Assembly: GCF_900095305.1 (NCBI RefSeq)
Contig: NZ_FMDO01000013.1
Span: forward strand, 1 to 64,000
Source: Proteiniborus sp. DW1
Lineage (GTDB): Bacteria; Bacillota; Clostridia; Tissierellales; Proteiniboraceae
Direction of reading: 5' to 3'
DNA: 64,000 nt
Shown: positions 1-64,000 of the stretch, piece by piece
Layout: every line of letters begins with the position of its first letter
Numbering within the stretch: position 1 is the first letter of the stretch
Notes under the pieces: model-generated
Told to the model about the DNA's origin: nothing
Seen by the model: only the letters and a program-made list of their open reading frames with translations
Database searches by the model: none
Program-made: the position numbers and the translations under genes

Positions 1-9
1 TATTATTTG

Positions 10-38
10 TTAACAAAATATCAGTTAGGGTATATAAT
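10..38 (+). promoter_or_regulatory. Promoter of hflKC
   Basis: A TTAACA -35 box at 10-15 and a perfect TATAAT -10 box at 33-38 are separated by 17 bases, and the hflK start lies about 30 bases further on behind a GAAAGGGGG ribosome binding site. Seen in sequence; sigma-A type use is inferred. Confidence 0.6.
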
Positions 39-66
39 AAAGGTATCTAAAGAAAGGGGGATTTAA

Positions 67-1122
67 ATGCAATTTTTAGTTATTTTAGCTGTAGTAGCAA
101 TTATAATAGCTGCCGATAAGGTAAAAAAGCAAAAAATTAAAAAGAAATATGATGAAAATGTGATTGAAATTGAACCAAATAAAAAGAAATTGAATCTAAA
201 TATTAATACCAAGGTTATTTGGGCCATAGCCATAGTAGCTTTATTAGTACTAGCTTCACTTTCTAGTGTTTATACTGTTGATCAAACTGAATTTGCAGTG
301 CTTACAACCTTTGGAAAACCAAGCAATGAAATAGTTGGTTCTGGGCTTAAGTTTAAATTACCTTATCCTATACAAAAGGTACATAAGTTATCAAAGGAAA
401 CCTTCTCTTTGACACTGGGATATACAGAAAAAGGAGAACAGATGCAGACAAACGTAGCAGAATCTAAGATGATAACTGGTGACGAGAACATAGTATTAGC
501 AGATTTAGAGGTTCAATGGAAAATAGTTGACCCTATAGCATTCTTATATAATACAAGTAATCCTGAAACTATATTAAAAAATGCAACTTCCTCATCTCTA
601 AGAACAGTAGTAGGAAGTGCCACAGTAGATGATGCACTAACAGACGGTAGAACTAAGATAATAAATGATATTAGAGAAAATCTAATTGAGCTTATAAATC
701 ATTACAACTTAGGTATATCAATAATAAATGTAAATCTGCAAGACGTAGATTTACCAACTGCAGAAGTAGATGCTGCCTTTAAATCAGTTACAGATGCTAG
801 AGAAGAGAGGATAACAAAAATAAACGAAGCAAATAAATATAGAAATGAGAAGATTAATCAAGTACAAGGTGAGCAAGCTGCTATACTTAGTAAGGCAGAG
901 GGTGAAAAAATTAGTAAAGTAGAAAAAGCTAAGGGAGATGTAGCTCAATTTAATGCTATTTACTCAGAATATAAAAACAACCCAGATACTACTAGACATA
1001 GATTGATAATAGAAGCATTAGAGATAGCTTTCAAGGATGCAAGAGTTATAATTGTAGATGATGGCGGTAATACAGTAAAATATGTACCTTTAGAGGAACT
1101 ACTAAAGAGGGGGGGCAACTAA
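67..1122 (+). CDS. hflK: HflK-like SPFH-domain membrane protease regulator
   Basis: Band-7/SPFH (prohibitin-type) protein of 351 residues. In bacteria HflK pairs with HflC to form a large membrane assembly that surrounds and restrains the FtsH protease. There are two hydrophobic stretches, residues 1-17 and about 50-70. The SPFH core follows from about residue 71 (VDQTEFAVLTTFGKP), and a charged Ala/Glu/Lys-rich helical tail runs from about 245 (DAREERITKINEANKYRNEK), as is typical. The extra N-terminal hydrophobic segment is unusual and resembles other clostridial HflK proteins. The start is set by GAAAGGGGG seven bases upstream. The stop codon abuts the hflC start, which fits a two-gene operon. 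Confidence 0.88.
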   Translation: MQFLVILAVVAIIIAADKVKKQKIKKKYDENVIEIEPNKKKLNLNINTKVIWAIAIVALLVLASLSSVYTVDQTEFAVLTTFGKPSNEIVGSGLKFKLPYPIQKVHKLSKETFSLTLGYTEKGEQMQTNVAESKMITGDENIVLADLEVQWKIVDPIAFLYNTSNPETILKNATSSSLRTVVGSATVDDALTDGRTKIINDIRENLIELINHYNLGISIINVNLQDVDLPTAEVDAAFKSVTDAREERITKINEANKYRNEKINQVQGEQAAILSKAEGEKISKVEKAKGDVAQFNAIYSEYKNNPDTTRHRLIIEALEIAFKDARVIIVDDGGNTVKYVPLEELLKRGGN

Positions 1123-2016
1123 ATGGAAGCTATAAAAGCTAAAAGTATAATAAAGAAGACATTTTTTGTTTATGTACCAATTCTAATTATTGCTGTCCTT
1201 TTATTAAGCAACCTGTTTGTAATAAAACCAAATGAATATGGTATAATCAAACAATTTGGAAAAGTAGTAAAGGTAATTGATGAAGAAGGTCTTAAGATAA
1301 AAATACCTTTTATTCAATCAGTCTCAAAACTACCTAAGCACATACTTTTCTATGATGTACCTGCTACTGAAATAAATACTTTTGATAAGAAAAGGATATT
1401 AGTTGACTATTATACACTATGGAGAATAACAGATCCTGTAGATATGCTGGAGACATTAAAGACAATAGATGCTGCAGAGGCTAGACTTAGTGATATTATG
1501 TATTCATCAGTTAGAAATGAGCTTGGAAAGCTAGAATATGGTCAAATCATAAATCCGGCAGATAATAAAAGAGGAAATGTAGACTTAGTAGTTCAGCAGA
1601 ATATTAATGATATACTTAAAAGCAATTCAAATGGAATAGAAATAGTAGATATTCAAATGAAAAGAATAGATTTGCCTGAAAGCAATGAACAATCAGTATA
1701 TAAGAGAATGATATCTGAGAGAGCAAGTAAAGCTCAAGAATATTTATCTCAAGGAGATGCAGAAAAAACTAGAATTATGGCAGAGGCAGATAGAGAAGTT
1801 GCAGAGCTAATTGCCAAGACTAGCTCGCAGGCAAAGGAGATAGTAGCAGAGGGAGAAAAGGAAGCAGCTAGGATATATAATGATGCATATGGACAAGATG
1901 TGGAGTTTTTCAAATTATATACTACACTAAACTCATATAAGACCTCAATAGATGGCGAAACAGTTATAATGATACCTATAGATTCTCCGTATCTAAAATA
2001 TTTAATGGGGCATTAA
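1123..2016 (+). CDS. hflC: HflC-like SPFH-domain membrane protease regulator
   Basis: Partner of HflK, 297 residues. It has a single N-terminal membrane helix (about 14-32), then an SPFH domain starting at VIKPNEYGIIKQFGKVV and an Ala/Glu-rich helical region (about 200-250, with repeated AEADREVAELIAK-type sequence). Its length and order match HflC from Firmicutes. The ATG follows the hflK stop with no gap, and the ribosome binding site GAGGGGGGG lies in the last codons of hflK, so the two are probably translationally coupled. The role in FtsH quality control comes from the family, not from this sequence. Confidence 0.88.
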   Translation: MEAIKAKSIIKKTFFVYVPILIIAVLLLSNLFVIKPNEYGIIKQFGKVVKVIDEEGLKIKIPFIQSVSKLPKHILFYDVPATEINTFDKKRILVDYYTLWRITDPVDMLETLKTIDAAEARLSDIMYSSVRNELGKLEYGQIINPADNKRGNVDLVVQQNINDILKSNSNGIEIVDIQMKRIDLPESNEQSVYKRMISERASKAQEYLSQGDAEKTRIMAEADREVAELIAKTSSQAKEIVAEGEKEAARIYNDAYGQDVEFFKLYTTLNSYKTSIDGETVIMIPIDSPYLKYLMGH

Positions 2017-2113
2017 AATCAAAGTAAAATCACAGAGGCAGGCTATTGATGTTTGACTAATTATTGCCGTGTAGTTCAATAGATAAAATTTAGACAAATT
2101 TTTAAATTAGATG

Positions 2114-2142
2114 TTGACATATTTGGGAAATTAAAGTATATT
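2114..2142 (+). promoter_or_regulatory. Promoter of riboswitch leader
   Basis: TTGACA at 2114-2119 and TATATT at 2137-2142 have a 17-base spacer. Transcription would begin near 2149, just before the conserved riboswitch core. Confidence 0.65.
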
Positions 2143-2157
2143 ATATAGTAATATTTG

Positions 2158-2245
2158 AGAGTGTACCTAGGGTTCCGGCTAAAGGCGGCAGGTCCAAGCG
2201 GTACAGGATTTTTATCTACACTTCTAGGAGAAAAGCCTGGAGGAC
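2158..2245 (+). promoter_or_regulatory. ykkC-family riboswitch aptamer (ligand uncertain)
   Basis: The leader carries the ykkC hallmarks in order: ACCTAGGGTTCCG at 2165-2177, GGTCCAAGCGGTAC at 2191-2204, and AGGAGAAAAGCCTGGAGGA at 2226-2244. AGTGT (2160-2164) pairs with ACACT (2218-2222), ACC (2165-2167) with GGT, and CCG with CGG inside. ykkC RNAs comprise guanidine-I and the subtype-2 classes (ppGpp, PRPP, nucleoside diphosphates). The GGTCCAAGCGGTAC segment looks closer to subtype 2 than to the guanidine consensus GGTCCGAGAG, but I cannot assign the ligand by eye. The 3' core overlaps the terminator that follows. Confidence 0.75.
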
Positions 2246-2278
2246 GAGTCTCAAAATGACTTGTCTCCGGGCTTTTTT
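2231..2278 (+). terminator. Riboswitch expression-platform terminator
   Basis: AAAAGCCTGGAGGACGAGTC (2231-2250) pairs with GACTTGTCTCCGGGCTTTT (from 2258), followed by T6. The 5' arm is part of the aptamer core, so ligand binding should prevent this hairpin and turn transcription on. Confidence 0.8.
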
Positions 2279-2488
2279 ATATAGTTTAACTAGTTAACTA
2301 GACTGACCAAAAGCTTTTATCAGGAACTTAATGAAGCTCAGAAGCAAGTTTTTGAACACTACAATTATTCCAAAGCATACATATAGCAAGGCTAAAACTC
2401 AATGAGAACTAAATTTTTACTACAGAATAGGAGTGATCAAATTTGTGTTTCAAAACTGCGATATCTATAAAAAGGGGAGGGGAAAAAA
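2279..2488 (+). other. Gap after riboswitch with a possible gene-tail remnant
   Basis: These 210 bases separate the riboswitch terminator from the ABC genes. A short open stretch at 2300-2386 reads TKSFYQELNEAQKQVFEHYN and then ends at TAG. It has a protein-like composition and no start, so it could be the tail of a decayed gene once controlled by the riboswitch. This is weak evidence. The last 20 bases hold the AAAAGGGGAGGGG ribosome binding site of the next gene. Confidence 0.3.
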
Positions 2489-3496
2489 ATGGGTATAATA
2501 CAGGCATCTAACTTACAAAAGACTTTTAAGGTAAAAATCAAGAGTGCAGGATTAAAGGGGAGTATTAGGTCAATGTTTTCTCCTGAATACAAGGAGGTGG
2601 AAGCAGTCAGGGGTATTTCCTTTAATGTAGAAAGGGGAGAAATTCTTGCATTTATTGGTCCCAATGGTGCAGGTAAATCTACAACCATTAAGATGCTTAC
2701 TGGAATACTATACCCTACATCAGGAGAATTAAGTGTACTTGGCTTAAATCCTTCTAAGGACAGAAAGCAATTGTCTTATAGAATAGGTACAGTCTTTGGA
2801 CAGAAGTCGCAGCTATGGTTTCATCTTCCGCCTATAGATAGTTTTAATTTACTGGGAAGGATATATGAGCTAGGGGATGACTACTTGAAAAAAAGAATTT
2901 CATATCTTACAGATATGTTTGAGATAGGAGACTTATTAGAAACTCCTGTGCGTAAGCTTTCACTTGGACAAAGAATACGCTGTGAAATAGCTGCATCTAT
3001 TATACACAACCCAGAGATAATATTCTTAGATGAGCCTACTATTGGATTAGATGTTGTAGTAAAGCATAAGATAAGGGAGCTTATAACAAAACTAAACAAA
3101 GAAGAGAAAACAACTATATTTCTTACTTCCCACGATGCTGGTGACATTGAGCAGATGTGCAAGAGGGTAATGATTATTAATCATGGAGAGGTAGTCCTTG
3201 ATGAATCAGTTAAAAGCCTTAAATATAACTATCTAAATCAAAAGATAATTGATATAAAGTATATGGAGCCTATTGAAATCAATATCCCAAATATAAAAGT
3301 ATTGAAGCATAAGGGGTATGCTGCTAAGGTAGAGGTAGATAGTTCTATTTGTGATATAGATAATGTAATAGCAGAATTAATGAAGATTGGTAAAGTAGCT
3401 GATATTACTATTTCAGAACCTCCAATGGAAGATATTATTTCACACATCTATCAGCAAAAAGCAAAGGTAGGTGGTATAGTTGAAGAAAATAACTAA
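2489..3496 (+). CDS. ABC-2 exporter ATP-binding protein (COG4586 type)
   Basis: ATPase subunit of an ABC-2 type transporter, 335 residues. Walker A is FIGPNGAGKSTTIKML (about residue 53), the signature is LSLGQRIRCEIAASI (about 152), and Walker B is IIFLDEPTIGLD (about 176), followed by the H-loop TSHD. The C-terminal 90 residues form the extra domain usual in NodI/COG4586-like ATPases. With the next two genes it forms the COG4586-COG4587-COG3694 triplet found in many Firmicutes, whose substrate is not known. It lies downstream of a ykkC riboswitch and may be under its control. It overlaps the next gene by 17 bases. Confidence 0.88.
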   Translation: MGIIQASNLQKTFKVKIKSAGLKGSIRSMFSPEYKEVEAVRGISFNVERGEILAFIGPNGAGKSTTIKMLTGILYPTSGELSVLGLNPSKDRKQLSYRIGTVFGQKSQLWFHLPPIDSFNLLGRIYELGDDYLKKRISYLTDMFEIGDLLETPVRKLSLGQRIRCEIAASIIHNPEIIFLDEPTIGLDVVVKHKIRELITKLNKEEKTTIFLTSHDAGDIEQMCKRVMIINHGEVVLDESVKSLKYNYLNQKIIDIKYMEPIEINIPNIKVLKHKGYAAKVEVDSSICDIDNVIAELMKIGKVADITISEPPMEDIISHIYQQKAKVGGIVEENN

Positions 3497-4277
3497 ATAC
3501 TCTTATATTACTAAAATCAGTTTGTCAAATAATCTTGTATATTTTGGAGACTTCCTAGCACGTAACTTCTTCTTTGTGTTTATTATTTATATTTACATGA
3601 TGCTATGGACTAATATTTATGGAAGCAAGGGTGACAACATTGGCGGATTTAGTTTAAACCAAATGATATGGTATCTAGTGGTGACAGAAATAGTTACTCT
3701 ATCTCGTTCTAATGTATTTAATGAAGTAAACCAGGATGTTAAGAACGGCAACATTGCATATATGTTAAATAAGCCTTATAACTATATTCTCTACTGTTTT
3801 TCAAATTCCTTGGGAGAGATGGGAGTTAAGCTATTAACTAATGCACTAGTTGGACTTGTTATAGGTATTTTATGTGTTGGACCTCTCAATAGTTTTAATA
3901 CTATGCATTTGCCCTTTATTATTATTTCTATATTGTTAGGGATATTTATTAACTTTTTTACTCATATTTCACTATCCCTTACCTCATTTTGGCTTGAGGA
4001 AAACAGTGCTTTTTTCTGGATATATAGTAAGCTGGTATTTACTTTAGGTGGTATGCTAATACCATTAGAGTTATTTCCAGAGTGGCTTAGGAATATTGCT
4101 GTAAATCTTCCCTTTGCATATGTGACTTATGCACCAGCTAAGCTAGCAGTTAATTTTTCTTTTGATAGATTTTTATATACTATAGCTTTTCAACTAGTAT
4201 ATTTAGGAATCTTCTTCATGATTTCTATGGTAATATTCAGAAAGGGGGCTAGAGCATTAAATGTTAATGGAGGTTAA
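3480..4277 (+). CDS. ABC-2 family transporter permease (COG4587 type)
   Basis: Membrane protein of 265 residues with about six hydrophobic helices (for example FFFVFIIYIYMML and LVGLVIGILCVG). It matches the first of the two permeases (DUF990/ABC-2 membrane group) accompanying COG4586-type ATPases. The proposed TTG start overlaps the ATPase end by 17 bases and has AGGTAGGTGG just upstream, a pattern of translational coupling. It probably forms a heterodimeric membrane channel with the following gene. The exported substrate cannot be deduced from the sequence. Confidence 0.8.
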   Translation: MKKITKYSYITKISLSNNLVYFGDFLARNFFFVFIIYIYMMLWTNIYGSKGDNIGGFSLNQMIWYLVVTEIVTLSRSNVFNEVNQDVKNGNIAYMLNKPYNYILYCFSNSLGEMGVKLLTNALVGLVIGILCVGPLNSFNTMHLPFIIISILLGIFINFFTHISLSLTSFWLEENSAFFWIYSKLVFTLGGMLIPLELFPEWLRNIAVNLPFAYVTYAPAKLAVNFSFDRFLYTIAFQLVYLGIFFMISMVIFRKGARALNVNGG

Positions 4278-5058
4278 AAGAAACTTAAAACTCATAGCAA
4301 TGTATTTCAAATTCAATCTTTCTGCATCTATGGAATATCGAGCAAGCTTTTTGACACAAACCTTTGGAATGATAATAAACAATGCTTCATTCATATTTTT
4401 CTGGTGGATACTTTTTGAGAATGTCGGAAGCATTGGGGGCTATGGCTTCAAGCAGGTAATGATACTATGGGCTATTTCATCTTCATCATATGGAATTGCA
4501 TTCATACTATTTGGAAATGTAAGAAATATATCTCGAATGATAATCAATGGAGAACTAGATTCATATCTACTTCAACCTAAGGATGTTCTTTTAAATATCA
4601 TTTCATCTAGTACAGTAGTATCTGCCTGGGGGGACTTTTTTTACGGAATCATCTTATTCATTGGAGTAAGTGGCTTTCATCTTGGGGAATTTATGTTGTT
4701 TTTACTATTTTGTATAACGGCATCACTAATTTTTTCTAGCCTCATAATTTTTGCGAATTCATTGACCTTTTATATGGGGAATTCACAGGGAATAAGCAAC
4801 CTTGTTATGGAGTTTATGATATCCTTTAGTATCTATCCAGAAGGAGTATATAAGGGGGCCGTGAAATTCATAGTATACACTTTTATACCAGCGGCATTTA
4901 TTTCATTTGTTCCAGTGAAAATATTAACAGCATTTTCGTGGAAATGGTTTGCTATATTAATATTAGCAGTGGTAGTGTGGACCACATTTTCATATTGGTT
5001 TTTCTATAGAGGGCTTCGAAAATATGAATCTGGTAACTTGATAATAAGCAAGTTGTAA
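4261..5058 (+). CDS. ABC-2 family transporter permease (COG3694 type)
   Basis: Second permease, 265 residues, with about six membrane helices and an N-terminal cytoplasmic segment (MEVKRNLKLIAMYFKFNL). It overlaps the upstream permease by 17 bases. ATG codons at 4261 and 4267 are both possible; 4267 has the poorer ribosome binding site. It completes the three-gene transporter. No terminator with a clear T-run follows directly; instead a palindromic repeat lies at 5109-5185. Confidence 0.8.
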   Translation: MLMEVKRNLKLIAMYFKFNLSASMEYRASFLTQTFGMIINNASFIFFWWILFENVGSIGGYGFKQVMILWAISSSSYGIAFILFGNVRNISRMIINGELDSYLLQPKDVLLNIISSSTVVSAWGDFFYGIILFIGVSGFHLGEFMLFLLFCITASLIFSSLIIFANSLTFYMGNSQGISNLVMEFMISFSIYPEGVYKGAVKFIVYTFIPAAFISFVPVKILTAFSWKWFAILILAVVVWTTFSYWFFYRGLRKYESGNLIISKL

Positions 5059-5108
5059 ACTGGTCCAGGTCATATTCCATACCGTTGATTAACTATTAGT
5101 TTCTTATT

Positions 5109-5185
5109 TGTCATCCTGAGATGCAGTCGAAGGATCCCGTGCTCTGATTGACCTAGGAGATCCTTCACATTTGTTCAGGATGACA
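5109..5185. repeat. Palindromic intergenic repeat with TGTCATCCTGAG / GGATGACA ends
   Basis: TGTCATCCTGAG...CGAAGGATC at the left is mirrored by GATCCTTC...TCAGGATGACA at the right, with an imperfect centre. Elements with these ends are scattered in many clostridial genomes and resemble REP or MITE-like sequences. It could also act as a terminator of the ABC operon. Confidence 0.6.
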
Positions 5186-5257
5186 AAACAGACTTTACTT
5201 ATTCTAATGATTTTATATTGCAAATTACCTACTCAAGGTGGTATTATTTATAGAAGC

Positions 5258-6150
5258 GAAGTAATTAATAACATTTACTAGTCATAAATTTAATAGAAGA
5301 TGCAGTAAAACATAATACTTTGGAGGTAATTTTTATGGAATTATTGAAAGCGGTCATTTTAGGAATCGTTGAAGGGATAACTGAATGGCTTCCTATAAGT
5401 AGTACTGGTCATATGATTTTAGTTGAACAGTTCGTTCGTTTGAATGTTTCGGAAAGCTTCATGGAAATGTTTCGTGTAGTAATTCAGCTAGGAGCCATCT
5501 TAGCAGTAGTATTTCTTTATTTTAGAAAGCTAAACCCTTTTTCACCTAGAAAAACTGCTAAGGAAAAGAGAGACACAATGTCAATATGGTATAAAGTAGT
5601 TATTGGTGTTATTCCAGCAGGCATACTAGGCACTTTATTTGATGACTGGCTAGATGAGCATCTATATAATTACCAAACAGTTGCTATAATGTTAGTTGTT
5701 TATGGAATTCTGTTTATTATCATTGAGAACAGAAACAAGAAACGTAGAAGCAGAGTTAATTCCTTTAATGAGTTAAGCTATGGAACTGCCTTTTTAATCG
5801 GAATATTTCAGGTTTTATCTTTAATTCCGGGAACATCACGTTCTGGAGCTACTATTCTTGGAGCTATTTTACTAGGTACATCACGCTATATTGCGGCAGA
5901 ATACTCATTTTTTATGGCTATTCCAATAATGTTTGGAGCAAGTGCATTAAAGCTTGTGAAATTTGGTCTTAACTTTACTGGAACAGAAATTGGTATTCTA
6001 CTTACAGGTATGGCCGTAGCATTTTTTGTTTCAATCTTAGCTATTAAATTCCTTATAGGATATATTAAGAACAACGATTTCAAAGCTTTTGGCTGGTATC
6101 GTATTGTTCTAGGTTTATTAGTAATTGGGTATTTTACTTTTATATGCTAG
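5258..6150 (+). repeat. Duplicated uppP block, copy 1
   Basis: From GAAGTAATTAATAACATTTACT to the uppP stop this 893-base block is collinear, without length change, with 8974-9866. The shared leader (77 bases upstream of the start) shows that the duplication included the control region. Confidence 0.85.
5335..6150 (+). CDS. uppP: Undecaprenyl-diphosphatase UppP, intact copy
   Basis: Integral membrane phosphatase that recycles undecaprenyl pyrophosphate to the lipid carrier used for peptidoglycan and other envelope polymers; overproduction gives bacitracin resistance. It has 271 residues and about eight helices. The two catalytic signatures are intact: [14 protein letters not shown] (about residues 12-25) and [10 protein letters not shown] (about 163-172). 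The ATG at 5335 is chosen because TTTGGAGGT lies just upstream; the in-frame TTG at 5320 overlaps that ribosome binding site. It is the first of three uppP copies in 8 kb. The 77 bases upstream are shared with the second copy. Confidence 0.93.
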
Positions 6151-6159
6151 AAAAGAATA

Positions 6160-6206
6160 GGGGTAGGTGCATTGCTTATCTATTTACCAATGTACCTACC
6201 CTATTT
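6160..6206 (+). terminator. Terminator after uppP copy 1
   Basis: GGGTAGGTGCATTG pairs with CAATGTACCTACCC around a 13-base loop, followed by TATTT. The convergent peptidase gene ends shortly after it, so it may serve both directions. Confidence 0.7.
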
Positions 6207-6229
6207 AATCTATTCCTATCGATTCTGCA

Positions 6230-8263
6230 TTATCCCCATATAGCATTAATAAAATATTCAATATCTATGGATTTTATGAAGTCTTCAATACTATTAAGCT
6301 CATCAATGCTGAGATCAGATTTTATAACTTGAATCTGAGAATTGTCATGATCTACTGTAATAATACCTCCCTTTAATAATGATACACTATAAATATTGCT
6401 ACCAACTTCTTTTTCCGTATTTATATCCCAAACTATTTTTGTATTTTTATCATATACTAGAGTGTATTTAAGATCATTTAAGGTCATAGTTTTAGTTTCA
6501 AGTTCTTCAGGATATTCGCTGTTGAACTGAAAACTTTGAGTAATATCTATTACAAAAGCACCTTTATCTTCTATACTATTCATCCTATATGTAAGAGATA
6601 CTCTATTAATATTTTTTCTATCCAAAACCATTTTATATTCTTTCCCAATTTCATAAGATTTCTTATCTATTAATAAGGTACCAATTTCTATAATACCATC
6701 GTATATTTTTACATGTGTATTATCAGATATAATTACTTTCCAAAAGCTATATCCATTGTATTCTTCTGGCAACTTCATATCTGTGTATATATCTTTAATT
6801 GATTGTAAATTATTAAACTCACCACTTTTTTGGATTACTGGAAAAGGCTTATTTTCTAGCATAATGATTTTATAACTGCCAAAAGGCAAACCTTCTTTTG
6901 CTTCTGAATGTAAATTCATTATATGCTCATCTTCTACGTATTCTATTTCTTCATTTTTATTTACTGCGTGTTGATTTATATCTTCTTTAGAAAAAATACT
7001 AGACTGACTATTTACTATAAAATCATGAAGAACATTTGTTAATTTAATAATGTAATCAACATCTAATTCTGCTATAGTATCATTAGTAGTGTGTATATTG
7101 TCAGTCTTTAAATTACCTAAATTTACAGAGGGAATTTGGGCTTCAGAAAATGATATATGATCTGACACTAAATCGGTATTTTCCATTATTGAATTAATCT
7201 GATTTTGTTTGAAGAAATTCAATATATCAGTTATCAATAAACCACTTACTTCTTCGTCTCCAGCTATAGCTAAGACATTATCTCCTTTTATTCCAATAGA
7301 ATCTATATTGATATTTACAATCTCAGAATACTTTTTCTGAATATCCTTAGCAAATGCTTTGCTTCCTTGTCTATTAGATTCTTCGCCGTTAAAAGCACAA
7401 AATAGTATATCGTAATTAGGCTTGTTATCATTATAGTATAATTGCAATTTTTTCCCTAGCTTTATTAGAGCAGATACTCCCGAAGCGTTATCAATGGCCC
7501 CACAGAAAACTTTGTTATTATCTAGCTTGCCCACATGATCGAAGTGAGCCGAGATAATAATGGCTTTTTCATTATTGTATCCTTCTATCATTCCTATGAC
7601 ATTATTAGCCTGGATTTCTTCAGTATTTAATTTTTGAAATATATGAACTTTAGAGTTAGGATTATTTAATAATTCATCATAGATTTTTGGGGTAATTTGA
7701 ATAATTGGTATTCCCTTTTCCTGCATACTTAATAATTTTTTAAAGATTTGTGTTTTGACTAAAATAGCTTTGGGCTCAACAATTTTATTTTCATTTTTAT
7801 AGTATTCTGATAACCGACCTATGTCATCTATAACTAAAATAGATTCATTTATCTTTTCGTCATAAAGATTGAATACTACTGGATAAGCCATATTTATATT
7901 CATTATATTATTTTGCTCCAAGAAATCTTCACCATACTTTAGCTCCTTAATACTTTCTTTTGAGAATTCTATTTTTACATGGTAATTTTGCTTTTCTGGT
8001 GGTAAGTATATATGTTTGTATTCGTGGAGGAAGCTATCGTTCATAAAAGGCTTTAGTCCTATATCTTTAAAGGTAGTAACTATAAATTCTTGAGCTGTTT
8101 TGTTGCCTTCAGTTCCAGTTAATCTCCCTTCTAGGTCTTTGGATGCGAGAATAGATATATTATCTTGGATACTTGAACTATGGGTTTCTAGTACTTTATT
8201 AGTAGAGCAAGATATTTGTAAAAGCATAACTAGACATGCAGCAATCAATTTTACTATTTTCAT
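6230..8263 (-). CDS. M28-family zinc aminopeptidase lipoprotein
   Basis: Exported peptidase of 677 residues. A lipoprotein signal peptide ends at LLQISC, with Cys19 as the lipidation site. A PA-like insert follows (about 110-205), then the M28 domain (about 215-425). Its metal-site motifs are SAHFDHVG, GAIDNASGVSAL, CAFNGEESNRQGS and, near the end, NIHTTNDTIAELD. About 250 further residues form a C-terminal region of unknown fold. The family cleaves N-terminal residues from peptides using two zinc ions. The start has TAGGAGG just upstream. It lies in the first gap between uppP copies and is read from a promoter divergent from, and overlapping, that of the next gene. Confidence 0.85.
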   Translation of the reverse strand: MKIVKLIAACLVMLLQISCSTNKVLETHSSSIQDNISILASKDLEGRLTGTEGNKTAQEFIVTTFKDIGLKPFMNDSFLHEYKHIYLPPEKQNYHVKIEFSKESIKELKYGEDFLEQNNIMNINMAYPVVFNLYDEKINESILVIDDIGRLSEYYKNENKIVEPKAILVKTQIFKKLLSMQEKGIPIIQITPKIYDELLNNPNSKVHIFQKLNTEEIQANNVIGMIEGYNNEKAIIISAHFDHVGKLDNNKVFCGAIDNASGVSALIKLGKKLQLYYNDNKPNYDILFCAFNGEESNRQGSKAFAKDIQKKYSEIVNINIDSIGIKGDNVLAIAGDEEVSGLLITDILNFFKQNQINSIMENTDLVSDHISFSEAQIPSVNLGNLKTDNIHTTNDTIAELDVDYIIKLTNVLHDFIVNSQSSIFSKEDINQHAVNKNEEIEYVEDEHIMNLHSEAKEGLPFGSYKIIMLENKPFPVIQKSGEFNNLQSIKDIYTDMKLPEEYNGYSFWKVIISDNTHVKIYDGIIEIGTLLIDKKSYEIGKEYKMVLDRKNINRVSLTYRMNSIEDKGAFVIDITQSFQFNSEYPEELETKTMTLNDLKYTLVYDKNTKIVWDINTEKEVGSNIYSVSLLKGGIITVDHDNSQIQVIKSDLSIDELNSIEDFIKSIDIEYFINAIWG

Positions 8264-8303
8264 CTGTTTTTCCTCCTATATAGTAGCTTTTTGTGGACAA
8301 AAT

Positions 8304-8348
8304 AATTATACCATAATATTGCATATGTTTCAATATTATGGTATAATT
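8304..8348. promoter_or_regulatory. Symmetric divergent promoters inside an 18-bp inverted repeat
   Basis: Arms AATTATACCATAATATTG (8304-8321) and their exact complement (8331-8348) flank 9 bases. Plus strand: TTGCAT (8319-8324), 17 bases, TATAAT (8342-8347). Minus strand: TTGAAA (8333-8328), 17 bases, TATAAT (8310-8305). The two -35 boxes lie between the two -10 boxes, so polymerases would compete, and one dimeric repressor could control both. Confidence 0.7.
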
Positions 8349-8379
8349 TCCTCATAAAACAAGAAAGGGGGGATTGTGG

Positions 8380-8712
8380 ATGAAAAAGAAAATGATAAGT
8401 CTTTTTATGACATTAGTGCTTGTTTTTACATTTGTTTCAGCTTCTTATGCTTATAGAGATGACTATAGTATCATTTCACCTAACTACGTACCCTGTGACT
8501 ATACAGGTGGACAACATATTTACGTAGATGGTCATGAATGGCAAGATGATGAAGAAACCACACATTGGCACAAAATATCAGATGGCTATGGTGGATATAT
8601 TTATGTATTATGTACTATAATAACAACGTACAAGTATACTGAACAAAGATGTCCTTGTGGCGAAAGTAAGGTTAAAAGAACTAAATTATATGAATTGCAT
8701 TATCGTGACTAG
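8380..8712 (+). CDS. Small secreted protein, unknown function
   Basis: Unrecognised 110-residue protein. A clear signal peptide (MKKKMISLFMTLVLVFTFVSASYA) is followed by an aromatic, His- and Tyr-rich mature part with four cysteines, two in a CPCGES motif near the C-terminus that may bind metal or form disulfides. The ATG at 8380 is preferred to an in-frame TTG at 8374 because AAGGGGGG is spaced correctly for it. It is expressed divergently from the M28 peptidase, so the two may act together outside the cell. The stop codon lies inside the next palindrome. Confidence 0.65.
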   Translation: MKKKMISLFMTLVLVFTFVSASYAYRDDYSIISPNYVPCDYTGGQHIYVDGHEWQDDEETTHWHKISDGYGGYIYVLCTIITTYKYTEQRCPCGESKVKRTKLYELHYRD

Positions 8713-8756
8713 AATAAAGATAACCACAACATATGTTGTGGTTATCTTTATTCTAG
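8709..8756. terminator. Perfect 48-bp palindrome, terminator-like
   Basis: CTAGAATAAAGATAACCACAAC and its exact complement form a 48-base perfect palindrome. The RNA hairpin ends in TTTATTCT, so it probably terminates the small secreted-protein gene. Such symmetry also recalls an element end. Confidence 0.65.
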
Positions 8757-8973
8757 AGTAAGAAAGGATGCATTTTACTAGCTAATGTAGTAAAACTCTT
8801 CCTATTGAAGTGATTTTGCAAAGAGAAACACCAGATAATATGAGAGGAAGACATTAAATTTCCTATGCCATGACCCCAAATTGGAATTATGGTTTCAGGT
8901 GATTTTCATTATTGATTATTATTTATTTTTCTATATTATCCCATGAGGAATAATATAGTAGGTATGTAGGTAT
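8757..8973. other. Gap before uppP copy 2
   Basis: AT-rich, with no convincing reading frame. It holds one dyad, CTATATTAT (8931-8939) with ATAATATAG (8950-8958), immediately before the start of the duplicated uppP block. This could be an operator, or a scar of the duplication. Confidence 0.3.
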
Positions 8974-9866
8974 GAAGTAATTAATAACATTTACTATTCA
9001 TAAATTTAATAGGAGATGCAGTAAAACTTAATACTTTGGAGGTAATTTTTATGGAATTATTGAAAGCGGTCATTTTAGGAATCGTTGAAGGGATAACTGA
9101 ATGGCTTCCTATAAGTAGTACTGGTCATATGATTTTAGTTGAACAATTTGTTCGTTTGAATGTTTCGGAAAGCTTCATGGAAATGTTTCGTGTGGTCATT
9201 CAGCTAGGAGCTATCTTAGCAGTAGTATTTCTTTATTTTAGAAAGCTAAATCCTTTTTCACCTAGAAAATCTGTTAAGGAAAAGAGAGATACAATGTCAA
9301 TATGGTACAAAGTAATAATTGGCGTTATTCCAGCAGGTATACTAGGTACTTTATTTGATGACTGGTTAGATGAACATTTATATAATTATCAAACAGTTGC
9401 TATAACGTTAGTTGTTTATGGAATTTTATTTATCATTATTGAGAATAGAAATAAGAAACGTAGAAGCAGAATCAATTCCTTTGAGGATTTAAGTTATGGA
9501 ACTGCCTTTTTAATTGGAATATTTCAAGTTTTGTCTTTAATACCAGGAACTTCATGATCTGGAGCTACTATTTTAGGGGCGATTTTACTAAGTACATCAC
9601 GTTATATTGCAGCAGAATATTCATTTTTTATGGCTATTCCAATAATGTTTGGAGCAAGTGCATTAAAACTAGTTAAATTTGGTCTTAACTTTACTGGAAC
9701 AGAAATCAGTATTTTACTTACAGGCATGGCCGTAGCTTTTGTAGTTTCAATTTTAGCTATTAAGTTCCTTGTAGGATATATTAAAAACAATGACTTTAAA
9801 GCCTTTGGCTGGTATCGTATAGTTTTAGGTTTATTGGTAATCGGATATTTTACTTTTATAGTTTAG
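8974..9866 (+). repeat. Duplicated uppP block, copy 2
   Basis: The same 893-base block as 5258-6150, including leader and ribosome binding site, with scattered, mostly third-position differences. Confidence 0.85.
9051..9866 (+). pseudogene. uppP copy 2 with internal TGA
   Basis: Full-length copy of uppP (the same 816 bases from ATG to stop) interrupted by a single in-frame TGA at 9555-9557. In copy 1 this codon is CGT, the arginine of the catalytic PGTSRSG motif. The frame is otherwise open to 9866, so one nonsense change explains the break. The 168-residue product made before the TGA lacks the second active-site motif and would be inactive. Most differences from copy 1 are synonymous, so the copy was under selection until recently. 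Confidence 0.88.
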
Positions 9867-9876
9867 GAAAAAATTA

Positions 9877-9928
9877 AGTAGCAGGTATATTGGTTTATAG
9901 AATAAGCTAATATACCTGCTTTTATTTT
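9877..9928 (+). terminator. Terminator after uppP copy 2
   Basis: AGCAGGTATATT pairs with AATATACCTGCT across a loop of about 17 bases, followed by TTTATTTT. Confidence 0.75.
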
Positions 9929-10095
9929 GTCATTACCATTCTTGATGGCTCATTTTAAAAGATAGAAAATAAAGAGTAAATATTTATGAAAGTAAGGTTA
10001 GTAAGATTGACAACCACGTTTTTTCTATCTCGTATGGATAGGAATAAAGACTTTCGGGTTTATCGTCCCGATTAAGCTGTTTATTTAAAAAACCT
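9929..10095. other. Gap with two small hairpins
   Basis: No gene was seen. CTATC...GATAG (about 10025-10042) and TCGGG...CCCGA (about 10055-10074) form two adjacent stem-loops in a short region richer in GC than its surroundings. It could be a small structured RNA or the relic end of a mobile element; neither is established. Confidence 0.3.
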
Positions 10096-10171
10096 GACTA
10101 CTAGAATAGTCGTTGACACAGAATGTATATTATGGTAATATATACATAACAATGACTATTACGATAGTCAT
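10096..10171 (+). promoter_or_regulatory. Promoter with two BlaI/MecI-type operators
   Basis: TTGACA (10113-10118), a 17-base spacer and TAATAT (10136-10141) make a good promoter. A dyad GACTA-N6-TAGTC (10096-10111) ends two bases before the -35 box. A stronger dyad ATGACTAT-TACG-ATAGTCAT (10152-10171) begins just after the start of transcription. Both share the GACTA/TAGTC half-site, as expected for a winged-helix BlaI-type repressor controlling its own operon. Confidence 0.8.
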
Positions 10172-10187
10172 AGAGGAGTGTGTTATT

Positions 10188-10547
10188 ATGGGTGTAAAAT
10201 TATTTGATTCAGAGCTAAAGGTAATGAACATACTATGGAAAGAAGGAGATTTATCTGCTGGACAGCTTATAAAGATTTTAAAAGCTGATACAGGATGGAA
10301 TAGAAATACTACTTATACTGTTATTAAAAAATGTATCGACAAAGGTGCTATTGAACGTTATGAGCCAAATTTCATGTGTAGGACAATTATTAGCAAGGAG
10401 CAGGTACAAAACTATGAAACTGTAGAGTTAATTAATAAGATGTTTGATGGTTCGAAAGAAAAATTCTTTGCTGCATTCTTGGATGATAAGAATCTTTTAA
10501 AAGAGGAAGTAGAGCAATTGAAGAAATTAGTGGACAAATTGAAATGA
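10188..10547 (+). CDS. BlaI/MecI/CopY-family repressor
   Basis: Winged-helix transcription repressor of 119 residues. The N-terminal DNA-binding domain includes FDSELKVMNILWKEGDLSAGQL and a recognition helix near WNRNTTYTVIKKCIDKG. The C-terminal helix (ELINKMFDGSKEKFFAAFLDD...) is the usual dimerisation and cleavage region. Family members are cut by a BlaR1-type membrane protease when the sensor is triggered. The ATG at 10188 with GAGGAGTG upstream is chosen; upstream in-frame starts would lie inside the promoter. Next comes the protease gene, nine bases on. The operators flanking its own promoter imply autoregulation. Confidence 0.88.
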   Translation: MGVKLFDSELKVMNILWKEGDLSAGQLIKILKADTGWNRNTTYTVIKKCIDKGAIERYEPNFMCRTIISKEQVQNYETVELINKMFDGSKEKFFAAFLDDKNLLKEEVEQLKKLVDKLK

Positions 10548-10556
10548 GGTGGACTC

Positions 10557-11870
10557 ATGAAAATTTTTCAAATGAGTTTTTCTGCTGGAGTGCTTATATC
10601 GGTGATTTTTGTTATTCGTTTTTTAGCCTTAAATAGGCTTCCAAAGAAGACATTTGTTGTGTTATGGGGTATAGTGTTGATGCGATTACTGATTCCCATT
10701 ACAATTCCCGTAAAGGTTAATATTGGGTTAATATGGGATACATTATATGGAAGAGGAGTAGTAGAAAACTTAGATAATATAGCTAATACTTTATATTTGA
10801 ATTATGCTGTTTCTGGTCAAATGCAAGGACAAGTAGAAACATCTGCCTGGGCTGCTAACATTTTTTCTACATTATATATCATCTGGGCCACTGGTACGAT
10901 AATACTATTATTACTATTCCTTGTAAAATATATAAGAAGCTATATGAGTTTGCAGGAAGCTTTACCAATGCAGGACAATGTATTTCTTAATACATGGCTG
11001 CATGAAAATCAATTAAGACGTACTATAAAGCTAAGAATATCTGATAGAATTTTTACACCTATTACATGCGGAATATTTTCACCCCAAATTGTATTACCAA
11101 AGACAATGGATTTTACTGACAATAAGCAGATGGAATATGTTATGAGTCACGAGTTTATTCATATCAGAAGGTTTCACAACTTATGGAAAATAGTATCTAT
11201 AATAGCAATATGCGTACATTGGTTTAATCCATCGGTATGGATAATGTATATATTATTTAACCGAGATTTAGAAATATCATGTGATGAAGAAGTTTTGTCT
11301 ATTCATGGCGAAAACGATAAAGAAGTATATGCATTAGCTCTTATTAATTTAGCTGAGAAAACGGCAAGTATTTCTTTACTCTGTAATGGATTCGGAAAGA
11401 ATGCTATTAAGGAAAGGATCGTGTCAATTATGAAATATAAAAAAACAACGACCATAGGTTTTGGATGTGCAATTTTTCTAGTATTAGCATCTAGCATTGT
11501 TTTTGCAGTGCCCACATTAGATACACATAAATCTTCAAAGTCAATAGATACGGATTTAACTAGTATAATTTATACTAAGTTGGATATTCCTTCAATTGAA
11601 GAAATAATCATTAATGGATATCCAGTAAATGAATCAGGAGAAGCATATGGACCTAGTATATATGACAATATACTGTCTGAACCTGATTTGATACTTGCAG
11701 AAGGTGCTAATGGAGTAATAGGATACGTAAAGGAATCTGACTTAAGCACCGTAGTTAACTCTATTGAAGAAGCTTTAGCCTTTAATAAAAAAAAGAAAGG
11801 AGGGTATTCAATTCCACTATACATGCAGGATGGAAAAACAGTTATTGGTGAGTTTTATATTTCTGATTAA
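10557..11870 (+). CDS. BlaR1/MecR1-like M56 membrane metalloprotease
   Basis: 437-residue membrane protease. The N-terminal helices (about 5-50 and 98-125) precede an M56 domain with zinc motif HEFIH at residues 198-202 and a downstream helix near residue 225. A further membrane helix lies at about 297-317 (TTIGFGCAIFLVLASSIVFA). The external C-terminal part is only about 120 residues and is not a penicillin-binding sensor domain. It ends in a module (EPDLILAEGANGVIGYVK ... IPLYMQDGKTVIGEF) that recurs in the next protein. Inferred role: it senses a signal and inactivates the upstream repressor. The ligand is unknown and probably not a beta-lactam. Confidence 0.85.
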   Translation: MKIFQMSFSAGVLISVIFVIRFLALNRLPKKTFVVLWGIVLMRLLIPITIPVKVNIGLIWDTLYGRGVVENLDNIANTLYLNYAVSGQMQGQVETSAWAANIFSTLYIIWATGTIILLLLFLVKYIRSYMSLQEALPMQDNVFLNTWLHENQLRRTIKLRISDRIFTPITCGIFSPQIVLPKTMDFTDNKQMEYVMSHEFIHIRRFHNLWKIVSIIAICVHWFNPSVWIMYILFNRDLEISCDEEVLSIHGENDKEVYALALINLAEKTASISLLCNGFGKNAIKERIVSIMKYKKTTTIGFGCAIFLVLASSIVFAVPTLDTHKSSKSIDTDLTSIIYTKLDIPSIEEIIINGYPVNESGEAYGPSIYDNILSEPDLILAEGANGVIGYVKESDLSTVVNSIEEALAFNKKKKGGYSIPLYMQDGKTVIGEFYISD

Positions 11871-11888
11871 ATTTTATGGGGGGTCTTT

Positions 11889-12617
11889 ATGAAATTTAGA
11901 AAAATGGTAATTGCATTTATAATAGGTTGTTTTCTATTAGCAGCAATAAACGTATATGCAGCAACGTCGCCATCGCCATATCAATATGCAACAGTTTTTG
12001 GCTATGAATATAAATATCGTTCATCAGTAAGTTCAGATAGTGAGTCCGCTTGGTCAGGCACTTTTATACTTTTAACAGAAGGTAATGCTACAGCAGGATA
12101 TTTTGGGGCAAATGCTCGTCTTTATGATTCATCAGGAACGCTTTTAAAATCATCAGGTTGGTATTATAATGATGAAGAATTAGCGGGTCTTTCTAATCTT
12201 ACTGATAGTTACTATGGGAAGGGCACATTTTATGGGAAAGGCCAAGTTCGTATGTATAATGGAGATGGATATAATACATACACAACTTATTCAACTCCAT
12301 ATACGCAGGTAATGTCAATTAATGAAACTATTACATATTCAGTAAATAGTAATGGGCAGATTTATGGTTCAGAATATTTTTTAAATATAATGGGAGTAGA
12401 GCCTGACTTAATTCAAGCACAAGGTCAAAGTGGAGTTCTAGGTTATATCAAAGCAGAGGATATTGGAGATGATTATGTACCTTCTTCTCCATCTGCAGCA
12501 ATTGATTATCAGAATAGTTTACCAAACGAACGTGTAATTCCATTATATGCTAGTGATGGCATAACTGTAATAGATACATTCGTAGTTAGCTATGAAAATA
12601 TAGAAACTATTGAATGA
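11889..12617 (+). CDS. Secreted protein sharing a C-terminal module with the BlaR1-like protein
   Basis: Unrecognised 242-residue exported protein. The signal peptide ends near AAINVYA. A Ser/Tyr/Gly-rich middle region, probably beta-stranded, follows. The last 75 residues (EPDLIQAQGQSGVLGYIK ... VIPLYASDGITVIDTF) align with the C-terminus of the BlaR1-like protein just upstream. The gene starts 18 bases after that gene behind GGGGGG and is probably the target or effector of the BlaI/BlaR operon. The N-terminal region resembles lactococcin-972-like or unnamed secreted clostridial proteins only in composition. Confidence 0.7.
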   Translation: MKFRKMVIAFIIGCFLLAAINVYAATSPSPYQYATVFGYEYKYRSSVSSDSESAWSGTFILLTEGNATAGYFGANARLYDSSGTLLKSSGWYYNDEELAGLSNLTDSYYGKGTFYGKGQVRMYNGDGYNTYTTYSTPYTQVMSINETITYSVNSNGQIYGSEYFLNIMGVEPDLIQAQGQSGVLGYIKAEDIGDDYVPSSPSAAIDYQNSLPNERVIPLYASDGITVIDTFVVSYENIETIE

Positions 12618-12677
12618 TAAAAGAATAATAATGCTATAGCGTAGTATTATCAATAAAAAATGAGCTTTTCTTTGCAC

Positions 12678-12953
12678 AGTACATTACGACATGTTGCAGC
12701 AGAATACTCATTTTTCATGGCTATTCCAATAATGTTCGGTGCAAGTGCATTAAAGCTTGTTAAATTCGGGCTTGATTTTACTGGAACAGAAATCAGTATC
12801 CTACTTACAGGCATGGCTGTAGCTTTTGTTGTTTCAATCTTAGCTATTAAATTCCTTATAGGATATATTAAAAACAATGATTTCAAAGCCTTTGGCTGGT
12901 ATCGTATTGTTCTAGGATTATTAGTAATTGGGTATTTTACTTTAATATCTTAA
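12678..12953 (+). pseudogene. uppP copy 3, 3' fragment
   Basis: Carries the last roughly 90 codons of uppP (from [21 protein letters not shown] onward) collinear with copies 1 and 2, ending at the same stop. Homology starts abruptly at AGTACAT near 12678; the first two thirds, including both catalytic motifs, are missing. An ATG at 12660 keeps the frame open, but no ribosome binding site of the uppP type remains. It is a non-functional remnant. Confidence 0.88.
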
Positions 12954-12986
12954 ATCTTAAGAAAATAGATTTTTTATAAAAAACAC

Positions 12987-13065
12987 AATAATCCCTATAA
13001 AGTAGACAGTTTAAAAAAGTACAAAGTACATTTTTAACTGAGTCTGCTTTATAGGGACTATTTTT
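12987..13065. repeat. Long inverted repeat, terminator or MITE-like
   Basis: ATCCCTATAAAGTAGAC...AGTTTAAAAAAGTAC at left is mirrored by GTACATTTTTAACTGAGTCTGCTTTATAGGGACTATTTTT at right, giving about 30 base pairs per arm with a few mismatches. It follows the uppP fragment. T-tracts on both sides would allow termination in both directions; the length suggests a former transposon end. Confidence 0.55.
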
Positions 13066-13266
13066 ATGCTTTTAGAAGAATAAATATAAGAAATATTAGC
13101 CATTTAGGTGTTTTTATAAAAGAACTTTTTTGTAGCTAATGATTGTAGTATTATTACTTAATTTTTAAAAACTTGTTCATAGTATAGAAAACTTCTATTT
13201 CATTTTTAAAAACAACTATACTATAATCTGATAATGGAAATATTAAATGCCAAAGGAGGCAAATGT
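13066..13266 (+). other. Leader region of the surface-protein gene
   Basis: About 200 AT-rich bases with no gene. A possible extended -10, CTATACTATAATCTG (TATAAT at 13220-13225), lies about 40 bases before the start. No convincing -35 box is seen. The ribosome binding site AAAGGAGG is at 13252-13259. Confidence 0.35.
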
Positions 13267-16200
13267 ATGAAGAAGTTATTATTGATTTTTCTTGTATTAA
13301 TGATATTAATACCAAATGGAGCTATGGCAATAGCACAATCTAATGACATTGAAGGTAGTTGGGCAAAGAATGAAATAAACTATCTATATGAAAAAGGAAT
13401 AGTATCTGGCTATCCTGATGGTAGTTTTAGACCTAATAATTTTATAAGCAAAGCTGAATTTTACAGGATAATCAATCAATTAATGGGATTTACTTATAGT
13501 GAAAACGCTATGCTATATGATGTAAATACTACAGATTGGTATTATGAAGAAGTTCAGAAGGCTTTGGGTGCTAATTATATACCTAATGATTCATATACTA
13601 ATGCAAATGAGAATATTACGAGAGAAGAAGTTGCAAGGATATTAGGAACTGTATTTAATATTAAAAAGGATATTACTGGAGCAGATAGGTTTACTGACAA
13701 AAACCTTTTTACAGATGGAAATATAGATATTATTGGTGGTTTAAATAAAAGAGGTTACATAACAGGTTATACAGATGGAAGTTTTAGGCCTCAGGATAGT
13801 ATTACAAGAGCTGAGGTTGTAAAATTGATTTCCAATATATCTGGTGTAATAATTAATGAACCGTCAACTATAAGTCAAGATATAACAACAAATATAGTTG
13901 TTAATAGGTCTGGTGCTACACTAAAGGATATGAATATAGATGGGGATGTATATTTGACTGAGGGTGTAGGAAATGGTTCTATAAACCTTGATAATGTAGT
14001 GATAAATGGAGAGTTGTTTATTAATGGAGGTGGGCAAAACAGTATAATAATTACAAACTCTAAGATAAACACCATTTCTATAAATAAACAACGAGGGACT
14101 GTAAGAGTAGTATTAGGAAATACAAAAGTTGATGAAATATTAACTGAAAATTATTCAAGAATTGAAATAATAGATGGAACAGAAATTAACACAGCAAAAT
14201 TAAATGGTAAAGTGACAATTTTAGTAGATAAAGGCTCAACTATTGTAAACTTAAATGTTAACGATGGTGATGTAAAAATAGACTCTGCTGGTGACATAAA
14301 GTTTGCAAGTACTAAAATAGATATAACTATTAACAACAAAAAGCTTGTAGCAAATACAGAATTTAGTGTGGAGGACAAAATAGTATCAGTACATAAGAAA
14401 AGTGAACCAGTGCAAAAAAAAGATAGTGACAGTGATGGAACAGTAGGAGCTGATGACACAGAAGAACCAGAGCAACCGAAGCAACCAGAAGAGCCAGAAC
14501 AACCAGAGCAACCAGAAGAGCCAGAACAACCAGAGCAACCAGAAGAGCCAGAACAACCAGAACAACCAGAGCAACCAGAAGAGCCAGAACAACCAGAGCA
14601 ACCAGAAGAGCCAGAACAACCAGAGCAACCAGAAGAGCCAGAACAACCAGAAGAGCCAGAACAGCCAGAACAACCAGAACAACCAGAAGAGCCAGAACAA
14701 CCGAAAGATAAAGAATGGACTGTAAAAGATTTTCAATATGAGGGGACTACTATAATTGGTTTTTCTGAAGAAGGTAAAGAAAAATTTAAAACCAACAAAG
14801 ACGTGGTTTTACCCTCGGTTAATACAGATGGAGATGCCATAACAGAAATAGGGGATGGAGCATTTTTATTAGCTGATTATAGCACTAAACAAAATCCCTT
14901 AATAGGAATAAATTCTGTTAAGCTACCAGACACCATTAAAGTTATTGGAAAGGAAGCATTTCGCTATAATGCTTTAACTTCAATAGATATTCCAGAAGGT
15001 GTAACAACAATAAAGATGTCTGCATTTAATGGAAACTTGTTAAAATCTTTAGTTTTACCTGATAGTGTAACAACCTTAGAAGGGGGAGCATTTACTCTAA
15101 ATGAAATATCATCTTTAAAGCTATCTAACGGATTATCAACAATAACTCCTGCTTTTGCTTTTAATAAGTTAAAAACTTTGACTATTCCTGAAGGTATAAC
15201 TAGAATAGATGACTTAGCATTTAGTGACAATGAATTAACCGAAGTAAAAATGCCTAGTACTTTAAAATATCTATCTGGATTTAATAATAATGAGTTTAAA
15301 ACAATAACAATTCCTGAAAGTGTTGAAGAATTAGGCTTTAAGGCATTTGCTAGTAATAAGATGACATCAGTTACTATTCCAGGAAATGTAAAAATTATTG
15401 GTGAGAGAGCATTTAACAATACTTGGCATGACCAGTTTTTAAATTCTGTGATCATTGAAGAAGGTGTTGAAAAGATTGAAAAGTATGCCTTCTCTAATAA
15501 TCAAATAAAAGATGTTGAGCTTCCAAGAAGCATAAAGGAACTTCACGAGAGCAGCTTTTATAAAAATTTAGGTTACGATGGTGTTGCTCATTTATTTACA
15601 CCTGACTTCAAAAATCTTAATAACTTAATAGAATCTAAATATCATGTGATTAATCCAGCTAGTATAACTATTAGGTACGTATTTGAAGATAATCTACTAA
15701 AGGAGGAGACAATATACATTAATCCTATAACTAAAGAATATTTACACATAGGAGATTTAGGTATAGAAATTCTTCCCGAATATAAGCACAATGAATATGA
15801 ATTGAAAGATTTAAGCTCAAAGATTATAGACTTAAACAAGAAAGATAATATTGTAATTTTTGAATGCAAGAAAAGGGATTTAGTAGAGGAAGTATATATC
15901 AAATCCATAGGAAATGTTTCTTCAATTGTAGTTGATACTGGAACATCTAAGGAAGAGGCATTAAATAAATTGGATAAAAGCACATACATAATCGATTCAA
16001 ATGACACAAGATATACAGTAAATATAAAATGGACTCTTGAAGACTATGATGGAGGAATGGCTGGAGAATATATAGCAAGAGGTATATTTGAACTTCCACC
16101 TGGAGTAGTTCAATCAGAGCCAGAAACAAAATTAGAAGTCATAGCAAGCATAATAGTTAAAGAAAAATCTGATACTGGGCAAGAGGGAGTTTGGACAGTT

Positions 16201-17913
16201 GAAGATTTTACTTATGAAACAACAGAAGAAACATTAGATGACTTTTTTCCATATGGCACCTATACTGAAGGTAGTGTTATTGAAGTAACAGCAGTTACAG
16301 GATTTAGTGAAAGTGGATTAGAGAAGTTAAAAGCTAATAAAGACTTAGTTATTCCTAAGACTAATTTAGAAGGTAAAAAAATAGGATATATTAAACCATT
16401 AGCATTTGCAAACAAAGGGTTAACTAGTGTAGTAATTCCAGAAGGTTTAGAAGGAGTAGTAATTGGAGCAGGAGCTTTTAGAGAAAATAATATAAGCAGA
16501 GTAATTCTTCCAGACGGCATAAAAAAAATTGAAACCTTTGCATTTTATAAAAATAAATTAGTATATGTAGACTTTCCTACAACTCTAAAGGAAGTAGGAA
16601 ATCAGGCATTTGCCTATAACAACTTGATTTCTTTAACAATTCCAGATGGTGTGGAAAGACTATGTTTAGACAGTTTGTCGTTTTATGAAAATAAGTTAAC
16701 ATCTGTAACTATTTTTAAAGATGTTAAAAAAATTCAGCAAGATGCATTTAAAAATAATACGGGGTATGGAGGTAAGGTAAACATATATTTGGCTATAGTA
16801 GATCCCGAAAATAACGGTCTATTTGAAAACTCAAATTATCATAAAATCATTCCGTTAGCTGTAGAATCGGTGGATGGAATAGAGCCAAAAGAAGTTAGTT
16901 TTGGAACAGAAATAAATAGTGTTTTACCTTCAAAAGTATCATTGAAATTTAATAATGGTGATAGCATTAGTGTAAATATTGCATGGTCATGTGAAGACTA
17001 TGATCCTAATCAGCCAGGGATGTATATATTTACAGGAAGATATGATTTACCTATAGTAATGACAGAAGAAAAGCCTAAGATCACTGCTGAAGTTAAAGTT
17101 AAGGCAAAAACAGACTTCGAATTTTCTGATGGAATAATTACTAAATATATAGGAGAAGAAAAAGAAATAATAATTCCAGATGAGATTAATGGAGAAATAG
17201 TTATAGGCATAGGAATGGGTGCATTTAGACAGAAAAACCTGACATCAGTTACAATTCCTAATACAGTAAAAGAAATTGGAATGTATGCATTTGCAATGAA
17301 TAATTTAGAATCTGTAGATTTGCCAGAAGAGCTTACTACAATTGGTAATATGGCATTTTTTAAGAACAAACTAACATCTATAAAGATACCAGATGGAGTA
17401 AGTGTCATACCTACAGCAGCATTTAGTGGCAATGAATTAACAACTGTAGAATTACCAGAAGGTATTACAAGCATAGCAAATCAAGCTTTTAAAGATAATA
17501 AATTGGAAAGCATTATAATTCCGACTACAATAAATGATATAGGAACAAGTGCATTTGAGAATAACAACCTTAGCGAGGTAATCATTCCTAAAAATATAAC
17601 TTTTATAGGTAACAAGGCTTTTTCTGGAAATACTGACATAAAGCTTGTATTTATAGCCTTAACAGAAGCTATATCTAATGCAGAAGAAATAGATACAGCA
17701 GGCAAGTCAGAAGAAGCGATAAATGTATTAAATGAAGCCATTGAAGCAGCAAAGCTAATAAATGAAAAACCAGTAGCTACATTGGAAGAAGTTAGTATAG
17801 CTATTAGCAACATCAATAGTGCTATAGAAGCTATACTGGCAGAAGGTAAGACAGACTTCGAGTTTTCTGAAGAAGTGGTTGTTGAACATGTAGTGAAGAA
17901 GCAAGTAGCATAA
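13267..17913 (+). CDS. Giant SLH and BspA-type leucine-rich-repeat surface protein
   Basis: 1548-residue cell-surface protein. Signal peptide at 1-22; three SLH domains (about 25-70, 75-130, 135-185) that anchor such proteins to secondary cell-wall polymers; a beta-strand region to about 390; a Pro/Glu/Gln spacer at 399-479; three blocks of BspA-type LRR_5 repeats (about 530-770, 1000-1180, 1290-1460) with recurring LTSVTIPEGV and IGxxAF patterns; a MucBP-like segment near 800-860; two bacterial Ig-like (Big_4 type) domains near 880-960 and 1200-1280; and a short helical FIVAR-like region near 1460-1530. ATG 13267 follows AAAGGAGG. It is likely an adhesin or matrix-binding protein; the ligand is unknown. 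Confidence 0.88.
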   Translation: MKKLLLIFLVLMILIPNGAMAIAQSNDIEGSWAKNEINYLYEKGIVSGYPDGSFRPNNFISKAEFYRIINQLMGFTYSENAMLYDVNTTDWYYEEVQKALGANYIPNDSYTNANENITREEVARILGTVFNIKKDITGADRFTDKNLFTDGNIDIIGGLNKRGYITGYTDGSFRPQDSITRAEVVKLISNISGVIINEPSTISQDITTNIVVNRSGATLKDMNIDGDVYLTEGVGNGSINLDNVVINGELFINGGGQNSIIITNSKINTISINKQRGTVRVVLGNTKVDEILTENYSRIEIIDGTEINTAKLNGKVTILVDKGSTIVNLNVNDGDVKIDSAGDIKFASTKIDITINNKKLVANTEFSVEDKIVSVHKKSEPVQKKDSDSDGTVGADDTEEPEQPKQPEEPEQPEQPEEPEQPEQPEEPEQPEQPEQPEEPEQPEQPEEPEQPEQPEEPEQPEEPEQPEQPEQPEEPEQPKDKEWTVKDFQYEGTTIIGFSEEGKEKFKTNKDVVLPSVNTDGDAITEIGDGAFLLADYSTKQNPLIGINSVKLPDTIKVIGKEAFRYNALTSIDIPEGVTTIKMSAFNGNLLKSLVLPDSVTTLEGGAFTLNEISSLKLSNGLSTITPAFAFNKLKTLTIPEGITRIDDLAFSDNELTEVKMPSTLKYLSGFNNNEFKTITIPESVEELGFKAFASNKMTSVTIPGNVKIIGERAFNNTWHDQFLNSVIIEEGVEKIEKYAFSNNQIKDVELPRSIKELHESSFYKNLGYDGVAHLFTPDFKNLNNLIESKYHVINPASITIRYVFEDNLLKEETIYINPITKEYLHIGDLGIEILPEYKHNEYELKDLSSKIIDLNKKDNIVIFECKKRDLVEEVYIKSIGNVSSIVVDTGTSKEEALNKLDKSTYIIDSNDTRYTVNIKWTLEDYDGGMAGEYIARGIFELPPGVVQSEPETKLEVIASIIVKEKSDTGQEGVWTVEDFTYETTEETLDDFFPYGTYTEGSVIEVTAVTGFSESGLEKLKANKDLVIPKTNLEGKKIGYIKPLAFANKGLTSVVIPEGLEGVVIGAGAFRENNISRVILPDGIKKIETFAFYKNKLVYVDFPTTLKEVGNQAFAYNNLISLTIPDGVERLCLDSLSFYENKLTSVTIFKDVKKIQQDAFKNNTGYGGKVNIYLAIVDPENNGLFENSNYHKIIPLAVESVDGIEPKEVSFGTEINSVLPSKVSLKFNNGDSISVNIAWSCEDYDPNQPGMYIFTGRYDLPIVMTEEKPKITAEVKVKAKTDFEFSDGIITKYIGEEKEIIIPDEINGEIVIGIGMGAFRQKNLTSVTIPNTVKEIGMYAFAMNNLESVDLPEELTTIGNMAFFKNKLTSIKIPDGVSVIPTAAFSGNELTTVELPEGITSIANQAFKDNKLESIIIPTTINDIGTSAFENNNLSEVIIPKNITFIGNKAFSGNTDIKLVFIALTEAISNAEEIDTAGKSEEAINVLNEAIEAAKLINEKPVATLEEVSIAISNINSAIEAILAEGKTDFEFSEEVVVEHVVKKQVA
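14461..14703 (+). repeat. Pro/Glu/Gln codon repeat tract
   Basis: 81 codons of PEQ/PEE units built from GAACAACCA and GAAGAGCCA blocks. The tract makes a stiff spacer between the SLH anchor and the LRR region. Near-identical DNA units make it prone to length change. Confidence 0.9.
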
Positions 17914-17916
17914 CAT

Positions 17917-17963
17917 TAAGCCCTTAAAAAAACGAACTTCTCGTATTTTTAAGGGCTATTTTA
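17917..17963 (+). terminator. Terminator after the surface-protein gene
   Basis: AAGCCCTTAAAAA pairs with TTTTTAAGGGCT around CG...CG, followed by ATTTTA. Confidence 0.8.
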
Positions 17964-18100
17964 TCTTATTATATTATATTGCACCAGTTATAGAGATGCT
18001 GTTCTAGTTGTCATATATATTTGCTGGAAGTTGGATTTTGATATTATAGTCATTATTAAAAATTTCAATGAAACGATAAAACACTATAAATAATATCAAT

Positions 18101-18129
18101 TTGTTATCTGACATGCTTTATTGTAAAAT
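18101..18129 (+). promoter_or_regulatory. Probable promoter of rhodanese lipoprotein gene
   Basis: TTGTTA (18101-18106) and TAAAAT (18124-18129) with a 17-base spacer; the gene starts 38 bases later behind GGAGGAG. Confidence 0.5.
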
Positions 18130-18166
18130 TGGATGTGGTAAATAAATATTTAATGGAGGAGTTAAT

Positions 18167-18664
18167 ATGATAAAAAACAAAGCACTTAAATTTATACCTG
18201 TTTTAATTGTGTTATCGCTATTATTAGTTGCATGTACATCAGCTAACGAATCTAAAGAAGCAGTATCTAACCCAATGCAATATGTTACAGCTGAAGCTTT
18301 AAAAGATTCCATAGTATCAGAATCAAATGAATATATTATTCTAGACGTAAGAAAAGCAGAAGATTATAGTACAAGTCATATAGTTGGTTCTTATGGAGCA
18401 GATCAAGACGCTGCTAATAAAGAAGGAGACGATGCAACAGGCATAGCAAATCTAAAAAAAGCACTTAAAGAAGCAACAGGTAGTGAAGTTGGAAATCCTG
18501 GAGAAAAATATGCATTAGTTTGTTATTCTGGTAAATCATATGCACAGAAAGCAACAGATTTAATGATACAAATGGGAATCTCAGCAGAACAAATCTATAC
18601 ACTAGAAGGCGGCATGAAAGCTTGGACAGAAGCTGGAGATGATTACAAGGATCTTCTGGAATAA
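18167..18664 (+). CDS. Single-domain rhodanese lipoprotein
   Basis: 165-residue exported sulfurtransferase-like protein. A lipoprotein signal peptide ends at LLLVAC (Cys about 24). One rhodanese domain fills the rest: YIILDVRKAEDYSTSHI near residue 60, active-site loop CYSGKSYA near 125, and LEGGMKAWTEAG near the end. The loop cysteine is present, so it can form a persulfide. It lies 82 bases before the TVP38/VTT operon, with a hairpin between. The same rhodanese-then-VTT order recurs at 43-44.7 kb, which supports a functional link at the outer face of the membrane. Confidence 0.88.
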   Translation: MIKNKALKFIPVLIVLSLLLVACTSANESKEAVSNPMQYVTAEALKDSIVSESNEYIILDVRKAEDYSTSHIVGSYGADQDAANKEGDDATGIANLKKALKEATGSEVGNPGEKYALVCYSGKSYAQKATDLMIQMGISAEQIYTLEGGMKAWTEAGDDYKDLLE

Positions 18665-18674
18665 ATTAATGTAG

Positions 18675-18715
18675 ATGGCTATTCATTTGAAGTGATTTAA
18701 GTGAATAGCCATTTG
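18675..18715 (+). terminator. Hairpin between rhodanese and VTT genes
   Basis: ATGGCTATTCA (18675-18685) pairs exactly with TGAATAGCCAT (18702-18712), but only TTG follows. It may be a weak terminator or a stability hairpin inside one transcript. Confidence 0.5.
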
Positions 18716-18746
18716 TATGATAAGAAATTTTAAGTTGAGGTGAGTT

Positions 18747-19472
18747 ATGAAAAATATATTATTAAAGCATAAGTCAAAAATAATACTTTTAGGTATTATC
18801 ATACTTTTTACTTTGTTGTATTTTTTTAATCCTAGTGTAAATGAACTAGTGAATACTATATCAGCAATGTTTGCAACAGGAGATTTTGAAGTAGTTAGAG
18901 ATTTTATTGATGAATATGGAACATATGCAATGCTAGTGTCGGCAGCTTTAATGGTCTTCCAATCAATAATGGCACCGTTGCCAGCATTTTTAATTACATT
19001 TGCTAATGCAAATTTATTTGGATGGTGGCAAGGAGCTATATTATCCTGGTCAAGTGCTATGCTAGGAGCTTCAGTATGTTTCTATATATCCCGTATTTTA
19101 GGTAGAGATATAGTAGAAAAATTGACTAGTAAGACAGGATTAGATAGTATTGATGATTTTTTTGAAAAGTATGGGAAACATTCAATAATAATTGCACGAT
19201 TGCTTCCTTTTATTTCTTTTGACCTTGTAAGCTATGCAGCAGGTCTTACTTCTATGAAGTTCATACCCTTTTTTATAGCAACTGGTATAGGTCAATTGCC
19301 AGCAACTATTATTTATTCATATGTTGGAGGTATGCTCACAGGTGGAGCACAGCTATTGGTAACTGCACTACTTATTTTATTTGCACTATCAATATTAATA
19401 GTCTTAGTAAAAAACATATTTTATTCAAAAAAAGGTAATATATCTAAGGAAAAGAGAAATGAAAAAGTATAG
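18747..19472 (+). CDS. TVP38/TMEM64 (VTT/DedA-superfamily) membrane protein
   Basis: 241-residue polytopic membrane protein. An N-terminal helix (14-30) and four or five more surround the VTT signature: MAPLPAFLITFANANLFGW, then GAILSWSSAMLGASVCFYIS, then ARLLPFISFDLVSYAAGLTS with the conserved G-rich re-entrant region. Related E. coli proteins are YdjX and YdjZ, of unknown transport role. The ATG has GAGGTGAG upstream. It overlaps the second VTT gene by 14 bases, starting a run of five overlapping genes. A close paralogue lies at 43999-44727. Confidence 0.88.
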   Translation: MKNILLKHKSKIILLGIIILFTLLYFFNPSVNELVNTISAMFATGDFEVVRDFIDEYGTYAMLVSAALMVFQSIMAPLPAFLITFANANLFGWWQGAILSWSSAMLGASVCFYISRILGRDIVEKLTSKTGLDSIDDFFEKYGKHSIIIARLLPFISFDLVSYAAGLTSMKFIPFFIATGIGQLPATIIYSYVGGMLTGGAQLLVTALLILFALSILIVLVKNIFYSKKGNISKEKRNEKV

Positions 19473-20151
19473 AAAGGTTTTTATTTTTATTCTGATAATA
19501 GCAGTAGGACTGTTTTTAAATAGAGAACTACAGTGGAGTTCTTATTTAAAAGACTCTAATAATTTAAAAACAATTATTAGCTTTGTTCATGACAATTATA
19601 TATTAGCAATGTTCTTGTATTTAGTCTTTACAATAATAGGCTCTTCTATTTTAGCTTTGCCAGGGGTCACTTTTGCTGTAGTGGCAAGCGGATTATTTGG
19701 ACCTTGGATAGGAAGCTTTCTTTGCTTAATAGGAGCAACTATAGGAGCAGTCCTATCATTTGTTTTAAGTAGATACCTGTTGAAGGATTCTATAGAAGAG
19801 CTAGTTAAGAAAAACAAAAGATTATATAGTATAATTTTTCAAGTCGATTCTGAGAAAGAAATGTTAATTCTTATGATAACTAGAATACTGCCTATATTTC
19901 CATTTAATCTTCAAAACTTTGCCTATGGTATAACAAATATCTCTATAGTGAAATATACTATAGGAACTTTTTTGTTTATGATTCCAGGAATAATTCTTTT
20001 TAGCATTGGTACAGAAGGAATTATAAATAGAGGGGATAGAGCTAATATGCTATTTATAGCAGTATTAATAGTAGTGCTGATGGTAATTATAGGAGTACAC
20101 TTATATAAAAAATACAAAATGTTAACAAAGAAGGAGCATAATGAAAGATAA
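19459..20151 (+). CDS. TVP38/TMEM64 (VTT) membrane protein, second of pair
   Basis: 230-residue VTT-domain protein with about six helices. The domain core reads LALPGVTFAVVASGLFGPWIG, SFLCLIGATIGAVLSFVLSR and TRILPIFPFNLQNFAYGIT. It is only distantly similar to its upstream partner; the two probably work as a pair, as YdjX and YdjZ may. The ATG lies inside the end of the first VTT gene (14-base overlap), and its own end overlaps the next gene by 11 bases, so translation of the operon is coupled. Confidence 0.85.
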   Translation: MKKYRKVFIFILIIAVGLFLNRELQWSSYLKDSNNLKTIISFVHDNYILAMFLYLVFTIIGSSILALPGVTFAVVASGLFGPWIGSFLCLIGATIGAVLSFVLSRYLLKDSIEELVKKNKRLYSIIFQVDSEKEMLILMITRILPIFPFNLQNFAYGITNISIVKYTIGTFLFMIPGIILFSIGTEGIINRGDRANMLFIAVLIVVLMVIIGVHLYKKYKMLTKKEHNER

Positions 20152-20821
20152 AGCAATTATTTTTTTTACGCGAATACCTACATTAGGTAAAACTAAAACA
20201 AGATTAGAACCATTTTTAGGCAAAGATATGTGTGTAAAGCTTCAGACAGTATTTATTAAAGACATATATAACAACATAAAAAATATGGGAATAGACATAA
20301 TCATTAATTATTCAGAAGATGGAGAGCTGGAAGTTTTAAAAGGCATTACTCATAACGATGAGTTATTTTTGAAGCAAGAAGGGAAAAACTTAGGAGAGAA
20401 GATGCATAATTCCATAGCTTTTTCTTTGAAAAAATATAGGAGTGTAGTGCTTATTGGAAGTGATCTTCCTTTATTAAATAAAAAGGATATAGAAATAGCT
20501 TTTAAGTTATTAGAAACAAAAGATATAGTCATTTCCCCAACCTATGATGGAGGATATTATTTAATCGGAATGAAGGAAGAAAACAAAGATATATTCAATA
20601 TAAAATATAGTACAAGTTCTGTATTTGAAGAGACTTTAGATAGAATAAAAAGTTCAGGGAAATCCTATGGGGTAGGAAATATACAATTAGATATAGATGA
20701 CAAAAGTGATTTTCTAATGCTATATAAAATATTAAAGGAAGATAAAAGCATTTCCTGCGACAATACAAGGAAGCTAGTAAATGAAATAATGGGAAAGTGT
20801 GATAAGAATGAATCGAATTAA
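20141..20821 (+). CDS. TIGR04282-type glycosyltransferase-like protein (rSAM/selenodomain-associated transferase 1)
   Basis: 226-residue soluble nucleotidyl/glycosyltransferase-fold protein related to CofC and DUF2064. Visible motifs are FTRIPTLGKTKTRLEPFLG at the N-terminus, LIGSDLPLLNKKDIEIAF near 105, and SPTYDGGYYLIGM near 130. In other genomes this family is paired with the TIGR04283 glycosyltransferase and often with a radical SAM 'selenodomain' protein. Here TIGR04283 is two genes on and no radical SAM partner is adjacent. It overlaps both neighbours and has AAGGAG as ribosome binding site. Its substrate is unknown. Confidence 0.8.
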   Translation: MKDKAIIFFTRIPTLGKTKTRLEPFLGKDMCVKLQTVFIKDIYNNIKNMGIDIIINYSEDGELEVLKGITHNDELFLKQEGKNLGEKMHNSIAFSLKKYRSVVLIGSDLPLLNKKDIEIAFKLLETKDIVISPTYDGGYYLIGMKEENKDIFNIKYSTSSVFEETLDRIKSSGKSYGVGNIQLDIDDKSDFLMLYKILKEDKSISCDNTRKLVNEIMGKCDKNESN

Positions 20822-21806
20822 TTTAGATAATATAAGAAAAAACAAAGACTTTATGGAGAGATTTGGCATAGATGATAGTGAAGAGTTTTCTATGTTAGGT
20901 CAGGGAGAATATAATATTAACTATATTTTTTATTCAAAAGCTTATAGTGAAAAGTTAGTATTGAGGATAGCAACAGAAAGTCAGATGAATTTAGAAAACC
21001 AAATAAAATATGAGTATGAAGCTTTAGAGTTATTAAATAAGACTAATAGAACTCCTAAGCCTATATATTATGATGACAGAAAAGAACTGATACCTTATGG
21101 CTTTCTAGTTATGGAGTATCTACCAGGAAGGCATTTAGATTACAAAACAGATTTGAAATTAGCAGCTGAAGCTTTGGCATATATTCACAACGAACCTATT
21201 TCAAAAGCAAATTATTTAATAAAACCAGAAAATCCAATAGAAGCCATATATGAAGAATGCTTAAGGATGTTTGAGAAATATAGACTATCGGAATATATGG
21301 ACATAGATACTAGAAAGAGTATAGAATACTTGCTTGAAAAAGGAAAGAATATAAAGACTGTAGATATAGGAAATAGAACTATAATAAATACGGAGCTAAA
21401 CTCAGGAAATTTCCTTATAAATGGAGAAGGTGCTAATAACTATATAGTAGATTGGGAGAAGCCTCTATATGGATATCCTGCACAGGATCTAGGGCATTTT
21501 TTAACACCTACAACAACATTTTGGAAAACAGATGTGATTCTAACCAGAGAAGAAATATCTTTTTTTATAAAAGAGTATTGTAAAAACTCTAATCAATACA
21601 AAGATGAAGAAGAGCTTTGGGCCTCTGTAAAGAATTATCTATCGATGAACTGCCTAAGAGGCATAACCTGGTGTGCTATGGCCTATGTAGAATATCAGGA
21701 TAAAGACAAGCTTATATCTAATGATTATACCTATCAAAAGATTAAATCCTATTTGTCTAGGGACTTTTTAAGTATGATAAAGGATGAGTATTTGAATGAA
21801 TATTAA
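20808..21806 (+). CDS. Aminoglycoside/choline-kinase-like phosphotransferase
   Basis: 332-residue protein with the APH fold. The N-lobe has YNINYIFYS...KLVLRIA with the ATP-binding lysine region, then LLNKTNRTPKPIYY and a hinge at VMEYLPGRHL. The catalytic loop, normally HGDLHPGN, reads NTELNSGN, so the His and catalytic Asp are Asn and Glu. The metal loop reads VDWEKPLYGYPAQDLGHFL, with its Asp retained. It could be a weak or altered kinase acting on a sugar or lipid made by the flanking transferases. ATG 20808 is preferred to GTG 20799 for ribosome-site spacing. Confidence 0.75.
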   Translation: MNRINLDNIRKNKDFMERFGIDDSEEFSMLGQGEYNINYIFYSKAYSEKLVLRIATESQMNLENQIKYEYEALELLNKTNRTPKPIYYDDRKELIPYGFLVMEYLPGRHLDYKTDLKLAAEALAYIHNEPISKANYLIKPENPIEAIYEECLRMFEKYRLSEYMDIDTRKSIEYLLEKGKNIKTVDIGNRTIINTELNSGNFLINGEGANNYIVDWEKPLYGYPAQDLGHFLTPTTTFWKTDVILTREEISFFIKEYCKNSNQYKDEEELWASVKNYLSMNCLRGITWCAMAYVEYQDKDKLISNDYTYQKIKSYLSRDFLSMIKDEYLNEY

Positions 21807-22485
21807 ACAAGATAAAAAGATTTCAATTATTATTCCAGTATACAATGAAGCGTTAATAATACACAAAATAATGGATAATTTAGAACAATTTAAGTCTCGC
21901 TGTGAAATTATATTTATAGATGGCGGCAGTAGTGATGGAACCAATAGAATAATAGCTGAAAAATACAGGCTTGAATTCTCTCCTAAAAAGGGCAGGGCCC
22001 ATCAAATGAACTATGGAGCTTCACTATCAAAAGGAGATATACTTCTGTTTTTACATGCAGATAGTTTTCTGCCTAGTGATGCCCTTGCTCAAATTCATAA
22101 CATTATTTGCCAAGGCTATAAAGCAGGGTGTTTTAAAATAAGATTTAATAGCAGAAGTACTCTTATGAAAATATGCGGCTTTATGTCTAATTTAAGAGTG
22201 AGGTTAAGAAATATAGCCTTTGGCGATCAAGGTATATTTATAAGTAGAGATTATTTTTATAAACTGGGAGGATTTGTAGAGATTCCACTTATGGAAGACT
22301 ATCAGTTGTCAATGGACATAAAAGCTGATGGAGAAAAAATAGGTCTAGCAAATGCTAAAATAGAGACTTCAGAAAGGCGATTTGTAGAAAATGGCAGGCT
22401 TAAGACAATGGCAAGGATGCAAAGACTTCAATATATGTATAGAAGGGGAAAAGATATTGAAGTGATTGCAAGTCTATATAAATAG
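21796..22485 (+). CDS. TIGR04283-type family 2 glycosyltransferase (transferase 2)
   Basis: 229-residue GT-A glycosyltransferase. The N-terminus reads ISIIIPVYNEALIIHKIM; the GT2 Asp motif is FIDGGSSDGTNRII; the family marker KGRAHQMNYGASLSKGDILL and the DxD-like HADSFLP follow. GDQGIFISRDYFYKLGGF near 145 and MEDYQLS near 165 complete the acceptor site. No membrane helix is obvious. It overlaps the kinase-like gene by 11 bases and is the last intact gene of the VTT operon. It is the family's usual partner of the TIGR04282 protein, and probably glycosylates a small molecule or lipid at the membrane. Confidence 0.85.
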   Translation: MNIKQDKKISIIIPVYNEALIIHKIMDNLEQFKSRCEIIFIDGGSSDGTNRIIAEKYRLEFSPKKGRAHQMNYGASLSKGDILLFLHADSFLPSDALAQIHNIICQGYKAGCFKIRFNSRSTLMKICGFMSNLRVRLRNIAFGDQGIFISRDYFYKLGGFVEIPLMEDYQLSMDIKADGEKIGLANAKIETSERRFVENGRLKTMARMQRLQYMYRRGKDIEVIASLYK

Positions 22486-22502
22486 AGGATGAGAGATTTG
22501 AC

Positions 22503-22707
22503 GTGGATTATGAAAAATGCATTGATTGTAGGAAATCTACTGAACAGAATTTGTTAAAAAACTTTCATACAGTACGCTAGCAAACATGGCTGTATACCTT
22601 TAAAAGGGGAACGACTGACTAAAGATTTACAAGATAGGTTTAAAGCTCATAAAAATATATGTTTACTGTACTACTTATTCATATATAATAAAAAAATCCA
22701 ATACTAG
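22503..22707 (+). pseudogene. Frameshifted gene remnant after the glycosyltransferase operon
   Basis: Two protein-like fragments lie in different frames. The first, from GTG 22503, reads VDYEKCIDCRKSTEQNLLKN and ends near 22580. The second, about 22576-22707, reads KHGCIPLKGERLTKDLQDRF followed by a hydrophobic tail. One frameshift would join them. The CxxC pair and position suggest a former last gene of the operon. I do not recognise the family. Confidence 0.4.
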
Positions 22708-22816
22708 CGTTTAATATATCCTATGTAAACTTTTTAACACCAATGAGAAAGTATCAACAGGAATTAGCTCATTAAAAAACAGAACATTATTTTTTAAAAA
22801 AGGCAGGGATGGTATC

Positions 22817-23704
22817 ATGATTAGAAAATTAATAATAGATTGTGACAATACTTTTTCAATAGATGGTTGTGATATAGATGATGGTCTTGCTATTATATAT
22901 ACTTTAGCTCAGGAGAATACAGAGGTCTTAGGAATAAGCACAACATTTGGAAACAACAAATTGGAGATTGTATATCCAAATACTATTTCTTTTATGAAGA
23001 GTATTGGATATTCAGAAATTCCTGTATTTAAAGGCTCAGAAGATTCCTATAAAGCCAATGAAGCTGCAAAATTTCTAGTGGAGATGGCAGACAAGTATAA
23101 TGGAGAATTATCTATACTTGCAACAGGCTCTTTAACTAACTTGTACCATGCTTGGCAGATAGATAACAATTTCTATGAAAAAATAAAGGATATTTCTCTA
23201 ATGGGTGGAATAACTGAGCCATTAATAATAAACAAGAAGATACTAAATGAACTAAATTTTTCTTGTAACGTTAAAGCGTCTCTAAATGTATTAGAGTATG
23301 GAAGAACTATTATTATAGCAACAGGAAATACTTGCTTGGATGGATTTTTTACAAGGGAAAGATTTGAGAAGCTAAAAGAAGGAAATGATTTTGAGAGATG
23401 GCTTTATGCTAAGAGTCAATACTGGTTTGATAGGGAGAAAGATGTCTTTGAAAATAACGGAATATATATATGGGATATATTATCAGTAGCAGCTCTTCTG
23501 AATCCTGATTTGTTTATTAAAAATACTCTTGATATTTCTCCAGATGAGGAAAGCATGAAGAAAGGGCTATTATTTGGAAAAGGAAAGACGAGAAAGGTTA
23601 TTATCCCCAAAATAAAAGACATAGATAAATATATAGAACATGTATACCAGCAATATAAGATTTTTGGAGAGCAACACAAAAATAGCCTTAATTTTCAGGT
23701 ATGA
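22817..23704 (+). CDS. Inosine/uridine-preferring nucleoside hydrolase family protein
   Basis: 295-residue protein of the IunH fold, which hydrolyses N-glycosidic bonds of ribonucleosides using a Ca-binding Asp cluster. The N-terminal cluster is altered: the usual DTDPGIDDALA reads DCDNTFSIDGCDIDDGLA, a short insertion that keeps the DxD and the final DD. The ATGSLTNLYHAW region (about residue 100) and the GGITEP strand are recognisable. The final Asp motif is replaced by NNGIYIWDILS, where the DxxA-type Asp is kept. It converges on the ABC operon with a 17-base overlap of coding ends, hinting at a shared role in nucleoside or nucleoside-like compound use. Confidence 0.78.
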   Translation: MIRKLIIDCDNTFSIDGCDIDDGLAIIYTLAQENTEVLGISTTFGNNKLEIVYPNTISFMKSIGYSEIPVFKGSEDSYKANEAAKFLVEMADKYNGELSILATGSLTNLYHAWQIDNNFYEKIKDISLMGGITEPLIINKKILNELNFSCNVKASLNVLEYGRTIIIATGNTCLDGFFTRERFEKLKEGNDFERWLYAKSQYWFDREKDVFENNGIYIWDILSVAALLNPDLFIKNTLDISPDEESMKKGLLFGKGKTRKVIIPKIKDIDKYIEHVYQQYKIFGEQHKNSLNFQV

Positions 23705-24707
23705 AAATAAGCCTATCTTTGTCTAATTCTATATTGACTCTATCTCCTTCTGCAATATCTACAGAGTCTGAGATAATACTTTCTAATCTTAAATTGTTTT
23801 TAGTATTATGTATCTTAAGTAAATAATTATCACCTTGATATATTTTGCTCACTACTTTAAAATCACTGTTATTATACTTATTTACCTTTACTGCCAAGGG
23901 TCTTATAAGACATTTGTATTTTCCATTGTGTTTACTTATATTACTAGTAAATAATTCACTAACAAATTTATTATTTATTATTTCGCCGTCAACATATGTT
24001 CCTTTTGAAAAATAATTAGCTACTATGGTGTTCACTGGATTTTTAAATATGTTCTCTGGTGTATCATATTGTTCTATTTGACCACTATGCATAAAAGCTA
24101 TTCTATCAGACATAGTCAATGCTTCTTCCTGATCATGAGTAACTAGTATAGTGGTTATTTTATATTCTTTTTGCAGCTCTAAGACTAGCTCTCTCATATC
24201 TTTTCGCAAGTTAATATCAAGACTGGAAAAAGGTTCGTCTAAAAGTAATACTGTTGGTTCAGCTGCAAGTGCACGAGCTAAAGCAACTCTTTGCATTTGA
24301 CCACCAGATAACTCATCGACACTCCTGTTCTCATAACCTTCCAGTTTAACTTTATTAAGTAGTTCTAATGCCTTTTCTCTACGTTGTTTTTTTTCAACAC
24401 CAAGTATTTTCAGTGGAAAGCCTACATTTTCCCAGACTGTCATATTAGGAAACAATCTAAAATCTTGAAAAACAATGACAGTCCTTCTTTTATGAGCCGG
24501 TACTTTATCAGCTATATTTCCATCGAGTATGATGGAGCCTTCACTTTGATTTATTAAACCTGCTATTGTTTTTAACATAGTGCTTTTCCCGCATCCTGAA
24601 GCACCTAAAAGTGATATGATTTCTCCATCTTCAACCGTTAAATTTATGGATTTTAGTATCTTTTTATCAGATAATGTTACAGATAAGTTTTTTAGTTCTA
24701 GCTTCAA
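23688..24707 (-). CDS. ABC importer ATP-binding protein (YnjD/PotA-like)
   Basis: 339-residue ATPase. Walker A GASGCGKSTMLKTIAGL (about 36), Q-loop FQDFRLFPNMTVWENVG, signature LSGGQMQRVALARAL (about 132), Walker B VLLLDEPFSSLD, switch His VTHDQEEALTMSD. The C-terminal 100 residues are a TOBE-like domain, as in spermidine/iron-type importers. It is last in a four-gene operon with the binding protein and two permeases. The start lies 14 bases after the permease stop, with GGGGGAAATT upstream. Confidence 0.88.
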   Translation of the reverse strand: MKLELKNLSVTLSDKKILKSINLTVEDGEIISLLGASGCGKSTMLKTIAGLINQSEGSIILDGNIADKVPAHKRRTVIVFQDFRLFPNMTVWENVGFPLKILGVEKKQRREKALELLNKVKLEGYENRSVDELSGGQMQRVALARALAAEPTVLLLDEPFSSLDINLRKDMRELVLELQKEYKITTILVTHDQEEALTMSDRIAFMHSGQIEQYDTPENIFKNPVNTIVANYFSKGTYVDGEIINNKFVSELFTSNISKHNGKYKCLIRPLAVKVNKYNNSDFKVVSKIYQGDNYLLKIHNTKNNLRLESIISDSVDIAEGDRVNIELDKDRLIFIPEN

Positions 24708-24721
24708 TTAAATTTCCCCCA

Positions 24722-25519
24722 TTACTTTGATACGGTGATTTTTTTAATAATTTTATCTATAATTATAAAAACTGAAAGTGTAGATATAACAAATACTAAT
24801 GCATAGGCAGAGCCTATATGACGATCTCCTTTTGCTATAAATGGCACCATAAGCAAACTAATTGTTCTAACCTTTCCGCCACCTATTAATAATGTGATAA
24901 AATACTGGCTAAAAGAAGTGATATAAGCCATGCTAATACTTGCCATTATTCCTGGTGCAAGAAGGGGGAGCGTAATATACATAAATGCTTTCAAAGGTGA
25001 CGCTCCTAATACATAAGCCTGTAACTCCATTTTTTCTCCTATAGATGCTGTTAAATCTCTCATAATATTTATAGAATAAGGCAGAGTGTATATTAAATGC
25101 ACTATTATCACTCCTAATACAGTATCAGCTAAGGAAATCTTTATAAATACTACATGTATTCCCATGGCAAATATAGTTCCGGGCACTATATTGGGTGCAA
25201 TGCCTAAGAAATCTATTAAGTTTTTTCCTTTAAATTCGTATAGAACTAGTGCCCTAGCAGTCATGGTACCCACTATTGCTGATAAAACTGCTACAGATAA
25301 TGATAATATTATACTTGAAAACAATGTTGGTAGCACTTTTGTATGAGGTGCGAACACCTCCTTAATAGCCCTAAGAGAATATGTATCTGGAAGCAGCCTA
25401 GGCCAAGGCCATCTGCTGGCAAAAACCCAAAGTATAAGTATTATCATAGGAGCTAATATTGTAAACATAACAAGGTATAAGAAAAGCTTCAACAGTTTAT
25501 TTGAATTAGTATCTTTCAT
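24722..25519 (-). CDS. ABC importer permease (YnjC second-half-like)
   Basis: 265-residue membrane permease of the binding-protein-dependent class, with six helices and the EAA loop ELQAYVLGASPLKAFMYITLPLLAPG near 175. The ATG at 25519 is preferred because GGTGAT precedes it; an in-frame GTG at 25531 lacks a ribosome site. It overlaps the upstream permease by 14 bases. In E. coli YnjC the two permease halves are fused in one protein; here they are separate genes. Confidence 0.85.
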   Translation of the reverse strand: MKDTNSNKLLKLFLYLVMFTILAPMIILILWVFASRWPWPRLLPDTYSLRAIKEVFAPHTKVLPTLFSSIILSLSVAVLSAIVGTMTARALVLYEFKGKNLIDFLGIAPNIVPGTIFAMGIHVVFIKISLADTVLGVIIVHLIYTLPYSINIMRDLTASIGEKMELQAYVLGASPLKAFMYITLPLLAPGIMASISMAYITSFSQYFITLLIGGGKVRTISLLMVPFIAKGDRHIGSAYALVFVISTLSVFIIIDKIIKKITVSK

Positions 25520-26378
25520 GAATATCACCATTTATTTTCTTCTTCTTTGTTATTAAATAATATATTCCTGCCATTGTCCAAGTTATTATTAGTATTAGTC
25601 CATTTATGGCCATAGCATAAGGTCTATGGCGCAAGTCAGGATGTATATATTCAATATGAGCTTGTACAGGCAGTGCCTTTGGAACAGTTGCCCCCAATAA
25701 AAATGGCAAATCATAAGCTCCAAAGGAAAATGTTAAAATAATCAAAAAAGCTTTTCTTATAGCAGGCATACTTAAGGGCAAAGTTATATGAAAAAAGGTC
25801 TTTAACTTAGATGCACCTAAATTTTCTGATGCTTCTCCTAAGGTCTTATTTATACTAGACATTAGGGCCAAACTAAAGTAAGCAACAAAAGGAACCTCCT
25901 TCCATATATATCCCAAGATAATACCAATATTATTTCTTGTGTATAGTAGCAATGGAAAATCTCCTTGTCCGTCTATTAAGCCTAATTGGTACAAAAGTCT
26001 AGCTATCAAACCATTCTGAGAAAGCATACTTATTGAAAACAGGGCTACTATAGTATGCGGTATTAGAATGGCAAGCTTGATTACTTGAATTATTTTACCT
26101 TTTGTATGCCCTGTATACACTAGTGCAGCAGTAAGCATAGTACCTAAAACCACTGATATTATAGATGATATAATAGATATTTGCAGACTCACCTTTAAGG
26201 AATCGAGAAAAGTAGAACTATTAAGCACTTCAATATAATAATCTAAAGTTATATTTGTTAGATTAAAAGCTGGTATGTACCCAAAGCCTTGAATTATTCC
26301 ATTTATAACTCCATATATAAAAAGAACACCCAATAATACTATGGGCATTATAAGTATATAGGGTGTTTTTTTATTCAT
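25506..26378 (-). CDS. ABC importer permease (YnjC first-half-like)
   Basis: 290-residue permease with six membrane helices and an EAA loop, EASENLGASKLKTFFHITLPLSMP, near 180. It follows the binding-protein gene by 38 bases with AGGAGTGG upstream of its ATG, and pairs with the downstream permease. The substrate is unresolved; related importers carry thiamine, polyamines, iron or, for YnjBCD, an unknown compound. Confidence 0.85.
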   Translation of the reverse strand: MNKKTPYILIMPIVLLGVLFIYGVINGIIQGFGYIPAFNLTNITLDYYIEVLNSSTFLDSLKVSLQISIISSIISVVLGTMLTAALVYTGHTKGKIIQVIKLAILIPHTIVALFSISMLSQNGLIARLLYQLGLIDGQGDFPLLLYTRNNIGIILGYIWKEVPFVAYFSLALMSSINKTLGEASENLGASKLKTFFHITLPLSMPAIRKAFLIILTFSFGAYDLPFLLGATVPKALPVQAHIEYIHPDLRHRPYAMAINGLILIITWTMAGIYYLITKKKKINGDIHERY

Positions 26379-26416
26379 AATGTGCCACTCCTAACAATTT
26401 GTAAAGCTTTCTAATA

Positions 26417-27685
26417 CTATTTTCCTACTACTTCTTCTAGCCAGATTTCTTCTATTATAGGAACGATATTAGCAGGCATCTCTGGTAACCTTTTATTAAG
26501 AAGCTCGTCTTGTGGTAGGACGCCCTCTCCTATATCTACATTGTCAAATCTAGCGTTTTCCTCAGTGCTCAATTTGTCATAAGAAATTACTGGTAAGGTC
26601 CTTAATTCTTCAAATTGAGTTGCTTGTATATCAGCTGATATAATTTCATTAATTGCAACCATAGCAGCTGCTTTATTAGGTGAATTATTAGCTATAGCAA
26701 TATAATTAGTATTACCTACTGTTCCGTTGTCAAATAGGAATGTTCGTGTAGTATGAGTATATGTGCCATTTTCTATACCTACTGCAACTGCGTAAGGACC
26801 ATAACTCATAGTCATCACCAATTCACCATCTTGGAACATGTTGTCAACTTCTCCTGAGGTTGCAGGGAAGGTTTTTCCTTGATTCCATAAATACTTATTT
26901 AACTCTCTTAAATACTCTAGTGCTGGTTCTATAGCTTCTTTAACCACTTCCTTATCTGCTTCCATATCTAAAAACTGCTCATAACCAACTATATCATAAA
27001 TTAACGTTCTTACGAAAGCACTCCCAGTGAAATCAGGCAATGCAGGATAAGTTACTTTGCCTTCATATTTTTTACAATATTCCATGAATTCTTCAGTGTT
27101 TCTAGGAGTTTCTTCTGTAATTGCACTATCATTAATAAATACCATTTGTGCCTTGCCATAGGGTGCTTCATAACCTTCTATAGGAAATCCAAAATCATTC
27201 TTAACTTCTTCATCGTCACCATCTATGTATTTCTTAAAATTAGGCAGTTGCTCTGCAAAAGGTCCAAACAATAACCCATTTTCTTTAGCAGAATAGAAGT
27301 TCTCTCCGTTTATCCATATCATATCGATGGTTCCTTCTTTTAAACCAGCTTGCTTTTCACCTGCTAATTTAGCCAATATATTGTCAATATCCATGCCAAC
27401 TACCTCTAGGGTAATATCGTATTTCTCTTTTAATATTGGCGCTACAGTTAGATTTAACCACCTATTTCTGTTTTCATCTCCACCCCAGCCATAGAATCTA
27501 ACAGTTTTTCCTTTAGCTTGTTCAATAATAGTATCAAAATCTGCATTAGGGTCAAATTCTTGAGAGACTATTCCATTTCTACTATCCTTAGGTGAATCTG
27601 CTATGTCTTTCTCTCCGCTACATCCAGTAACTAAGAATAGGACCATTATAATTACTAGAATTGACGTTAATCCTTTGCTTTTCAT
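26417..27685 (-). CDS. YnjB-like ABC substrate-binding lipoprotein
   Basis: 422-residue extracellular binding protein. The lipoprotein signal peptide ends at FLVTGC (Cys about 22). The mature part begins with VRFYGWGGDENRNRWL, a marker of the COG4134 (YnjB) family. IDMIWINGENFYSAKENGLLFGPF and YGKAQMVFINDSA are also family-like, and the C-terminus reads IVPIIEEIWLEEV. It is first in the operon, with AAGGAGGAT upstream of its start. Together with two permeases, an ATPase and a neighbouring hydrolase it forms an importer of unknown substrate. The link to YnjB is based on remembered motifs, not on a search. Confidence 0.82.
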   Translation of the reverse strand: MKSKGLTSILVIIMVLFLVTGCSGEKDIADSPKDSRNGIVSQEFDPNADFDTIIEQAKGKTVRFYGWGGDENRNRWLNLTVAPILKEKYDITLEVVGMDIDNILAKLAGEKQAGLKEGTIDMIWINGENFYSAKENGLLFGPFAEQLPNFKKYIDGDDEEVKNDFGFPIEGYEAPYGKAQMVFINDSAITEETPRNTEEFMEYCKKYEGKVTYPALPDFTGSAFVRTLIYDIVGYEQFLDMEADKEVVKEAIEPALEYLRELNKYLWNQGKTFPATSGEVDNMFQDGELVMTMSYGPYAVAVGIENGTYTHTTRTFLFDNGTVGNTNYIAIANNSPNKAAAMVAINEIISADIQATQFEELRTLPVISYDKLSTEENARFDNVDIGEGVLPQDELLNKRLPEMPANIVPIIEEIWLEEVVGK

Positions 27686-27942
27686 TTTATCCTCCTTATG
27701 TTTCTTATGTTTGGGAATTTTTATTCACAACAATTATAACATAAAGAATTCTATAAATTATTGAACTTAGAATAATAAATATCTATAGTTGATATATGAC
27801 GTATCAGTTATTTTTATAGTTTCAATTTTTTTCACACAATTATATTGTTATAATGAGTCTGATAAAAAAGGAACAATTAGTTATAAAAAAACGTCCATAC
27901 TATAATGGTATTTTTTGTTGGCAATATTAAAAGAGAGGCAAG

Positions 27943-28668
27943 ATGCTTGTGCTTAATAAAAAGAGAGTAGTTCTAGCTATAATTATAATAATGATTATAA
28001 TAGTTATTTATTTAGTAACTAGTGAAGAACATGTTTTACATAATTTAGAGTTAGCTCCAAATCAAAAGCTTGTAGATTATGCATTAAACGAACATTGGCT
28101 TTTTGCTATTATTGAAGAAAAAAGCTTAAGCGATAAAGAAAGATATATTTACATATACAAATTAGATGATTTTTCAAATAAAGTAAATTGGCTAAAAGTT
28201 GCTGAATATGACTTTACATATGTTTGGCCGTGGAAGATTGAGTTAGGAAATTTGGACTACACAGATGGTCCTCAAATAGTTATGGGGGTAAATAAATCTA
28301 CTTATTTTGATAAGGAAGTAAATAATCGGTTCTTTGTTTTTAACTGGGATGGAGAGAAGCTTTATAAGAAATGGACTGGTACAAGACTAGGCTATTATTT
28401 AAAAGATTTTTATATAATGGACCTTTTAAGTATAAAGGGAGAAGAACTTGTGGTTATAGACAAAAACCAAAATGGAGAAGAGAGATTATTGATATACTAT
28501 TGGTTGGATTTTGGATTCCAGCTTTTGGCTGAAAGTGAAATTTATGATATAATAGAGGATGTAAAATACTTAGATAATAATCTACTGGAGCTTACATATA
28601 ATAAATGGGGTAAAAAATTTACTTCAAGAGTAATGGTAAAAGATGGATGGATTATAGAGGTCGACTAG
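27943..28668 (+). CDS. Membrane-anchored protein of unknown function
   Basis: Unrecognised 241-residue protein. An N-terminal membrane anchor (about 9-27, VVLAIIIIMIIIVIYLV) is followed by an aromatic-rich extracellular part with repeated beta-strand patterns (IELGNLDYTDGPQIVMGV, FVFNWDGEKLYKKWTG, GEELVVIDKNQNGEERLLIYYW) that recall FG-GAP or propeller-like repeats. GAGAGGCAAG lies upstream of the ATG. It precedes the DUF3160 lipoprotein gene by 17 bases, so the two likely form one operon acting at the cell surface. Confidence 0.7.
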   Translation: MLVLNKKRVVLAIIIIMIIIVIYLVTSEEHVLHNLELAPNQKLVDYALNEHWLFAIIEEKSLSDKERYIYIYKLDDFSNKVNWLKVAEYDFTYVWPWKIELGNLDYTDGPQIVMGVNKSTYFDKEVNNRFFVFNWDGEKLYKKWTGTRLGYYLKDFYIMDLLSIKGEELVVIDKNQNGEERLLIYYWLDFGFQLLAESEIYDIIEDVKYLDNNLLELTYNKWGKKFTSRVMVKDGWIIEVD

Positions 28669-28685
28669 TCGAGGAGGGGATAAAA

Positions 28686-30968
28686 TTGAGATCATTAGCA
28701 AAACTATTAGTTACAATAATTATTTTGAACAGTATTTTAGCTGGATGCACAAAGGACAAGGAAATTAGTAACATAGACGAAAATCCAACTAGTACAGTGA
28801 TAGACTTAGGTAATATCATAGATGTAGAAAAATCTAATATGTGTTGGGATATACCTGAGGAGATAAAAAACATCCAATTTTCTTTTACTCCTACATCTTA
28901 CGAGGCAAGGGTGAAGCCATATATCATTAATGAAGACCTTTCAAACATTGAAAATATCCATAGATTTACTGGTTTTACTGATGAGCAGAAAAGGATGATT
29001 GCAAAAAATGGGTTTATTGTACTACCAAGTCAAAACACTAAATTACACCATATATATGAGTATAACGAATACTTAGACATACCTAATTTTGTAACTACAG
29101 ATGTAGTGCTCCATTTATATCATCATTTTTTTGGAAAATCACTTATTTATGTTGAATCAGAGATTTTATCCAAGGACTTAGAAATATTAACAGATAACAT
29201 GTTAAAGAAGTCTATTGCACTGCTAGGAAAAATTGAAGATAAAAAATTAAAAGTTCTTCAAGGGAAGAATGTGGCATATTTTCTAGTTGCTAAAATGCTA
29301 GTATTGGGTAAGGATAATGTAAATGTTACTGTAGATAATCATATTTTAGAATTAGCTAAAAAGGAATATGAACTCATTAAAGAAGCTTCTGGTACTAATA
29401 AGTCTTTCTTATTTGAGGACCAAGACCTAGATTATTCACAGTTTACAGTAAGAGGCCATTATTCCAGAAATGAAAGGCTTCAAAATTTCTTTAGGACCAT
29501 GATGTGGTATGGATTCACACCTATTAATCTGATGAATATGGAGACAGAAGAATTGTACTATGAAGAAACCTTAAAGGCACTTTTAATAGCTTATACAGCA
29601 TTTATGGAGCATGACGGTTCTAATGACGTAAGATTGTGGAATAATATTTATGAACCAACTGGTTTTTATGTTGGCCAATCAGATGATATAAATATTTTAG
29701 ATATGAGAGAGCTGCTGGTTTCAGTTTTTGGAGAGGATATAGATGTTAATAGCCTCAGTGATTCCACATATAAAGATAAAATTCATGAAGGAGTAAAAGA
29801 CTTAAGGGAACCTAAAATAACAGGAAAATTCATAGAAAAGCCTGTTAACAAAAGCTTTAAGTTCATGGGTCAGAGATATATATTAGATGGGTATATAATG
29901 CAAGAATTAATGGAGCCACTCAAGAGACCAGTTCCTAATGGGTTAGATGTAATGGGAGTATTAGGAAGTAAGCGAGGAGAAGAACTACTATTCAAGGTTT
30001 ATGAACCTCATAAAGCATGGCCAAAATATGAAGAAAAATACAAAGAGTTAAAATCAGAGGTAACTAGCTATAAAGACGAGCTTTGGCAGAGCAATTTATA
30101 TAATGGTTGGCTTTGGTCAATACAAAAACAGTTAACAGAATATGACAAAAACTCTGGAATGCCTATTTTCATGACTAATGATGGTTGGAGAAGTAAATCA
30201 CTAAATGCTGCATTATCGAGTTATGCAGAATTAAAGCATGATACTATATTATATGGAAAGCAGCCAGTAGCAGAGGCTGGTGGGGCAATGGCAGTTGCTG
30301 ATCAGCATTATGTTGAACCAAATATCGAGTTATATGATACAATGCTTTGGCTAATGCAATATACTGTAGAGAATTTAAAGGCTAGGGACTTGCTTAATGA
30401 TGGCTTATTAGAAGGGACTAAAAGTCATATAAAATTTCTAGAACTATTGAGAACAGTATCTATTAAAGAGCTGAATAATGAACCTCTAACAGAAGATGAG
30501 AAAAACAGTCTTTTTTGGACTGGAGGACATATTGAGGAGATAATGAATTGGTATGTGTTTGGAAGTGCATCTGAGGAGAATGTATATAATGGTGCATATT
30601 CCATTGAACAAAGCTCTATGTTAGTATCGGATGTAGCTACATTACCAGGTGAACACTATCTTAGTATGGGAACTGGGTACTTTGATGAGATCTATGTAGT
30701 TGTTCCTGTAAAAGGCAAGCTATATCTAACAAGAGGAGCAGTATACTCATACTATGAATTTACAAGTGATAAGCGATTAACAGATGAAGAATGGTGGGAG
30801 CTCCACGGGCTAAAGACTATTAAGGAAGAGCACTTTGAGTATTTGGAGTATGGAGAGCCGTCTAAGAAACTACCAGCACAACCTTTCTGGGTAAATACAT
30901 TTAAATCTAGAACAAACAATATAGAAATAGAGCCACCGGAAGTAGATTGGGATAACTCAAATGAGTAG
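28686..30968 (+). CDS. DUF3160 lipoprotein
   Basis: 760-residue exported protein of the DUF3160 family, of unknown function, common in clostridia. The TTG at 28686 is chosen because GAGGAGGGG lies just before it and the product then starts with a lipoprotein signal peptide ending at SILAGC; longer starts put charged residues ahead of it. The rest is soluble and rich in aromatic residues. DVVLHLYHHFFGKSL near 140 and SQSDDINILDMRELL-type motifs in the middle are typical of the family. It probably shares a transcript with the membrane-anchored gene upstream. Confidence 0.8.
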   Translation: MRSLAKLLVTIIILNSILAGCTKDKEISNIDENPTSTVIDLGNIIDVEKSNMCWDIPEEIKNIQFSFTPTSYEARVKPYIINEDLSNIENIHRFTGFTDEQKRMIAKNGFIVLPSQNTKLHHIYEYNEYLDIPNFVTTDVVLHLYHHFFGKSLIYVESEILSKDLEILTDNMLKKSIALLGKIEDKKLKVLQGKNVAYFLVAKMLVLGKDNVNVTVDNHILELAKKEYELIKEASGTNKSFLFEDQDLDYSQFTVRGHYSRNERLQNFFRTMMWYGFTPINLMNMETEELYYEETLKALLIAYTAFMEHDGSNDVRLWNNIYEPTGFYVGQSDDINILDMRELLVSVFGEDIDVNSLSDSTYKDKIHEGVKDLREPKITGKFIEKPVNKSFKFMGQRYILDGYIMQELMEPLKRPVPNGLDVMGVLGSKRGEELLFKVYEPHKAWPKYEEKYKELKSEVTSYKDELWQSNLYNGWLWSIQKQLTEYDKNSGMPIFMTNDGWRSKSLNAALSSYAELKHDTILYGKQPVAEAGGAMAVADQHYVEPNIELYDTMLWLMQYTVENLKARDLLNDGLLEGTKSHIKFLELLRTVSIKELNNEPLTEDEKNSLFWTGGHIEEIMNWYVFGSASEENVYNGAYSIEQSSMLVSDVATLPGEHYLSMGTGYFDEIYVVVPVKGKLYLTRGAVYSYYEFTSDKRLTDEEWWELHGLKTIKEEHFEYLEYGEPSKKLPAQPFWVNTFKSRTNNIEIEPPEVDWDNSNE

Positions 30969-30984
30969 AATAGGAGGATAATAT

Positions 30985-31494
30985 ATGACAATCCAAAAAG
31001 TAAAATTCAATGAATATTCAAAAGATGCCTTAGAGCAAATAACCAAAGGAGCATTTCTTACAGTAAAGGATGGTGATAAAGTAAATACCATGACTATAGG
31101 ATGGGGAAATATAGGTATAGTGTGGAATAAGCCAATATTCATGGTTGCAGTAAGATATTCTAGATATACATATAATCTTATAGAAAATTCAAAGGAGTTT
31201 ACTGTAAGTATACCTATAAATAAGGATTTAAAAAAGGAACTAGCCTACTGTGGAAGATATTCAGGAAGAGATGTAAATAAATTCAAAGAATGTAATCTAA
31301 CTATGGTAGATGGGCAGAAGGTATTAGCACCAGTTATAGGCGAATGTGAATTACACTATGAATGTAAGGTAGTCTACCAACAGGCAATGGAGCCTGCTAC
31401 CGTAGCTAAGGAAATCAAAGATAAGTTCTATACAAACAATGACTATCATGTATTATATTTTGGAGAGATAGTTGATTGTTATTTAAAAAAATAA
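30985..31494 (+). CDS. Flavin reductase-like (FMN-binding split-barrel) protein
   Basis: 169-residue protein of the flavin-reductase-like domain family. The FMN-site pattern includes GAFLTVKDGDKVNTMTIGWG, then FMVAVRYSRYTYNLIEN and the strand FTVSIP. Such proteins bind FMN and often reduce flavin or serve as flavoredoxins in anaerobes. The single-domain length is standard. It begins 16 bases after the DUF3160 stop with AGGAGG upstream, so it may be cotranscribed, although a functional link is not evident. Confidence 0.82.
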   Translation: MTIQKVKFNEYSKDALEQITKGAFLTVKDGDKVNTMTIGWGNIGIVWNKPIFMVAVRYSRYTYNLIENSKEFTVSIPINKDLKKELAYCGRYSGRDVNKFKECNLTMVDGQKVLAPVIGECELHYECKVVYQQAMEPATVAKEIKDKFYTNNDYHVLYFGEIVDCYLKK

Positions 31495-31616
31495 AGTTTG
31501 TCGACAATATCGGTATGCTCTCGCTTAATCTTTAGTAAAATATAGGAGGAAATAAGTGAAAAAAGCACTGAGTTAGTATATAATATAAATAATTAGTTAC
31601 TGAGGAGCGTGTAGTT

Positions 31617-32261
31617 ATGACAAATGAAATGTTTGAAAAACTACTTAGTGTGGTGGAAGGCATACAACAAGAGGTAAGAACTATAAACAATCGGCTTAAT
31701 AATCTAGAAAATAGGTTTGACAATCTAGAAAACAAATTTGTTGGCTTGGAAAATAGGTTTGACAATCTAGAAAACAGATTTGTTGGCTTGGAAAATAGGT
31801 TTGACAATCTAGAAAACAAATTTGTTGGCTTGGAAAATAGGTTTGACAATCTAGAAAACAAATTTGTTGGCTTGGAAAATAGGTTTGACAATCTAGAAAA
31901 CAGATTTGTTGGCTTGGAAAATAGGTTTGACAATCTGGAAAACAGATTTGTTGGCTTAGAAAATAAGCTTGATAGTCAAGAAAATAGGTTAGATAAGATT
32001 GAGACAAATGTTAGCAATATAGATGATAAGCTTAACAAGCTCGAAAGCAAGGTTGATAACAATCATAAAGAAGTTCTAGGGCGATTTGACAGTCTAGAAG
32101 ATAAAATTAATGATTTAGAAGGTAAAAATGCTGCAAATCATGTATCTACATTAACTAAACTTGACAAAATAACAGATGATATTGAGTTTCTTGGTTATAA
32201 GGATTATCAAACAGAGAAAGAAGTATATAATATTAAGAAAAAGCTTGAAATTATTAAGTAG
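31617..32261 (+). CDS. Repeat coiled-coil protein
   Basis: 214-residue protein that is almost wholly coiled coil. Six copies of a 14-residue (two-heptad) unit FDNLEN(K/R)FVGLEN(R/K) span residues 34-117, with Phe and Leu at the core positions, followed by less regular heptads (LDKIETNVSNIDDKLNKLES) to about 190. There is no signal peptide or membrane helix. Similar proteins are annotated only as hypothetical or as tail-fibre-like coils. GAGGAG lies upstream of the ATG. It is probably a cytoplasmic rod or scaffold of unknown partner. Confidence 0.75.
   Translation: MTNEMFEKLLSVVEGIQQEVRTINNRLNNLENRFDNLENKFVGLENRFDNLENRFVGLENRFDNLENKFVGLENRFDNLENKFVGLENRFDNLENRFVGLENRFDNLENRFVGLENKLDSQENRLDKIETNVSNIDDKLNKLESKVDNNHKEVLGRFDSLEDKINDLEGKNAANHVSTLTKLDKITDDIEFLGYKDYQTEKEVYNIKKKLEIIK
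31716..31967 (+). repeat. Six tandem 42-base repeats in coding sequence
   Basis: Six in-frame 42-base units (TTTGACAATCTAGAAAAC plus the variable VGLEN half), nearly identical at the DNA level including third positions, so they expanded recently and are likely to vary in number. Confidence 0.92.
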
Positions 32262-32268
32262 GATTAGT

Positions 32269-32311
32269 TAAAGGAGCAAGAGTAAGTTTATATCTTTTGT
32301 TCCTTTTTATT
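32269..32311 (+). terminator. Terminator after coiled-coil gene
   Basis: AAAGGAGCAAGA pairs with TCTTTTGTTCCTTT, followed by TTAT; moderate quality. Confidence 0.55.
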
Positions 32312-32348
32312 TTGAGAATTACTTCTAAAATCATCAGTTTTTCTAGCG

Positions 32349-32383
32349 TTACATCTTATTAAATGGTAAGATATAATGTAACA
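32349..32383. promoter_or_regulatory. Dyad upstream of NUDIX gene
   Basis: GTTACATCTTA pairs with TAAGATATAATGTAAC (one interruption). The right arm contains TATAAT, so this may be an operator over a promoter for the NUDIX gene. Confidence 0.4.
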
Positions 32384-32420
32384 GTAAAAACTGTCGGAAA
32401 ATGTACTTTAGGAGGCAGGC

Positions 32421-32870
32421 ATGGACACTATAAAAAATGTAATAAATGTCGTAGGAGCTATATATAGAGATGATAAATGGCTTATGATAAAAAGAAGTGA
32501 GAAGGAAGAGTATGCGCCTGGAATAATTGCTATGGTAGGTGGTAAAGTAGAGAATGAGGGAGAAGAATACAATGTTCTTGAAAATACTTTAAGAAGAGAA
32601 GTAATGGAAGAGGTAGGTATTGAACTTAGTGAGAAGTTGATATATATCGAAAGCATAGGGTTTATTTCTAAAAAGTGGGGGCCAGTTGTAGATGTGATAT
32701 TTCTCTGTAAGCTTGAAAAAGGTGAGCCATACCCAGCGTCACCTAGTGAGGTTGCAGAAGTCTATTGGATGACAACAGAGGAAATTTCAGAAAATGAAAA
32801 AGTTCCACAGTGGGTGAAGAAGTGCATTAGTAATGCAGACAAAGTAAGACTTAGTTTAAACGGTAATTGA
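32421..32870 (+). CDS. NUDIX hydrolase
   Basis: 149-residue NUDIX protein. The box reads GGKVENEGEEYNVLENTLRREVMEEVGIEL, with a slightly long first loop but the REVMEEVG catalytic core intact (residues about 41-71). The family hydrolyses nucleoside diphosphates linked to another group and needs Mg. The substrate cannot be told from the box alone. TTAGGAGGC lies upstream of the ATG. The YgiQ gene follows after 24 bases, probably in one transcript. Confidence 0.87.
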   Translation: MDTIKNVINVVGAIYRDDKWLMIKRSEKEEYAPGIIAMVGGKVENEGEEYNVLENTLRREVMEEVGIELSEKLIYIESIGFISKKWGPVVDVIFLCKLEKGEPYPASPSEVAEVYWMTTEEISENEKVPQWVKKCISNADKVRLSLNGN

Positions 32871-32894
32871 ATTAAAAATTAAAGGAATGATTTT

Positions 32895-34838
32895 ATGCTT
32901 CAATTTTTACCTATAAATAAAGAAGAAATGAAGGAAAGAGGCTGGGAACAGCCGGACTTTATACTGATTACAGGAGATGCATATGTAGACCATCCTTCCT
33001 TTGGAGCTGCCATAATTGGAAGATTATTAGAAAATGAGGGCTTTAAAGTAGGGGTCATATCTCAACCTTCTTGGCAAAGCACTAAGGACTTTAGAAAACT
33101 TGGAAAGCCTAGACTTGCATTTTTAATAACTGGTGGAAATATTGATTCAATGGTAAACCATTATACAGTTGCCAAGAGAAGAAGGAAAGCAGATGCATAT
33201 TCCCCAGGTGGAAAGATGGGACTTCGTCCAGATAGAGCAACTATAGTCTATGGAAACAGAGCAAAGGAAGCCTATAGCGATGTACCTATTATACTAGGGG
33301 GAATAGAGGCTAGTCTTAGAAGATTAGCTCACTATGACTATTGGGATGATAAGGTCAGACGTTCAATACTATTAGATTCAAAAGCAGATTTATTAGTGTA
33401 CGGTATGGGAGAAAAGCAAATAATTGATATTGCCCATGGTCTTGATAATGGAATAGATATTCAATATCTAAACTTCATAAAAGGAACTGTATATAAAACT
33501 AAGACAATAAGCCATATACATGATGGTATTATATTGCCATCATATGATGAAATAATTGAATCAAAGAAAAAATATGCTGAAAGCTTCATGGTTCAGCACA
33601 ATAATATGGACGCAATGTGGGGTAAGACTTTAATAGAGCCCTATAGAGATGTATATGTAGTAGAAAATCCACCTGCAAAGCCATTGGAACAGTCTGAACT
33701 AGATAAAACATACTCCTTGCAATACATGAGAAACTACCATCCAATATATGAGGAAGCAGGTGGGGTTCCTGCCATAGAAGAGGTTAAATTTAGTATCATA
33801 AGTAACAGAGGTTGCTTTGGAAGCTGTAGTTTTTGTGCCCTTACTTTTCATCAAGGAAGAGTTGTACAAGCTAGGAGCCATATATCCATAATTACAGAGG
33901 CTAATAAGATTGTTTGGGAACCAGACTTTAAGGGATATATACATGATGTAGGAGGACCTACAGCTAACTTTAGACACAGAGCCTGTGAAAAGCAGGTTAA
34001 GTATGGAGTATGTAAAAACAAACAATGTCTTTTTCCAAATCCTTGTAGTCAATTATATATAGATCATCAGGATTATTTAAGCCTTTTAAGAAAATTAAGA
34101 CAGTTGCCAAATGTAAAAAAGGTTTTTGTTCGTTCTGGAATAAGATATGACTATCTAATACATGACAAAGATGATGAATTCTTCAACGAGTTATGCCAGC
34201 ATCATATAAGTGGTCAATTAAAGGTTGCACCTGAACATATATCTCCAAATGTACTAGAGAAAATGGGTAAACCTAAGAAGGAAGTATATGAAAAGTTCGT
34301 GAATAAATATAAAAAAATAAATGAAGATCTAGGCTTAACTCAGTTTATAGTGCCATATTTAATGTCCAGTCATCCAGGCTCTACACTAAAAGAAGCTATA
34401 GAGCTAGCAGAATATCTTAGGGATTTAGGCTATATGCCTGAACAGGTACAAGACTTTTATCCAACACCAGGAACTTTATCGACCTGCATGTATTATACAG
34501 GCTTAGACCCTAGAACAATGGAAGAAGTATATGTACCTAAAAACTCTCGGGAAAAGGCAATGCAAAGGGCATTGATACAATACAGAAACCCTAAGAATTA
34601 TGACTTAGTATATGAAGCTCTTGTACAGGCTGGAAGAACTGATTTAATAGGCTTTGGAGGAAAATGTTTAATATGGCCTAGGAAAAAAGGAAATGAGAGA
34701 AAAAACACTAGAGTTAAAGGAAGTCCTAACAAGGATATTAGAGGTAATAAAAATAATAGAGTTAGTAAGAAATCCAAGAGTGATAAAAATAGTAGAAACA
34801 GCAAAGAGAATAAAAGAAAAGAAGAAAGAAAAAAATAA
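32895..34838 (+). CDS. ygiQ: YgiQ-family radical SAM protein
   Basis: 647-residue protein of the UPF0313/YgiQ group. The N-terminal B12-binding-like region begins with [16 protein letters not shown]. The radical SAM cluster motif is [20 protein letters not shown] (CxxxCxxC, about residues 308-318). A C-terminal extension has further family cysteines ([18 protein letters not shown]). The reaction is unknown. The last 50 residues are a Lys/Arg/Asn-rich disordered tail that may bind nucleic acid. AAGGAATGA precedes the ATG. Confidence 0.9.
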
Positions 34839-34859
34839 AAAGTAGAATTAGAGCATAGC

Positions 34860-34887
34860 TACTCTCATTAATTTAGAGGGTATTTTT
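34860..34887 (+). terminator. Terminator after ygiQ
   Basis: TACTCTC pairs with GAGGGTA (one G-T pair), followed by TTTTT. Confidence 0.65.
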
Positions 34888-35025
34888 GGATTAATATATC
34901 TACTTGAACTGGAAGAAACTAAATATATGTTTTTTAAGAGTATCATTTATCAATTTTTATTGATTTTTATATATAGTATGATAAAATAGCTTTTGTTGGA
35001 ATTTTATTTGGAAAGAGGAATAATA

Positions 35026-36849
35026 GTGAAAACAAAAAGAGATGATATACGAAACTTAGCTATAATCGCCCATGTTGATCATGGCAAAACTACACTAGTT
35101 GACCAGCTTTTAAGACAAAGTGGTACATTTAGGGTAAATCAAGTCCTTACAGAAAGGGTTATGGATTCAAACGACTTAGAAAGAGAACGTGGTATCACAA
35201 TACTATCCAAAAATACAGCTGTATATTATAAAGATATAAAAATAAATATTATAGATACTCCTGGTCATGCCGACTTTGGGGGAGAAGTAGAACGTGTTCT
35301 TAAAATGGTAAATGGAGTGATTTTAGTAGTAGATGCTTTTGAAGGTGCTATGCCACAGACAAAGTTTGTATTAAAAAATGCATTAGAATTAAATCTACCT
35401 GTAATAGTATGTATAAATAAGATAGATAGGCCAGAGGCAAGACCAAACGAAGTAATAGATGAAGTTCTGGACTTATTCATAGAGTTAGGCGCAGATGAGA
35501 GCCAACTGGATTGTCCCTTTGTATTTGCATCTGCAAAAGGTGGAACTGCTTCATTAGATATGAATGAACAAAAAGACAATATGGAAGATTTATTTGAAAC
35601 CATAATAAAATACATCCCAGCTCCAGAAGGAGAGAGAGATGAGCCTCTTCAAGTTCTAATATCTACAATAGACTATAACGAGTATGTGGGTAGAATAGGT
35701 ATTGGAAAGGTTGAAAGGGGAAGCATTAAAGTAAATGAGCCAGCTGTGATAGTGAATTATTTAGAACCAGAGGTTCAGAAAAAAGTAAAAATAACCAAGA
35801 TATACGAGTTCGAGGGACTTAATAGAGTAGAAGTAGATAGTGCTGAAATAGGAAGCATAATAGCAGTATCTGGTGTAGAAGGAATACACATAGGGGACAC
35901 TATATGTGCACCAGAAAGACCAGAGCCACTTCCTTTTGTTAAGATATCTGAACCAACTATTGCAATGACATTTTCAGTTAATAACAGTCCTTTTGCTGGT
36001 CAAGAAGGAAAATTCGTGACATCCAGACAGGTTAGAGAAAGACTTTTTAAGGAGCTTAATACAGATGTAAGCTTAAGAGTAGAAGAAACTGAATCAACAG
36101 ATTCATTTAAGGTATCAGGAAGAGGAGAACTTCATCTCTCAATATTAATAGAGACTATGAGAAGAGAAGGATACGAATTTCAAGTCTCAAAGCCAGAGGT
36201 TTTATTTAAAACTATAGATGGAAAAAAACATGAACCTATTGAAAAAGTTATTATAGATGTGCCTGAAGAATACGTAGGTTCAGTTATAGAAAAGCTAGGC
36301 CAGAGAAAAGGTGAACTGATTACTATGACTCAACCTAGTGGAGGCTATACTAGATTAGAGTTTATGATACCAGCTAGAGGCTTAATTGGTTATCGCTCAG
36401 AGTTCATGACAGATACTAGAGGTAATGGAATATTGAATTCAGTATTTGAAGGATATCAGCCATATAAAGGAGATATACCTAGAAGACCACAAGGTTCACT
36501 AGTAGCCTTTGAATCTGGAGAAGCAGTGACATATGGGTTGTATGCAGCCCAAGAAAGAGGAATACTATTCATTACACCAGGAACCAAGGTATATGAAGGT
36601 ATGGTAGTAGGGCAAAATGCAAAATCAGGGGATATAGAAGTGAATGTATGTAAGAGAAAACAGCTTACAAATACGAGAGCATCAGGTTCAGATGATGCAC
36701 TAAGACTTTCACCACCTAAGATTATGAGTCTTGAAGAAGCACTAGAATTCATAGAAGATGATGAACTACTAGAGATTACTCCTGAAAACATTAGAGTAAG
36801 AAAAAGTATACTTGACCATAATCTAAGGTATAAATCTAAGAAAAAATAG
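35026..36849 (+). CDS. typA: Ribosome-associated GTPase TypA/BipA
   Basis: 607-residue translational GTPase. G1 AHVDHGKTTL, G2 region RERGITI, G3 DTPGHADFGGEVERV, G4 NKIDR and G5 SAKGG are all present. The EF-G-like domains follow, with the BipA-specific C-terminal domain (ETMRREGYEFQVSKP, RPQGSLVAFESGEAVTYGL, LTNTRASGSDDALRL). The family acts in ribosome assembly and stress adaptation. The GTG at 35026 is chosen: AAAGAGGA is spaced correctly and the product length then matches the family. Strong terminator downstream. Confidence 0.95.
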   Translation: MKTKRDDIRNLAIIAHVDHGKTTLVDQLLRQSGTFRVNQVLTERVMDSNDLERERGITILSKNTAVYYKDIKINIIDTPGHADFGGEVERVLKMVNGVILVVDAFEGAMPQTKFVLKNALELNLPVIVCINKIDRPEARPNEVIDEVLDLFIELGADESQLDCPFVFASAKGGTASLDMNEQKDNMEDLFETIIKYIPAPEGERDEPLQVLISTIDYNEYVGRIGIGKVERGSIKVNEPAVIVNYLEPEVQKKVKITKIYEFEGLNRVEVDSAEIGSIIAVSGVEGIHIGDTICAPERPEPLPFVKISEPTIAMTFSVNNSPFAGQEGKFVTSRQVRERLFKELNTDVSLRVEETESTDSFKVSGRGELHLSILIETMRREGYEFQVSKPEVLFKTIDGKKHEPIEKVIIDVPEEYVGSVIEKLGQRKGELITMTQPSGGYTRLEFMIPARGLIGYRSEFMTDTRGNGILNSVFEGYQPYKGDIPRRPQGSLVAFESGEAVTYGLYAAQERGILFITPGTKVYEGMVVGQNAKSGDIEVNVCKRKQLTNTRASGSDDALRLSPPKIMSLEEALEFIEDDELLEITPENIRVRKSILDHNLRYKSKKK

Positions 36850-36854
36850 ATAGA

Positions 36855-36892
36855 AAGCCATAGTTGAAATTATTCTAGCTATGGCTTTTTTA
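36855..36892 (+). terminator. Terminator after typA
   Basis: AAGCCATAG pairs with CTATGGCTT around 17 bases, followed by T6. Confidence 0.85.
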
Positions 36893-36943
36893 TTTTTCGA
36901 TTTTTTAATTTTTTAAGAAAAATGATAAAATTTAGAAATAAAG

Positions 36944-36972
36944 TTGACAAAAGAATAACATTGAAATAGAAT
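36944..36972 (+). promoter_or_regulatory. Promoter of hydrogenase leader
   Basis: TTGACA (36944-36949), a 17-base spacer and TAGAAT (36967-36972); this leaves a leader of about 215 bases before the hydrogenase start. Confidence 0.7.
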
Positions 36973-37037
36973 TTTTTTAGAAATAGAATAACTCCGAGTT
37001 TATAATCCTAAAGACAAGAGTCAATGGATATAAGCCT

Positions 37038-37168
37038 ATGGGTATGAATAGAAATGTTCATGCCTCCCGTGTTTGGAAAGGAGGATTTTTTACCGACATC
37101 ATATAGACGTATCGGTTTTTTACCATGCGAAAAAAACTCATTTTATAAGGAGTTTTCTGTTTTTTTAA
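37038..37168 (+). promoter_or_regulatory. Hydrogenase leader with three tandem terminator-like hairpins
   Basis: GGTATGAA (37041-37048) can pair with TTCATGCC (37057-37064). Its last two bases are also needed by CCTCC (37063-37067), which pairs with GGAGG (37080-37084) ahead of T6. Then ACCGA (37092-37096) pairs with TCGGT (37112-37116) ahead of a T-run, and AAAACTC (37133-37139) pairs with GAGTTTT (37150-37156) ahead of another. This arrangement suggests attenuation or a riboswitch. It matches no class I recognise. Confidence 0.5.
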
Positions 37169-37194
37169 TATAAATGATGAAGGGGAGTGTTATT

Positions 37195-38931
37195 GTGGAA
37201 ATGGTTAACTTAACAATCAATGGCATAAAAACTCAAGTGCCAAAAGGTATTACAGTCCTAGAAGCAGCTAGGGGATTGAATATTCACATTCCTACTCTAT
37301 GTTTTTTAAAAGAAATAAACGAAGTAGGCTCTTGTAGAATGTGCGTTGTAGAGGTAAAGGGGGCTAGAGCTCTACAGGCATCATGTCTTCTTCAAGTTCA
37401 AGAAGGTATGGAAGTATGGACTGCTTCAAAGAAGGTGAGAGAGGCCAGAGCAACTATTCTTGAACTTATTTTGGCACGTCATGATAGAGAATGCCTTACT
37501 TGTTCACGAAATCTAAACTGTGAACTTCAAAAGCTTTCAGAAGAAATGGGTATAGGTGAGATAAGTTATCAAAATAATAACAAGACACATACTGTAGATC
37601 AGGCCTCACCAGCAATAGTTAGGGACCAAAACAAATGTATACTTTGTGGAAGATGTGTAAGTGTATGCAAGAATGTGCAAGGAACAGGAGTTATAGATTT
37701 TGGGGGAAGAGGAGTTAGAACAGTAGTAACTACTCCTTTTGAAAAAAGTTTATCAGAGTTAGCATGTATTAATTGTGGACAGTGTATAAAGGTTTGTCCA
37801 GTTGGTGCATTAAGAGAAAAAGACGATAGAGATAGAGTGTGGGAAGCTCTTGAAGATAATGAAAAATACGTTATTGTTCAAACTGCTCCAGCAGTGAGAG
37901 TTGCTTTAGGTGAGGAATTTGGTATGCCTATTGGAACCAATGTAGAAGGCAAAATGGTGACAGCTCTTAGAAGATTGGGATTTGATAGAGTGTTTGATAC
38001 AGATTTTGCAGCAGATTTGACAATTATTGAGGAAGGTACAGAACTTATAGGAAGATTAAAGAATGGTGGAAAACTTCCTATGATTACTTCCTGTTCGCCT
38101 GGATGGATTAAATATTGTGAACATTTTCATAATGATTTTTTAGATAATTTATCTAGCTGTAAATCACCCCATCAAATGCTAGGGGCATTAACTAAGTCAT
38201 ATTATGCAGAAAAAATGGGAATAGATCCGAAGAAAATTTTTGTAGTATCTGTAATGCCTTGTACAGCTAAAAAGTATGAATCTGCACGTGAAGAGCTATC
38301 TGTAGATGGACTCAGAGATGTAGATGCAGTTATTACAACTAGAGAATTAGCTAAGATGATAAAGGAAGCCAGAATAGATTTTGCATCCTTAGAAGAACAA
38401 CAGTTTGATAAGGTTATGGGAGAATCTACTGGAGCAGCTGTGATATTTGGAACCACTGGAGGTGTTATGGAAGCAGCTCTAAGGACTGTTGCAGATATAT
38501 TATCTAATCAAGACTTAAAAGAGATAGACTATACGCCTGTTAGAGGATTAGAAGGAATCAAAGAAGCTACTGTTAGAATAGGAAACCTTGATGTGAAAGT
38601 AGCTGTTGCACATGGCACAGGGAATGCAAGCAAACTTTTAGGTAAGGTGAGAAAAGGTGAAGCTGATTATCATTTTATTGAAGTAATGGGATGTCAAGGT
38701 GGATGTATAAATGGTGGAGGACAGCCAATTATAATGGATAAGGATAAAACTGAAGAAGTATGTAAGCTAAGAGCACAAGGCCTATATAATATTGATAAAG
38801 AAATGCCTTTAAGAAAGTCTCATACTAATCCAGAAATAAAAGCATTATATGAAGAATACCTTGGAGAAGCTAATGGACATAAGGCTCATAAGCTATTACA
38901 TACTCACTATATAAAAAGAGCAAAGATTTAG
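37195..38931 (+). CDS. hydA: [FeFe]-hydrogenase, four-accessory-cluster type
   Basis: 578-residue iron hydrogenase. An N-terminal plant-type [2Fe-2S] domain (TLCFLKEINEVGSCRMC) is followed by the His-ligated [4Fe-4S] motif (HDRECLTCSRNLNC), two [4Fe-4S] motifs (CILCGRCVSVC and CINCGQCIKVC) and the H-cluster domain with L1 TSCSPGWIKYCE, L2 MPCTAKKYE and L3 GCQGGCINGGGQP. It oxidises or evolves H2 using ferredoxin or NAD(P)H-linked partners. No HydB/HydC-type bifurcation partner is adjacent. The GTG at 37195 is favoured by AAGGGGAG. The C-terminus holds a partial small-subunit-like tail. Confidence 0.94.
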   Translation: MEMVNLTINGIKTQVPKGITVLEAARGLNIHIPTLCFLKEINEVGSCRMCVVEVKGARALQASCLLQVQEGMEVWTASKKVREARATILELILARHDRECLTCSRNLNCELQKLSEEMGIGEISYQNNNKTHTVDQASPAIVRDQNKCILCGRCVSVCKNVQGTGVIDFGGRGVRTVVTTPFEKSLSELACINCGQCIKVCPVGALREKDDRDRVWEALEDNEKYVIVQTAPAVRVALGEEFGMPIGTNVEGKMVTALRRLGFDRVFDTDFAADLTIIEEGTELIGRLKNGGKLPMITSCSPGWIKYCEHFHNDFLDNLSSCKSPHQMLGALTKSYYAEKMGIDPKKIFVVSVMPCTAKKYESAREELSVDGLRDVDAVITTRELAKMIKEARIDFASLEEQQFDKVMGESTGAAVIFGTTGGVMEAALRTVADILSNQDLKEIDYTPVRGLEGIKEATVRIGNLDVKVAVAHGTGNASKLLGKVRKGEADYHFIEVMGCQGGCINGGGQPIIMDKDKTEEVCKLRAQGLYNIDKEMPLRKSHTNPEIKALYEEYLGEANGHKAHKLLHTHYIKRAKI

Positions 38932-39429
38932 GTGGGAAAAGTGGATGTAAAAGTTAGAACCCTAACAAAAGCGGCTTTATTGCTTGCAATTGCTTTAGTA
39001 TTTCAGTTCGTTAAAATGGGACAGTTAATAACTGGCTCAGGAATAAACGCAGTACTAATTTTAGCAGCTCACATATGTGGATTACCTTGGGCTATAGCTA
39101 TTGGATTTACCACTCCATTTATGGCTGTAGTATTAGGAGTTCAACCTCCTGCAATGATTATAGTTGTCCCATTTATTGTAGCAGGAAATATTATTTATGC
39201 TACGGCATACGGTCTAATAAGAAAAAGAAGTAAGATAATAGGAATCATAGTTGCAGCTCTTATAAAGTTTGGACTATTATACTCTGCTGTGAATTTTATT
39301 TTGACAGTAAAGCCTCCAATAAAAGCCGCGCTAAGCTTTCCACAGCTTATAACTGCTTTAGTAGGTGGTACGTTAGCACTTGTTATTATACAGGTTATAG
39401 AACGAATAAAAAACCATCAGCCAACTTAA
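38932..39429 (+). CDS. ECF transporter S component (vitamin-binding membrane protein)
   Basis: 165-residue membrane protein with five or six helices, typical in length and in pattern (LTKAALLLAIALVFQFVK at the N-terminus, GSGINAVLILAAHICGLPWA) of substrate-binding S components of group II energy-coupling-factor transporters. These share EcfA/EcfT modules encoded elsewhere. The substrate is unresolved. The start is GTG at 38932, directly after the hydrogenase stop, or GTG at 38941. It is cotranscribed with the hydrogenase, a rare association. Confidence 0.75.
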   Translation: MGKVDVKVRTLTKAALLLAIALVFQFVKMGQLITGSGINAVLILAAHICGLPWAIAIGFTTPFMAVVLGVQPPAMIIVVPFIVAGNIIYATAYGLIRKRSKIIGIIVAALIKFGLLYSAVNFILTVKPPIKAALSFPQLITALVGGTLALVIIQVIERIKNHQPT

Positions 39430-39559
39430 TATAATTAACTTGATTAATAGGATTAGCTTTGCATCTACTCGGATGTATAGCTAATCTTATTTAATTATTG
39501 AGCATGAAGGCTTTTACTAACCTTTTATTCAAGTAAAACTAATATTTTGGTAGAAGTTT

Positions 39560-40510
39560 TTAACCTAAATAAAAACCATATAAAAACACTAAATATATAA
39601 CATAGATTACTAATAAAACTATACCTTGGACTCTATAAGTCTTCTTTTTAATAAATGAGGGGATTATTAAAATTGACACTATTATAAGAGCAGCAGGAAA
39701 ATCCAATAATATATTTTGTTTTAAAACCTTAAGTGGTGCTACAAAAGCAGATACTCCAATGACCATAGTGATGTTCATGATGTTTGATCCTACTATATTG
39801 CCTATTGCCATATTAGTATGACCTTTTTTAATAGTGGTTATTGCCGTCGCCAATTCAGGCAAAGATGTGCCTAGTGCAATTATTGACAGGGCTATAACTG
39901 ATTCAGGAACACCTATGCTCCTTGCAATTACTACACCACTATGTACCAATAGTTCTGCACCTCCAAATATAGTCAATGCACCAACTACAAAAAGTACTCC
40001 AATTCTTAATTTCATTTTAGGCTCTAAATCAAGCTTATGGCTAGTAGTTTTTTTTTCTATTCTATTTTTTAGAATAAAAAAATCTAAAATTACATAGATA
40101 ATTAGCATGGCAATAAGAACTAATGAATCTGACTTATCTATTACTCTATCCAGTGCTAGGTATGACATTATAATTAAATATAGCGACAAAAGAATTGATT
40201 TTAACCTAAAGAAGTTGCTAGTTATTTTACTTGGGCTTATAACACAGATAAGTGCAAGTATTAATCCAGTATTGCAAATAATTGAACCTACTGCATTGCC
40301 AATACTCATAGTTGTAAATCCATCTTTGGCTGCTGATATAGAAACAATAGATTCAGGCAATGTAGTAGCTAAGCTTACAATAGTGGCTCCAATAAGCACC
40401 TCTGGAAGTCCTGAAGCCCTAGCTAGGGTAATTGCAGAATCAGTAAACCAATCACCGCCTTTAATAATCAACAATAGTCCTATAGAAAAAAGCAAGATAG
40501 CATATATCAA
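39560..40510 (-). CDS. CaCA-family sodium/calcium exchanger-like protein (YrbG type)
   Basis: 316-residue membrane antiporter. Two inverted half-repeats each carry the alpha motif: GATIVSLATTLPESIVSI and ALSIIALGTSLPELATAITT, with the conserved GNIVGSNIMNI following. About ten helices. Such proteins exchange Ca (or K) for Na or H. The TTG at 40510 is chosen: AAAGGAGG lies seven bases upstream and the protein then begins with a hydrophobic helix. Longer in-frame starts add a 41-residue segment rich in Tyr and Ile without a ribosome site. Confidence 0.85.
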   Translation of the reverse strand: MIYAILLFSIGLLLIIKGGDWFTDSAITLARASGLPEVLIGATIVSLATTLPESIVSISAAKDGFTTMSIGNAVGSIICNTGLILALICVISPSKITSNFFRLKSILLSLYLIIMSYLALDRVIDKSDSLVLIAMLIIYVILDFFILKNRIEKKTTSHKLDLEPKMKLRIGVLFVVGALTIFGGAELLVHSGVVIARSIGVPESVIALSIIALGTSLPELATAITTIKKGHTNMAIGNIVGSNIMNITMVIGVSAFVAPLKVLKQNILLDFPAALIIVSILIIPSFIKKKTYRVQGIVLLVIYVIYLVFLYGFYLG

Positions 40511-40689
40511 ATGAATACCTCCTTTATAATAGTACCGTATAGTTAATATGTATTTTTTAATAAATAAAAGTATACTTGTGAGTTTGTATTGAAGGAAAAT
40601 AAACTTATTTATAGAAATGTAATATATAATCAATTTTAAGTTGAGTATTAAGCTATTTGCAATTAATAATATATAAGGAGGATATCACT

Positions 40690-42180
40690 ATGGTATTTGA
40701 GGTGCTAACAAAAAAGATGGATGATAAATATTCCGAGACAATTGTACTATCATATTACGAGGGTTTTACAGAGGCAGATATAAGTGTACCAGTCAAAGAA
40801 GCTGCCGATATGATAAAACACTTATTAAATGAAGAAGAGTTTTCGGGAAAATATAATGAGATTCAAAGCTTTAAATTAACAAGAAAGGATAACCCTAAGA
40901 AGGTAATATTATTAGGACTAGGGAAAAAAGAAGAAGTAGATATAGAAAAAGTTAGAAGGATTTTTGCTAAAGGTATAAAAGAAGCAATTAATCTAAAGAC
41001 AAAAGCTGTAGATGTATATCCCATAAATACAACCAGCGAATTATCCTTAAGTCAAGTTACAAGGGCTATGACAGAAGGACTAATATTAGGAAGCTATAAA
41101 TTTGATAAATATATTAAAGATAAAAAAGAAAATCCAGTTAAGAGCATATGCGTTGTTGGGGCTAATCCTGATGAAATAGTAGATATAGATAAAGGAGTAG
41201 TAGAAGGCAATATACTTAGCAAAGCTACTATATTAGCTAGAGATATGGTAAATGAGCCTGCAAATGTATTGACACCTGCTAAATTAGCTGCCATTGCTGA
41301 AAAGACAGGAAAAGAAAGTGGTTTTGAAGTAGAGATATTAAAGGAAGATAAGATACAAGAGTTAGAAATGGAAGCATTTATGGCTGTTGGCAGAGCTTCA
41401 GAAAATAGACCAAGACTAATAGTTATGAGATATTTTGGAGACAAGAAAAATAAGAAGGAGATAATAGGTCTAGTAGGAAAAGGACTCACCTATGACAGTG
41501 GTGGACTTTGCATTAAATCAAAAGATGGTATGGTAAATATGAAAAGCGATATGGGTGGAGCAGCTTCTGTTATAGGGGCTATGGAGGCAATAGCAAGGAA
41601 AAAGCTAAAGGTAAATGTAATAGCAGTAGTGGCAGCATGTGAAAATCTAATTAGCGGGTATTCGTATAGAACTGGAGATATAATTGGCTCTATGGCAGGA
41701 AAAACGATATTCATAGGTAGCACAGATGCAGAAGGTAGGCTTACATTAGCGGATGCCATACATTATATAATTGAAAAGGAAAATGCTACAAAAATTTTAG
41801 ATATAGCAACACTAACTGGAGGTGCTATAGTTACATTAGGCTCAACAGCTACAGTAGTAGTGTCTAATGATGATGAATTTTATAAGGCTTTAGAGAGTGC
41901 ATCAAGGATAACAGGAGAAAAGATTTGGAGAATGCCTATTTTTGATGAATATAAGGAGCTTCTAAAATCTAAAGTAGCAGACTTAACAAATTCAGCTGGA
42001 AATCCACAAGCAATTACAGCTGCACTTTTCGTAGGAGAATTTGTTCAGGATAAGCCTTGGATACACATGGATATAGCAGGTACTGCCTTTACAAGCAAGA
42101 GCAGTGAATATATTGCAGAAGGCGGTACAGGAGTAGGAGTAAGGACTATTTATGAAATGGTAAAGGAAATATCTAAATAG
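40690..42180 (+). CDS. pepA: Leucyl aminopeptidase (M17)
   Basis: 496-residue cytoplasmic aminopeptidase that removes N-terminal residues from peptides with two metal ions. The C-terminal catalytic domain shows GKGLTYDSGGLCIKS (Lys and Asp ligands), DMGGAASVIGAM and the signature STDAEGRLTLADA, where Ser replaces the usual Asn at the first position. ATLTGGAIVTLG is also conserved. The ATG at 40690 has AAGGAGG upstream. It is single-gene, between an oppositely oriented exchanger and an acetyltransferase. Confidence 0.93.
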   Translation: MVFEVLTKKMDDKYSETIVLSYYEGFTEADISVPVKEAADMIKHLLNEEEFSGKYNEIQSFKLTRKDNPKKVILLGLGKKEEVDIEKVRRIFAKGIKEAINLKTKAVDVYPINTTSELSLSQVTRAMTEGLILGSYKFDKYIKDKKENPVKSICVVGANPDEIVDIDKGVVEGNILSKATILARDMVNEPANVLTPAKLAAIAEKTGKESGFEVEILKEDKIQELEMEAFMAVGRASENRPRLIVMRYFGDKKNKKEIIGLVGKGLTYDSGGLCIKSKDGMVNMKSDMGGAASVIGAMEAIARKKLKVNVIAVVAACENLISGYSYRTGDIIGSMAGKTIFIGSTDAEGRLTLADAIHYIIEKENATKILDIATLTGGAIVTLGSTATVVVSNDDEFYKALESASRITGEKIWRMPIFDEYKELLKSKVADLTNSAGNPQAITAALFVGEFVQDKPWIHMDIAGTAFTSKSSEYIAEGGTGVGVRTIYEMVKEISK

Positions 42181-42189
42181 GGCAAACAG

Positions 42190-42236
42190 AGGGACATGTA
42201 CATTGATTAAATCAGTGTACATGTCCCCTTGATTTT
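42190..42236. terminator. Bidirectional terminator between pepA and GNAT
   Basis: AGGGACATGTACATTGAT pairs with ATCAGTGTACATGTCCCCT around TAA, flanked by T-rich sequence on the plus side. Both flanking genes converge here. Confidence 0.85.
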
Positions 42237-42244
42237 ATATTTTG

Positions 42245-42685
42245 TTATAGGAGCTCTTTATACATTATAATGTGAAGACCGATGGGAGGATAGTCAAAAA
42301 CTTCACCATATGACTTAAAACCTAATTTTTTATAATATTCTTGTACTGAGACTCTTCCTTTACACCATAAAAAATCAAAACCACGTTCCTTAATAATGTT
42401 TTCTGCAAAATTTACAATGGACCTTCCAGCACCTAACTTTCGGAATTCTTCAAGAGTTGCCATCTGTCTTAAGCGGTATTGCTTTTCACTAAGAAAATTT
42501 GGATTTTTTTCAGTAATAAAGGATGCGACACTTATTAACCTTTCTTGATAAAATGCTCCAATATGAAATGAATTTTCTGCATGGTCTGTATCAAACATAG
42601 AATCTTCAATTGGTTGTAATGGGCGTAAAATAGTATGCCTAATATTGTAAGTTAACTCTGGTTTGATTTCTTTTATTTCTAGCAT
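42245..42685 (-). CDS. GNAT-family N-acetyltransferase
   Basis: 146-residue acetyltransferase of the GNAT fold. The acetyl-CoA loop region reads QMATLEEFRKLGAGRSIVNFAE, then FLWCKGRVSVQEYYKKLGFK near 110. The ATG is preceded by GGGGGAC on the minus strand. The substrate is unknown; short stand-alone forms of this type are annotated only by fold. Confidence 0.82.
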   Translation of the reverse strand: MLEIKEIKPELTYNIRHTILRPLQPIEDSMFDTDHAENSFHIGAFYQERLISVASFITEKNPNFLSEKQYRLRQMATLEEFRKLGAGRSIVNFAENIIKERGFDFLWCKGRVSVQEYYKKLGFKSYGEVFDYPPIGLHIIMYKELL

Positions 42686-43033
42686 TTTGTCCCCCTATAT
42701 AGCCAAATTATATTTAAAATATATACTTCTATTATTGTTCTTATTATCCTTCTCATTCTTTATTAATTTTATGGAAAGTATATGTAGCAGATATAATATC
42801 TAGATTTTAATTTTATGAAGAAATTATTTATAGTTTATGGATTTAATATTTTGTCAATTTTATAGATATTTTTCTTTTATATATTTGCTTCTTAACATAT
42901 TGTAGCCTATTGATATTAATTATTTCTATAATTAATAACAAAAGCATAGATAAATGCGATTATAATTCTCAAAGCTTGTATGTTAAAATCATATGGGTGT
43001 TAATATTATATAAAAAAAGCTGGGGGGATTACA
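42686..43033. other. Divergent intergenic region, GNAT and rhodanese genes
   Basis: 348 AT-rich bases. One dyad TATTAATTAT (42914-42923) and ATAATTAATA (42928-42937) lies about 100 bases before the rhodanese start and could be an operator. No convincing gene is present. Confidence 0.4.
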
Positions 43034-43981
43034 ATGAAAAAATCTCTGTTAATATTATTGGTGATACTATCATTGGCGTTTGTTTTTACTGGATGTTCAA
43101 ATGATACAAACACATCTAATGAGCCAAATAAATCTACAGGAGATGCAGTAGAATTCGTAGATTCTAGCTATATTGTTGATGCTAATTGGCTAAAGGAAAA
43201 CTTAGGCAAAGAAAATCTACTTATTCTAGACGCCAGAGGAGCGGATACTTATGCAAAAGGACATATACCAGGTTCAATTGCTGTAATGTGGCAAAATTTT
43301 GCGGATATGTCAGGAGCACCAGGAGAAAATCCTGATTGGGGAACTGTGCTTGAACCAAAGATTTTGTCAGAAAAGTTATCTGCATTTGGAATAAGTAAAG
43401 ATAAAGAAATTGTAGTGTATACTAGCACAAAAGGTGGCTGGGGTGAAGAGGGAAGAATAGTTTGGATGCTTAAAAGAGCAGGTTTTGATAATGTAAAGAT
43501 GCTAGATGGTGGATTTGAATATTGGAAAGCTAATAATTATGAAATCTCTAAGGATATAGTAGAGCCAACTCCTGCAACTGTTGAAGTGACAGAATTAGAT
43601 AATTCAACTAATATTGATACTGACGAATTAGCAAGTAAAATAGACGAATTAGTTATTATAGATGTTAGAGAAAAAAATGAGTATGAAGGTGCGCAAAATT
43701 TTGGTGAAGCAAGAGGAGGACATTTACCAGGAGCTATAAATATAACTTTCAACCAATTTTTAAAAGATGATGGTACACTAAAAAGTGCAAAAGAAATAAA
43801 AACTATTCTTGATGAAAATGGAATTGAAAAAGATGATGAAATAGTAACATATTGTACTGCAGGTATTCGTTCTGCTCACATGCAAATAGTTTTGACTATG
43901 ATGGGATATGAAAATGTAAGAAACTATGATGCTAGCTTTTACGCTTGGTCAGGAAATCCAGATTTAGAACTACAAAAATAA
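43034..43981 (+). CDS. Two-domain rhodanese (thiosulfate sulfurtransferase-type) lipoprotein
   Basis: 315-residue exported sulfurtransferase. The signal peptide ends at FVFTGC (lipidated Cys). Two rhodanese domains follow, about 50-175 and 185-310, in the TST/MST arrangement. The active loop of domain 1 reads VYTSTKGGW with no cysteine; that of domain 2 is YCTAGIRS with the catalytic Cys. This is the usual inactive-plus-active pairing. GGGGGGAT precedes the ATG. A VTT membrane-protein gene follows after 17 bases, repeating the order at 18.1-19.4 kb. Confidence 0.9.
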   Translation: MKKSLLILLVILSLAFVFTGCSNDTNTSNEPNKSTGDAVEFVDSSYIVDANWLKENLGKENLLILDARGADTYAKGHIPGSIAVMWQNFADMSGAPGENPDWGTVLEPKILSEKLSAFGISKDKEIVVYTSTKGGWGEEGRIVWMLKRAGFDNVKMLDGGFEYWKANNYEISKDIVEPTPATVEVTELDNSTNIDTDELASKIDELVIIDVREKNEYEGAQNFGEARGGHLPGAINITFNQFLKDDGTLKSAKEIKTILDENGIEKDDEIVTYCTAGIRSAHMQIVLTMMGYENVRNYDASFYAWSGNPDLELQK

Positions 43982-43998
43982 GAAGGTAAATTCTAAAG

Positions 43999-44727
43999 GT
44001 GCGAAATATATTGAATAAAGTATTTGATACTTTGAAAAAAACTAAAAAGTCAACTTGGATTAAACTAGGAGTAATAATAGCTTTGATTTGCATTTATTCA
44101 TTTGTTACTCCAGTAAAGGTCGCAATAAATAGAGTTATATTTATTTTAAGTATGTTAGACGTAGAGGCAATAAAGGGGTATATTTTATCCTTTGGAATAT
44201 GGGCACCAGTAATATCTTTCTTATTAATGGTATTTCAATCTATAGCAGCACCATTACCTGCATTTTTGATAACATTTGCTAATGCAGCTTTATTTGGCTG
44301 GGTAAAGGGAGCAATCCTTTCATGGACATCTTCTATGGTGGGGGCAGTTCTATGTTTCTATATTGCTAGAGTATACGGTAGAACAACTGTTGAAAAGCTT
44401 ACAAATAGGTTTGCCCTACAAGAGGTTGATAAGTTCTTTGATAAATATGGTAACTATGCTATTCTGATTGCCAGATTGCTTCCTTTTATATCCTTTGATA
44501 TTGTCAGTTATGCTGCTGGACTGACTTCTATGAGTCTATGGTCATTCTTATGGGCAACGGGACTCGGCCAACTTCCAGCAACTATTGTATATTCATATGT
44601 GGGAGGAATGTTAACAGGCGGAGTCAAGACTTTTGTAACTGCATTATTTATACTCTTTTCATTGAGTATATTAGTATTTTTAATTAAGAAGGTATGGAAC
44701 GAGAAAAGTAACAAGGATAATAAATAA
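43999..44727 (+). CDS. TVP38/TMEM64 (VTT) membrane protein, third copy
   Basis: 242-residue VTT-domain protein, clearly the closest relative of the one at 18747 (shared runs include APLPAFLITFANA, FYIAR/FYISR near 115 and ARLLPFISFDIVSYAAGLTS). The start is GTG at 43999, beginning MRNIL like the paralogue's MKNIL, or TTG at 44011, which fits AAAGGTG better. It lies 17 bases after the rhodanese stop, so it is almost certainly cotranscribed. The membrane role is unknown. The tight partnership implies that it handles the product or substrate of the external rhodanese. Confidence 0.86.
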   Translation: MRNILNKVFDTLKKTKKSTWIKLGVIIALICIYSFVTPVKVAINRVIFILSMLDVEAIKGYILSFGIWAPVISFLLMVFQSIAAPLPAFLITFANAALFGWVKGAILSWTSSMVGAVLCFYIARVYGRTTVEKLTNRFALQEVDKFFDKYGNYAILIARLLPFISFDIVSYAAGLTSMSLWSFLWATGLGQLPATIVYSYVGGMLTGGVKTFVTALFILFSLSILVFLIKKVWNEKSNKDNK

Positions 44728-44735
44728 AAATATAC

Positions 44736-44768
44736 TGGGGATTGTTTAAGAGAACAATCCCTTTTAAT
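44736..44768 (+). terminator. Terminator after rhodanese-VTT pair
   Basis: GGGGATTGTT pairs with AACAATCCC around TAAGAG, followed by TTTTAAT. Confidence 0.8.
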
Positions 44769-44909
44769 CTATGTATACGTACTAGCTGACATTTGGAGAT
44801 TAATGACCTATTAGCTTAGTCCGTGTTTATTCAGTTAGGAATATATCAAAGTAAAATATTTTATATTTTGAAAGTTAAGATATAAGTTAATTAAAGAAGG
44901 TGTTTAATA

Positions 44910-46034
44910 ATGAAGACAAGTGACAATACAATGAGAATAATTAAGGAAGAGCAAAAATGTATTGGATGTAATGCCTGTATGAAGGGATGTCCAATGCTTC
45001 ATAAGTTTTGTGACTCACCCAAAGTACTGCTTAAGGAGTTGTTAGAATCTGGGACCTTTGACTACAAACTACCATACTCCTGTATGCTTTGTGGCTACTG
45101 TACTAAAGTATGTCCTAAGGGGGTAGACCTAAAGAGCTTATTTTTAGAGCTTAGAAGAGATGCAGTTGATCAAACAAATGGTAAACTTCCTAAGGATCTT
45201 GGAGCAAGTGCGGTAAATTTTCATCAAAAGTTTAGCTTTTCAAATTTATTTACATCAGATATACAAAACCTCCAATCTGGTACTATATTTTTTCCAGGCT
45301 GTGCACTTATGTCATATAGTCCTGAAATAGTGCAGAAAACTTACAGTTACCTTGGAGAAAAAATCCCTGGTATAGGAATATATAATAAATGCTGCGGTAA
45401 GCCCACAAGCTTTATGGGCAAGGAAGAGAAATTTAAGGAATATTTCTCAATACTAGAAAATGAGTTTTTAAGTAAAAAGGTTAAGAAAGTCATAACAGGA
45501 TGTCAAAATTGTTTTATGACAATATCTAATAACAGTAATATAGTAGAAGTAGTATCTCTATGGGAGATAATATCTTCTGTAGGTATACCAGAAAATAGGA
45601 AAGGCATAGGGGGAAGTATTGAACTTGAGTTTACTATCCATGATCCCTGTCCTACCAGAGATGTAGACTTAATTCATGAATCTGTGAGAGACATAACTAC
45701 CCAACTAGGAGTTAAAGTTAAAGAAATGAAATTTAACCGAGGAAAAACTCTTTGTTGTGGCTCTGGAGGTATGGTCTCTGTAACCCAAGGTCATATAGCA
45801 AAGGCACATACTGAGAGAAGAGCTAATGAGGCAAGCACAGATTATATAATAACATATTGTCAAGAATGTGTAGAGTCAATGAGAAGAGGTGGGAAGAGCT
45901 CATTTCATATACTTGATTTGCTTTTCAATGATAACTTTAAGGACATGGAGCAAAAAAACAATTCTACATTAGGGAAATGGTTAAATAGGTATAAGGGCAA
46001 AAAGATAAAGGATATATCTACTCAGCCACGTTAG
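44910..46034 (+). CDS. HdrB/GlpC-like iron-sulfur protein with CCG domains
   Basis: 374-residue soluble Fe-S protein. The N-terminus carries two [4Fe-4S] ferredoxin motifs (CIGCNACMKGC and CMLCGYCTKVC). Two cysteine-rich CCG domains follow: FFPGCALM...NKCCGKPTSF...CQNCF, and HDPCPTRD...TLCCGSGGM...YCQEC. Such CCG domains bind the noncubane [4Fe-4S] clusters of heterodisulfide reductase, succinate:quinone reductase and related enzymes that handle thiol/disulfide or quinone electrons. It lies between two exported-rhodanese loci, so an electron-transfer role in sulfur chemistry is plausible. GAAGGTG precedes the ATG. Confidence 0.86.
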   Translation: MKTSDNTMRIIKEEQKCIGCNACMKGCPMLHKFCDSPKVLLKELLESGTFDYKLPYSCMLCGYCTKVCPKGVDLKSLFLELRRDAVDQTNGKLPKDLGASAVNFHQKFSFSNLFTSDIQNLQSGTIFFPGCALMSYSPEIVQKTYSYLGEKIPGIGIYNKCCGKPTSFMGKEEKFKEYFSILENEFLSKKVKKVITGCQNCFMTISNNSNIVEVVSLWEIISSVGIPENRKGIGGSIELEFTIHDPCPTRDVDLIHESVRDITTQLGVKVKEMKFNRGKTLCCGSGGMVSVTQGHIAKAHTERRANEASTDYIITYCQECVESMRRGGKSSFHILDLLFNDNFKDMEQKNNSTLGKWLNRYKGKKIKDISTQPR

Positions 46035-46331
46035 GTGACAAAATTAGGAACTACAGAATTCCATATTTCCATTGGATTAGTAATGTTGTTGCTTGCATTT
46101 TATTAATATTAAAAGAGTGCTTCACAAAAGAAAAATGATAAAAGCTCTCTTAGTATGTTTCAGATATGTCAATTATTTGATTGAATCTAAGTTTTAGATA
46201 GATAAGTATTTTAAAATTCTATAAAACTATAGTCTTCTATTGCTTTTTTCAATAATTATTTTATTTACACTTTATTTGTGTTAATCTATTTTAGGTTCTA
46301 CGTTAACTATATAAGTAAAAGGAGAGATAAA

Positions 46332-47735
46332 ATGCTAATGAACTTGAGAAGAATGGCTTTGCCAGTAATTTTATTGTTATTAATATCATTAAGCTTATCT
46401 GCTTGTTCAAGTAATCCAGTAGAAAAAGACGATAAACAGATTACTGAACAAGAAAGTAAAAAAGATGAACAGGGAATTCAATCAATTTCGACAGAAGACT
46501 TGAAGGAAAAACTAAATGATGATTCTTGGGTAATTGTTGACACTCGAATTAATGATGCTTACAATGGTTGGAAACTAGAAGGGGTAAAAAGAGGTGGACA
46601 TATAAAAGGTGCAGTAGATTTTTCTGCTAAATGGTTAGATGTAGAAGTAGATAATAAAGAGAGTATTTTAAGTGAAACAATAAATGTTAAAGGTATTGAA
46701 CCAGCTAAAAATATAGTACTATATGATGCTAATGGAAAGGATGCCTTAAAAGTAGCAGAATACTTAAAAGGCAAGGGGTATGAAAATCTATACACTTATG
46801 ATGTAAAAGAATGGGCTGAAGACGAAAGTCTTCCTATGGAATTCTATGAAAATTATAAGTTGATAGTACCTGCCAGCATAGTTAAGGATATAATTGATGG
46901 GAAAAAACCAGAAACATTTGAAGATGCTACACAAATAAAGATAATTGAAGCAAGCTGGGGGGAAGAAGATACATCATATGCAAATGGTCATGTACCTACA
47001 AGTTTCCATATAAATACTGATTGGATAGAACCACCACCAGCTTGGATGTTAGCTGATGATGCAACACTGACAGAATTTGCGTTAAACAATGGCTTTACAA
47101 AGGATGATACTGTAATAGTAACTGGCGAAGCTCAAATGGCAGCTTATCGTGTAGCTACTGTACTAAGATATATTGGAGTTAAGGATGTAAGGGTTTTAAA
47201 TGGAGGTTTAGGAGCTTGGATATCAGCAGGATATGAAGTTGAAACTGAAAGTCATAAACCAACTCCAGTTACTGATTTTGGAGCTAAAATACCAGCTAAT
47301 CCAGATTTAATTGATACACAGGAGGAGCTAAAAGTAAGTTTAGCAAAAACTGACGAATTTACTTTAGTAGATAATCGTACTTGGGAAGAACATATCGGAG
47401 AAAGCTCTGGGTATTCTTATCACGATAAAAAAGGACGTATTCCAGGTTCTGTATTCGGATATGCTGGAAAGACTGATGCAAATTCACTAGACTACTACCG
47501 TAATATAGATAATACTATGCGTAATGCTGATGAAATAATAGCCATGTGGAAAGAGTATGGAATAGATACAAACAAACATCTTTCATTTATGTGTGGAAGT
47601 GGATGGCGTGCAGCAGAAGTGCTATACTACGCTCAAGTAATGGGGCTTGAAAACACATCTCTATACAGTGATGGTTGGATTGGCTGGAGTAACAATCCAG
47701 AAAATCCTGTGGAAACAGGAGAGCCTACAAACTAA
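46332..47735 (+). CDS. Triple-rhodanese lipoprotein (YnjE-like)
   Basis: 467-residue exported sulfurtransferase. The lipoprotein signal peptide ends at LSLSAC. Three rhodanese domains lie at about 45-155, 165-305 and 315-455. The loops of the first two lack cysteine (LYDANGKD and VTGEAQMA); the third has the active CGSGWRA, like the third domain of E. coli YnjE. The gene order here is rhodanese, VTT, Fe-S protein, triple rhodanese, small membrane protein, then the arsenic operon. The ATG at 46332 follows AAAGGAGAG; the in-frame ATG at 46278 would spoil the signal peptide. Confidence 0.9.
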   Translation: MLMNLRRMALPVILLLLISLSLSACSSNPVEKDDKQITEQESKKDEQGIQSISTEDLKEKLNDDSWVIVDTRINDAYNGWKLEGVKRGGHIKGAVDFSAKWLDVEVDNKESILSETINVKGIEPAKNIVLYDANGKDALKVAEYLKGKGYENLYTYDVKEWAEDESLPMEFYENYKLIVPASIVKDIIDGKKPETFEDATQIKIIEASWGEEDTSYANGHVPTSFHINTDWIEPPPAWMLADDATLTEFALNNGFTKDDTVIVTGEAQMAAYRVATVLRYIGVKDVRVLNGGLGAWISAGYEVETESHKPTPVTDFGAKIPANPDLIDTQEELKVSLAKTDEFTLVDNRTWEEHIGESSGYSYHDKKGRIPGSVFGYAGKTDANSLDYYRNIDNTMRNADEIIAMWKEYGIDTNKHLSFMCGSGWRAAEVLYYAQVMGLENTSLYSDGWIGWSNNPENPVETGEPTN

Positions 47736-47736
47736 A

Positions 47737-48204
47737 ATGTATAGAAAAAAGAATTCAAGAGGTATAATTAAGGGGATAATATATGCCATAGCGCTGCTTC
47801 TACAAGTAGCCTTAATAGTTACTGTATTCGTAATAAACAATCTAACTGCAAAAAGAGCAGGAGTAATGAGACATGTTTATACTAAGAGACTACAATATGA
47901 ACAAGGCATATTTACTCAAGTAAACTTGACAAAACATAATATTATTCTGATTGCACTATGTATTCTATTTGCTGTTCTATTATTCTATGCTATTAAGAGA
48001 AGACAAAAAATATTTACAGGGATTCAGATAGCAATAGGAATTATGATGAGTTTGCTGACGATTATTGTTATTAATAGTAAATATTTCATAGATATCCTAG
48101 CATATCCTTACTTTATTATAGCATTTGAACTTGCGTTGTTGATTCAGACTATTATTATAATAATAGTAATATTGCAAGTCTACCAATATAATAAGAGATA
48201 TTAA
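47737..48204 (+). CDS. Small four-helix membrane protein, unknown
   Basis: Unrecognised 155-residue protein with four predicted helices (about 14-33, 64-82, 90-108, 120-148), a basic N-terminus and a basic loop. The ATG lies one base after the triple-rhodanese stop with GGAGAG 14 bases away. A longer in-frame start inside that gene is less likely. The adjacency suggests a membrane partner of the YnjE-like lipoprotein. Confidence 0.65.
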   Translation: MYRKKNSRGIIKGIIYAIALLLQVALIVTVFVINNLTAKRAGVMRHVYTKRLQYEQGIFTQVNLTKHNIILIALCILFAVLLFYAIKRRQKIFTGIQIAIGIMMSLLTIIVINSKYFIDILAYPYFIIAFELALLIQTIIIIIVILQVYQYNKRY

Positions 48205-48220
48205 ATTCCCACCTTAGATG

Positions 48221-48259
48221 ACTGCTAAATTATCACACTGGTAATATAGCAGTTTTTTT
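48221..48259 (+). terminator. Terminator before the arsenic operon
   Basis: ACTGCTA pairs with TAGCAGT; the inner TTA...TAA also pairs; T7 follows. Confidence 0.8.
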
Positions 48260-48364
48260 GTGCTTAATTTTTTATACTTTTTATCTACTATTTATTAAAG
48301 TATCCATTTAGTAAAATTTAATTATAAGTTGAAGCTGATAAATTATCAATGTACGAGAATGTTA

Positions 48365-48470
48365 TATAGACATATATATCTCTATAGAAATATATTATAT
48401 TAAAAAACAATGCTATATTGACATTAGATAGATGAAAGCCTATAATCATTATATAGATATATATCTATAT
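48365..48470 (+). promoter_or_regulatory. ArsR-controlled promoter and operators
   Basis: TTGACA (48418-48423), a 17-base spacer and TATAAT (48441-48446). A perfect 20-base palindrome ATATAGATAT/ATATCTATAT (48451-48470) covers the transcription start. A second, looser dyad TATAGA-N10-TCTATA (48365-48386) lies upstream. Both fit the ATA-rich dyads bound by ArsR-type repressors. The operator directly abuts the AGGAGG ribosome site. Confidence 0.8.
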
Positions 48471-48484
48471 AGGAGGGTGGGCAT

Positions 48485-48808
48485 ATGGAACTAAATTATG
48501 AAGAGAATTCAAAGTTAATCAAAGCATTATCGGATCCAAAAAGGCTGCAGATAATTGATATTTTATCATGTGGAGAAAGATGCGCATGTGAAATATTAGA
48601 TCATTTTGATTTCTCACAGCCTACATTGTCGCATCATATGAAGGTATTAACGGATTTGGAAATAGTAAATGTAAGAAAAGATGGATTGTGGAGTTATTAT
48701 TCACTAAATATTAGTAAATGCAATAAGATTATACTATTTTTAATGAATATTATTACAGATACTGATGATTGTATATGTAAAGACAAAATTAATTGTGAAT
48801 GCAAATAA
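48485..48808 (+). CDS. arsR: Arsenite-responsive repressor ArsR
   Basis: 107-residue winged-helix repressor. The metal motif on the DNA-binding helix reads CGERCACEI (residues about 32-41), equivalent to ELCVCDL of classical ArsR. The recognition segment reads FSQPTLSHHMKVL. A C-terminal CICKDKINCECK tail adds more cysteines. In the family, As(III) or Sb(III) binding releases the protein from its operator. First gene of the operon. Confidence 0.93.
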   Translation: MELNYEENSKLIKALSDPKRLQIIDILSCGERCACEILDHFDFSQPTLSHHMKVLTDLEIVNVRKDGLWSYYSLNISKCNKIILFLMNIITDTDDCICKDKINCECK

Positions 48809-48824
48809 AAAAGGAGTTGAAAAA

Positions 48825-49175
48825 ATGAAAAAAATGATAATTTTTGATCCTGCAATGTGTTGTCCTACTGGAATTTGTGGACCATCCGTAGACCCAGAAT
48901 TATTAAGAGTATCTAGAGTAATAAATAGATTAAAGAGAAACGACGTAATTGTTGAAAGGCATAATCTAACTAATAACCCTATGATATTTGTTAATAACAA
49001 AGTTATAAATGAAATTTTAACTAAAGAAGGAGTAGAAGTATTACCGGTTACAATGGTAGGTGGCGAAATAGTAAAGACTAGGTCTTACCCAACAGATGAA
49101 GAATTTATTAAATTTCTAGACATACCAGAGGATTATCTAAAGTTGACAATTAAGCAAAATTCTAAAAAAGATTAA
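48825..49175 (+). CDS. arsD: Arsenic metallochaperone ArsD
   Basis: 116-residue chaperone that receives As(III) from thiols and hands it to ArsA. The functional cysteines are at positions 12, 13 and 18 (DPAMCCPTGICG), exactly as in characterised ArsD; this also supports the ATG at 48825, preceded by AAAAGGAG. The rest follows the family (VERHNLTNNPMIFV, GVEVLPVTMV). Sixteen bases separate it from arsR and 45 from arsA. Confidence 0.93.
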   Translation: MKKMIIFDPAMCCPTGICGPSVDPELLRVSRVINRLKRNDVIVERHNLTNNPMIFVNNKVINEILTKEGVEVLPVTMVGGEIVKTRSYPTDEEFIKFLDIPEDYLKLTIKQNSKKD

Positions 49176-49220
49176 GAGTGTGTGATGCTTGCTGCAAAAA
49201 TAATTAAAGGTGGTGCACTA

Positions 49221-50969
49221 ATGTTTAAAGACTTCAACTTGAAAGACATAGACTTAACAAAATATTTATTCTTTACAGGAAAAGGTGGAGTAGGGAAGAC
49301 TTCTACAGCTTGCTCTATAGCAGTTGCATTAGCAGATGAAGGTAAAAAAATCATGCTCGTAAGTACAGATCCTGCTTCAAATCTACAAGATGTTTTTAAT
49401 ACAGAATTAGATAATAAAGGTGTTCGGATTAAAGAGGTTCCTAATTTGGTTGTAGCTAATTTTGAGCCAGAAGCTGCAGCAGCAGAATATAGAGAAAGTG
49501 TAATAGCACCCTATAGGGGCAAACTTCCTGAGGTTGTTATTCAAAATATGGAAGAGCAATTATCAGGTTCATGTACCGTTGAAATAGCAGCTTTCAATGA
49601 ATTTACAGGGTTTCTTACTGATAAAGAAGCCTCTGAAAAGTATGACCATATAATATTTGATACTGCGCCTACAGGACATACATTAAGAATGCTGCAGCTA
49701 CCTTCAGCTTGGACTAATTTCATAAGCGAAAGCACTCATGGCGCATCTTGTTTAGGGCAACTTGCAGGCTTAGAGGATAAAAAGGAAATATATAAAAATG
49801 CGGTAGATACTCTTGCTGATAAAGAAAAGACAACACTTATACTTGTGTCTCGTCCTGAATCATCAGCTCTAAAGGAAGCAGAAAGAGCCTCTAATGAGTT
49901 AAAGGAATTAGATGTAAGTAATCAGCTTCTAATCATTAACGGAGTACTAAAAGAGCATGATGACGAACTATCTAATGAAATATTTATACAACAACAGGAT
50001 GTACTTAAAGATATACCTGAAGGTCTTAGAGCATTAGAAACTTTTGAGATACCACTCAGACCATATAACGTAACTGGAATTGATAATATTAGAGCATTCT
50101 TAAAAGATGGAGATGTAAGAAATATAGATGAAAAATTAGAAATAGATAATATACCTACTTTAAGTACAGTAATAGATGATTTATATGAATCTGATAAAAA
50201 AGTGATATTTACAATGGGCAAAGGTGGAGTTGGTAAAACTACCATAGCTGCTACTATTGCAATGGAACTGGCTAAAAAAGGGAAGAAAGTTCATTTAACT
50301 ACTACTGATCCTGCAGATCATCTAAAGTTTGTAATAGATGAAAGCTATGGCATAACTATAAGCCACATTGATGAAAAAAAAGAGCTAGAGAAATACAGAG
50401 AAGAAGTATTAAGTAAAGCTGGAAAAGAAAATATGAGTGAGGATGATATTGCATATATTGAGGAAGACTTAAGATCTCCTTGTACTCAGGAAATTGCAGT
50501 ATTCAGAACTTTTGCTGAAATAGTAGAACGTTCAGAGAATGAGGTTGTAGTTATTGATACTGCTCCTACAGGACATACTTTATTATTATTGGAGTCTACA
50601 CAAAGCTATAACAAGGAAATTCAAAGAACTCAAGGGGATACACCTGAATCAGTAAAAAAACTGCTACCAAAACTAAAAGATAGTAAGTTAACAGAAGTAC
50701 TATTAGTTACATTAGCTGAAGCTACCCCTTATTATGAGGCTAGAAGATTACAAGAGGATTTAAATAGAGCAGGTATATTTAGCAAATGGTGGATAATTAA
50801 TTCTAGCTTTTATGCAACTAGTACGACTAATAAAATTTTGAAGGCTAAGGCTTCAAATGAGATTCAATGGATTAATGCTATAAACGAAATTTCTAAAGGA
50901 AACCTAGCATTAGTAAAGTGGACTCAAATGGAACTAAAAGGTGAAAATCTAAGTAAGCTCTTAAAATAG
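49221..50969 (+). CDS. arsA: Arsenite-activated ATPase ArsA
   Basis: 582-residue protein with two homologous halves, each with a P-loop (GKGGVGKTSTACSIA and GKGGVGKTTIAATIA) and a DTAPTGHTLR / DTAPTGHTLL signal motif. Cysteines in SGSCTVEIAAF, GASCLGQLAG and RSPCTQEIAVF match the three metal-binding cysteines that form the activation site. It drives arsenite export through the membrane carrier. ATG 49221 with AAAGGTGG upstream gives the same length as E. coli ArsA. Confidence 0.94.
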   Translation: MFKDFNLKDIDLTKYLFFTGKGGVGKTSTACSIAVALADEGKKIMLVSTDPASNLQDVFNTELDNKGVRIKEVPNLVVANFEPEAAAAEYRESVIAPYRGKLPEVVIQNMEEQLSGSCTVEIAAFNEFTGFLTDKEASEKYDHIIFDTAPTGHTLRMLQLPSAWTNFISESTHGASCLGQLAGLEDKKEIYKNAVDTLADKEKTTLILVSRPESSALKEAERASNELKELDVSNQLLIINGVLKEHDDELSNEIFIQQQDVLKDIPEGLRALETFEIPLRPYNVTGIDNIRAFLKDGDVRNIDEKLEIDNIPTLSTVIDDLYESDKKVIFTMGKGGVGKTTIAATIAMELAKKGKKVHLTTTDPADHLKFVIDESYGITISHIDEKKELEKYREEVLSKAGKENMSEDDIAYIEEDLRSPCTQEIAVFRTFAEIVERSENEVVVIDTAPTGHTLLLLESTQSYNKEIQRTQGDTPESVKKLLPKLKDSKLTEVLLVTLAEATPYYEARRLQEDLNRAGIFSKWWIINSSFYATSTTNKILKAKASNEIQWINAINEISKGNLALVKWTQMELKGENLSKLLK

Positions 50970-51015
50970 AGCTTGCTTAGATAATATGATATACACAAAT
51001 GAAAGGTGGATTATA

Positions 51016-52074
51016 ATGACAAAACAAAAGCATATCGGAGGAATTAGCTTTTTCGAAAAATACCTTACATTATGGGTAGCAATATGTATGGTAATAGGAG
51101 TACTAATAGGAGTATATCTTCCAGGAGTACCAGAGTTTCTAAGTAAATTTGAATACTATAATGTATCAATACCAGTTGCAATTTTAATATGGTTAATGAT
51201 TTATCCAATGATGTTAAAGGTTGACTTTAACAGTGTCAAAAAAGTTAGAGAAAACCCTAAAGGACTTATAGTTACATGGGTTACAAACTGGCTAATTAAA
51301 CCGTTTACAATGTATGGATTAGCAATATTTTTCTTCAACGTAGTATTTAAAAACTATATATCTCCTGATCTCGCAAAGGATTATTTAGCAGGAGCAGTAC
51401 TTTTAGGAGCAGCACCATGTACAGCCATGGTATTTGTCTGGAGTCATTTAACAAAAGGTAATCCTGCATATACACTAGTTCAAGTTGCTACAAATGACCT
51501 TATAATTTTAGTCGGATTTGTACCTATAGTAGCATTTTTACTAGGATTAAGTAATATTTCAATACCTTGGGGCACATTATTCTTATCAGTAGTTTTATTT
51601 GTAGTAGTACCATTATCAGCTGGTGTTATTTCAAGAAATATGATTACTAAAAACAGAGGATTAGAGTATTTTGAAAAACAATATATACCTAAGTTTGCTA
51701 ATGTTACTATAATAGGACTTTTATTGACATTAATAATTTTGTTTTCATTCCAAGGACAGATTATAATAGATAATCCTCAAGATATTATATTGATTGCTGT
51801 CCCATTGATTATACAAACATTTGTAATATTCTTTGTTGCTTATTTGTGGGCAAAGGCTTGGAAGCTACCTCATAGTATAGCAGCCCCTGCAGGTATGATT
51901 GGAGCATCTAACTTCTTTGAGCTTGCTGTGGCAGTAGCTATATCCTTGTTTGGATTGGATTCAGGTGCGGCTCTAGCAACAGTTGTAGGTGTCCTTACTG
52001 AAGTACCAGTAATGCTCACCCTAGTTAGAATTGCTAATAAAACAAGAGGTTGGTTCAGTACTGACGCCAATTAA
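51016..52074 (+). CDS. acr3: Arsenite permease Acr3
   Basis: 352-residue membrane carrier with ten helices, exporting arsenite. Family motifs include the conserved cysteine in LLGAAPCTAMVFVWSHL and the region NDLIILVGFVPIVAFLLG. The final helices carry GASNFFELAVAVAISLFG. Acr3 with ArsA makes a pump that uses ATP; alone it uses the proton gradient. AAAGGTGG precedes the ATG at 51016. Confidence 0.94.
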   Translation: MTKQKHIGGISFFEKYLTLWVAICMVIGVLIGVYLPGVPEFLSKFEYYNVSIPVAILIWLMIYPMMLKVDFNSVKKVRENPKGLIVTWVTNWLIKPFTMYGLAIFFFNVVFKNYISPDLAKDYLAGAVLLGAAPCTAMVFVWSHLTKGNPAYTLVQVATNDLIILVGFVPIVAFLLGLSNISIPWGTLFLSVVLFVVVPLSAGVISRNMITKNRGLEYFEKQYIPKFANVTIIGLLLTLIILFSFQGQIIIDNPQDIILIAVPLIIQTFVIFFVAYLWAKAWKLPHSIAAPAGMIGASNFFELAVAVAISLFGLDSGAALATVVGVLTEVPVMLTLVRIANKTRGWFSTDAN

Positions 52075-52088
52075 AGGAGATGTGAAAG

Positions 52089-52490
52089 ATGAAAAAGAAA
52101 GTTGCTTTTGTGTGTGTTCATAATTCATGTCGTTCTCAAATGGCAGAAGGATGGGCAAAGAAGTTAGGTAGCGATATTTTAGAGGTATATTCTGCAGGAA
52201 CAGAAAACTATCATGAAGTGAAACCATTAGCGGTTAAAGTAATGGAGGAAGCAGGTGTGGATATGAGTTCTCATTATCCTAAACTGTTAAGTGACATTCC
52301 AGAAGAAGTGGATTATCTTATTACCATGGGATGCAATGTAGTTTGTCCTTATGTTCCATGTAAACATAGTGAGGACTGGGGACTAGAAGATCCATCTGGT
52401 GGTCCAATAGAAAATTATAGAATTACGAGAGACTTAATAAAAGAAAAGGTAGAATATTTGATTAAAAGAGTAAAGAATAATGAAATATAG
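52089..52490 (+). CDS. arsC: Arsenate reductase ArsC, thioredoxin-linked type
   Basis: 133-residue reductase of the low-molecular-weight phosphatase fold. The nucleophile loop CVHNSCR (Cys9, CX5R) and the pair GCNVVCPYVPCKHSEDWGLEDP supply the three-cysteine relay used by thioredoxin-coupled ArsC. It converts arsenate to arsenite for export. AAGGAGATG lies upstream and the gene follows acr3 after 14 bases. Confidence 0.94.
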   Translation: MKKKVAFVCVHNSCRSQMAEGWAKKLGSDILEVYSAGTENYHEVKPLAVKVMEEAGVDMSSHYPKLLSDIPEEVDYLITMGCNVVCPYVPCKHSEDWGLEDPSGGPIENYRITRDLIKEKVEYLIKRVKNNEI

Positions 52491-52615
52491 TGTTACTGAA
52501 AATAATGGGGTGAGAACTATATCAGTTTACTATTTTTGGGGTAATATTATTTTTTGCTTTTCTGCGTACTTATTTTTGAATAGCTATCTAAGCAAATATT
52601 TCGGGAGGTATTATT

Positions 52616-53404
52616 GTGAAGAGCAAAGATGAATTAAAGAAAATTATCCGTAAAAACTATGCAAATGTAGCGATAAAAGGTTCTACGGGAGGGTGTTGTA
52701 GTGGAGGTTGCAGTTGTAATGGTACTCCAATCGACATAAATAAAGCAACTATAAAAATAGGTTATACAGAAGAAGATCTTTCTAGCGTACCAGCAGGATC
52801 AAATATGGGATTAGGTTGTGGCAATCCTATTGCTATAGCTTCTCTACAAGAAGGAGAAACAGTTCTTGATCTTGGATGTGGAGGTGGGTTTGATTGCTTT
52901 CTTGCCAGAAGACAGGTAGGAGAAACTGGATATGTTATAGGTGTTGATATGACTACCGACATGATAGAGTTAGCAAGGAAAAATGCCAAAGAAGATGGAT
53001 ATACAAACGTAGATTTTAGACTTGGGGAAATTGAATACTTGCCTGTAGCGGATTCATCAGTTGATGTAATAATATCTAATTGCGTAATTAATTTATCTCC
53101 TGAAAAAGAAAAGGTATTCAAGGAGGCCTATAGAGTCCTTAAACCTGGTGGAAGACTATCTATTTCAGATGTGGTAGCTACAGCAGAATTGCCAGAGCAA
53201 ATAAAGCAGGATTTAAGAATGATGACTGGTTGTATTGCAGGAGCTGAATATGTCGAAAACATCAGAGCGATGATGCAAAATGCAGGCTTCAAGGATATTA
53301 AACTAATGCCAAAAGATAATGGTAGAGAGATAGTGAAATCTTGGGTACCAGACAGGAATATTGACGATTATGTGACTTCATATATGATAGAAGCAGTAAA
53401 GTAA
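52616..53404 (+). CDS. arsM: Arsenite S-adenosylmethionine methyltransferase ArsM
   Basis: 262-residue methyltransferase. SAM site VLDLGCGGGFDCFLA and GVDMTTDMIELARKNA. Three family cysteines that bind As(III) are seen in GLGCGNP, ISNCVINLS and TGCIAGA. A cysteine-rich N-terminus (GGCCSGGCSCNG) is also usual. It methylates arsenite to methylated, in part volatile, arsenicals. GTG start with CGGGAGGT upstream. It follows arsC after 125 bases, so it may have its own promoter as well. Confidence 0.92.
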   Translation: MKSKDELKKIIRKNYANVAIKGSTGGCCSGGCSCNGTPIDINKATIKIGYTEEDLSSVPAGSNMGLGCGNPIAIASLQEGETVLDLGCGGGFDCFLARRQVGETGYVIGVDMTTDMIELARKNAKEDGYTNVDFRLGEIEYLPVADSSVDVIISNCVINLSPEKEKVFKEAYRVLKPGGRLSISDVVATAELPEQIKQDLRMMTGCIAGAEYVENIRAMMQNAGFKDIKLMPKDNGREIVKSWVPDRNIDDYVTSYMIEAVK

Positions 53405-53443
53405 TAACCTTAGTTGACAACTTCATTTATATCTTGTAAGTCA

Positions 53444-53490
53444 AATAAACTCCTTTTTTGCAATTATCAAAGCAGAGGAGTTTATTTTTA
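53444..53490 (+). terminator. Terminator after the arsenic operon
   Basis: AATAAACTCC pairs with GGAGTTTATT around a loop; TTTATG follows. Confidence 0.75.
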
Positions 53491-54022
53491 TGCATCCTCA
53501 TATCTATATATAAACTATCCACATAGTAATTACAAACATTAGTTGTTCTATTTGTATGATAAAAGTTTAAACAATCCTAGTTGATTCTAATGTGATAGAA
53601 TCTGATTCTCCTAAATGTTCTTAAGATGTATCTTGCAATATTTGAAGATAATTTTTCTAAGGAATTTTTGATTAATGAAATAATTAAATTTAATTATAGA
53701 TATCAAAGTATCTTTATATTGATTTGAAACCTTAAGATACTTTTGAACTTTTTAATTCTTGAATATTTTAACCTGACCTAAATCGCTATACCTTAACTAA
53801 ATCAGTTTTACCCTTTTAATAGAAGAAATTCCAGCTATATCTAAATTTTCAAGTGATTCAATATTATGCTTATTATAAGTATTTTAAAACAATAACACTA
53901 ATTTAATATGAGATCGCAAGATTATTACTTTGCACAACTATTTTCTAGGTTTCTCTACACTTTTTACTCATTATCTGATAAAGTAATCATTAGGGACTCA
54001 AACTAAAGGAAGAGGTGATGTG
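53491..54022. other. Long AT-rich gap after arsM
   Basis: About 530 bases with no convincing gene on either strand. The best open stretch is 26 residues on the minus strand near 53810-53890, ending at a stop and without a start. The GAGGTGAT ribosome site of the chromate transporter lies at the end. Confidence 0.5.
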
Positions 54023-54565
54023 ATGAAAAAATATTTAGAAATGTTTTCAGTTTTTTTCAAGATAGGAGCCTTTACAATAGGTGGAGGCTATGCTATGGTG
54101 CCACTTATTGAGGCTGAAGTAGTAGATAAGAAAAAATGGATTGAAAAGGATGAATTCGTAGATACTCTTGCACTAGCTCAATCATCTCCTGGCCCTATAG
54201 CTGTAAATACAGCTGTATTTGTAGGCTTTAAGATGGATAGATATAAGGGTGCTTTTTTTACTACATTAGGTGCGGTACTACCATCATTCTTAATTATCTT
54301 AGCCATTGCAATGTTTTTTAGAGAAATAAAAGACCTAGAAGCAGTAGAAAGCGCATTTAAAGCCATTAGACCAGCTGTAGTAGCTCTAATAGCCACATCT
54401 GTTATTAGTTTGTCTAAAAACTCCAAACTAAAAGGAAAGGCTTTTATTATACCTATAGCTGTTGCAGCATGTGTTACTTTCTTAAAAATAACCCCTATTA
54501 TATTTATAATACTGGCAGCTGTTGGGGGCAATCTTTACATGGCTAAAAAGGGAGGAAAGAAATAA
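54023..54565 (+). CDS. Chromate transporter, first half (short-chain CHR)
   Basis: 180-residue membrane protein of the CHR (chromate ion transporter) family. The conserved N-terminal motif FFKIGAFTIGGGYAMVPLIE is followed by ALAQSSPGPIAVNTAVFVG and four further helices. Short CHR proteins occur as tandem pairs, like ywrAB in Bacillus subtilis, one for each half of the long form. ATG 54023 is preferred to GTG 54020 because of AGAGGTGAT spacing. The stop overlaps the next start by one base. Confidence 0.88.
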   Translation: MKKYLEMFSVFFKIGAFTIGGGYAMVPLIEAEVVDKKKWIEKDEFVDTLALAQSSPGPIAVNTAVFVGFKMDRYKGAFFTTLGAVLPSFLIILAIAMFFREIKDLEAVESAFKAIRPAVVALIATSVISLSKNSKLKGKAFIIPIAVAACVTFLKITPIIFIILAAVGGNLYMAKKGGKK

Positions 54566-55089
54566 TGATTTATTTAAGACTCTTTATTACATTTTTTAAA
54601 ATAGGACTTTTTAGCTTTGGTGGAGGATATGCTATGCTTCCTCTTATACAGACAGAGGTGGTAGATGTAAACAAATGGTTAGGAGTTAGTGAGTTCACAG
54701 ACATAGTTGCTATATCACAGGTTACACCCGGACCTATTGCAGTAAATAGTGCTACATATATAGGATATACAGTTACAAATAGTGTTTTAGGCTCTGTTTG
54801 TGCTACATTAGGAGTTGTACTGCCATCAGTAATTATAATGCTCATAATTTGTAATTTCTTTTTTAAGTTTAAGAATAATAAATATGTGGAAAATGCCTTT
54901 GTAGGACTTAGACCTGTAGTAGTGGGGCTTGTATTATCTGCTACACTACTTCTTATCAATAAAGAAACCTTTATAGATTTTAAAAGTGTTATACTTTTTG
55001 CATTGGCTTTTTTTGCAACATATAAATACAAGATGCATCCAATACTACTTACATTGATAGCAGGAGTTCTAGGATATTTCATATACTAA
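54565..55089 (+). CDS. Chromate transporter, second half (short-chain CHR)
   Basis: 174-residue partner of the previous protein with the same layout: FFKIGLFSFGGGYAMLPLIQTEVV, then SQVTPGPIAVNSATYIGY and four helices. The start codon shares a base with the previous stop, so translation is coupled. The two probably form one antiparallel transporter. Natural substrates other than chromate are likely in an anaerobe. Confidence 0.88.
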   Translation: MIYLRLFITFFKIGLFSFGGGYAMLPLIQTEVVDVNKWLGVSEFTDIVAISQVTPGPIAVNSATYIGYTVTNSVLGSVCATLGVVLPSVIIMLIICNFFFKFKNNKYVENAFVGLRPVVVGLVLSATLLLINKETFIDFKSVILFALAFFATYKYKMHPILLTLIAGVLGYFIY

Positions 55090-55100
55090 GGAGGTTTTTT

Positions 55101-56717
55101 ATGCAATTCAAATTTGATCCACTTGCTTACAACTATCCATCTAGGAGAAATGTGGTTTATGGAAAAAAGGGAATGGTAGCTACAGGTAATCCTTTAGCAG
55201 CACAGGTTGGGATTGAAATACTGAAAAAAGGTGGAAATGCAATAGATGCAGCTATTGCAACTGCTGCTACACTAACTGTAGTAGAACCTACAGCTAATGG
55301 AATAGGAGGAGATGCTTTTGCTCTAGTCTGGGTTGGAAACAAGCTACATGGTTTAAACAGTAGTGGTCCTTCTCCAAAATCCATAAGTGTAAAAGTCTTA
55401 AGGGAGTTGGGGTATACTGAGATGCCTAAATACGGATTAATACCAGTTAATGTGCCAGGTGCACCAGCTGCATGGGCAGAGCTGTCAAAGAAATTTGGGA
55501 GGTTACCATTCGAGGAGGTTTTAGAGCCAGCAATTAAATATGCAGAAGAAGGCTTCACTATTCAGCCACAAGTAGGAGCAGGATGGGCAGCGGCATTTAA
55601 AAACTATGCTAAAGAAAGAGAAAAGAAGGAAGAACTTCAGACTTGGTTTGATACCTTTGCACCAAATGACAATTGTCCAAAGATTGGAGACTATATTACA
55701 TTAAAAGATCATGGAAGAACTTTAAGAGAAATATCCAAGACCATGGCAGAAAGCTTTTATCGTGGAGAGTTAGCAGAAAAGATAGATGCATTTTCTAAAA
55801 AATATGGTGGATATATTACCAAAGAGGATTTAGCTGAATATTATCCAGAATGGGTAGAGCCAATAAGCACTGATTACAAAGGTTATGAAGTGTATGAAAT
55901 CCCTCCTAATGGTCATGGAATAACTGTGCTTATGGCATTAAACATATTGAAAGAAATGGAATTAGGGCCTAGGGATTCCTTTAACAGTACACATTTGCAA
56001 ATAGAAGCTCTAAAGTTAGCCTTTGTAGATGCTCAAAAATATGTAGCAGACCCAAAGACTATGAAGGTAAAAACAGAGGAATTGCTTTCAAAGGAATATG
56101 CTAGAGAAAGAAGAAAGCTAATATCAGATAAAGCTATAATGCCCGAGGCAGGACAGCCTTCAAAAGGAGGAACAGTTTATCTATGTACAGCTGATGAGGA
56201 AGGAAACATGGTTTCATACATCCAGAGTAATTATATGGGCTTTGGCTCTGGGTTAGTAGTACCAAATACAGGGATTTCCCTTCATAATAGGGGAGCTAAT
56301 TTTAACCTAGATGAAAACTCAGATAACTGTATTGCTGGTGGTAAAAGATCCTACCATACAATTATTCCAGGTTTCTTAACTAAAGATGGAAAGCCAGTGG
56401 GACCTTTTGGAATTATGGGTGGATTTATGCAACCACAGGCTCATCTTCAAGTTATGATAAATACAATAGATTACAATATGAACCCACAAGAAGCATTAGA
56501 CAGACCTAGATGGCAGTGGGTTGGAGGAAAAACTATAGAAGTAGAACAGAGTTTTGACAATAGGTTGGCTTTAGAGCTTGCGAGAGCAGGACATGATATT
56601 GTAGTTAAGGCTAATAGTGTAGGATTTGGTAGAGGTCAGATAATTTGGAGAAATGATGATGGAGTATTATGCGGAGCTACAGAACCAAGAACAGATGGAC
56701 AGGTAGCAGTTTGGTAA
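55101..56717 (+). CDS. ggt: Gamma-glutamyltransferase family protein
   Basis: 538-residue Ntn-hydrolase. The N-terminal region (GGNAIDAAIATAATLTVVEPTANGIGGDAFA) and the autoprocessing Thr in SKGGTVYLCTADEEGNMVSY are recognisable. The glycine-rich LTKDGKPVGPFGIMGGFMQPQAH and the final ATEPRTDGQ are family-like. The mature subunit order is as in GGT, which cleaves gamma-glutamyl bonds such as in glutathione. There is no signal peptide, so it is probably cytoplasmic, unlike classical GGT. AAGGAGG precedes the ATG; it follows the transporter pair by 11 bases, likely one operon. Confidence 0.88.
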   Translation: MQFKFDPLAYNYPSRRNVVYGKKGMVATGNPLAAQVGIEILKKGGNAIDAAIATAATLTVVEPTANGIGGDAFALVWVGNKLHGLNSSGPSPKSISVKVLRELGYTEMPKYGLIPVNVPGAPAAWAELSKKFGRLPFEEVLEPAIKYAEEGFTIQPQVGAGWAAAFKNYAKEREKKEELQTWFDTFAPNDNCPKIGDYITLKDHGRTLREISKTMAESFYRGELAEKIDAFSKKYGGYITKEDLAEYYPEWVEPISTDYKGYEVYEIPPNGHGITVLMALNILKEMELGPRDSFNSTHLQIEALKLAFVDAQKYVADPKTMKVKTEELLSKEYARERRKLISDKAIMPEAGQPSKGGTVYLCTADEEGNMVSYIQSNYMGFGSGLVVPNTGISLHNRGANFNLDENSDNCIAGGKRSYHTIIPGFLTKDGKPVGPFGIMGGFMQPQAHLQVMINTIDYNMNPQEALDRPRWQWVGGKTIEVEQSFDNRLALELARAGHDIVVKANSVGFGRGQIIWRNDDGVLCGATEPRTDGQVAVW

Positions 56718-56726
56718 ATTATTAAA

Positions 56727-56828
56727 ATGTCAGGCATGGAATTACCTAAACATTTATCATCATCTATAAAAGAAACAGAAAAAAATGAGGGAAATGTAGC
56801 TATTCAAGAGCAAGAAGTTATTGAATAA
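56727..56828 (+). CDS. Possible 33-residue ORF after ggt
   Basis: Begins MSGMELPKHLSSSIKETEKN and ends in an acidic tail. It has no ribosome binding site of the usual kind. It may be the decayed tail of another gene rather than a real peptide. Confidence 0.2.
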   Translation: MSGMELPKHLSSSIKETEKNEGNVAIQEQEVIE

Positions 56829-56912
56829 AATTCTATTTTAAAATTAAAAATACAAATGAGTAAATAAATTAAAAGCAATTATCTTGGATATACTAAATCT
56901 GAGGTGATTGCT

Positions 56913-57821
56913 TTGTTTAATTTCAAGAAAAATATAGCCTTAAGGCTTTTGTTTATTTTAGTGTTAGCTGTAGTTATTTTCATACCATCGTCATGTACCA
57001 AAAAGCAAGAAAAACCCAAACTACAAACTGAGGAAGAGAAGATTCCTGAAAAGCTTAAAAATATGCAGGAGAAAAACGAAGATATAATAGAACAAATAGA
57101 AAAAATACTTGAAGAAATGAAAAAACCAGAAGAGCCAAAGAAATTAGAACAAAAAGAGCAACAACAGCAAGGCCAAAGCTCTCAACAAGGTAGTGAAGAT
57201 GGAGGAAATAAAAAAGGTGGTTCAGAAGGAGGAAGTCAACCAAAAACTTCTGAAAAATCTGATGAACAGGAAAAACAAAAAACAAAGGAACAGAAAATAG
57301 AAGAAATGTGGACTAAAGTAAAGAAAACTTCTGAGGAGATTCATAATTCTTGGGGAGATTATGAAATACTGGCTATAGAGAATGGCATTAAGAAACAAGA
57401 GTTAACAAAATTTGAAGAAACGATAAACAAGCTAACAATATCAATAGATAAAAAGAAGATTGAAGAGTCTCTAGTATATTCAAATGATATTACCTATGAT
57501 ATGGCTCCTTTCTTTGATTTATATAAGGGAAATCATGAAGGGGAACTAATGAGATTAAGATATTTTATTAGACAGGTTCTTTTATATGGAATGCAAGGCG
57601 AATGGGATAAAAGCGAAGAGACCATAACTCAGGCAGAGGAATCTATGAATACTGCAAGAGCAAAGATAAAACTAGAAAAAGAAGACCAAAAACTTATGGA
57701 AAAGCTAGGACTATCCATAGCAAATATGAAAACATCCATACCAATGAAAAATGTTGAGCTATTAAAAATTAAAAGAGATATTGTTTTGAAGAATGTAGAT
57801 GAAATAAAGGATAAGTTATAA
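56913..57821 (+). CDS. Lipoprotein with acidic low-complexity linker
   Basis: Unrecognised 302-residue exported protein. The signal peptide ends at IFIPSSC. Residues about 40-130 are Glu/Lys/Gln-rich and Gly/Ser-rich low complexity (coil and linker). The remainder is helical, about 150-300 (for example IEEMWTKVKKTSEEIHNSWG, MGMQGEWDKSEETI-like), without known motifs. TTG at 56913 is chosen because GAGGTGAT is spaced for it. Transcription is bounded downstream by a nested palindrome. Confidence 0.65.
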   Translation: MFNFKKNIALRLLFILVLAVVIFIPSSCTKKQEKPKLQTEEEKIPEKLKNMQEKNEDIIEQIEKILEEMKKPEEPKKLEQKEQQQQGQSSQQGSEDGGNKKGGSEGGSQPKTSEKSDEQEKQKTKEQKIEEMWTKVKKTSEEIHNSWGDYEILAIENGIKKQELTKFEETINKLTISIDKKKIEESLVYSNDITYDMAPFFDLYKGNHEGELMRLRYFIRQVLLYGMQGEWDKSEETITQAEESMNTARAKIKLEKEDQKLMEKLGLSIANMKTSIPMKNVELLKIKRDIVLKNVDEIKDKL

Positions 57822-57827
57822 ACTGAG

Positions 57828-58036
57828 AAAATAATAGAAATATACGCTCACGGGTAGCAGTCTCTTACACAAATTTATTTGCTCGCTACGCTCACATAAA
57901 TTCTGATACAAAATCCTACAACTTGCAAACTCGCTACACTCAAACAGTACAAGTTGCTTAACGGATTTTGTATCTACATTCGCTAAGAATTATAGTCATA
58001 TCCTGCAAATGTTCGCTCAATATTTCTATTATTTTT
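57828..58036. repeat. Nested-palindrome element, about 209 bp
   Basis: Outer arms AAAATAATAGAAATA (57828-57842) and complement (58021-58035). Inner arms AATTCT/AGAATT, ATACAAAATCC (57906-57916) with GGATTTTGTAT (57963-57973), and CAACTTG/CAAGTTG. Loops are rich in CTCGCTACGCTCAC-like words. It is an insertion-like repeat, with no coding sequence, between two lipoprotein genes. Confidence 0.65.
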
Positions 58037-58099
58037 TTATGTTGGAACTAATGCCACCTATTTCCGTCTAATGTATAAAAAGGCACGGGGGTGGCTATT

Positions 58100-59101
58100 G
58101 TGTTTATAAAGAGTAAAAAAAGACTGTTAAGTTCTTTCTTAATTATTCTAATGCTAGCACTAATGATATCCGGCTGTTCTTCACCAAAAAATGTTGCAAC
58201 AAAGAACAGCATAGCTCCATCTGAGGCACCAGCTGTATCAGTAGACACTATTAGAGGCGAAAGCAAGTCCATGGACTATGCAACAGATACATCTGTAGAG
58301 TACACCAGCAATGTAGGATTTGGTTCCAGCGAAAATGGAGAAGCAGATCAAGACAGAGAGTATATAGGTGAGCAATCCCAAACTGGTAGAAAAATAATTA
58401 AGTCTGCAAATGTAGAATTAGAAACAAAAGAGTTCGATAAAACAGTAAATATAATCACAGAGAAAACAAACTATCTTGGAGGCTATATTGAAAGCTCTAG
58501 TATATCAGGAGGACGACCAGTTAATAAAGATGATTTCAGAAATAGAGTAGCTTCATTTAAGCTTAGAGTTCCTGAAAAGAGCTTTGAACAGCTTCTACTA
58601 GACTTTAATGACATAGGAAATGTAATTAATATTAGCAGAGGTGGAGATGACATAACAAGTCAATATTTTGACACTGAAGCAAGACTAAAATCTTTAACTA
58701 TTCAAGAAGAAAGATTGCTGGAAATATTAAAGAAAGCAGATAAAATTGAGGATATTATACAGTTAGAAAGAGAGCTTTCAGATGTTAGATATCAAATAGA
58801 AAGCTATACAGGGACTCTAAGAAAATGGGATAACTTAGTTAATTTTTCAACTATTGATGTAATGGTTTATGAAGTTAGAGAGATACAAGAACCAGAACCT
58901 GTTACATTAGGAGATAGAATTGAAAATGGGTTTAAAAAATCCATAAAAGGAATAATTAATCTAGGAAAGGAACTTTTAGTTGCCGTAGCGGTATTGCTTC
59001 CTATAATATTTGTTTTATCGATAGTAGGATTAGTAGTTTTTTATATTATAAAAAAAGTCTCTAAAAGAAGAAATAAGAAAATTGATAGAGATGAAGAATA
59101 G
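58100..59101 (+). CDS. DUF4349 lipoprotein
   Basis: 333-residue exported protein. The lipoprotein signal peptide ends at MISGC. A Ser/Thr-rich linker precedes the DUF4349 domain (about 100-290), which starts with RKIIKSANVELETKEFDKTV and contains a coiled coil (SLTIQEERLLEILKKADKI, LERELSDVRYQIESYTGTL). A membrane helix lies near 298-318, and a basic tail follows. The function of the family is unknown; a cell-envelope role is usual. GTG at 58100 follows GGGGGTGG. Confidence 0.83.
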   Translation: MFIKSKKRLLSSFLIILMLALMISGCSSPKNVATKNSIAPSEAPAVSVDTIRGESKSMDYATDTSVEYTSNVGFGSSENGEADQDREYIGEQSQTGRKIIKSANVELETKEFDKTVNIITEKTNYLGGYIESSSISGGRPVNKDDFRNRVASFKLRVPEKSFEQLLLDFNDIGNVINISRGGDDITSQYFDTEARLKSLTIQEERLLEILKKADKIEDIIQLERELSDVRYQIESYTGTLRKWDNLVNFSTIDVMVYEVREIQEPEPVTLGDRIENGFKKSIKGIINLGKELLVAVAVLLPIIFVLSIVGLVVFYIIKKVSKRRNKKIDRDEE

Positions 59102-59214
59102 CACTACATAAATTTGAACTCGTGTGAGGGCTTTCACTAAAAAATGCTATGTTTTTATCAATAATAAGCTATAATGTATATGAAGATACTAACAATATAT
59201 CAGAGGTGAGTATA

Positions 59215-60045
59215 ATGGATAATGAAGCATTATTAAAATACTATATCTATAATGGAGAATTAGTGCCTACATCAGATGATAAGGGGTTTAAAGAAGCAAC
59301 TCCCCCATTAATATACGAGGTAATTAGGATTATAGATGGCGTTCCTATATTTTTAGAGGGACATATAGAGAGAATGAGAAAATCGGCTGAGCTCATAGGA
59401 AAAACCATAAAAAAAACAGATGAAGAAATTACAAAAGAAATACATAAGCTAATAGATGCTAATAAAGAGCATAACATGAACATAAAGCTTTTATGTACTA
59501 ATGTAGACAGTCCAAATCAAACTTTCATGATTTATTATAATAAGACTAGCTATCCAGAAAAAGAAGTATACGAAAAGGGGATCCATACTATTCTGTTTGA
59601 ATCAGAAAGAGAAAATCCTAATGCTAAAATATTAAATTCTGATTTAAGACAGAGAATAAATGATGAAATAAAAGCGAAAAATGCCTATGAAGCTCTTTTG
59701 GTAAATAGGAATGGTTTTATTACAGAGGGTAGTCGCTCAAATATGTTCTTTGTAAAGGGCGATAAGGTTTATACAGCACCAGCAGGAGATGTACTCCTAG
59801 GCATAACTAGAAATGAAATTATGAATGTATGTAGAGAGCAAAATATTGAAGTAATAGAGAAGGAGGTTCATAGAGATTCTCTAAAGGAGCTAGACGGAGC
59901 ATTTATGACAGGGACATCAGTTAATGCACTTCCTATATCTACTATAGATAATATTGAACTAGATTCAGTAAATAACAGTATTATTAAAATAATAGCAGAT
60001 GGATATTTACAAAAGATGCAAGAATATATAAAGTCAAAAAAATAA
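59215..60045 (+). CDS. PLP-dependent class IV aminotransferase (branched-chain / PabC type)
   Basis: 276-residue enzyme of fold-type IV. FKEATPPLIYEVIRIIDG and FLEGHIERMRKSAEL at the N-terminus; the catalytic Lys lies in NAKILNSDLRQ (about residue 140); the PLP-phosphate turn is TEGSRSNMFFV and GDVLLGITRNEIM; TGTSVNALPI closes the site. Both branched-chain aminotransferase and aminodeoxychorismate lyase share this fold; I cannot choose. ATG 59215 follows AGAGGTGAG. Confidence 0.85.
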   Translation: MDNEALLKYYIYNGELVPTSDDKGFKEATPPLIYEVIRIIDGVPIFLEGHIERMRKSAELIGKTIKKTDEEITKEIHKLIDANKEHNMNIKLLCTNVDSPNQTFMIYYNKTSYPEKEVYEKGIHTILFESERENPNAKILNSDLRQRINDEIKAKNAYEALLVNRNGFITEGSRSNMFFVKGDKVYTAPAGDVLLGITRNEIMNVCREQNIEVIEKEVHRDSLKELDGAFMTGTSVNALPISTIDNIELDSVNNSIIKIIADGYLQKMQEYIKSKK

Positions 60046-60081
60046 GAATATCGGAAATAGAAAAAATTTTCACAAAAGGTA

Positions 60082-60110
60082 TTGCAATATGTAAAAAATG
60101 GTGGTATTAT
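60082..60110 (+). promoter_or_regulatory. Promoter of tiny-ORF leader
   Basis: TTGCAA (60082-60087), a 17-base spacer and TATTAT (60105-60110). Transcription would begin at the base of the hairpin that follows. Confidence 0.55.
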
Positions 60111-60114
60111 GAAA

Positions 60115-60142
60115 AGGTAGCCTAAGTTAGTAGGCTTTACCA
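60115..60142 (+). promoter_or_regulatory. 5' hairpin of the leader
   Basis: GGTAGCCT pairs with AGGCTTTACC (small bulge) at the expected 5' end of the transcript; nine bases later comes the AAGGAGG of the first tiny ORF. Confidence 0.5.
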
Positions 60143-60167
60143 ATAATGAAAAGGAGGCCGTGAAAAG

Positions 60168-60242
60168 ATGTTAATGAGAACTTTGAACACAACTAATAAA
60201 ACTGAAAACAAAAATAATAGCGGCCTGTGGATAATAAAATAA
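60168..60242 (+). CDS. Tiny ORF A, 24 residues (leader peptide candidate)
   Basis: Begins MLMRTLNTTNKTENKNNSGL and ends WIIK. It has a strong AAGGAGG ribosome site. AGGCCG inside that site region (60155-60160) pairs with CGGCCT (60221-60226) inside the ORF, so translation and RNA folding are linked. Leader peptide or small protein; no homologue is recognised. Confidence 0.45.
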   Translation: MLMRTLNTTNKTENKNNSGLWIIK

Positions 60243-60281
60243 TTATAAAGTTATATCATTATAATTTTAAATTAGTTTATT

Positions 60282-60312
60282 AGTCGCAGGCACATAGTCT
60301 GCGACTTTATTT
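60282..60312 (+). terminator. Leader terminator 1
   Basis: AGTCGCAG pairs with CTGCGACT, loop GCACATAGT, then TTATTT. Confidence 0.7.
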
Positions 60313-60409
60313 AAGTTTTGCATAAGTGACTAGTATAGAATCTAATATTCTGTCTATCTACTTGTGTTTATTCAAACTGTATTATGTTTTTTGCTAATAA
60401 ACTAAAGCT

Positions 60410-60441
60410 AGTCGTAGGCTATTTCCTACGACTTTTATTTT
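60410..60441 (+). terminator. Leader terminator 2
   Basis: AGTCGTAGG pairs with CCTACGACT, loop CTATTT, then TTTATTTTG. Confidence 0.8.
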
Positions 60442-60468
60442 GTCGTAGGATACACCTGCGGCTTTTTT
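60442..60468 (+). terminator. Leader terminator 3
   Basis: GTCGTAGG pairs with CCTGCGGC (with one G-T pair and loop ATACA), then T6. Its left arm repeats that of terminator 2, so alternative pairings are possible. Confidence 0.7.
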
Positions 60469-60524
60469 GTATTTAATTATTAGCAACAAATCACTATTAT
60501 GTAATTTTAAAGGAGGTGATGTAT

Positions 60525-60629
60525 ATGACTAGCTTTTTGTTAGAGTTATTATTATTTCCTAATCTTAGGAAACATACTGGCTTTGAAGAATATGCCAGAC
60601 TTGAGCTTAAAAAGCATTACAGATTTTAA
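60525..60629 (+). CDS. Tiny ORF B, 34 residues
   Basis: Begins MTSFLLELLLFPNLRKHTGF, then EEYARLELKKHYRF. Its hydrophobic start and basic end could make a small membrane-associated peptide. It has a near-perfect AAAGGAGGTGAT ribosome site. Function unknown. Confidence 0.5.
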   Translation: MTSFLLELLLFPNLRKHTGFEEYARLELKKHYRF

Positions 60630-60669
60630 AGATTAGGATAGTCTAAGAAAATAAGAGGAGGTTTTTGAA

Positions 60670-60756
60670 ATGATTATATTATTAAAAGGTAGCACAAATA
60701 AAAGAAATAATGAGGTATCAGAAAAACTAACGTCTGATTTTATTGATAACACCTGA
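60670..60756 (+). CDS. Tiny ORF C, 28 residues
   Basis: Begins MIILLKGSTNKRNNEVSEKL. AGAGGAGG lies nine bases upstream. Followed by a 12-bp hairpin at 60770-60799 with no T-run. Function unknown; it may be a leader peptide for the GNAT fusion gene. Confidence 0.4.
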   Translation: MIILLKGSTNKRNNEVSEKLTSDFIDNT

Positions 60757-60769
60757 CATTCTTAGTATA

Positions 60770-60799
60770 AGCAGATGAAGGCTTATTGCCTCATCTGCT
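60770..60799 (+). promoter_or_regulatory. Hairpin between tiny ORF C and the GNAT gene
   Basis: AGCAGATGA-A-GGC pairs with GCCTCATCTGCT; no T-run follows, so it is likely an RNA stability or folding element. Confidence 0.45.
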
Positions 60800-60866
60800 A
60801 TAATCCTAACATTATAAAATTAATTATTTGTTGATACTTGCTGTAAATCAATAAGGGAGGTACAAA

Positions 60867-63800
60867 ATGGGAGACATTAAAATAGTAGAATATGACAAAG
60901 CATATGCGAAGTCATTAGCAGACATGTGGAATATGAGTGCTGACAGTTGGGGTAACTCTGGTAGCATATATACTGAAGAAAGTGTAATTGAAGAAAATGA
61001 AAACACAGGTAACTTAAACATATATATAGCATTAGATGGAGATGAGGTGGTTGGATATTGTAGTTTTTCAGAATACAGAGAGGATGAAGGAGCCTTATAC
61101 ATTCCTTTATTAAATGTTCGTCCAGATTACCACGGAAAAAAGGTGGGAAAGGCATTAGTACTTCAAGCTGTTAAGAGAACTATAGAGTTAGGATGGCCTA
61201 GGCTTGACTTATACACTTGGCCTGGCAATACAAAGGCAGTCCCTTTATATAAAAAATGTGGCTTTTTCTGGGAAAAAAGAGATGACTCCACCCATTTAAT
61301 GAATTTTATACCTACAGTATTGCAAACAGAAGCCGTACAAGAATTCTTTGAGGCGTTTGACTGGTATCAGGATTGTAAAAGAAATATTGATGTAAAACCA
61401 GATGGAAGTGAAGAAGATAATTTTTCAAACTATGAGTACATATGGGAGAAAGATGGAAAGCATCTAAGAATGGCCTTTGACAGGAAGGGAAGAGGTTTAC
61501 GTTTAATAGAGACTGATGATTATCTAATAAGTGCAGATATCCAAGAGCAAGAACTTGTATTCGGCAAGGAATACAATATTAGCTATAATATTGTAAATAA
61601 AACTGGAAATAAATTAGATATAGCTATTAATGGTAAGGATGATAAAAATATAAAGTTTTCCTTTGAAACGGTTTCGTCAGTAGAAGATAAGAAAACTGTA
61701 ACCGCTAGATTTTTTGTTGATGCAATTGAAGAGGAACAAAATCATTGGAGAACTCATCCTTGTGTAACAGCTGATATAACAATCAATGGGAAAAGTGCTG
61801 TATTTAAGGTAGGAATAAATCCTAAGTTTCCAGCAAAGATTTCTTTATCAGCACCTAATACACATAAGTTAAAAAATATGAACTCAGAATTCTATATCGA
61901 TATTGAAAACAGCTTTAAGGAAGAGGCAGTATTTCAGTTTGTCTTACCTGAATCAGATAATATAATAATTCAAAATAGGAGCTTTAATGTAACTTTAGCT
62001 GCACAAGAAAAAGCTTCTATAGCTGTGCCATATATTTTAAATAAACCATTTTCATATGAAGCTACCCTAAGTATTAAGGCAAGTCTTTCAAATAATTTTG
62101 TAGAATTTAAAAGAAAGATATCCTTACAATTTAGCGGCTATGATGGTAGATTCGGCGGAGAAACAGACGAGTATTGGTGTGTGTTTAATGGAAATTACTC
62201 GTTACAGTTAACTAAATTTAATAATGACTTAATATTAAAGAGAATACCTGAAACCAGACATGAAGTGGTAGTATTTTATCCAAAGATTGGCTTACCATTT
62301 TCTCTAGAATTCTCAAAAGAAAGACCTTACACAGTAGAGAACTACTGTGGAGAGGATTATATTGCTTTAAAAGCTTTTTATAAGTCAAGAGACTTTAAAC
62401 ATATTCAGATAGTATCTATATCTAAATTATATGCTAATGGTTTAGTTGAACACAGCTACGAGGTGCATAATACCAGTGATGTAGATGCTGATGCTGAAGT
62501 ATGGTTAAGTCAGAGCTACTATTATGGGCTTGCAGATGCTGTTATTCCATATGAAGATAAATACATAGAAATAGATGGAGAAGATAGTAGCGGTTTAGAG
62601 TTTTGGGATAGCAGTAAAATTACTGAGAACTGGATTTTCTCCAGTGAAAAAAGTGCAACTATCGGTCTATGCTGGCCAGAGAAGGATAAAATAAAATTTA
62701 ACGGCTGGTATTTGTCAATTGAAAAAAATCTAGGTAAGATTCCTGCACATGCAAATATATGCACAGAACCATGCTATATGGCAATAGATACTTTTAAAGA
62801 TTGGAAGGAATTAAGAAAATTTGCATTGAAGGATAATTGTCAAGACAGGAGTAGATTGAGTACGACTGATAAGCTTGAACTAAATATTAACAATGGAAAT
62901 CCATTTGTAGGTAATGGCTTTGATGTGAAGATAAAAGATTATAGAAAATCATATTTTGATGGAAAAATGAAACTAAGCTCGACTAAGGAATCCTTTAAAG
63001 AGCTTGAGAAAAAATTCAGCGTTACTGATCAAATTAATGAAACTGTATTTTCTGTTAATGGAGGTAATATCCCTAAGATTGATACACTTTCATTAGACAT
63101 TGATTTCGATGCAGTATTGCTACAAAAGAAATCTGCAGTATTTAAAATTAATGAAAATGTAATATTTAAGAAGAATAAAAATATGGAGAAGGGAATAGAG
63201 ACATTATCATTGGATAACGGAGAAATAACAATTAAAACCTCTCCACAGTTTTCAAATACTATACACTCTCTATTATATAAGTCTAAGGAATGGTTAGATA
63301 CTTCATTTCCTTCATCTAGACCTAAATCATGGTGGAATCCATGGTTTGGTGGGATAGCAACATTGCCAGATGAAATGACTAACAGGTCATTTAATGAAGA
63401 AGATAGAGAAGCAGATTTCGTACAGCTAAAAGATAGTGTGGGAAATACTTGGAGTGGAATAGTCATAAAAACAAATATTAAGAAAAATGAAAAACTCAAG
63501 GGACTTAAGATAGCGCAATACTATTTAATGCTTCCAGGAGTTCCAGTTTTGTGCCAAACTACTGAAATTGTTCAAGAGACAGGTTATTATTTTAGCTCTA
63601 TGCCTTTCATGACAGATATGTATTTTAAGCTAGATGATGAGTATAAAAACAACATGGTAACCATAGAGACTCTTTCAGGACAATTAACAACTTATAAGGC
63701 TGTAAAGGATTATGAAATGAAAACAAAAGGAACCCTGTTTTTCAGTAGTGTAAATAGAGAAGATAAATTGATGGTATATAATAATGGAGATATTCCTGCA

Positions 63801-63959
63801 GGCTGTTTTACTAATAGTGAAGTAATAGGAGCTTATATAATTAACAAGATGGATATTAAGAATAATGAGAGAATTTTTTTGCCACCAAGTTTCCTAATAT
63901 TCACTAAAGAAGTAATGAATCATGATTTGTTTAAGGTTTTAAAAAATATAAAGTTTTAG
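60867..63959 (+). CDS. GNAT acetyltransferase fused to a very large C-terminal region
   Basis: 1030-residue protein. Residues about 1-150 are a GNAT domain: YIALDGDEVVGYCSFSEY, LLNVRPDYHGKKVGKALVLQA (acetyl-CoA loop) and GNTKAVPLYKKCGFFWEKR. The remaining 880 residues are rich in beta-strands and aromatic residues with several immunoglobulin-like stretches (IVNKTGNKLDIAING, VHNTSDVDADAEVWLS) and a final region (WWNPWFGGIATLPDE) that recalls carbohydrate- or glycoside-processing folds, but I recognise no family there. There is no signal peptide. An amidohydrolase gene follows after 12 bases. GGGAGGT precedes the ATG. Confidence 0.75.
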   Translation: MGDIKIVEYDKAYAKSLADMWNMSADSWGNSGSIYTEESVIEENENTGNLNIYIALDGDEVVGYCSFSEYREDEGALYIPLLNVRPDYHGKKVGKALVLQAVKRTIELGWPRLDLYTWPGNTKAVPLYKKCGFFWEKRDDSTHLMNFIPTVLQTEAVQEFFEAFDWYQDCKRNIDVKPDGSEEDNFSNYEYIWEKDGKHLRMAFDRKGRGLRLIETDDYLISADIQEQELVFGKEYNISYNIVNKTGNKLDIAINGKDDKNIKFSFETVSSVEDKKTVTARFFVDAIEEEQNHWRTHPCVTADITINGKSAVFKVGINPKFPAKISLSAPNTHKLKNMNSEFYIDIENSFKEEAVFQFVLPESDNIIIQNRSFNVTLAAQEKASIAVPYILNKPFSYEATLSIKASLSNNFVEFKRKISLQFSGYDGRFGGETDEYWCVFNGNYSLQLTKFNNDLILKRIPETRHEVVVFYPKIGLPFSLEFSKERPYTVENYCGEDYIALKAFYKSRDFKHIQIVSISKLYANGLVEHSYEVHNTSDVDADAEVWLSQSYYYGLADAVIPYEDKYIEIDGEDSSGLEFWDSSKITENWIFSSEKSATIGLCWPEKDKIKFNGWYLSIEKNLGKIPAHANICTEPCYMAIDTFKDWKELRKFALKDNCQDRSRLSTTDKLELNINNGNPFVGNGFDVKIKDYRKSYFDGKMKLSSTKESFKELEKKFSVTDQINETVFSVNGGNIPKIDTLSLDIDFDAVLLQKKSAVFKINENVIFKKNKNMEKGIETLSLDNGEITIKTSPQFSNTIHSLLYKSKEWLDTSFPSSRPKSWWNPWFGGIATLPDEMTNRSFNEEDREADFVQLKDSVGNTWSGIVIKTNIKKNEKLKGLKIAQYYLMLPGVPVLCQTTEIVQETGYYFSSMPFMTDMYFKLDDEYKNNMVTIETLSGQLTTYKAVKDYEMKTKGTLFFSSVNREDKLMVYNNGDIPAGCFTNSEVIGAYIINKMDIKNNERIFLPPSFLIFTKEVMNHDLFKVLKNIKF

Positions 63960-63971
63960 GAGAATAGTCAT

Positions 63972-64000
63972 ATGAAAATAATAGATGCTCATTTACATTT
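63972..64000 (+). CDS. Start of amidohydrolase-like protein (runs off the window)
   Basis: Only the first nine codons are present: MKIIDAHLH. The IDAHLH pattern is the metal-binding start of amidohydrolase or TIM-barrel metal-dependent hydrolases. TTAGGAG overlaps the previous stop and fits the ATG at 63972. It lies in the same transcript as the GNAT fusion. Confidence 0.6.

Follow-up and report, generated by a model that had tools for sequence, protein, structure and literature searches.

The region upstream of the gene for a 1030-aa GNAT-domain protein in Proteiniborus sp. DW1 is, with a probability that we put at roughly three in four, a ribosome-mediated transcription attenuator, which, as judged from its sequence, would drive a pair of small proteins and probably also the GNAT gene. 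The computational analysis of this region and its relatives revealed the elements of the leader, conserved pairings that exclude one another, an upstream open reading frame (ORF A) that is kept open, constraint on a family of small proteins and a leader that is common to exporter and GNAT genes. Throughout, the window refers to the whole stretch of 64,000 nucleotides that was analyzed.

Elements of the leader region

All elements considered here lie on the forward strand. The interval from the promoter-like site up to the GNAT gene (60082-60866) is 785 bp long, rather than the 820 bp given in a preliminary description of this DNA, which had been made from the sequence alone. The promoter with a spacing of 17, the three tiny ORFs, the three terminators and the GNAT gene that it listed were, nonetheless, all found in their places. 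The promoter-like sequence, TTGCAA-17-TATTAT with a TG before it, spans 60082-60110, and similar sites were seen by eye before ORF A in relatives. As the segment 59000-62000 contains 22 promoter-like sites, as compared to 15.6 +/- 4.1 in shuffled sequences, the promoter alone should be considered weak evidence; transcription would start near 60117. The 5' hairpin of the preliminary description is present at 60116-60141 but was not counted as part of the switch, because no clear counterpart was seen by eye in G002, a genome of the same genus. The ribosome site of ORF A with its extension, GGAGGCCGT, lies at 60153-60161 and is followed by ORF A itself, of 24 codons, at 60168-60242. Within ORF A, a segment at 60220-60230, here termed X, can pair either with the ribosome site (60220-60226 with 60155-60161) or with the 5' arm of the first terminator (60223-60230 with 60284-60291). 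An AT-rich spacer hairpin between X and this terminator (60232-60282) appears in predicted folds and is weak or absent in several relatives.

Three terminator-like hairpins then follow, namely T1 (60282-60306), T2 (60410-60433) and T3 (60442-60462), all of which are also found in G002. In total, 5 terminator-like sites were found in 3 kb when both strands were considered, as compared to 1.0 +/- 1.0 in shuffles. That the three are built from a common TCGYAGG stem, as proposed earlier, is borne out by the occurrence of GTCGYAGG, with 4 of the 6 copies in the 64-kb window falling in the leader region and 0.32 expected in all. The genome of the window has the strict hairpin GTCGYAGG-loop-CCTRCGAC at a single place, as does G002 at the syntenic place; this hairpin is thus not a general terminator of the genome, and it is absent from G001. 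Between T1 and T2, an imperfect palindrome of about 45 bases (60319-60363; L015 and L193 in G002) is found in one copy in the genome of the window, in one copy at an unrelated locus in G002 and not in G001.

Only 62 nt after T3 comes ORF B (60525-60629), with 34 codons for a 34-aa member of a protein family that often forms arrays, followed by ORF C (60670-60756), with 28 codons for 28 aa, which resembles the last member of such arrays and shares its -DFIDNT end with G002. A hairpin with no T run, noted by eye and with a similar one in G002, lies at 60770-60799, before the GNAT gene at 60867-63959. A search of Rfam 15 yielded no family above the gathering threshold at the window leader or at 8 related loci. 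The only match in the window, to the molybdenum cofactor riboswitch RF01055 (36980-37099, 80.4 bits), lies outside the leader, and with a lax threshold three matches were obtained, none of which came near the gathering score of its family.

Pairing of the ORF A ribosome site with segment X

Sequence comparison indicates that ORF A is a regulatory upstream ORF (uORF) whose start would be sequestered by X. As X, near the 3' end of ORF A, fits both the ribosome site of ORF A and the 5' arm of T1, the two pairings are mutually exclusive. The preliminary description had claimed that the ribosome site pairs with the coding sequence of its own ORF; this pairing is predicted by folding and is kept with compensating changes, the ribosome site and X covarying as GGCCG-CGGCC, GGUCG-CGACC, GGUCGC-GCGACC, GGGUUU-AAACCC and GGCUUUU-AAGAGCC. 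To avoid a hand-picked X, a stretch of fixed length (20 nt) preceding the start was tested for pairing with the complete body of ORF A. In 12 leaders (here, as in all tests on 12 leaders, G010, G043 and G221 were omitted as near-duplicates of G026, G032 and G056), the matched mean was -14.8 kcal/mol, as compared to -10.7 when permuted, a value reached in 0 of 20000 permutations. When taken one by one, 11 of the 12 leaders stood above shuffles of their ORF A (no more than 1 of 100 shuffles being as good), the exception being G056, where the pairing was no better than in shuffles (43 of 100). The covariation also extends beyond the search pattern, as X has a pairing partner at position +1 relative to the ribosome site in 22 of 23 leaders (749 of 20000 permutations), and at position +2 in 17 of 23 (7 of 20000), with positions +3 and +4 contributing little (11 and 8 of 23; 833 and 13491 of 20000 permutations, respectively). 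As AGGYCG does not match the ribosome sites of G056, G244 and G057, these three were omitted from the counts.

The ORF A peptide, on the other hand, is not conserved. Two close pairs of leaders show only non-synonymous changes (2-3, with 0 synonymous), X can lie in any of the three frames of the uORF (in 9, 2 and 3 of 14 leaders), and neither a common residue nor common stalling codons were found among the ORF A peptides. What is kept is the open frame itself. In 14 of 14 leaders, all obtained with patterns that did not require an open frame, the uORF is open through X and stops 5-11 codons after X starts (six in the window), for which the combined probability in shuffled sequences is 7.9e-12; as G010 and G026 are close relatives, the true probability is larger than this. 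The idea of a nested, peptide-dependent attenuation was thus only partly sustained: ORF A is well described as an attenuator uORF, given its covarying start sequestration, the competition of X for terminator arms and its open frame in relatives, whereas dependence on its peptide is not supported by the substitutions and reading frames above, and no evidence was found for nested attenuation by ORFs B and C.

Predicted competition between X and the terminators

When X was picked by eye, its matched pairing with the 5' arm of T1 was better than the permuted pairing in all but 28 of 5000 permutations. As an X picked by eye could favor matched pairs, the test was repeated with a rule-based X, and 50 of 20000 permutations were then as good. 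In G018, for example, X reads CCUGCAA rather than CCUGCGA, and T1 reads UUGCAGG rather than UCGCAGG. The pairing is weak in G056, G244 and G057. X paired with T2 and with the last terminator no better than when permuted (3414 and 1615 of 5000), such that T2 and T3 are not explained by it. When X was slid along the leader, the best downstream partner was the 5' arm of a terminator in 11 of 12 array leaders (T1 in 8, T2 in 3), with an energy that at most 5 of 100 shuffles reached in 9 of the 12.

Four leaders were also folded. For the window, the minimum free energy (MFE) structure combines the pairing of the ribosome site and X with T1. Once the ribosome site and start were blocked, the MFE structure paired X with the 5' arm of T1, which then did not form, even in the presence of the complete T1 sequence. 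In a window transcript that ends at the 5' arm of T1, the latter pairing is favored without any ribosome, and the off state therefore needs the 3' arm of T1 to have been made. G038 behaves like the window, with the antiterminator predicted against a complete T1 when the start is blocked. In G026 and G018, the antiterminator is predicted only before the 3' arm of T1 has been made, and the complete T1 forms despite a blocked start.

In the window, the arms of successive terminators are also complementary to each other (T1 3' to T2 5', -11.6 kcal/mol; T2 3' to T3 5', -13.0 kcal/mol). A relay from one terminator to the next is not supported as a conserved feature, as 399 and 252 of 5000 permutations, respectively, reached the matched values, but it may operate in the window. 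T2 and T3 could thus serve as fail-safe terminators or be disarmed by such a relay.

The cassette and its leader in other genomes

G002 aligns with the window at 78% over a region that begins at a class IV aminotransferase gene and extends beyond ORF B. There, the cassette has its own ORF A and three terminators, together with two B-like ORFs and an ORF C that likewise ends in -DFIDNT; tldD/tldE-like genes, instead of a GNAT gene, come after it. G001 lacks the cassette, and tldD comes next after its aminotransferase gene. The cassette is thus a separate unit that is not bound to the GNAT gene. A leader of one plan, with a ribosome site, an ORF A of 22-42 codons and 2-4 terminator hairpins (some called by eye), precedes a B array in 15 genomes. 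The gene upstream of this leader encodes a class IV aminotransferase in 8 of the 15 (assigned by Pfam for the window, G002, G010, G026, G032 and G038, by NCBIfam for G052 and by likeness to G032 for G043), and is another gene in 6 (G018, G031, G056, G057, G221 and G244); in G012, the contig starts too close to the leader to show an upstream gene. Peptidase-like genes were seen by eye near several arrays, and B arrays with no such leader also exist.

The same kind of leader was found away from B arrays in 14 cases, chosen by eye from matches to patterns of a ribosome site plus X. All of the genes that follow were assigned by family or domain searches: seven encode ABC exporters (in G036, G010, G026, G221, G263, G398 and G355), four encode MFS proteins (G039, G354, G545 and G398) and three encode GNAT proteins (G031, G440 and G545, the proteins of the latter two having been seen in part), several of these genes being cut at the end of the fetched stretch. 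The ABC pair of G010 matches multidrug ABC exporters, with YheI/YheH (BmrC/BmrD) chains among its PDB matches, not in first place, and the MFS protein of G039 is weakly matched to drug pumps (EfpA, NorA). It should be noted that reversed-pattern controls gave 17 matches per scan, as compared to 27 and 29 with the true patterns, which alone are therefore not specific; rather, the open frame, the hairpins and the kind of gene would mark the 14 as leaders. The 27 rows of the first scan comprised 8 known array leaders, 7 others that were opened (6 leaders and G060, which is not one) and 12 that were left unopened, and this pattern misses 7 of the 15 array leaders. The 29 rows of the second scan comprised 2 known leaders, 11 that were opened (8 leaders, the doubtful L169, and L179 and L182, which lie inside genes) and 16 that were left unopened. 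Among the 14 leaders, the best partner of X fell within the 5' arm of a terminator called by script (4 leaders), within a hairpin recognized only by eye (7) or elsewhere (3), and was better than all but at most 3 of 60 shuffles in 7.

In the window GNAT protein, the GNAT domain is accompanied by about 880 more residues, in which no Pfam family scored above its cut-off, and the 879-aa part after the domain has no relative in the PDB by sequence. As a query, the 1030-aa protein yielded no relative in the related-locus search and no full-length homologue in the genus search; its use as an anchor for the cassette was rejected on account of this, of the tldD found at its place in G002 and of the lack of a cassette in G001. 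Its full-length homologue in G031 (36% over 1052 columns), which has the leader directly before it, was found only through the leader pattern.

A family of small tandem proteins

As judged from sequence, ORF B belongs to a family of proteins of about 30 aa, often encoded in tandem and mostly under purifying selection. The family was searched for with ORF B as a query and then with each widened alignment. It was found in 18 credible genomes of the 249 in the order, after 5 of 23 matching genomes had been set aside (G146, G195, G199 and G239 for long open frames, and G016 for having no small ORF with a ribosome site). A class-wide search of 391 genomes, with 5 matching genomes, of which G332 and G458 were set aside for long frames and one is that of the window itself, added G440 and G545 as carriers. 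Among the carriers are Thermohalobacter berrensis, Tissierella simiarum, Clostridium sp. Cult2, Sporosalibacterium faouarense, Anaeromonas frigoriresistens and [Clostridium] ultunense. Most members are of about 30 aa and have strong ribosome sites, and many are in tandem, the largest arrays being those of G010, with eleven ORFs (one cut short), and of G026 and G052, with seven each. The last ORF of several arrays has an end of its own (-ESTTKT, -ESITNT, -ESTNEP, -ESTIKT or -FIDNT), and ORF C, being of that kind, looks like the last member of a B array.

The combined dN/dS of array ORFs was 0.15-0.22 in five genome pairs, values that rest on few sites and, for the window pair, on a comparison near saturation (dS 1.5). 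The value for G010:C34/G026:C30 omits the first ORF pair, which is without sign of constraint (dN 0.060, dS 0.071). For ORF C alone, the comparison gave 0.55 vs 1.18. Reading-frame conservation in relatives, on which the preliminary description had made its small ORFs depend, is clear for ORF B, present as an open frame for ORF A and weak for ORF C. Its suggestion of a small-protein operon holds in part, namely for ORF B, as a member of a conserved family, and for ORF C, as a likely last array member, and not for ORF A.

No profile of Pfam, NCBIfam or PADLOC matched the 27 family members scanned; the best sub-threshold matches, each to a single member, had E values of 0.12 (Pfam) and 0.038 (NCBIfam), with none for PADLOC. 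AlphaFold predicted ORF B to be mostly helical with modest confidence (pLDDT 73.8, pTM 0.38), and the conserved part of the family is a charged C-terminal helix. A viral origin was rejected, as 0 matches to the B pattern turned up in viral_contigs. In a further scan, 37 loci were obtained, comprising 12 with B-family ORFs, 16 with a Paenibacillus-group family and 9 chance or out-of-frame matches (not all opened).

Several further observations concern these loci. The 16 Paenibacillus-group loci (L051, L054, L055, L061, L063-L066, L069, L071, L073 and L079-L083) encode a protein of 61-67 aa with a similar, EYRKIEF-type motif. In L021, L022 and L062, the Arg-Arg codons near the C-terminus (AGGAGG) double as the ribosome site of the next ORF, and in L091, L093, L097, L098 and L099, an additional ORF of 18-23 codons runs into the start of the first B ORF, an arrangement suggestive of translational coupling. 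The array of G032 is followed by a gene for an RlmB-like 23S rRNA methyltransferase (L118:3345-4088), with a score of 157.2 bits against the NCBIfam cut-off of 160.15. The leaderless B arrays of G011, G440 and G545 (L018, L132 and L131) adjoin, by eye, HTH-TPR-like genes, which are divergent in G440 and G545.

Proposed mechanism and alternative explanations

In the mechanism that we propose, transcription would start near 60117, and with no ribosome at the start of ORF A, the ribosome site would pair with X, T1-T3 would form and transcription would stop. Normal translation of ORF A would bring the ribosome to the stop codon, about six codons after X, where it would mask X and the terminators would form again. 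An early stall in ORF A, such as a translation inhibitor could cause, would instead leave the ribosome site covered and X free to pair with the 5' arm of T1, T1 would be blocked and the polymerase would proceed towards ORF B, ORF C and the GNAT gene, with ORFs B and C encoding small proteins, of which that of ORF B is predicted to be mostly helical. This presumes that T2 and T3 would be read through and that a single transcript would extend from ORF B to the GNAT gene, which might also have a promoter of its own. That the signal is an early stall in ORF A, and that drugs targeting the ribosome are natural inducers, is suggested by the likeness to vmlR and bmrB and by the kinds of genes controlled. 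A further and rather doubtful extension is that the B/C arrays, of 1-11 tandem genes, are new small effectors made when translation stalls, which would act as protective factors on the ribosome or on an exporter, beside the exporter and GNAT genes of the regulon, and that one antitermination event, at T1, suffices to disarm the window terminators in relay. Any role of the small proteins is putative.

Other explanations should be considered. The leader could be a translational switch only, in which pairing of the ribosome site with X would act on ORF A or on RNA stability, a short RNA would end at T1-T3, and ORFs B and C and the GNAT gene would be transcribed from other promoters. That this pairing is by far the best supported, that some B arrays have no leader and that the antiterminator is unstable in some leaders are in line with such a switch. 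We consider it unlikely, however, given the preference of X for terminator 5' arms in 11 of 12 array leaders, with some coevolution, the short distance from T3 to ORF B and the position of other leaders directly before exporter and GNAT genes. These same exporter and GNAT genes also speak against amino-acid attenuation, by which ORF A would sense that certain amino acids, Asn for instance, are scarce in an organism that uses peptides. The Asn content of ORF A (5 of 24 residues in the window, 6 of 24 in G002), the aminotransferase gene before 8 of the 15 array leaders and the peptidase-like genes near several arrays could be read in this manner, yet Asn richness is expected in an AT-rich genome and the ORF A peptides have no residue in common, such that we hold this explanation to be quite improbable.

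Finally, ORFs B and C could be signaling peptides of the RRNPP quorum-sensing kind (PMC10075063), with the leader tuning their production. The likeness to these systems lies in the three leaderless arrays that adjoin HTH-TPR-like genes. Nonetheless, no such gene was seen by eye among the listed genes beside the leader-driven arrays, including the window cassette, where no receptor gene is evident, no classical signal peptide or other secretion signal is apparent by eye, and the conserved part of the family is its charged helix, all of which make this explanation very improbable. PSM-like or leaderless bacteriocin peptides were considered as a further possible reading of these ORFs.

If attenuation as proposed here is true, the leader represents an undescribed attenuator family, by which a range of Clostridia would respond to stalled translation by turning on exporters, acetyltransferases and small proteins, a single design of leader being common to unrelated genes. 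A family of proteins of about 30 aa that is absent from the profile libraries searched would then be given a candidate inducing condition, and the tandem terminators with common arms would clearly illustrate how a polymerase may get past several terminators in one event.

Comparison with known attenuators

Nothing in the portions considered of two RNA-motif surveys (PMC8632094, PMC11109978) was recognized as the window leader. The excerpts of the open-access full-text literature brought up vmlR, cplR, bmrB and others, and likewise nothing recognized as this leader, which is no proof of absence. In common with drug-resistance attenuators, the leader has a predicted translatable uORF before an intrinsic terminator and a predicted anti-antiterminator that sequesters the start of the uORF. 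As to a resistance gene, exporter-type genes are found in relatives, with a GNAT gene in the window. The conserved 3-codon uORF of the vmlR/cplR subtype was not found in the leaders considered here, where uORFs are of 21-42 codons and the peptide is not conserved.

According to the report on Bacillus subtilis (PMC9226507), the vmlR leader consists of an anti-antiterminator that contains the uORF, an antiterminator and an intrinsic terminator, which are mutually exclusive, with stalling on the uORF leading to read-through. The same three exclusive states are predicted for the window leader. It differs in that vmlR has a 3-codon uORF (MIN) and an ABC-F gene, whereas the leaders described here have uORFs of 21-42 codons with X inside, 1-4 terminators and genes for small proteins, GNAT proteins, ABC exporters or MFS proteins. 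The cplR leader of Clostridioides difficile (PMC10201436) is induced by antibiotics, as the window leader may be, and resembles the latter in having the uORF in a 5' hairpin with anti-SD elements; it differs from it by a 3-codon uORF (MRI), an ABC-F gene and a main-gene ribosome site inside the terminator. The bmrB leader of bmrCD in B. subtilis, for which PMC4191407 describes transcription attenuation induced by lincomycin, is similar in its longer uORF and in that several of the leaders found here precede ABC exporter genes; the terminator of bmrB, however, lies inside the uORF, whereas the terminators here come after the uORF stop.
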